Shown piece after piece: positions 1 through 20,025 of a stretch of 20,025 nucleotides of DNA. The position numbers and the translations under genes were made by a program. How positions within the stretch are numbered: the stretch's first letter is position 1; the number at the start of each line of letters is the position of its first letter. The notes beneath the pieces were generated by a model, which ran no database searches, was not told the origin of the DNA, and saw only the letters and a program-made list of their open reading frames with translations. This DNA is from a virus: the IMG/VR virus record IMGVR_UViG_3300048918_000531, positions 1 through 20,025 of that record; one strand, written 5' to 3'.

Positions 1-23
1 GCCAAGTAATAGAAGCATGAGCG

Positions 24-48
24 AATCCATACCATAATCCATACCAAT
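24..48 (+). repeat. Paired 12-bp-spaced repeats, distal copy (candidate integrase arm sites)
   Basis: AATCCATACC occurs twice in direct orientation at 24-33 and 36-45, with starts 12 bp apart, followed by AAT. The same 25-bp arrangement recurs at 220-244, differing only in the two spacer bases. A weaker match (TATCCATACA) is at 133-142. Close direct repeats beside a tyrosine integrase gene are typical of arm-type binding sites; that role is inferred. Confidence 0.6.
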
Positions 49-80
49 ACCCTTCAAACCCGCTCCAGTGGCCGTTATTT

Positions 81-99
81 GTAGTTCAGATGGAACTAC
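81..99. repeat. 7-bp inverted repeat with 5-bp spacer
   Basis: GTAGTTC (81-87) and GAACTAC (93-99) form a perfect dyad around AGATG. The size fits a core-type tyrosine recombinase site, and also a small hairpin or operator. A second, looser dyad, GATAAGT (111-117) with ACTTATC (130-136), follows. Without the other end of the element the crossover point cannot be fixed. Confidence 0.3.
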
Positions 100-141
100 T
101 CTTATGAATCGATAAGTAACCATTCAGTAACTTATCCATAC

Positions 142-176
142 ACAAAGCCGCTGATTATCAGCGGCTTTGTTGTTTT
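142..176 (+). terminator. Strong intrinsic terminator upstream of the integrase
   Basis: A perfect 14-bp dyad (142-155 with 157-170; in RNA about 13 pairs and a 3-base loop) is followed by TGTTTTT. It ends rightward transcription entering from the left and insulates the integrase. The A residues near 142-146 give a weaker U-tract on the other strand. Confidence 0.75.
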
Positions 177-197
177 TCTAACTAATCCGTAACTTGT
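167..197 (+). promoter_or_regulatory. Possible integrase promoter
   Basis: TTG at 167-169 followed after 20 bases by TAACTTGT at 190-197 loosely matches the Bacteroidota promoter (TTG, about 19 bases, TAnnTTTG); the -7 part is one base short of a full match. The transcript would start near 200 and run through the proximal repeat pair into the integrase start. Weak evidence. Confidence 0.3.
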
Positions 198-219
198 CGT
201 AAACCTCAATGGGAGTTCA

Positions 220-244
220 AATCCATACCTAAATCCATACCAAT
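220..244 (+). repeat. Paired 12-bp-spaced repeats, proximal copy overlapping the integrase start
   Basis: AATCCATACC at 220-229 and 232-241; the trailing AAT runs into the ATG at 243. It is a 23/25 match to the copy at 24-48, 196 bp away. A protein bound here would cover the translation start and early transcript of the integrase, so self-repression by the integrase is plausible (inference). Confidence 0.6.
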
Positions 245-1664
245 GGCCACAATCAGATTTTATCTTAAGCCCTTAAGCAACGGTACCGCTCAGATCATCG
301 CTGCCTTCCAATCCGGTTCAGAGCAACCAACCAAGTACACTGGCTATACTATTCCCAGCACCAAATCAGGCAAGGGCGAGTACAAACACTGGAACAAGAA
401 AAAGCAGCGTGTGGTATCACTAGAAGATAAGGGAGACGAGATCAATAAGAAACTGAGCAATTGGAGTACATCCTTCGATACGTATATCACTGATTGTAAC
501 CTGAATGGAGAGGCACCGGACGTGCACTACATCATGTCCAAGCTCGATGGCGTCTATAAGTCAAAAGCAAAAAATAACAAAGGCAAAGGCCCTACCCTCC
601 TATCCGTCGTCGCTGCTTTCCGTGAGTCTATCAAGCTCACCCACGAGGTCCCTACACGCAAGGCATATGCTACCCTGGAGACGCAGCTGCAAGAGTTCGA
701 AAAACACACAGGCAAAACATACTACGTTACCGACATTGGAGCTGAGTTCTATAAAGAGTTTTCAATATACCTAATCGAAGAAGAAACCAACTTCAACGCC
801 GTTATCGTAAAGAAACAGGGCCGCATAGGTACCATTCTCGACTGGTCTATAGAATCACTTGGCGTCAAAGACCTTAAGGCTGATTATCGGAAGATATATA
901 AGCTCAAAACAATCAAGGCCCCTAAGTTCCCGCTGCTCGATGCTGAGCTCACTGCGCTATGGTATAATAACACCGATGAAGCCTTTGCTACCCTTATCGC
1001 TGACCATGCGGAGGCTCTGGCCAACTGGGAAGCGAATAGGAACAGCAAGGTACCACACCACATATACCTGGCTAAAACACGACTTGGAAAGACAGAAAAG
1101 CAGCTGTTGCATCAACGGGTGCTCGATGGCTTCCTGCTATGCTGTGAAACAGGCATGCGTTACTCCGACCTATCACAGCTCAAACCATTACACCTCCAGT
1201 CATATGTATCAGAACATGACGGAATTGTACGGTATATCGATTTCGCTGCCAGCGTTAAGGCCGATAAGGCCAATAGTATCCCGTTGTCCGATCGTGCATG
1301 CATCATCATTGATCGATACCTCCCCTTCGCCGATACACCCGAAAAACAGCTGTTCAAATATTCTGCATCACAGGCTTTCAACGATATGCTCAAAGGCATA
1401 TTCGAAGATAAAGAGCTGTCACGTGCTTGCGAGATAGTTACTATGCAAGGGCCAACGGCAGAACGTTCCGTAGAACCCCTGTACCAGGTAGTAAGCATAC
1501 ACATGGCCAGGAACACGTACATAACAAGGCTGCTCAATGCTGGGCTTGCACCGGTACACGTCCGAGACAACGCTGGCCACAGCAAGATCGAGATAACCAT
1601 GGGGTACTTCCGGGGCCGAGACCATGTAAGGTTCGAAGAGACGCTGCGAATACTCAACAAATAA
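243..1664 (+). CDS. int: Tyrosine recombinase / phage integrase
   Basis: 473 aa. Site-specific recombinase for integration and excision of the element. The C-terminal catalytic domain shows the expected residues in order: Arg306 in ETGMRYSDL, a Lys in the 339-342 beta-hairpin region, the HxxR box at His420-Arg423 (HMAR), His446 in AGHS, and the nucleophile Tyr455 in MGYF. Residues 1 to about 110 would be the arm-binding domain and about 115-215 the SAM-like core-binding domain, as in Bacteroidota phage and conjugative-element integrases. The ATG at 243 directly abuts the repeat pair at 220-244; no clear Shine-Dalgarno is seen, which is normal in this phylum. It faces the late genes and is separated from them by about 50 bp, so it marks one end of the element. 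The family call is firm; which element type it serves rests on the neighbouring head genes. Confidence 0.95.
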   Translation: MATIRFYLKPLSNGTAQIIAAFQSGSEQPTKYTGYTIPSTKSGKGEYKHWNKKKQRVVSLEDKGDEINKKLSNWSTSFDTYITDCNLNGEAPDVHYIMSKLDGVYKSKAKNNKGKGPTLLSVVAAFRESIKLTHEVPTRKAYATLETQLQEFEKHTGKTYYVTDIGAEFYKEFSIYLIEEETNFNAVIVKKQGRIGTILDWSIESLGVKDLKADYRKIYKLKTIKAPKFPLLDAELTALWYNNTDEAFATLIADHAEALANWEANRNSKVPHHIYLAKTRLGKTEKQLLHQRVLDGFLLCCETGMRYSDLSQLKPLHLQSYVSEHDGIVRYIDFAASVKADKANSIPLSDRACIIIDRYLPFADTPEKQLFKYSASQAFNDMLKGIFEDKELSRACEIVTMQGPTAERSVEPLYQVVSIHMARNTYITRLLNAGLAPVHVRDNAGHSKIEITMGYFRGRDHVRFEETLRILNK

Positions 1665-1715
1665 AAAAAGCAGGTGTAAGAATACACCCGCCCCAGAAAA
1701 CCTGATCCAGAAAAT

Positions 1716-2225
1716 CTATGATACCACCTCGCCGCCGGCCGTGGTATAAAATCCTTTTACTATTACCAGGCTGCGCTCTGGTTGATTATAACCAGCACCC
1801 GGCAGGCTTGCCCATATATTGTTCAGTGCGTCGAGTACCTTAGGCTCAAAAAAGCGGCCTTCAGCTACGGCCTTCAGCACATTAGCCTGATCAAACAGCG
1901 CCACCGCCATCAGATCCTGCGTATGTGGGGTAAAGTCCTTAAAGCCATATGTATCACACAACCCTTCATAAGTCGGGTGAGTGATCTGGTAAGCTCCAGC
2001 TGCAGATGTAGTGATCGTCTTACCCGCCTTATCCGTATACTGCTTCTTAATGTTCGGATGCGTAGAAAAGTCGTTGAACCGCGTAGCATTCGATGGAGTG
2101 CTGCCAAATAGATACCGGTATCCATCCTGCATCGCCGTTCCTTCACATTTGCGTATGGCCATCACCGCGGCCTGTATGTTCTTATTTTGGAGCATCTGCT
2201 CCAGGTATGCAATACTTGTTGCCAT
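1716..2225 (-). CDS. Endolysin, lambda R-type lytic transglycosylase
   Basis: 169 aa. Cleaves the peptidoglycan glycan strand at the end of the lytic cycle. It follows the lambda R (GH104) pattern: an EGT motif with candidate catalytic Glu28 (RKCEGT), a GYRYLFG stretch, an FNDFSTHPN segment, SAAGAYQI around residue 95, and the hallmark NIWASLPGAGY near residue 138. Length is close to lambda R (158 aa). No signal peptide or membrane segment is visible, so release needs a holin; a holin-like gene lies about 1.2 kb upstream in the same operon. It is the last gene of the leftward run, 4 bp after the spanin-like gene, and its stop is about 50 bp from the end of the convergent integrase. Family call is confident. 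Confidence 0.9.
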   Translation of the reverse strand: MATSIAYLEQMLQNKNIQAAVMAIRKCEGTAMQDGYRYLFGSTPSNATRFNDFSTHPNIKKQYTDKAGKTITTSAAGAYQITHPTYEGLCDTYGFKDFTPHTQDLMAVALFDQANVLKAVAEGRFFEPKVLDALNNIWASLPGAGYNQPERSLVIVKGFYTTAGGEVVS

Positions 2226-2229
2226 AGTT

Positions 2230-2979
2230 TTATAACCTTATCAATGAATAATGCACACTCACACCCACTACCGGCATCAGCCAGTTATTCCCCGGCATGA
2301 GCGCCAACCCCGCAAACGGCCCAATCCCCAGCCTCCCGGGCTTCTCCTCCTTTACCTCTAGCGACGTAAGGCCTTTAATATGCACATTGGGATTATAGCT
2401 AAATGCCTTTGTTGTTCGTAATCTCTTCCCCAGAAACCATTTCTTATTCCAGTCCCCACTCACAAGCGATAGGCTGTCAAATACCTCATAGTTCAAATGC
2501 AGGCTATCATCGCATACCTTACCCCATATCCTATACCATTGATGGGTAGTATCGGCAAAGTCCCGACACACCAACACCGTATCGTGCACCGTGTCCTTAG
2601 TGGCAGGCCCCAATGGCACCGACACAATACCTGTAGTTACGGTACCTATACTCGCTGCACTGGTAATATGCTTACGATCATCTTTGCTCAGGTTCAGCCG
2701 GTTGGCCAAGCTGTCCATATCATGCAGGTAGGCTGCTTCCATCACCTGCAGATCAGCATATACCTGGTCCTTTTCAGCCACCTCGGTATTGTACTTCCCT
2801 TTATAGTACCGTATGGTATCATCTCGCATATCCACAACGGCTTTCACTTCTTTAGCATCCAGTTTTGGCCAGCATTGTATAAGGCTGGATATTACCCCAA
2901 TCGCCAATAGGCCTATGATCACCCAGAACAGTATCTTCTTACTGGTGTTATCCGGTGGTGGTACCTTTACCTGTTCCAT
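2230..2979 (-). CDS. Membrane-anchored coiled-coil protein, inner-membrane spanin-like
   Basis: 249 aa. One strong membrane segment at about residues 15-35 follows a short charged N terminus (N-in topology); then about 80 residues rich in charged heptads (AVVDMRDDTI, YNTEVAEKDQ) look like a periplasmic coiled coil. The last 40 residues (LGIGPFAGLALMP to VVGVSVHYSL) look like alternating beta strands with an aromatic end, like an outer-membrane-seeking tail. Between the lipoprotein gene (1 bp upstream) and the endolysin, this fits an i-spanin, the inner-membrane half of an Rz/Rz1-type complex that fuses or disrupts the outer membrane. It is longer than lambda Rz (153 aa) and carries an extra C-terminal domain. 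The role comes from topology and position, not from sequence similarity I can verify. Confidence 0.55.
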   Translation of the reverse strand: MEQVKVPPPDNTSKKILFWVIIGLLAIGVISSLIQCWPKLDAKEVKAVVDMRDDTIRYYKGKYNTEVAEKDQVYADLQVMEAAYLHDMDSLANRLNLSKDDRKHITSAASIGTVTTGIVSVPLGPATKDTVHDTVLVCRDFADTTHQWYRIWGKVCDDSLHLNYEVFDSLSLVSGDWNKKWFLGKRLRTTKAFSYNPNVHIKGLTSLEVKEEKPGRLGIGPFAGLALMPGNNWLMPVVGVSVHYSLIRL

Positions 2980-2980
2980 A

Positions 2981-3220
2981 TTATTTATGTTTAATTTTTA
3001 GTAGTTCTATTTCCATCTGCCGCACTTCGCGCCAGCCCTTCAATAGTTCACCTGTTTCATCAGGCGTCAATTCACCGCGCAGGCATGCTAATATTTCATC
3101 GTTCTGCCTGTCGAGGTATTTGAGGTCAATTGCCCTCTGCCTCTCATACGCCTTGCGAGACATACCGCACGAGCAGCACACGACTGCCAGCAGAATAAAT
3201 AGTATTGAATATCTACGCAT
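2981..3220 (-). CDS. Small lipoprotein, outer-membrane spanin-like
   Basis: 79 aa from the ATG at 3220; a GTG at 3223 would add one residue. The N terminus is a lipoprotein-type signal (two Arg, hydrophobic stretch ILFILLAVV, then CCSCG), with the last Cys, after Ser, the best candidate for acylation. The mature part is about 60 residues, highly charged and helical (KAYERQRAIDLKYLDRQ, EVRQMEIELLKIK). Lipoprotein plus coiled coil, directly before a gene for a membrane-anchored coiled-coil protein and then the endolysin, is the arrangement of a separated Rz1/Rz pair. The o-spanin role is inferred. The -3 position of the lipobox is a Cys, which is uncommon. Confidence 0.55.
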   Translation of the reverse strand: MRRYSILFILLAVVCCSCGMSRKAYERQRAIDLKYLDRQNDEILACLRGELTPDETGELLKGWREVRQMEIELLKIKHK

Positions 3221-3243
3221 CACCGTCCATTTTCATTTAAAGG

Positions 3244-3330
3244 CTATTCAGGCCTCCCGCCTCGCCACCACTTAAAGACCATGGTGATCGAACAAGAAGA
3301 AGCAAACAAGAATATGTACGCAAAAGGCAT
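3244..3330 (-). CDS. Micro membrane protein (28 codons), lysis region
   Basis: 28 codons starting MPFAYIFLFASS and ending KWWRGGRPE. A hydrophobic stretch of about 18 residues is followed by a Trp-Arg-Gly-Arg basic tail, as in a single-span peptide with the tail in the cytoplasm. Its ATG overlaps the stop of the preceding micro-ORF in a TGATG, which suggests coupled translation. It is too short for most gene finders. Nothing in it identifies a family; in a lysis cassette it could be an accessory holin, pinholin or antiholin. The start-stop overlaps on two consecutive mini-ORFs are the main evidence that it is translated. Confidence 0.45.
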   Translation of the reverse strand: MPFAYIFLFASSCSITMVFKWWRGGRPE

Positions 3331-3407
3331 CACCGTTCCATCCGTTTTATTAGTAACGTAGCCCCCAGGGCCACAATAAACCATACGACCAAAGGCCAGT
3401 ACTGCAT
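3330..3407 (-). CDS. Micro membrane protein (25 codons), lysis region
   Basis: 25 codons, MQYWPLVVWFIVALGA then TLLIKRMER: one hydrophobic span flanked by a Tyr-Trp belt and a basic end. The ATG shares a base with the TAA of the holin-like gene (TAATG), and its own TGA shares a base with the next ATG, so three genes are linked by one-base overlaps. This suggests coupled translation at matched levels. Function unknown; small lysis regulator is an inference from place and topology. Confidence 0.5.
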   Translation of the reverse strand: MQYWPLVVWFIVALGATLLIKRMER

Positions 3408-3757
3408 TATGTAGTAGGTTCTGCTTTATCGGCCTCCGGATCCTTTACGCCACGTAGCGCCAAGGCCTGTGATGCTTTTATAATTCCATACAGCGCGCCG
3501 GCAAATACCAGCATATAAAGCAAGTGGCTCGCCTCTAGTGCCCAGCTAAGGCAACAGTGCCCGACAAAGCAGAATATGATCGCATTGATCACCATAAACC
3601 CGCTGAGCCGCAGCGCCGATGGGTTACCATTAGCTTCAGTTAACGCTGTCTTTATCCAGCTCCATTTACTGAATACGAATATTGCATGCACCAGGGCATA
3701 TATGGCAAACACTATCTGTGCGCCATTCAAATCTGAGAGTAGTTTTACTATGTTCAT
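3407..3757 (-). CDS. Holin-like three-span membrane protein
   Basis: 116 aa. Three hydrophobic segments are visible at about residues 13-32, 52-72 and 79-98, followed by a short charged tail (GVKDPEADKAEPTT). Size, three spans and charged C terminus match class I holins, which open the inner membrane so a signal-less endolysin can reach the wall; the endolysin here has no signal. A Cys-His-Cys-Cys cluster lies at the end of the second span, which is unusual. It precedes the two micro membrane ORFs and follows a single-span protein gene by 3 bp. Holin function is inferred from topology and context; a general accessory membrane protein remains possible. Confidence 0.55.
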   Translation of the reverse strand: MNIVKLLSDLNGAQIVFAIYALVHAIFVFSKWSWIKTALTEANGNPSALRLSGFMVINAIIFCFVGHCCLSWALEASHLLYMLVFAGALYGIIKASQALALRGVKDPEADKAEPTT

Positions 3758-3760
3758 ATT

Positions 3761-3961
3761 TTATGGATTACGAGTTATTGAATGAGTTGCCTGCACTGTC
3801 TTGGGCTGAAATACAACCTGCTTTATCTGCACTACGTCGTCTTTTATATCCGAGACCTTCTGATCGAGCTTACCCGCCCAGTATACACCGGTAGCAATCA
3901 TCCCGACTATTGCAACGATCTTGGCAATATCTAGCGCGTATTCTCTTTGTTGGCCCGACAT
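3761..3961 (-). CDS. Small single-span membrane protein with helical tail
   Basis: 66 aa. A charged N terminus (MSGQQREYALD) leads into one span (IAKIVAIVGMIATGVYWAG), then a heptad-like amphipathic helix (KLDQKVSDIKDDVVQIKQVV). Size and composition resemble holin-accessory proteins of the XhlA type, though there the helix comes before the span. It sits in the lysis run just upstream of the three-span holin-like gene. I do not recognise a specific family; an assisting or regulating role in membrane permeabilisation is a guess from position. Confidence 0.5.
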   Translation of the reverse strand: MSGQQREYALDIAKIVAIVGMIATGVYWAGKLDQKVSDIKDDVVQIKQVVFQPKTVQATHSITRNP

Positions 3962-3980
3962 ACTAATTTTTATAAAATGA

Positions 3981-4343
3981 TTATACGTTATTATCTATTG
4001 CTTGAACCGAGTGGTTAGGTTGAATTGTACTGAGTACGAAGTTGATAGCCGAGCCGGTACGGGTAAGTGTGTTGCCCTTTACGTTCTTACCGATTGCGGA
4101 GCTTATCGTTTCCTTCGGGTCGCCGAACTTATACCCAGCAGGCTTCGCCAACACCTTGTTGAACAGTTCCCCGCAAAAGCTGTTACCCGTCATATCAATA
4201 GATATTGCGCACCGCTTGCAGTAATCACTCACGCCGCCTTTGAAGCAGTGGATAACCACGCCTGTTATGAACCCAACTGGCAAAACCACCGATGCCAGGA
4301 TCAGCGCCACAAGGAATAGTATCAACCCGCCAAACTTCTTCAT
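3981..4343 (-). CDS. Conserved Bacteroidota phage membrane protein
   Basis: 120 aa. One hydrophobic segment at residues 5-31, then a Cys-containing soluble part with the run AISIDMTGNSFCGELFNKVL and a YKFGDPKETISSAIGKN segment, ending in a helical tail. This pattern (ID..GN..C..LFN, then KFG...ETISS.LGKN, then TLT..G) matches, from memory, a small uncharacterised protein often seen in Bacteroidota phages and prophages next to lysis genes. Its ATG overlaps the TGA of the preceding gene (TGATG). Function unknown; the soluble part probably faces the cytoplasm. Confidence 0.6.
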   Translation of the reverse strand: MKKFGGLILFLVALILASVVLPVGFITGVVIHCFKGGVSDYCKRCAISIDMTGNSFCGELFNKVLAKPAGYKFGDPKETISSAIGKNVKGNTLTRTGSAINFVLSTIQPNHSVQAIDNNV

Positions 4344-4828
4344 CAGTCGAGTATCTTTTGGAGATCAATGACCTTGTTTGCACCATTGCGCTTTATGGTC
4401 TGCACCATAGTAGCGTTGGTATCTCGCATCTTGCCTATTACATACGCAAGTGCCGGTGAACTCATAATGGCAGGCATAAGGGCTGTTAATAGCTTCTTAT
4501 TCTCGTCAGCTGCATATCCCTCTGGCGCCAGCTTCAGTGCGCGGAAACACTTTATTATAGTACTACCCTTAACGCCTAATGTTGCCGTTGCGCTATCATC
4601 GCTCAGTAGCGAATCGGTGAAGTTTGCACCGCTAGTAGCAAGTGCTACCTGCAAGATTATAGCGGGGTCATTTACATAGTATGCCGCATAGCACACCGTT
4701 CCTATTGGGGCGGTAAACTCAACGGTCATAGTGTCCACCTGTGCCGCATACATGGCGGCTGTGTCAATTTGTGCCTTTGCACCAAATGTTGATATGGCTA
4801 ATGCCACTAAGAGAATGAGTCGTTTCAT
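4343..4828 (-). CDS. Secreted protein of unknown function
   Basis: 161 aa. A clear Sec signal peptide (MKRLILLVALAISTFGAKAQ, cleavage expected after AKA) is followed by an Ala-rich mixed domain with no recognised motif. It starts 1 bp after the stop of the fibre-like gene and its stop overlaps the start of the next gene, so it belongs to the leftward run. Export to periplasm or surface is likely. It is one of three proteins with Sec signals among the late genes. Function unknown. Confidence 0.55.
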   Translation of the reverse strand: MKRLILLVALAISTFGAKAQIDTAAMYAAQVDTMTVEFTAPIGTVCYAAYYVNDPAIILQVALATSGANFTDSLLSDDSATATLGVKGSTIIKCFRALKLAPEGYAADENKKLLTALMPAIMSSPALAYVIGKMRDTNATMVQTIKRNGANKVIDLQKILD

Positions 4829-4829
4829 A

Positions 4830-7505
4830 TTAATAACCTTCTAGAATTATAAATCCTGTTGTTGTCGTTCCTGTCACTGTTACCGCCGACGTTGATACCG
4901 ATGTAGCTATGCTGGTAGCAAGGCCGCTCGTGCTCAGAACCACAGGCGTATTGGTAAATGCCGTAGGGTATGTGTAAGATGCTGTGCCGTTGAGCGCGTT
5001 CAGGTATACCACCACCTTCTTGTATGATGACCCTTTAAATGGCTGGCTGAATACTGCTGTACCCGAGGTGCTGCCGTTAACAGTGGATTGGGTAGTGTTT
5101 TGCGCGATTGCGCCTGTATTATCTAAGCTCCACTTAGACGTACCCCCTACCTGGCAATCGATAAACTTCTGCGCGCCTGAGCCTATGGAGGTCTCTGTGC
5201 GGATAATAGCAAGATCAGTATTCGCGGCGGTTGATGATGCCTGATTGTAAGTGGAGTATAGCGCCAAAGCATTTGTTTGGCCGGATGTAGCGATAAACGA
5301 TGTTTTATTCGTTCCCGCCCTGTCCATAAACAGGCTTATGCCATCCACGTTGTTACCGATACTGCCCGCAACATTGTGAATACCCAATACACCATTGGCG
5401 TTTACGGGTATGTATGATGGCGCTGCCATCGTAAGTGTTGCCCTTACGTTACCGCTCCTGTCCACGCTGAAGCGTTCTATTGTGCCGGTCGTACTACCGT
5501 ATACGGCGAATAACTTGCCTGTGCTGGTGCTATTATCAGTAAACGACCATTTAACCATATCTGCCGAGCCATTACCGCTCATAGATGTGGCTAGGTTCAT
5601 AGTCGATACGGTAGAGCCTGTTGTGCCGGTTATGTCAAGTGTTGCGTTCGGTGTTGCAAGTCCTAGACCTAAACGGGTATTGACATTATCAAAGTTGAAA
5701 TTAGAGTTAGATGCGAAAGTGGATGTACCACCAAATGGGATGTACCCCGTAGGTAGCGATGTTATCCCTGTACCACCATTAGCCTCACCGAGTACGCCTG
5801 TCACAGCGCCCCCTACGTTAGCGCTATTACCTATGAATGTAATATCGTTTGTCCCTACTGTTATAGGGCCGTTAGCGTTCATTATCAGCAGCAAACCTGC
5901 ATTAGTTGTACCCTGTGCTATGTCTACCGTGGCACCCAAACTTATAGGGCCAGCGGTACTACCGTCAAAGTTGGTAGCCCTTGTGAGTACCCAATTCGTA
6001 GAACCCGAGCCGACGTTAGTAACAGTGTAGATGCCGTTTTGAAGTTTTGTGGTTTGGTTCCACACGGCTACAGGATCGCCAACAGATAACGCTACGCCAT
6101 CTATCGTTAACGCTGCCTGAGTGCTGTTATTGGTAAGGGTTGCGCCTACGCCAGCCGTCCCGTTATTATAGGTTGCTGATAGATTGCCGGTTGTCCCGAC
6201 CCTGCACCCCGTTCTGAATGGGTTAACAGTGAAGCTGCCTGACGTTACGCGACCATTTACATCGGTCTGCACTTGGTTGTAAACGCCAGCAGTGCCCACG
6301 GCAGGAAAAGTAGATGCAGTTATGTACCCCGACCCATTGGCCAGTTGGTTGTTGTTGGTGGGTATCTGTGCTACAATACGCTTCTTTGCTGTATCCACAT
6401 CATACCAGGTCGGCATGATAGTTGGCGTATCGGTGTAGTTAATTTTCCCGCTTATAGCTGCAGATGTTATATACCCATTTGGGTTACTTGCAGGGTAATA
6501 CGTTGCTCTTATGTTCTTTTTCGCAGTGTCTACATCATACCATGTTGGAATGATCGTAGGCGTATCGCTGTAATTCACTTTGCCAGCGATCGCAGCGCTT
6601 GTAATGTAGCCTGCACCGTTCGATAACTGGTTATTATTGGTTGGTATTTGGGTTACGATGCGTTTCTTCGCAGTATCTATATCATACCATGTCGGAATGA
6701 CCGTAGGCGTATCGCTGTAATTCACCTTGGCGACGATCGCAGCACTTGTAATATACCCCGCACCGTTCGTGAGCTGGCTGTTATTAGTCGGTATTTGGGT
6801 TACTATACGCTTCTTTGCAGTATCTACGTCGTACCACGTTGGAATGACGGTAGGCGTGTCACTATAATTCACTTTGCCAGCGATCGCAGCACTAGTAATG
6901 TACCCAGCACCGTTCGATATCTGGTTATTATTCGTCGGTATCGATAGTACTATACGCTTCTTTGCAGTATCTACATCATACCAGGTTGGAATGATGGCAG
7001 GCGTATCGCTGTAATTTACCTTCCCGGTCAGCCCCGCAGCCAGCTGCGCCGGTGTTACCACCACATCACCCGCATCAGAGATCGTCAGTATCGTATCTAG
7101 CGCAGCCATAAACTCCGCCTTCAGCATATAAGGCGCCAGTATCACTGGTAAGTCATCCACCCATACAATATCATCAGTATCGTTCTTATTTATGTAGGGC
7201 AGCACCACACTGTTGCCGTTACTTATCCGGAGGGTATCATTGCTGAGGCTCAGCTGTTGATTACCCCCTCCGCCGCCATTACCCTTCTTTCGCAGCACCA
7301 CAGCGCCGGTATTTGTCACCCCAAATACATCATTGGTATCAGCCGAAGCGTACTGCGCAGCCTTGATCGCACCCGTAACAGAGAGGTTACTTCCTACCTC
7401 CGTCGTGTCTATTGGCCGCACCGCACCCACAGGCACCTTCTTTGGTGTCTGCGCATGGCATACGGTCGATATCAATAAAGCCAGTACAGCTACTATCCGC
7501 CTCAT
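4830..7505 (-). CDS. Repeat-rich phage fibre-like protein with Sec signal peptide
   Basis: 891 aa. It begins with an apparent signal peptide ([19 protein letters not shown]), then an [16 protein letters not shown] segment typical of Bacteroidota surface and phage proteins. Residues 161 to about 401 hold five repeats of 45-49 residues built on [27 protein letters not shown] and [10 protein letters not shown]; NNNQLxNGAGY repeats are widespread in tail fibres. From about 420 a Gly/Thr-rich beta domain ([18 protein letters not shown] to [18 protein letters not shown]) also recurs in virion proteins. The C terminus is a Ser/Thr-rich beta tip. Probable role: receptor-binding or surface fibre. The start overlaps the preceding stop (ATGA), so the signal peptide is very probably translated. 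Why a cytoplasmically assembled fibre would carry a Sec signal is unclear; a surface-displayed prophage protein is the alternative. Confidence 0.75.
6303..7025 (-). repeat. Five tandem 135-147 bp repeats inside the fibre gene
   Basis: Units start at codons 161, 210, 259, 308 and 353, spaced 49, 49, 49 and 45 codons. Units 1, 2, 3 and 5 keep [15 protein letters not shown]; unit 4 is shortened and replaced by [14 protein letters not shown]. Such arrays can change copy number by recombination and alter fibre length. Confidence 0.85.
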
Positions 7506-7843
7506 ATAAATGCTATTATTTTCTGGTCTGTGTAAAATGTTATTGTAATCCCAGTGATCGTATCACCATCCTGGGTAAAGTCCTGTCCGGCTATGTAGGT
7601 CTGCCTGTCTGTTATGAGCATCATCACCACCTTATCGGCCAGCCACCCATCTACCAGGCTATCACTATCTGCCTCTGCAGTTATTACCTTTCTGGTTACT
7701 GCCAGGACATGCGCTATCACCTCCGCCGCGCTATACTTATAGTTCTTGTAGGTACCGTCGCCATTGTCGCGTATACCTATCAGTATATCCCCTGCGCCAA
7801 ATCCGGGCGCATCAGGCAACTGGCTGAACTTCTTTAATGGCAT
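7502..7843 (-). CDS. Small fibre-associated phage protein
   Basis: 113 aa. The N terminus [36 protein letters not shown] is an entry segment often seen at the start of phage fibre or tip proteins in Bacteroidota; the rest ([33 protein letters not shown]) is a compact beta domain. Its TGA overlaps the ATG of the fibre gene (ATGA), so the two are translationally coupled and probably act together, for example as adaptor or base of the fibre. The function is inferred from linkage; I do not recognise a named family. Confidence 0.55.
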
Positions 7844-7852
7844 ATACCGGCT

Positions 7853-8578
7853 TTACTCTTCTATGAAATAGTTAATGTCTACCTCCTCGCTATCCTCATC
7901 CTCAAACAGCGCATCCCCCGCCACAATGCTGTACTGGTACCCCTTATCTGTATCATACAGCCTCGCTATGGTACCCGCTCCAGCTACGGGTATTCCTGTC
8001 TTCAGCTCCACATACTCGGGCACCTTCACTTCAAAGTGTATGCGCCCTACTGTAGCACTTAGGGCCTCCGGGGCCTCTGTCTTATCTGTTATCCAGAACT
8101 TACGTACAGTGGTATACTCTACCGAAGGCCTGTCAAATCCCAGCGTACTATACTCTGGGTTGCGCAGTATCGTCCGTATCATACCCATCAGTCTGTGCAG
8201 CAGCCTCGCCGATCTCGTATCTCCCCTTCCGTCGTTCGTTTTTCGCAGGGCTATCATAGCGGCCTCATCGCCCTCTGCTACTTCTTCTGTATCTGTCGAT
8301 CCGCTATTTCCTACGGTATATACATCTATGTAGTAGATGTAGATGCCATCATCCTTTTTACGGGTTATGTCCTCATAGGCGCCATTACTCAGCTGCACAT
8401 TTATCGCGGGCACCTCCGTCTGGTCCAGCGGTATGAACCGCTCTATAAACACGGCCGGCACCTGGAACGCAGGATCTAGTATATTCTGGTTGCTGAGCTC
8501 CACCATCAACACCTCACCGATGCGGTCACGCACCAGTTCAAAGTTGTTAGCGGCAATTATCTTCTTCAGCTTCGCCAT
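7853..8578 (-). CDS. Tail-completion / tail-terminator-like protein
   Basis: 241 aa. Mixed alpha-beta protein; N terminus KLKKIIAANNFELVRDRIGEVL, a central IYIYYIDVYTVG strand pair, the helical RLLHRLMGMIRTILRNPEY, then a beta-rich end closing with an acidic tail (LFEDEDSEEVDINYFIEE). Size, the strand-helix order and its place straight after a head-connector-like gene fit tail terminator or neck proteins (gpU/gp10-like), which cap the tail or join it to the head. The call rests on gene order and overall pattern, not on a diagnostic motif. It lies 9 bp before the fibre-associated gene, where a tail tube would be expected instead. Confidence 0.45.
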   Translation of the reverse strand: MAKLKKIIAANNFELVRDRIGEVLMVELSNQNILDPAFQVPAVFIERFIPLDQTEVPAINVQLSNGAYEDITRKKDDGIYIYYIDVYTVGNSGSTDTEEVAEGDEAAMIALRKTNDGRGDTRSARLLHRLMGMIRTILRNPEYSTLGFDRPSVEYTTVRKFWITDKTEAPEALSATVGRIHFEVKVPEYVELKTGIPVAGAGTIARLYDTDKGYQYSIVAGDALFEDEDSEEVDINYFIEE

Positions 8579-8581
8579 ACA

Positions 8582-8947
8582 CTAATTGTAGGTACCCAGT
8601 ATCAGCAGTATCACGCCCAGCTCATCGTTGGGCCATTGTTCACGCACTATGTATGTGGCCGTCACATTTCTATTATCCGTCCAGGTCACCTTATGGTTCA
8701 CCAGCGCCACCTCTCCTTTTGTATTCCTTACCGTATACCCCGCAGCCAGCAGAGCATCCTCATGCACTGTTATCCGCGCCACCAAGCTATTGGTTATGTT
8801 GCCGCTATCTGCCATTTTCATATGATGCCTCACACCCATCGCTGGTACCGTCACTGCTACATCCCCGTCTGGAGTCTTCAGCTCCACAGGGTCCATATCA
8901 GCAAGCATATCAAGCGCATCACTGCGGGCATCATCAAATAAGCTCAT
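8582..8947 (-). CDS. Head-tail connector-like protein
   Basis: 121 aa. Starts MSLFDDARSDALDML, then ELKTPDGDVAVTVPAMGVRH, a beta domain ending YIVREQWPNDELGVILLILGTYN. Short beta proteins with the sequence 'V.NTKGEV.L.NHKV' placed between capsid and tail genes are typical of head-closure or joining proteins (the FII or Neck1 group), which seal the portal after packaging. It is separated by 3 bp from the tail-terminator-like gene. Assigned from position and general pattern. Confidence 0.45.
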   Translation of the reverse strand: MSLFDDARSDALDMLADMDPVELKTPDGDVAVTVPAMGVRHHMKMADSGNITNSLVARITVHEDALLAAGYTVRNTKGEVALVNHKVTWTDNRNVTATYIVREQWPNDELGVILLILGTYN

Positions 8948-8965
8948 ATCGGCTACATGGGGTTA

Positions 8966-9400
8966 TTAACGTACGGCATCCAGGGCAGCAATAGCGGCCT
9001 TCAGCTCATCTTCACAGGTGGTTACCCTGTTAGCGGCTTCTTCTTTCTTTACCTTGCCGGCGTTCTTCGCCAGCGATGCAGCTTTCTCCTTTGCGGCCAC
9101 CAGGTTATTATGGCATTCTATCACCACCGTCTTCGCAGCCTTCATCTCGTCCGAGTCAGTGTCGGCTATCACAGGGGCCACAAATGTGTCGGGCTCTTCC
9201 ACCACAGGCATTTCCACAGCGTTCTTAGCCTTATAGTCTGCTATCTCCTCGTCGGTAGCTTCGCGCATGAACCTCCGGGATACCAGGTCTTTAATCTGCT
9301 CAGGCCTGAACCAGCCTTCTGGCTTTATATCTCCGCTGCTGAGGTATGCCTTTTGCGGCACGCATGCGCATGATAGCGCAATAATGATATAGTATTTCAT
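8966..9400 (-). CDS. Small head-region protein related to its upstream neighbour
   Basis: 144 aa. Residues 1-60 contain GDIKPEGWF, LVSRRFMREATDEEI, which line up with GDLISEDHVH, LVTDKILREATPEEM in the next gene upstream, so the two share an N-terminal module. The remainder is an acidic linker (VEMPVVEEPDTFVAPV) and an Ala/Lys/Glu-rich helix likely to form a coiled coil (HNNLVAAKEKAASLAKNAGK). The first 12 residues look a little like a lipoprotein signal (IIIALSCAC), but alignment with the paralogue argues against export. Position after the capsid gene is where lambda FI-type packaging helpers lie; function unknown. Confidence 0.5.
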   Translation of the reverse strand: MKYYIIIALSCACVPQKAYLSSGDIKPEGWFRPEQIKDLVSRRFMREATDEEIADYKAKNAVEMPVVEEPDTFVAPVIADTDSDEMKAAKTVVIECHNNLVAAKEKAASLAKNAGKVKKEEAANRVTTCEDELKAAIAALDAVR

Positions 9401-9437
9401 ACTGTATATTTTGATGAAAAAAAAGCGGGAAAGTGTA

Positions 9438-9704
9438 TTATGCTACCGGGGGAGTAGCTGGTTTTGCAGGCTTGTCCTTACCATTTGGTTTCGATGGCTT
9501 CGTAGGAGTTACCACCACCGAGTCAGCCTCTGCTACTCCAGCTGCAGCCATCTCCTCTGGCGTAGCCTCGCGCAGTATCTTATCGGTCACCAGGCTATCC
9601 ACATGCGCCGCATGCACATGGTCTTCACTTATCAGGTCACCTTTGCGGTAACGCTTGTTGTGCTTGCCTATCAGGCTATCAGCTTCAACTACAAAATGTT
9701 TCAT
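9438..9704 (-). CDS. Small head-region protein, paralogue of downstream gene
   Basis: 88 aa. MKHFVVEADSLIGKHNKRY leads into the shared module (KGDLISEDHV, LVTDKILREATPEEMAAAG) and a low-complexity Pro/Lys/Thr tail (TPTKPSKPNGKDKPAKPATPP). It lies just downstream of the terminator that follows the capsid gene, so expression needs read-through. No known family recognised. The Pro/Lys tail suggests a flexible binding arm. Confidence 0.5.
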   Translation of the reverse strand: MKHFVVEADSLIGKHNKRYRKGDLISEDHVHAAHVDSLVTDKILREATPEEMAAAGVAEADSVVVTPTKPSKPNGKDKPAKPATPPVA

Positions 9705-9741
9705 CTGGATATGATTGAATGATTAATGATCTGATTGAACC

Positions 9742-9770
9742 AAAAAACCCGCCCGGTCAGGGCGGGTTTT
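9742..9770 (-). terminator. Intrinsic terminator directly after the capsid gene
   Basis: An 11-bp perfect stem (9744-9754 with 9760-9770, core CCCGCCC/GGGCGGG) and a 5-base loop; the A-run at 9742-9747 gives a U-tract on the leftward transcript. It is nearly symmetric and could work both ways. It lies 26 bp after the capsid stop and before the next genes of the same operon. Confidence 0.8.
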
Positions 9771-9795
9771 AATTTATTGCTGTTATGCTTTTTGC

Positions 9796-10872
9796 TTAGC
9801 TGCCTACCACTTTCGCAGTATACATGCGGTCTATCTTTATAGGCGCAGCCAGTGGAGAGCTTTCCGTGTAGAACCTGTGATATTTCTTCTCAGGGTTAGC
9901 GTAGTTGCTCAGTATGTACTTGCCTGTCACCAGCGAGCTTGTTTGCGGTGGTATCGCTATCTGTGGGCACGCTGCATGTATCATCTCACCTATGTTCTCG
10001 CCACCGAGCATATAGATTTGCGTATCGTCCAGGTATTGCACCAGTTCGCCTGTTGTTGGGTCCTCATAGTAGTCATCGTATGTCCACATACGCACTATGC
10101 AGGTATCACAGTCAAGGTCACCATGGTACGATGCACCGGTAGCCTTCTTCTGAGATTGGAAGATGTTATCACGCTTCACGGTCACCAGCTTCCAGCGCTC
10201 CTTCATTTCCGTATTGGCCATGATCGCTGCAAACGCCTTCTTACCAAAGATCACATCGATGTAATCGCCGCCATACTTACCTTCCGTGCGCAGGAACGCC
10301 TGGCCAGTGGTAAATGTCGTAATAGGATTTACGCCTGCTTGATCCCAGTAGTATCCTGCGGTAAGGTCCACCATGCTATCAGCCTTGCGCTTGAAGTCAA
10401 GGATATCACCGTTACGGAGTGATTTCGATGTGCCGGTTTTCAGGATGCTCGCACACATGATGTTCTTCGAACGCTCGATCATGTCACGCACCTTCTTGTT
10501 CTCCTTGTCAATGGAGGTTGCCAGGTCGTCAAGGTCGTTCTCCGCAAAGGCTTTGCTACCGAATACCCTGAAGTAGGCCTGCAGCGTAGTTGCATCGAAG
10601 TATTCGTTGTAGTAATACGGGTCCCAGGCCTTTTGTGTAAACTTAGTGGTCTCGTTGCGGTTACCCTGGTGACCATGGATCACGTCAATGGCTACCTTTT
10701 CAGTACCGCGCTCTATCTCTACGATAGGATAACGGACCTTCGTAAGGTTGTCCTTGAAGAACGACTGCAGGAAGGTATTTACCTGTATCTCCTGATTGTC
10801 CGAGAACCTCGCGACAACCTGGGCTGTAAGCAGCGGACTAGCCTGCGAAACTGGTATTGAAGTACCTGACAT
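9796..10872 (-). CDS. Major capsid protein, lambda gpE-like
   Basis: 358 aa, close to lambda gpE (341). Forms the icosahedral shell with an HK97-type fold. Features: N-terminal helix region with VNTFLQSFFKD, an acid-basic strand with IERGTEKVAIDVIHGHQGN, a long helix (DLDDLATSIDKENKKVRDMIERSK), the central domain (GGDYIDVIFGKKAFAAIM, with the F-G-alternating pattern of gpE), a WTYDDYYEDPTTGE loop, and the C-terminal strand ending IKIDRMYTAKVV. It sits downstream of the decoration gene and the protease-scaffold gene, the lambda order. The start at 10872 follows an A/T-rich leader without Shine-Dalgarno. A strong terminator follows. Family call is confident from overall pattern and gene order. 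Confidence 0.85.
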   Translation of the reverse strand: MSGTSIPVSQASPLLTAQVVARFSDNQEIQVNTFLQSFFKDNLTKVRYPIVEIERGTEKVAIDVIHGHQGNRNETTKFTQKAWDPYYYNEYFDATTLQAYFRVFGSKAFAENDLDDLATSIDKENKKVRDMIERSKNIMCASILKTGTSKSLRNGDILDFKRKADSMVDLTAGYYWDQAGVNPITTFTTGQAFLRTEGKYGGDYIDVIFGKKAFAAIMANTEMKERWKLVTVKRDNIFQSQKKATGASYHGDLDCDTCIVRMWTYDDYYEDPTTGELVQYLDDTQIYMLGGENIGEMIHAACPQIAIPPQTSSLVTGKYILSNYANPEKKYHRFYTESSPLAAPIKIDRMYTAKVVGS

Positions 10873-10929
10873 AGCTAATATTTTAATTGTTTTTGTTTTG
10901 TGTGTCTTTATATGAGTTCTGGCAGGTCA

Positions 10930-11355
10930 CTATTGGTTGTCGTACGCGCTCAACTGCCTGCTGGCAATGAGGTTGATCGTCGTATTACGCCTGATCAGGT
11001 CACCCACGGTACCACCGCCTGTGCTCGCTGTGCGGACGATAGTGGCCAGCGTTTCAGCGCCGTTTTGTATCAACTTCTCAGCGTTTACATCACCACCGGT
11101 GCAGATGGTAGTAGTGACCGTATCACCAGCTGCTACCGAAATATCTTCAGCAAGAATGCCCATAGGGAATTCGCTGCCGTCTGTCGCGGCGCTCACCTGC
11201 TCAAGGATCTGGTTGGTTGCCAGCGTGCGGCCCATCAGCCTGCCCTTACTCAGGTTCACAGTGCTGCCTGTGTTGTTGGTATAGTCAGCATCGGTGAAGA
11301 AGTTATCACCGAGGAATATCTGCGAATTGTCGTAGTTGGTAATCAGCGGTTGCAT
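10930..11355 (-). CDS. Head decoration protein, gpD-like
   Basis: 141 aa. Stabilises the expanded capsid by binding at its three-fold positions. It shows the gpD-type plan: flexible N terminus (MQPLITNYDNSQIFLGDN), then beta segments with GRLMGRTLATNQILEQV, PMGILAEDISVAAGD and TTTICTGGDVNAEKLI; 'P.GIL..D....G' with a following GGDVN is the pattern of the decoration family. Placed between protease-scaffold and capsid as in lambda (C-Nu3-D-E). Lambda gpD is 110 aa. Confident family call. Confidence 0.8.
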   Translation of the reverse strand: MQPLITNYDNSQIFLGDNFFTDADYTNNTGSTVNLSKGRLMGRTLATNQILEQVSAATDGSEFPMGILAEDISVAAGDTVTTTICTGGDVNAEKLIQNGAETLATIVRTASTGGGTVGDLIRRNTTINLIASRQLSAYDNQ

Positions 11356-11406
11356 GATCGTATTTTTAGTTGTTAATACTATTGTTTACCGGTACTCGCC
11401 CGCGGC

Positions 11407-11766
11407 TTATGCTTTCAGGCCGTTACGCTCCATCATAGCCTTCATGTTTGCTTCCAGGCTCTTCTGTTCGTCGGTCTTCTCTTCAGCTTCTGTTGTCGCT
11501 TCTTCCAGCTCCATAGAGCTAGCGCTATCATTCTCTACGTCGGCAAGCTTCGACTTTGCCAGTGCCTTTTTGCTCAGGTCGGCCATTTCGGTAGCGTTAA
11601 ACTCTTTGCCCTCTTCTATGGCCTTTTGCACATATTCAGGATCTGCTGAGCTCCATGGCTGCCATGCTTTTACACGCGCCCTTTCCTTCTCTACACCTGC
11701 AGTTTCTGCTGCCTTATATATGTCCGGATGCTGTGCTTTCAGCTCCTCGAGTGTAATACCTTCCAT
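11407..11766 (-). other. Possible internal start giving a separate scaffold protein
   Basis: An in-frame ATG at 11764-11766 (Met343, MEGITLEEL) begins exactly where the protease part ends and the charged helical part starts; the protein would be 119 aa. The preceding mRNA is A/T-rich (AAAAAACGATACT before the ATG), as is common before Bacteroidota starts. In lambda the Nu3 scaffold is made in this way from gene C. Inferred by analogy. Confidence 0.4.
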
Positions 11767-12792
11767 AGTATCGTTTTTTGAAGTATTAATATTTTCGTTT
11801 GCGGCAGGTGTTGTAGGCACGTAAGTCGACATCAGCGATGTGGTACCTTTCTTACCCTTCTGCTCAACAGCGTTTTTTATCACACCGTTAAAGCTGCTTA
11901 CACCATCTATCAGGCCGTGTTGCTGTGCCTGGGAGGCTGTATAGGTTTTGCCCGTTAGCACATTCTCTTTCTTGCTTAGCTTGCTGCCCCTGTTCTCTTT
12001 TACTGTGTTCAGGAAAACATCGTTCAGTGGGTCCAGCATCTCCTTCACCAGTGCATCTCCGTTGCCCTTCCTTGCATCGTTGAAAGACTTGTTTTTGTCC
12101 TTCGATGCCGTAGCATAGAATTCACGCTGCACAATACCATTCATCTCATAGTAGCCACTGTAATCGGCAAATGAGCACATGGTACCTATTGAGCCTATCA
12201 CGTCGGTCTTAGAAGTAGCTACCAGCTCATCAAACGATGAACCTATCCAGTAGCCTGCACTGCAACAGAGGTTGTCTATACAGCCTATGGTGCGTTTGTC
12301 GCTTCCCTTTATCGCCTGGGCAAATGCCTCGGTACCATCTACAGTGCCACCTGGCGTATCTAGCAGGCCTACTATCGTGTGTACACTGGCCGTGTTATTG
12401 GCAAGGTCCACCATCTGGCGCAGCGTCCCGGTACCAAACCATCCACAGAAATCCGCTTTCATCAAGGGCCCGCTGATGGGTATCATCACGATCTCAGCAC
12501 CATCAAACCCTTGGAAGTCGGCCATCTGCCGGTAGTTCTCCGGGCACATCACCACTTTATCACTTGCAAAGAGCTTCGAAAAAATGTTCAGGGTCGGCGC
12601 TGTTGCCTCTCCTTCTTCCTCTTCCATCATGGTGGCGCCGCCGCCCATGATAGTCTGCTGTTTACCAGCAGCATAATCCCACTTTATCAGTCCGGCCTTA
12701 GCCTTCTCCCAAAAGTCCAGCAACGCCATCGCAGCATTAGGCTCCATGAGCCAGTGCTGCCGGTATATGCTGAGTGCTACTTTCAGGTCCAT
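11407..12792 (-). CDS. Head maturation protease (S49/ClpP-like, gpC-type) with scaffold-like C terminus
   Basis: 461 aa. Processes head proteins during procapsid assembly. Residues about 100-290 form an S49 serine-protease core: VMIPISGPL near 102-110, GLLDTPGG (142-149), the nucleophile Ser178 in CCSAGYWIGSS, IGSIGTMC (199-206), and a lysine-rich stretch TASKDKNKS (227-236) that should supply the catalytic Lys (K231 or K233). Residues 343-461 are highly charged helical sequence (LEELKAQHPDIYKAAE, MELEEATTEAEEK, LEANMKAMMERNGLKA), as in a scaffold. This is the lambda C/Nu3 arrangement. The N-terminal 60 residues contain an unusual Gly/Met/Glu-rich segment (IMGGGATMMEEEEGE). Length resembles lambda gpC (439). 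Family call confident. Confidence 0.85.
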   Translation of the reverse strand: MDLKVALSIYRQHWLMEPNAAMALLDFWEKAKAGLIKWDYAAGKQQTIMGGGATMMEEEEGEATAPTLNIFSKLFASDKVVMCPENYRQMADFQGFDGAEIVMIPISGPLMKADFCGWFGTGTLRQMVDLANNTASVHTIVGLLDTPGGTVDGTEAFAQAIKGSDKRTIGCIDNLCCSAGYWIGSSFDELVATSKTDVIGSIGTMCSFADYSGYYEMNGIVQREFYATASKDKNKSFNDARKGNGDALVKEMLDPLNDVFLNTVKENRGSKLSKKENVLTGKTYTASQAQQHGLIDGVSSFNGVIKNAVEQKGKKGTTSLMSTYVPTTPAANENINTSKNDTMEGITLEELKAQHPDIYKAAETAGVEKERARVKAWQPWSSADPEYVQKAIEEGKEFNATEMADLSKKALAKSKLADVENDSASSMELEEATTEAEEKTDEQKSLEANMKAMMERNGLKA

Positions 12793-12825
12793 ATCAAAGA
12801 GAATGACCCTTAACGGGTCGGGATA

Positions 12826-13365
12826 TTATCGGTCGTTATAAACAAACTTCTTGTTCAGCCCCCAGTATGCCTTCAGGCTTATCGTATCTGCACCCACTAC
12901 ACCTTTCACACGGTAGTAGTTAAAGTAATTCTCGCTCCAGCTCCATGCGCTTGTAACGGCTACTGTGCGACTCGTACAGCTTAGGGTAGCTGTAGTCACA
13001 CCGGGTATACTGGCCCACGTCACACCATCAAAGCTGCCTTCAGGCGTCACCTGAATTGTCGCTGTAGTAGTGCTCACCGTGCTCGCCTTCAGACCTGCTA
13101 CCTGCAACGAAAATGGCCCGCTTCCAAAAGCAGGATATTTAACAGGCAGGTTGGTCGAATTGCTGAAGTATGCCGTACTCAGGTAGCCGGTACTTGTAAG
13201 CGTATCATTTCTTTGTCCAGGGTGCGTATTGCTGAGGTTCAGCATCTGCCCGTAGATCGTATACGGCGCAGCCAATACATTCGGAGAAGGCACAGAGGTC
13301 TGCCCGTGTACAGAAGGTGCTGCAAAGCAGAGCACGCTCAGAAAAACAAACAATAGTCTTTTCAT
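12826..13365 (-). CDS. Secreted beta-rich protein of the head operon
   Basis: 179 aa. Signal peptide MKRLLFVFLSVLCFAAPSVHGQ (cleavage expected after VHG). The mature part is Ser/Thr-rich and beta: SLQVAGLKASTVSTTTATIQV, then EGSFDGVTWASIPGVTTATL, a phrase typical of virion-associated beta-sandwich proteins in Bacteroidota phages, and WSENYFNYYRVKGVVG near the end. It is the first gene of the leftward run below the island, upstream of the protease. Function unknown; either a surface moron expressed with head genes or an odd virion protein. The start is set by the intact signal peptide. Confidence 0.55.
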   Translation of the reverse strand: MKRLLFVFLSVLCFAAPSVHGQTSVPSPNVLAAPYTIYGQMLNLSNTHPGQRNDTLTSTGYLSTAYFSNSTNLPVKYPAFGSGPFSLQVAGLKASTVSTTTATIQVTPEGSFDGVTWASIPGVTTATLSCTSRTVAVTSAWSWSENYFNYYRVKGVVGADTISLKAYWGLNKKFVYNDR

Positions 13366-13379
13366 AATCCCTGTTATAC

Positions 13380-13420
13380 GTTATGCTTGAATAGGATGTA
13401 ATATTACTTATGTGCATAAC
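13380..13420. promoter_or_regulatory. Gap between divergent genes with dyads
   Basis: Between the secreted-protein gene and the ribbon-helix-helix gene lie GTTATGC (13380-13386) with GCATAAC (13414-13420), and the palindrome GTAATATTAC (13398-13407). No clean TAnnTTTG box is seen for the leftward head operon, yet the portal terminator means a leftward start is needed about here. An activator-dependent late promoter would fit (inference). Confidence 0.3.
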
Positions 13421-13425
13421 CATGT

Positions 13426-13459
13426 GGGAAATTTTTCCACTAAAATGGAAAAATTTCCC
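13426..13459. promoter_or_regulatory. Perfect 14-bp inverted repeat, probable operator
   Basis: GGGAAATTTTTCCA (13426-13439) and its exact complement TGGAAAAATTTCCC (13446-13459) flank CTAAAA. Each arm is itself a dyad, GGAAA-n2-TTTCC, and the two dyads start 20 bp apart, about two helix turns, so two dimers could bind the same DNA face. It ends 11 bp before the -7-like box of the rightward gene. Confidence 0.7.
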
Positions 13460-13470
13460 TTCCCTTATAT

Positions 13471-13478
13471 TTACTTTG
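13471..13478 (+). promoter_or_regulatory. -7-like element for the ribbon-helix-helix operon
   Basis: TTACTTTG matches TAnnTTTG at seven of eight positions, 20 bases before the ATG at 13499. No TTG is evident 19 bases upstream; the inverted repeat occupies that space, so a bound protein would block or replace the -33 contact. Confidence 0.45.
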
Positions 13479-13498
13479 CGGTAGCTAATCCAATCCAT

Positions 13499-13699
13499 AT
13501 GGGCAATCGCGTAGAAGTGCGCATCACCGATATTCCTACTGAATACCACGATGACATAGCGAGTATATCTCGTTATTACGGAGTGCCCCTAAAAAAGCTC
13601 ATTGGATCAGAGCTGCTACGCGTGATATTGGATTACGTTAAGTCACAACCGGAGCACATCAGGCAGTTTGATCGTCCACAAAAAAAGAGACCGTTATGA
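13499..13699 (+). CDS. Small ribbon-helix-helix-like DNA-binding protein
   Basis: 66 aa from the ATG at 13499. An in-frame ATG at 13412 would start before the operator and promoter, so it is rejected. The pattern is strand-helix-helix: RVEVRITDIP with alternating residues (beta ribbon), TEYHDDIASISRYYG (helix A), then PLKKLIGSELLRVILDYVKSQ (helix B) and a basic tail (FDRPQKKRPL). This is the plan of Arc/MetJ-type dimeric repressors, which recognise short dyads. A double dyad lies directly upstream, so autoregulation is likely. The stop overlaps the next ATG (ATGA), making a four-gene rightward operon. The fold call comes from pattern only. Confidence 0.55.
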   Translation: MGNRVEVRITDIPTEYHDDIASISRYYGVPLKKLIGSELLRVILDYVKSQPEHIRQFDRPQKKRPL

Positions 13700-13887
13700 C
13701 CAGAGAAGAAGCTTACCAGGCCATGCAAGATGGCAAGAAAGTAACCCACCGTTACTTCAGCTCAGATGAGTTCTACCAGATGAAGGGACCTCGCATTATA
13801 GCGGAGGATGGCGTAGATCACACCCCGATATTCTGGGATGAAAGCCAGAACAACTGGCGCAAAGATGGATGGGAAATTAAAAGCTAA
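13696..13887 (+). CDS. Small phage/plasmid accessory protein
   Basis: 63 aa. MTREEAYQAMQDGKKVTHRYFSSDEF followed by an aromatic, acidic region with IFWDESQNNWRKDGWEI. The pattern 'EA...M..GKKVTHRYFS..E' with a C-terminal 'W..DGWEI' is common, from memory, among small uncharacterised proteins of phages and mobile elements in Bacteroidota. The ATG overlaps the preceding TGA. No function known. Confidence 0.55.
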   Translation: MTREEAYQAMQDGKKVTHRYFSSDEFYQMKGPRIIAEDGVDHTPIFWDESQNNWRKDGWEIKS

Positions 13888-13903
13888 CATCAAACCACAG
13901 AAA

Positions 13904-14149
13904 ATGAAAAAGATAAGCATCGTCCGCTTCATGGGCTGGCAGGTCATCCCCATAAAGCGTTACGCCGACTCAATTCCGGAAGAGCATCTGGAAGAGACAG
14001 ACCACTGCAACAATGTTGTGGTGAAAAAAGGCGCATCCATAGGTCCCACGACTACTATCGACTTCTCTACAAAATCCTACCTTTATCTCCGCAACTATAA
14101 CCAGAACATCGGCACCTATCGTAAACAGATGATGGCTTGCTTAAAGTAA
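13904..14149 (+). CDS. Hypothetical small protein
   Basis: 81 aa from the ATG at 13904, which follows an A-rich leader and starts 16 bp after the previous stop; an upstream in-frame ATG at 13838 would overlap the previous gene and adds a basic segment of little conservation value. The sequence opens MKKISIVRFMGWQVIPIKRY, then HLEETDHCNNVVVKKG and ends NIGTYRKQMMACLK. No motif recognised. It is the third gene of the rightward operon behind the ribbon-helix-helix gene. Confidence 0.45.
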   Translation: MKKISIVRFMGWQVIPIKRYADSIPEEHLEETDHCNNVVVKKGASIGPTTTIDFSTKSYLYLRNYNQNIGTYRKQMMACLK

Positions 14150-14541
14150 ATGCTATAGAACAAAAAGAAGGATACTTTTGGTGTAAGGTCAAAGTTGACA
14201 ATGCCGTGGAGTGGATTCCGAAGTATGTTAAGGGAGGTGTAGTACTCATGAATAAGTATGAGCAACTGCTGGATATCAACGAAAACCGCATCCCCACACC
14301 GGATGAAACTATTCCATTTTCGCCTGCCGAAGTATGGAATAGAGCTATCGAGGCCTATAAAGCAAGCCTGATAAGTACCGCTGATACGCTCAACTACCAT
14401 GAGTATATCCATGAAGACAGCATAAGTCGCTACATCAATCTGAGTTATGAGGAGCGGAAAGATGCCAAACATTTGGACGTGGATGCCTTATTAGAAAAGG
14501 GGTATGTGGAAAATCCATATGAAATTCCCGTAAAAGAATAG
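14137..14541 (+). CDS. Hypothetical protein, last gene of the rightward operon
   Basis: 134 aa if it starts at TTG 14137, overlapping the previous gene by 13 bp; alternatively 97 aa from the ATG at 14248, which has GGGAGG about 12 bases upstream, an uncommonly good Shine-Dalgarno for this phylum. The first 37 residues (EGYFWCKVKVDNAVEWIPKY) read like genuine coding sequence, so the longer form may be real or may be a remnant of another small gene fused in frame. The rest is acidic with helices (PAEVWNRAIEAYKASL, YHEYIHEDSISRYINLSYEER). No family recognised. It ends 9 bp from the convergent next gene, with no terminator seen. Confidence 0.45.
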   Translation: MLKVNAIEQKEGYFWCKVKVDNAVEWIPKYVKGGVVLMNKYEQLLDINENRIPTPDETIPFSPAEVWNRAIEAYKASLISTADTLNYHEYIHEDSISRYINLSYEERKDAKHLDVDALLEKGYVENPYEIPVKE

Positions 14542-14550
14542 CTGTAACTC

Positions 14551-14832
14551 CTACCCCTCATCTCGCTCAGCCTGCTCAGCCAAATCCAATATAGCATCAA
14601 CATCATCCTGGTTCAATATACCCAACTCAACAAAAGCCTTCCAACCATCACAATACCGCACTACGGACCCATGATAGTAATCATTAACAACCACTTGCAG
14701 ACCCGCCCCACCACCACCGGGAGGGCAATGCACCTCCACATGAACAACCCCATGTACCGGGTCGGTATAAGTCACATCTATATAAGTTTTAGCTGGTAGA
14801 GGCATGTTACTATCGCTAACAACGAGCGACAT
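14551..14832 (-). CDS. Hypothetical protein with Gly-rich loop
   Basis: 93 aa. A beta N-terminal half (KTYIDVTYTDPVHGVVHVEVHC) leads into PPGGGGAGLQVVVND, then a helical C terminus (DGWKAFVELGILNQDDVDAILDLAEQAERDEG). No motif of known function. It diverges from the gene at 14890 with an inverted repeat between them, so the two may be co-regulated. Confidence 0.45.
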   Translation of the reverse strand: MSLVVSDSNMPLPAKTYIDVTYTDPVHGVVHVEVHCPPGGGGAGLQVVVNDYYHGSVVRYCDGWKAFVELGILNQDDVDAILDLAEQAERDEG

Positions 14833-14863
14833 TCAATATACGGCTTCAATTAGAAAGGCTACA

Positions 14864-14889
14864 AATGCAATATATCTTATATTTGCATT
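14864..14889. promoter_or_regulatory. Inverted repeat framing a -7 box in a divergent promoter
   Basis: AATGCAA (14864-14870) and TTGCATT (14883-14889) are exact complements 12 bp apart. Within the right arm is TATATTTG (14878-14885), a full match to TAnnTTTG for the rightward gene, whose ATG at 14890 is only 4 bases later. On the other strand TGCATTTG is a near match for the leftward gene. No TTG was found at the proper distance. Confidence 0.5.
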
Positions 14890-15147
14890 ATGGAAACAGC
14901 ATTGCAAACCGCTACATTCACTATCAATTACGACGGTACCGATCATCGCATCACTGCCGTGCCGCAGCTCACCCACGGCGAAATCTGGTACAGCATCACA
15001 GTGCGCACACCCGAGAATACGCATACGTTCGGCATGCACCATCACCCCGACACACTGCGGTTTCACATCCGTCAATCACTCATGGCCACCAACTACGAAG
15101 AAATAGAAGAGAAAATATCAGATAAGCTAATAGCGGTTGAAGCCTAA
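14890..15147 (+). CDS. Hypothetical small protein, probably leaderless
   Basis: 85 aa. METALQTATFTINYDGTDHR, then an antiparallel beta-like middle (EIWYSITVRTPENTHTFGMHHHPDTLRFHI) and a helical end (NYEEIEEKISDKLIAVEA). No recognised family. The -7 box ends 4 bases before the ATG, so the transcript probably starts at or next to the start codon. Its stop overlaps the stop of the convergent SRAP gene by 4 bp. Confidence 0.5.
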   Translation: METALQTATFTINYDGTDHRITAVPQLTHGEIWYSITVRTPENTHTFGMHHHPDTLRFHIRQSLMATNYEEIEEKISDKLIAVEA

Positions 15148-15836
15148 AACAGGTTTCTCGGCTCGGCTGGTGCCTCCGGCTTCTTCTTTGCCAGCGGACT
15201 CACAGGCAACAGCGTTTTCTCCAGCGGCACCTGGCTTACATGTATAAAGCGCTTCAGCTCCTCCACAGTCGCACTCGGGTCCAGCCACGCATCCCATTCA
15301 CTGCGCTCCAGCATAAACAACTGCCGCTGCGCATCTTTAGGCCTCACTTGCTGCATAAACTCATTTGCATCAGTCGTCGCCAGGCTCAGGCACCGGTAAG
15401 GCTGGCCATCATACAAACCCCAATCCTTCCATATACCCGCCGCCACTATTAAGTCCCCATGCGGATGATAGATGTAGTAAGGCTTCTTAGGTGGCACCTT
15501 CACCTTTGATCCCTCCACCGGAGTCCATTCATAAAACCCCTTCAGGAACACCAGGCACCGCCGCTCGCGCGCACTCTCGCCAAACAGCCTGCTTTCAAAC
15601 ATCGTCTCGCTCTTACAGTTCAGCGTAGTCATCCTCGGGTCCAGCACACCACCCGGTATGGTAAAGTTCCACCGCCACGGCTGCACCTTATCCCGCTCCG
15701 TATTCAGCATCACCGGCAGCTCAGGCCCGTTAAACCCATTCGCAAACTCCAACTCCGGAAACGGCACCACCGTCACTCCATTTCCCACAAAAGCCCTCTG
15801 CTCCGCCTGCGTTGGCGACTTAGTATGATAGCACAT
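15144..15836 (-). CDS. SRAP/HMCES (YedK)-family protein, conserved His apparently lost
   Basis: 230 aa. The family binds abasic sites in single-stranded DNA and forms a covalent thiazolidine link through Cys2 exposed after Met removal. Seen here: Cys2 (MCYHTKSP), the Asn motif as LNCKSETMF (Asn73), the Glu motif as LKGFYEWT (Glu103), PYYIYHPHGDL and the VAAGIWKDW strand, all in family order. Where the family has the active His followed by RRP or RMP (in E. coli YedK, VDIHDRRPLVL), this protein reads QQVRPKDAQRQLFML: Arg165 stands at the His position. In YedK/HMCES that His assists chemistry and reversal of the crosslink, so activity may be altered. A Lys/Pro/Glu tail follows. Often found in prophages; a role in protecting replicating DNA is inferred. 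Confidence 0.85.
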   Translation of the reverse strand: MCYHTKSPTQAEQRAFVGNGVTVVPFPELEFANGFNGPELPVMLNTERDKVQPWRWNFTIPGGVLDPRMTTLNCKSETMFESRLFGESARERRCLVFLKGFYEWTPVEGSKVKVPPKKPYYIYHPHGDLIVAAGIWKDWGLYDGQPYRCLSLATTDANEFMQQVRPKDAQRQLFMLERSEWDAWLDPSATVEELKRFIHVSQVPLEKTLLPVSPLAKKKPEAPAEPRNLF

Positions 15837-15846
15837 AGATATTACT

Positions 15847-15860
15847 GATAACTCGTTATC
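15847..15860. promoter_or_regulatory. 14-bp dyad in the SRAP leader
   Basis: GATAAC-TC-GTTATC, a perfect 6-2-6 inverted repeat, lies 11 bp before the SRAP start. On the leftward strand TAACTTTA just upstream (rc of 15862-15869) is one base off TAnnTTTG, so the dyad would sit at the transcription start: a plausible operator. Confidence 0.4.
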
Positions 15861-15896
15861 TTAAAGTTAACGAACTTGGCCTGAACTTTGTGTTAA

Positions 15897-15938
15897 AATA
15901 AAAAAGCGGAGCGCTGAGTGTCAGTCAGCGCATCCGCT
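15897..15938 (-). terminator. Intrinsic terminator of the leftward Cys-rich mini-gene unit
   Basis: AGCGGA-GCGCTGA (15905-15917) pairs with TCAGCGC-a-TCCGCT (15925-15938): 13 pairs and one bulged base at 15932. The A-run before it gives a U-tract on the leftward RNA. It ends transcription about 60 bp before the SRAP start, insulating that gene. Confidence 0.75.
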
Positions 15939-15976
15939 AGCAGGGAGTTAGCAGGCTCCCCACAGAGTTGCAGGAT

Positions 15977-16129
15977 TTAATCCTGCCTTGGGCAATCACA
16001 AATTCTGACTGCGACAGCCCGTTTGGGAGGAATCGGATATACCTTTTCCCCGTTTTTACCCCTGCGCCAGGCACGGGGTATGTAGCGGTAGCAACTACCG
16101 CAGCTAGGACATTGGTTTATGGCGTCCAT
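15977..16129 (-). CDS. Cys-rich mini-protein, possible zinc ribbon
   Basis: 50 aa from the ATG at 16129. Cys7, Cys10 and Cys13 lie in CPSCGSCYRYIPRAW, and Cys44 and Cys46 in VRICDCPRQD; between them is a basic stretch (WRRGKNGEK, PIPPKRA). Two Cys clusters separated by about 30 residues with many Arg/Lys suggest a small zinc-binding, perhaps nucleic-acid-binding, protein. An in-frame stop lies just upstream, so the start is well bounded. It sits in a leftward unit with a -7 box at 16322-16329 and a strong terminator at 15897-15938. The stop lies within a perfect 8-bp hairpin (15970-15986). Not recognised as a named family. Confidence 0.5.
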   Translation of the reverse strand: MDAINQCPSCGSCYRYIPRAWRRGKNGEKVYPIPPKRAVAVRICDCPRQD

Positions 16130-16316
16130 ATGCGTTATTTTCTGCGATTATAGGGATGCAGCGATACCCATTGGCTGAATGCCAACATCTTAATTAACGT
16201 CGTGTGGAAAAAGTATCGAGGAGGGAATAGAAGGGATTAATACCTTCGCATTGAGTTTTCCACCCCAATACTTTTTCTTTCTAATTATGCCCCTTTTGGT
16301 CGAGGGGCATAATCAT
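16130..16316 (-). ncRNA. Structured leader of the Cys-rich mini-gene, with possible leader peptide
   Basis: The predicted RNA starts near 16316 and opens with an 11-bp hairpin (16284-16294 with 16303-16313). An 11-codon ORF (MIMPLDQKGHN) begins at 16316 and spans that hairpin. Further on, the segment 16204-16215 can pair either with TTTTCCAC (16256-16263) or with ATACTTTTTC (16268-16277), two mutually exclusive helices. Smaller hairpins follow (GAAGG/CCTTC; TTGGC/GCCAA at 16171-16185). This suggests a regulatory leader; no known riboswitch class is recognised. Confidence 0.4.
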
Positions 16317-16321
16317 TTCAG

Positions 16322-16329
16322 CAAATTTA
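16322..16329 (-). promoter_or_regulatory. -7 box of the leftward Cys-rich unit
   Basis: TAAATTTG on the minus strand, a full match to TAnnTTTG. No TTG at the usual distance (TTC instead). The start expected about 5 bases on coincides with the 5' end of the hairpin and with the ATG at 16316. Confidence 0.45.
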
Positions 16330-16554
16330 TCCAATAATAGTTGCGGCTTGAAAAAGAAGAATTAACAGCCATGTGGATAACTTTTGTAATACAAGCCAGT
16401 CAACCAAATAACTAATTATGACAATATAAAAAAGTGGTGCAAAATGCAGGCTGTTAAAGCATTTGAGGTATTTTGAGGGCATGAAAAAACCCCAATCGCT
16501 GCTAAACAATTGAGGTAATTTTTTTGCCATGCTCACGGAAACGATGCCCCGCAT
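16327..16554 (-). CDS. Doubtful small membrane protein
   Basis: 75 codons from ATG 16554, with inner starts at 16530 (MAKKLPQLF) and 16482. The second half has two hydrophobic segments (FAPLFYIVIISYLVDWLVL and STWLLILLFQAATIIG). A consensus promoter lies just upstream, which supports it. Against it, a terminator-like hairpin (16484-16515) lies inside the first third, and a different reading of the same RNA gives a 20-codon ORF (16564-16502, MAPYAGHRFREHG) that stops in the hairpin loop. Either a real two-span protein whose RNA is attenuated, or chance. No homologue recognised. Confidence 0.25.
   Translation of the reverse strand: MRGIVSVSMAKKLPQLFSSDWGFFMPSKYLKCFNSLHFAPLFYIVIISYLVDWLVLQKLSTWLLILLFQAATIIG
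16484..16526. terminator. Bidirectional terminator-like hairpin
   Basis: CCCCAAT (16490-16496) pairs with ATTGAGG (16509-16515); on the leftward strand the one mismatch becomes a T-G pair and the stem is followed by TTTTTT (rc of 16484-16489). On the rightward strand AATTTTTTT follows (16518-16526). It lies about 55-80 bases downstream of a consensus leftward promoter. Confidence 0.5.
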
Positions 16555-16603
16555 ATGGCGCCATAGACCGGCACAAAACTAAACACTTTTCCACATTTTC
16601 CAA
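16554..16603 (-). promoter_or_regulatory. Consensus leftward promoter with palindrome at its start
   Basis: On the minus strand TTG (rc of 16601-16603), exactly 19 bases, then TAGTTTTG (rc of 16574-16581) match the Bacteroidota consensus fully. The 12-bp perfect palindrome TATGGCGCCATA at 16554-16565 lies just downstream of the expected start site (about 16569), where a repressor would block early elongation. Confidence 0.6.
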
Positions 16604-16665
16604 CTTTTTAGCAGCAAAAGCACCTGTATATCAGGTAAATCCCCTATTGCTTGCATGATCTTCTC

Positions 16666-16800
16666 TCAGATACCAATAACGCCCAGTAGTTTCAATACAG
16701 CAATGATCACCACCACTACCACACCCACGATCAGGCGCACCTTTATATCCTGGAGCATGTAATCACTCCTGTCCCATGCCCATTTTGGTTTTTTCCGCAT
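16666..16800 (-). CDS. Mini membrane protein, 44 aa, probably leaderless
   Basis: 44 aa. A basic, Trp-rich start (MRKKPKWAWDRSDYMLQD) leads into one long hydrophobic span (VRLIVGVVVVVIIAVLKLLG) to the C terminus; N-in topology by the positive-inside rule. A promoter-like pair lies directly upstream with its -7 box ending 6 bases before the ATG. No family known; single-span mini-proteins of this kind in prophages include superinfection-exclusion and holin-like peptides, but nothing here decides. Confidence 0.5.
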   Translation of the reverse strand: MRKKPKWAWDRSDYMLQDIKVRLIVGVVVVVIIAVLKLLGVIGI

Positions 16801-16805
16801 CGTAG

Positions 16806-16836
16806 CAAATATATCAGTATCACATACTTATGGCAA
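16806..16836 (-). promoter_or_regulatory. Promoter of the 44-aa mini membrane protein
   Basis: On the minus strand TTG (rc of 16834-16836), 20 bases, TATATTTG (rc of 16806-16813). The expected start falls at or within a base or two of the ATG at 16800. Confidence 0.5.
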
Positions 16837-16851
16837 ACAATATGCCGAAAT

Positions 16852-16955
16852 AAAAAGGCTACCCGTAGGTAGCCCTCTAATTATTCGCTCTCAGTCTCTT
16901 CCTCGGTATTATCACTCTCCTCCGCACACCTTTATCCTCCTTATCGTTGTCATAT
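16852..16955 (-). pseudogene. Remnant of a portal gene 3' end with its terminator
   Basis: Positions 16852-16937 align with 17807-17893, the true portal end. On the minus strand this copy reads EEETESE-stop (portal: EEETEKE-stop) and, in another frame, NDKEDKG (portal: GNKDKGEP), so the reading frame is broken. The terminator hairpin GGCTACC-CGTA-GGTAGCC (16857-16874) with a following U-tract is identical to the one behind the portal. Confidence 0.7.
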
Positions 16956-17016
16956 CATTCAAGGAATTTAACATTTTACGGCGGGTTATGGTGCAAAATT
17001 TACATTATAACCTAAC

Positions 17017-17256
17017 ATGAAAGATCAGCAGCCATCAACTCGGAACGAGATATTGAAGCAAATTTATAACGCCATTGCCTTACTTGGTGGCAAAGATGAT
17101 ATTCTCGAAATGATATGCGCCTGGGCCTCTGGAAGTGTATCTGAAGAAGAAGTGCTACAACAGCTAAAAAATTGGAACGTGGCTAAAATCGATGAAATAA
17201 AAAACCGCCTGGATAGAACATCCAAGCGGTCAGTAAATGTCACGAACTTCAACTAG
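17017..17256 (+). CDS. Hypothetical small helical protein
   Basis: 79 aa. Helical and acidic-basic in turn: NEILKQIYNAIALLGGKDD, ILEMICAWASGSVSEEEVLQ, then LKNWNVAKIDEIKNRLDRTS. It looks like a small helical bundle; no motif recognised. No clear TAnnTTTG box; a GGTTAT/ATAACC dyad (16984-16989, 17007-17012) lies just upstream. Its final codons also encode the terminator of the opposing gene, and the two stop codons overlap by 4 bp. It belongs to a cassette bracketed by the two portal-end copies. Confidence 0.5.
   Translation: MKDQQPSTRNEILKQIYNAIALLGGKDDILEMICAWASGSVSEEEVLQQLKNWNVAKIDEIKNRLDRTSKRSVNVTNFN
17199..17230 (-). terminator. Terminator of the HNH-like gene, embedded in the opposing gene
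   Basis: On the minus strand ACCGCTTGGAT (rc of 17220-17230), a 5-base loop, and ATCCAGGCGGT (rc of 17204-17214) pair over 11 bp including one T-G pair, followed by TTTTTT. It begins 23 bp after the stop of the leftward gene and lies wholly inside the rightward ORF. On the plus strand the stem has a C-A mismatch and no U-tract, so it is directional. Confidence 0.75.
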
Positions 17257-17543
17257 TAGCCACAGGTATTGCCTCTATTTGCAGGGACAAAGGAAACAGC
17301 ATCAGATATCTCCAGCTTCCCAGTGGCTTGGTTATGCCCATTGCATAAGGGTACTATATACCAGTTGTTATCAAATAGATTGTCTCTTTGAACGTGAGCC
17401 CCTACCAGATCCGTGTTAGTGCATGATCTTTCGCTGCAATACCTTGGCTTTGGCTGGCGGCTATATCTTTCCCAGTGGTTTAACCATGAACCACATTTAC
17501 ATGAGTACGAAGAAGTACCATTAATGTTTTTTACTGTTGCCAT
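17253..17543 (-). CDS. Small Cys/His zinc protein, HNH/treble-clef-like
   Basis: 96 aa. Cys15 and Cys17 (YSCKCGSWLNHW), Cys36 and Cys41 (RYCSERSCTNTD), then LVGAHVQR (His50) and WYIVPLCNGHNQ (Cys67, His70, Asn71). The order Cys pairs, 'VGAHV', 'YIVPLC..HN' is that of a small HNH-like treble-clef protein widespread in bacteria and, from memory, uncharacterised. His50 and the HN pair would be the nuclease-type residues; whether it cuts DNA is not known. No upstream consensus promoter was found. Its own strong terminator (17199-17230) supports it as a real gene. It shares the cassette with the convergent 79-aa gene. Confidence 0.65.
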   Translation of the reverse strand: MATVKNINGTSSYSCKCGSWLNHWERYSRQPKPRYCSERSCTNTDLVGAHVQRDNLFDNNWYIVPLCNGHNQATGKLEISDAVSFVPANRGNTCGY

Positions 17544-17621
17544 TTTAGATTTTTTTAGGCAGTTAAAAAATCAAAACAGGCCCCAAAGAACGAATTATCA
17601 AAACAAAGATGTCACTAAAAG

Positions 17622-17651
17622 TTGCAAAGCCCGAAAGTAATGTTACCTTTG
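17622..17651 (+). promoter_or_regulatory. Perfect Bacteroidota-type promoter without a following gene
   Basis: TTG at 17622-17624, exactly 19 bases, TACCTTTG at 17644-17651. It fits the consensus at every fixed position. The start is expected near 17656. Confidence 0.7.
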
Positions 17652-17655
17652 CAGT

Positions 17656-17719
17656 ACGAAATTTTTAATCCATCATTTCATTTGATAAAGCTCCATTCGC
17701 AGTGGGGCTTTATTGTTTT
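17656..17719 (+). ncRNA. Candidate small RNA of about 60 nt
   Basis: Between the consensus promoter and an intrinsic terminator there is no ORF with a usable start. The terminator stem is ATAAAGCTCC (17685-17694) with GGGGCTTTAT (17704-17713), one G-T pair, 9-base loop, then TGTTTTG. The unpaired stretch before it is A/U-rich (AATTTTTAATCCATCATTTC), available for base-pairing. Function unknown. Confidence 0.5.
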
Positions 17720-17806
17720 GTATCGTTACAAAGATATGACTATTACATAGTAACATCGAAAACAAATTATAAACAGTGTGTGTATAATAACAACTGATTA
17801 ACCAAC

Positions 17807-17893
17807 AAAAAGGCTACCCGTAGGTAGCCCTCTTACTATTCTTTTTCAGTCTCTTCCTCGATGTCATCTGTCTTATCCGGCTCACCTTTATCC
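17807..17893 (-). repeat. Portal 3' end with terminator, intact copy of the duplicated segment
   Basis: The terminator GGCTACC-CGTA-GGTAGCC (17812-17829) with a minus-strand U-tract from 17807-17811, plus the last codons of the portal gene. The second, broken copy is at 16852-16937. It ends the transcript of the portal gene just before the accessory cassette. Confidence 0.8.
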
Positions 17894-19647
17894 TTGTTAC
17901 CTCCTGTCTCCTGCCCGGTAACTCCCGGCTTCAGCATTGGCGCTGGTTCTATCCCACATTCTTTTGCGGTCTTCTTCTCACGCTGTATCTGCCTGAAGAT
18001 TGGGATAATATCACCCTGCCCCCCTTCCTTCGCAGCAGCTTCCATGCTCATCAGCGGGTAGCCATCAAACTCTGGCCCTAGCATTTCCCGCAGGTACTTC
18101 GCTGTCTTCAGCGGATCTATGTCCGGGAACTTATCGCCATCCCAGCTGGCATACATGTAGGCTTCCGTAGCCATGTAGTTTTTCTGCCCCAGCGCTTCCA
18201 GGTATCCCGGCGCCATTATCTTCCCATTCAGTATCCACACATACATCTGCAGCTCGTATATAGGCTTCAGGAACTGCTCGGTAAATTCTCCACGCTTCTT
18301 CATGAAGGTATGTTCCCAGTCCTTCCCGGCCATACGGCTGGCGCTAAAGCTATCGTTATACTGCCCCATGGCCACGTCCGGTGGTATCCCTACCGCTGCG
18401 CATATCAGGTTGAAGTGGAAGGTAGAGAACTCTGCAAATTCCAGCTCCTGCTTACTTTCCATTGCCTTTATCGTCACATCGTTCGGCAGGTTAAACACTT
18501 GCTTCTCCGTGCTGACTGCTACCTCGCTGGCCACCTCGTTAGCATCAGCATCCACAGGAATATCATTCAGCTCGTCGCTAAATCCCGCGCTGGCCAGCGC
18601 AGTCCTTGTCGCGCCCATCGGGTTCTCTTGGTTGCTTTTCACCCCATGCTCAAAGAAGTAAGCTATCTTCTGCCGCTCTTCGGCACCACCCAGGGCCGCG
18701 CTGCCGTAGCGCTCCAGCTTCTTCGCGGTTTGCATCACCACAGATATCAGTGGGTCGCAGCGGGTCGCACCCACCTCCGGGTTATCTCTGTAGGTCATAT
18801 ACGCCATGCGCATCCCCGATCGGGCACCATACGCTGGTATTCGTTCCCACTTATAACTCGCCGTGCGCACATGGTAGGCCACATGGCTGCCTTTGGCGTC
18901 TATTTCCACGCCCCTGCGCACCCTGTTACCATTGGGCAGGTACAGATCGTAGCCACTGGTATCCGCGCCTTGTACCAGGCCGTCATTTTGTTTTACCGAT
19001 GCATCTGGCGGATCACATACCAACGCGCCGTTGATCAGCTCTGTTTTCACCCAGTTGCCTTCCACGCGCAGTACTACCAGCGTATCGCCGCCCAGCAGTA
19101 TGTCGCGCAGGCACGTACCGGCATGCGCATGCAGGCTGCGCTGCCCGCTATAGTCTGATTTCTTGCTGGCGCTATATACCTTCCACTTGCTCTCGGCCTT
19201 CTCATTAAATTCTTCCGAGTTTATGTTGATGCCCTCATCCTTCAGCACCTCTGTTTGGGGTTCGCTCTGCAGGCTCAGCTCGGTACCTATCACCCACATG
19301 ATGTACTTGTTGATGATGATAAAGCAGGGCTCACTCTCGCGGTACAACTGCCAGCTACGCGCCCGCAGCGCATAGTAGTCCATCGTATATTCTTTGATCG
19401 GGCCCATCCCGCCCAGGGTCTTCTCCCCATCAAACACAGCATACACCGTCGGACTGTTCCGGTACACCCCGCCGGCCATAAACGAGGCCTTGGGCAACGC
19501 ACGCTTTTTATCTATAGCCACCCCACCTTCAGCAGGCACCACCACCAGCTCCTTGTTTTTTTGCTCTTGTTGCACCTCCATTGCCGCCTCTGCTGCTGTG
19601 TCGACACCCGAAATATTCTTTCTCCTAAAACGGTCATACCATGCCAT
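17836..19647 (-). CDS. Phage portal protein, lambda gpB-like
   Basis: 603 aa (lambda gpB is 533). Forms the dodecameric channel at one capsid vertex for DNA entry and exit. Seen: the start MAWYDRFRR, an early YYALRARSWQLYRESEP helix, DILLGGDTLVVLRVEG, the RIPAYGARSGMRMAYMTYRDNPEVGATRCDPLI stretch (residues about 270-300) that follows the family's 'R.GQ.RGVP.L' region, AVGIPPDVAMGQYNDSFSASRMAGKDWEHTF (the 'YSS.R' clip/stem motif as YNDSFSASR), and the C-terminal acidic low-complexity tail (NKDKGEPDKTDDIEEETEKE). Upstream a small gene and a truncated gene; downstream its own terminator and then the accessory island rather than the protease gene that normally follows. Family call confident. Confidence 0.9.
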   Translation of the reverse strand: MAWYDRFRRKNISGVDTAAEAAMEVQQEQKNKELVVVPAEGGVAIDKKRALPKASFMAGGVYRNSPTVYAVFDGEKTLGGMGPIKEYTMDYYALRARSWQLYRESEPCFIIINKYIMWVIGTELSLQSEPQTEVLKDEGININSEEFNEKAESKWKVYSASKKSDYSGQRSLHAHAGTCLRDILLGGDTLVVLRVEGNWVKTELINGALVCDPPDASVKQNDGLVQGADTSGYDLYLPNGNRVRRGVEIDAKGSHVAYHVRTASYKWERIPAYGARSGMRMAYMTYRDNPEVGATRCDPLISVVMQTAKKLERYGSAALGGAEERQKIAYFFEHGVKSNQENPMGATRTALASAGFSDELNDIPVDADANEVASEVAVSTEKQVFNLPNDVTIKAMESKQELEFAEFSTFHFNLICAAVGIPPDVAMGQYNDSFSASRMAGKDWEHTFMKKRGEFTEQFLKPIYELQMYVWILNGKIMAPGYLEALGQKNYMATEAYMYASWDGDKFPDIDPLKTAKYLREMLGPEFDGYPLMSMEAAAKEGGQGDIIPIFRQIQREKKTAKECGIEPAPMLKPGVTGQETGGNKDKGEPDKTDDIEEETEKE

Positions 19648-19659
19648 AACCTTATAATT

Positions 19660-19959
19660 TTATTGTATCGAAACTATTTTAACTCTGAGCCCTTCATTTG
19701 TACCACATATATCGCCTACTTGAGGTATCAACCTATCTTGTATGCATATCTCATCTGTTGTGGGTTTGCACATCGCTTCGAATAATAGCCAACAGTACTT
19801 TTTGGGAAGCGGAGCCCTTTTAGTTGCGGTCAACACAAACGGACTTAAACATTTATTCTCAGGTACCTTAAAAGCCCAAATGAAATATTTGTGCATCGCC
19901 TCTTCTGGAGCCTGCGCTTCTAGTATTTCCTCTATTTGTAGTAATTCGGTTGTAACCAT
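19660..19959 (-). CDS. Hypothetical protein before the portal
   Basis: 99 aa. Starts MVTTELLQIEEILEAQAPEE, then AMHKYFIWAFKVPENKCL and FVLTATKRAPLPKKYCWLLF; the C terminus (QVGDICGTNEGLRVKIVSIQ) is beta-like. Not recognised. Its place between the truncated upstream gene and the portal is where lambda has gpW, but sequence and length (gpW is 68 aa) give no support. The stop is 12 bp before the portal start, so they are probably co-transcribed. Confidence 0.5.
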   Translation of the reverse strand: MVTTELLQIEEILEAQAPEEAMHKYFIWAFKVPENKCLSPFVLTATKRAPLPKKYCWLLFEAMCKPTTDEICIQDRLIPQVGDICGTNEGLRVKIVSIQ

Positions 19960-19962
19960 AAC

Positions 19963-20025
19963 TCAAGTTTTGATTAATGTCAGCACTTCACACTCCCCCT
20001 CACCTAGCACCTCCGGCCCCTTATC
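19963..20025 (-). CDS. C-terminal end of a gene cut by the window edge
   Basis: Open leftward frame of 20 codons ending at TGA 19963-19965; the visible end is KGPEVLGEGECEVLTLIKT. It stops 3 bp before the ATG of the next gene. From gene order (terminase upstream of portal) it may be the end of the large terminase or a small gene next to it; the sequence alone does not tell. Confidence 0.35.
   Translation of the reverse strand, partial: DKGPEVLGEGECEVLTLIKT

Follow-up and report, generated by a model that had tools for sequence, protein, structure and literature searches.

A divergent phage SRAP-domain protein with arginine at the position of the conserved active-site histidine

Introduction

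Proteins of the SRAP family cross-link themselves to abasic DNA. The self-reversal of these cross-links is under active study, and it is driven by two residues, one of which is His160. In YedK of E. coli, Glu105 and His160 open the sugar ring, while for formation of the Schiff base Glu105 alone matters (PMC9436759). Cross-linking was approximately 10-fold slower in the YedK mutants H160A and H160Q and 3-fold slower in H160E, and reversal by H160Q was severely slowed (PMC9436759). This C-terminal His has been called absolutely conserved (PMC3765255).

The SRAP protein described here, P0001, is encoded in a 20,025-base virus record of IMG/VR, which is referred to as the window. P0001 shares with YedK (PDB 6NUA, 6KBS, and 2ICU) the SRAP domain and the Met1-Cys2 start, and Asn75, Glu105, Thr149, and Arg162 of YedK correspond to Asn73, Glu103, Thr154, and Arg171, respectively. 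In contrast, His160, Arg77, and Arg4 of YedK are replaced by Arg165, Lys75, and His4, and Trp67, Gly62, Ala76, and Pro164 are also changed. The SRAP domain of human HMCES (PDB 6OE7 and 5KO9), which has the conserved His (H210), matched P0001 over the Asn/Glu core (phmmer E-value of 4e-8), whereas the eukaryotic partner motifs of HMCES were absent from P0001. The SRAP with PDB code 2f20, a chromosomal protein of Bacteroides thetaiotaomicron, is likewise of the Bacteroidota MC[YF]H type, keeps Cys2, Asn, and Glu, and has a residue other than His at the His160 position. This residue is Asp rather than Arg, and 2f20 is otherwise conventional, with RMP and Trp67 kept.

YoqW of SPbeta and the SRAPs of L163 and L170 are phage-encoded like P0001, but they keep the His. 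The latter two adjoin umuD-umuC-like genes, in agreement with a previous report (PMC3765255), whereas P0001 had no SOS or translesion neighbour in the window. In L163 (5681-9515, plus strand) and L170 (5681-9527, plus strand), a 138-aa UmuD-sized protein, a UmuC-like protein (assigned by inspection), and a 163-aa protein were followed by the His-containing SRAP and then by a methyltransferase-like gene.

Results

The window contained integrase, endolysin, capsid, decoration, S49 protease, and portal genes. The features relevant to the SRAP gene are listed below, with the integrase, capsid, protease, and portal genes given as context.

243-1664, plus strand: tyrosine integrase, indicating a temperate phage
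9796-10872, minus strand: major capsid protein
11407-12792, minus strand: S49-type head maturation protease
13412-17803: accessory island holding the SRAP gene, between the portal and head-protease genes
15144-15836, minus strand: SRAP (YedK/HMCES-like) protein P0001, 230 aa, with Cys2, Asn73, Glu103, and Arg171 kept and Arg165 at the His160 position
15342-15344, minus strand: codon 165, AGG (Arg), at the catalytic His position, with a spacing of 7 from Asn158
15847-15860: perfect palindrome GATAAC-NN-GTTATC, 10 nt upstream of the SRAP start codon
17836-19647, minus strand: portal protein

Among named phages, the portal and capsid proteins were most similar to those of Flavobacterium phages, for example FL-1 and FCV-1, and the window is thus most likely a fragment of a temperate Bacteroidota siphovirus. 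The portal protein, used as a prophage query, gave no match in 395 Bacteroidota genomes. At the place of the island, a relative with a 53% identical portal protein (L232) carried one small antisense gene. Neither umuDC, imuAB-dnaE2, lexA, nor dinB was present among the scanned neighbours in the 20 kb window, the record being a fragment. Neither the SRAP gene nor any of its tested neighbours matched a defence family in PADLOC, and searches for RNA families and tRNAs found none. The palindrome upstream of the SRAP gene was the sole exact copy in the window, while four copies were found with up to two mismatches against 0.6 expected; it is possibly an operator.

Further features in and next to the island were also noted. 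The 3' end of the portal gene was duplicated together with a terminator-like hairpin (16849-16943 and 17804-17899, approximately 955 nt apart). The copy comprised 76 nt with 83% identity and a 20-nt extension. Between the two copies lies a small two-ORF insert, and the arrangement resembles the scar that an inserted cassette would leave. A 63-aa protein of PHROG 3474 (13696-13887, plus strand; 4e-22) had relatives with 47-49% identity in numerous large phages of enterobacteria. Over its full length it also matched the Pfam Tad2-like family (Thoeris anti-defence 2), but weakly and below the cut-off (E-value of 0.035), so that the island may have a counter-defence role. A 96-aa Cys/His-rich protein (17253-17543, minus strand) contained a GAHV...WYIVPLCNGHN stretch resembling a small HNH domain, and had no significant family match.

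The ORF of P0001 starts with ATG followed by TGC as codon 2, and the N-terminus reads MCYHTKSPTQ. The protein matched Pfam PF02586 (SRAP) with an E-value of 4.2e-31 and 108.6 bits, above the curated cut-off of 27.1, and PHROG 1599 at 1.7e-28. The top match among solved structures in the phmmer search was 2f20 (E-value of 1e-16); human HMCES and E. coli YedK came next. The alignment confirmed Cys2, Asn73, and Glu103, which the initial annotation had reported as kept, and the Met-Cys start and Arg171 were present as well. By these sequence features, P0001 is a divergent SRAP-domain protein, and its gene is an accessory gene of what is most likely a temperate Bacteroidota siphophage.

The segment around residue 165 reads ANEFMQQVRPKDAQRQLFML, in which Arg165 is the equivalent of YedK His160. 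An alignment of 301 SRAPs was made from viral contigs, GTDB genomes, and phage and plasmid records, with YedK and 2f20 included. The His160 column held His in 296 of them, and the five other rows were P0001 (Arg), 2f20 (Asp), L005 (Asn), L077 (Asn), and one truncated sequence. Of the 76 aligned SRAPs from viral contigs, 75 had His and one was truncated. The 45-sequence alignment A3 was invariant at M1, C2, N73, E103, and R171, with His as the consensus at residue 165. The spacing of 7 between Asn158 (YedK N153) and residue 165 was the same in 292 of the 301 SRAPs; the alignment thus needs no gap here, and the residue is not misaligned. As the codon AGG differs from CAY (His) at all three bases, it does not represent a single-base sequencing error.

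The replacement of the conserved His by Arg, claimed from the initial inspection of the sequence, was therefore correct: the His is truly absent in P0001, and the active-site variant is real and rare. Homologues did not show such a residue to be ordinary, as approximately 98% of the relatives have His. The accompanying claim that the RRP/RMP motif had gone was right for Met-Pro, now Gln-Leu, and wrong for the Arg, since YedK Arg162 is retained as Arg171. The C-terminal His by which the SRAP family has been described is thus represented in P0001 by Arg165. As 2f20, which PMC3765255 lists as a structure of the family, has Asp at this position, the His marks the canonical active site and not the domain.

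In the other proteins without this His, the surroundings differed. The Asp of 2f20 was accompanied by intact Cys2, Asn, and Glu, and the nearest relatives of 2f20 among those fetched have His. Asn occupies the position both in L005, from a phage fragment of human faeces, and in L077, from a Bacteroidetes MAG. L005 additionally carries N75I and E105G, and L077 carries R77A and lacks the Met-Cys start. The L005 gene (1804-2487, plus strand), devoid of the equivalents of Asn75, Glu105, and His160, likely encodes a catalytically dead phage SRAP, judging from these residues. On the tree, the four His-less proteins corresponded to four changes, and a single clade was not rejected by the AU test (p of 0.22). 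Independent losses of the His are favoured over a clade trait but not proven. Loss of the His thus occurs both with the remaining core intact (2f20 and P0001) and alongside general decay (L005 and L077).

P0001, a lone and fast-evolving lineage, was placed within the Bacteroidota MC[YF]x clade of SRAPs with an SH-aLRT of 99. Its end branch was the longest in the tree, with 2.43 changes per site against a median of 0.65, and the identity to its closest relatives did not exceed about 34-37%. No close homologue was found in IMG/VR, 84,980 GTDB genomes, 50,697 phage records, and 72,556 plasmid records. Scans with its own peptides yielded no match in 2.9 million viral contigs and no relative in the 84,980 genomes. 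Without a relative above 34-37% identity, Arg165 cannot be called conserved. An Arg-type clade was also sought, and no second SRAP with Arg was present in the searched viral, GTDB, phage, and plasmid sets. As a general observation, SRAPs fell into the MCGR type, with two residues between His160 and Arg162, and the mostly Bacteroidota MC[YF]x type, mostly with five. Arg4 was present in 160 of 160 MCGR SRAPs and was variable in the MC[YF]x SRAPs.

In the alignment, 35 columns reached a weighted conservation of at least 80%. P0001 departed from the family at 10 of them, against a median of 2, which ranked it fourth among the 301 rows. The changed columns, in YedK numbering with the consensus first, were G62N, L63F, W67G, A76C, K84S, I147L, H160R, M163Q, P164L, and I166M, and W67G came with a shortened loop. 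As several highly conserved residues were changed along with the His, Arg165 is not a lone swap. The loop between the His and Arg positions has six residues in P0001, mostly five in the Bacteroidota MC[YF]x clade, and two in YedK. Lys75, in place of YedK Arg77, is shared with 32 of the 136 clade members. The changes G62N, W67G, A76C, M163Q, and P164L, all at near-universal residues, may make the pocket of P0001 or its binding to DNA weaker.

Discussion

With Cys2, Asn, and Glu present but no His, slow cross-linking and even slower release would be expected from the behaviour of the YedK mutants, which were H160A, H160Q, and H160E, Arg not being among them. We tentatively favour P0001 as a slow, poorly reversible abasic-site cross-linker, a reading to which we give slightly less than an even chance. 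After removal of Met1, Cys2 would attack the aldehyde of an abasic site in ssDNA with Glu103 as the acid/base, and the product would be a thiazolidine DNA-protein cross-link. Without His160, ring opening would be spontaneous or assisted by Arg, so that formation of the cross-link may be ten-fold or more slower, and reversal slower still. P0001 would then cap abasic ssDNA almost irreversibly, while the phage replicates or in the course of the host DNA-damage response. P0001 probably still binds abasic DNA, and the DNA-side Arg (YedK R162) is kept as R171. All five A3 invariants, with Cys2, Asn73, Glu103, and Arg171 among them, are retained even though the branch of P0001 is very long, which suggests that the cross-linking core is under selection. 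By contrast, L005 and L077 have lost core residues as well as the His. On the other hand, the further changes at near-universal residues count against this reading, as does the pKa of Arg, which is higher than would suit a general acid. The initial annotation had offered either a slow or irreversible cross-link or a conversion to a binder or inhibitor; the former agrees with the analogy to the YedK mutants, while the latter found no direct support.

The main alternative, which is unlikely though it deserves serious weight, is a relaxed or decayed SRAP, that is, a recently acquired accessory gene losing its function, or a binder of abasic sites or ssDNA without efficient chemistry. The longest end branch and the high rank in altered conserved columns are in line with this, and both Asn-type His-less relatives, L005 and L077, look decayed. 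Third-position G in the SRAP gene was 0.57, compared with 0.18-0.41 in the other genes of the window, an excess suggesting a separate or foreign origin. However, the 230-aa frame is open, and the start, Cys2, Asn73, Glu103, and Arg171 are all intact, which would not be expected under random decay.

It is a minor possibility that P0001 performs ordinary SRAP chemistry, with the acid role moved, for example, to His4, to His124 or His126, or to Arg165 itself. Three of the proteins without the His have an intact N-terminus (P0001, 2f20, and L005), and all of them carry His4, compared with 36 of the 136 members of the MC[YF]x clade. Two of these three are, however, close kin on the tree, the clade has varied residues at position 4 (H, T, Y, S, D, N, or F), and His4 nearly always coexists with a normal His160, so that there is no clear swap. 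A relocation of His160 to His4 therefore appeared unsupported in the alignment, and His124 and His126 lie in poorly conserved columns. An error of sequencing or assembly, or a misalignment hiding a true His, has a nearly negligible probability: although P0001 comes from one metagenomic virus record with no second copy, AGG is three base changes away from CAT or CAC, the flanking spacing is normal, the frame is open, and adjacent conserved residues are altered too.

There is a slim chance that P0001 makes an effectively one-way cross-link with which the phage caps abasic DNA, arising for example from host glycosylase defences, and never releases it. Brig1 is such a defence, a host glycosylase making abasic sites in phage DNA, and deletion of host YedK made no difference to it (PMC11078745). 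That a phage SRAP acts against a glycosylase defence is speculation.

P0001 and 2f20 show that the His described as absolutely conserved is not so. A mechanistic consequence of Arg165 is plausible by analogy with the YedK mutants, and natural His-free SRAPs that retain Cys, Asn, and Glu, such as P0001 and 2f20, are test cases for the role of the His.
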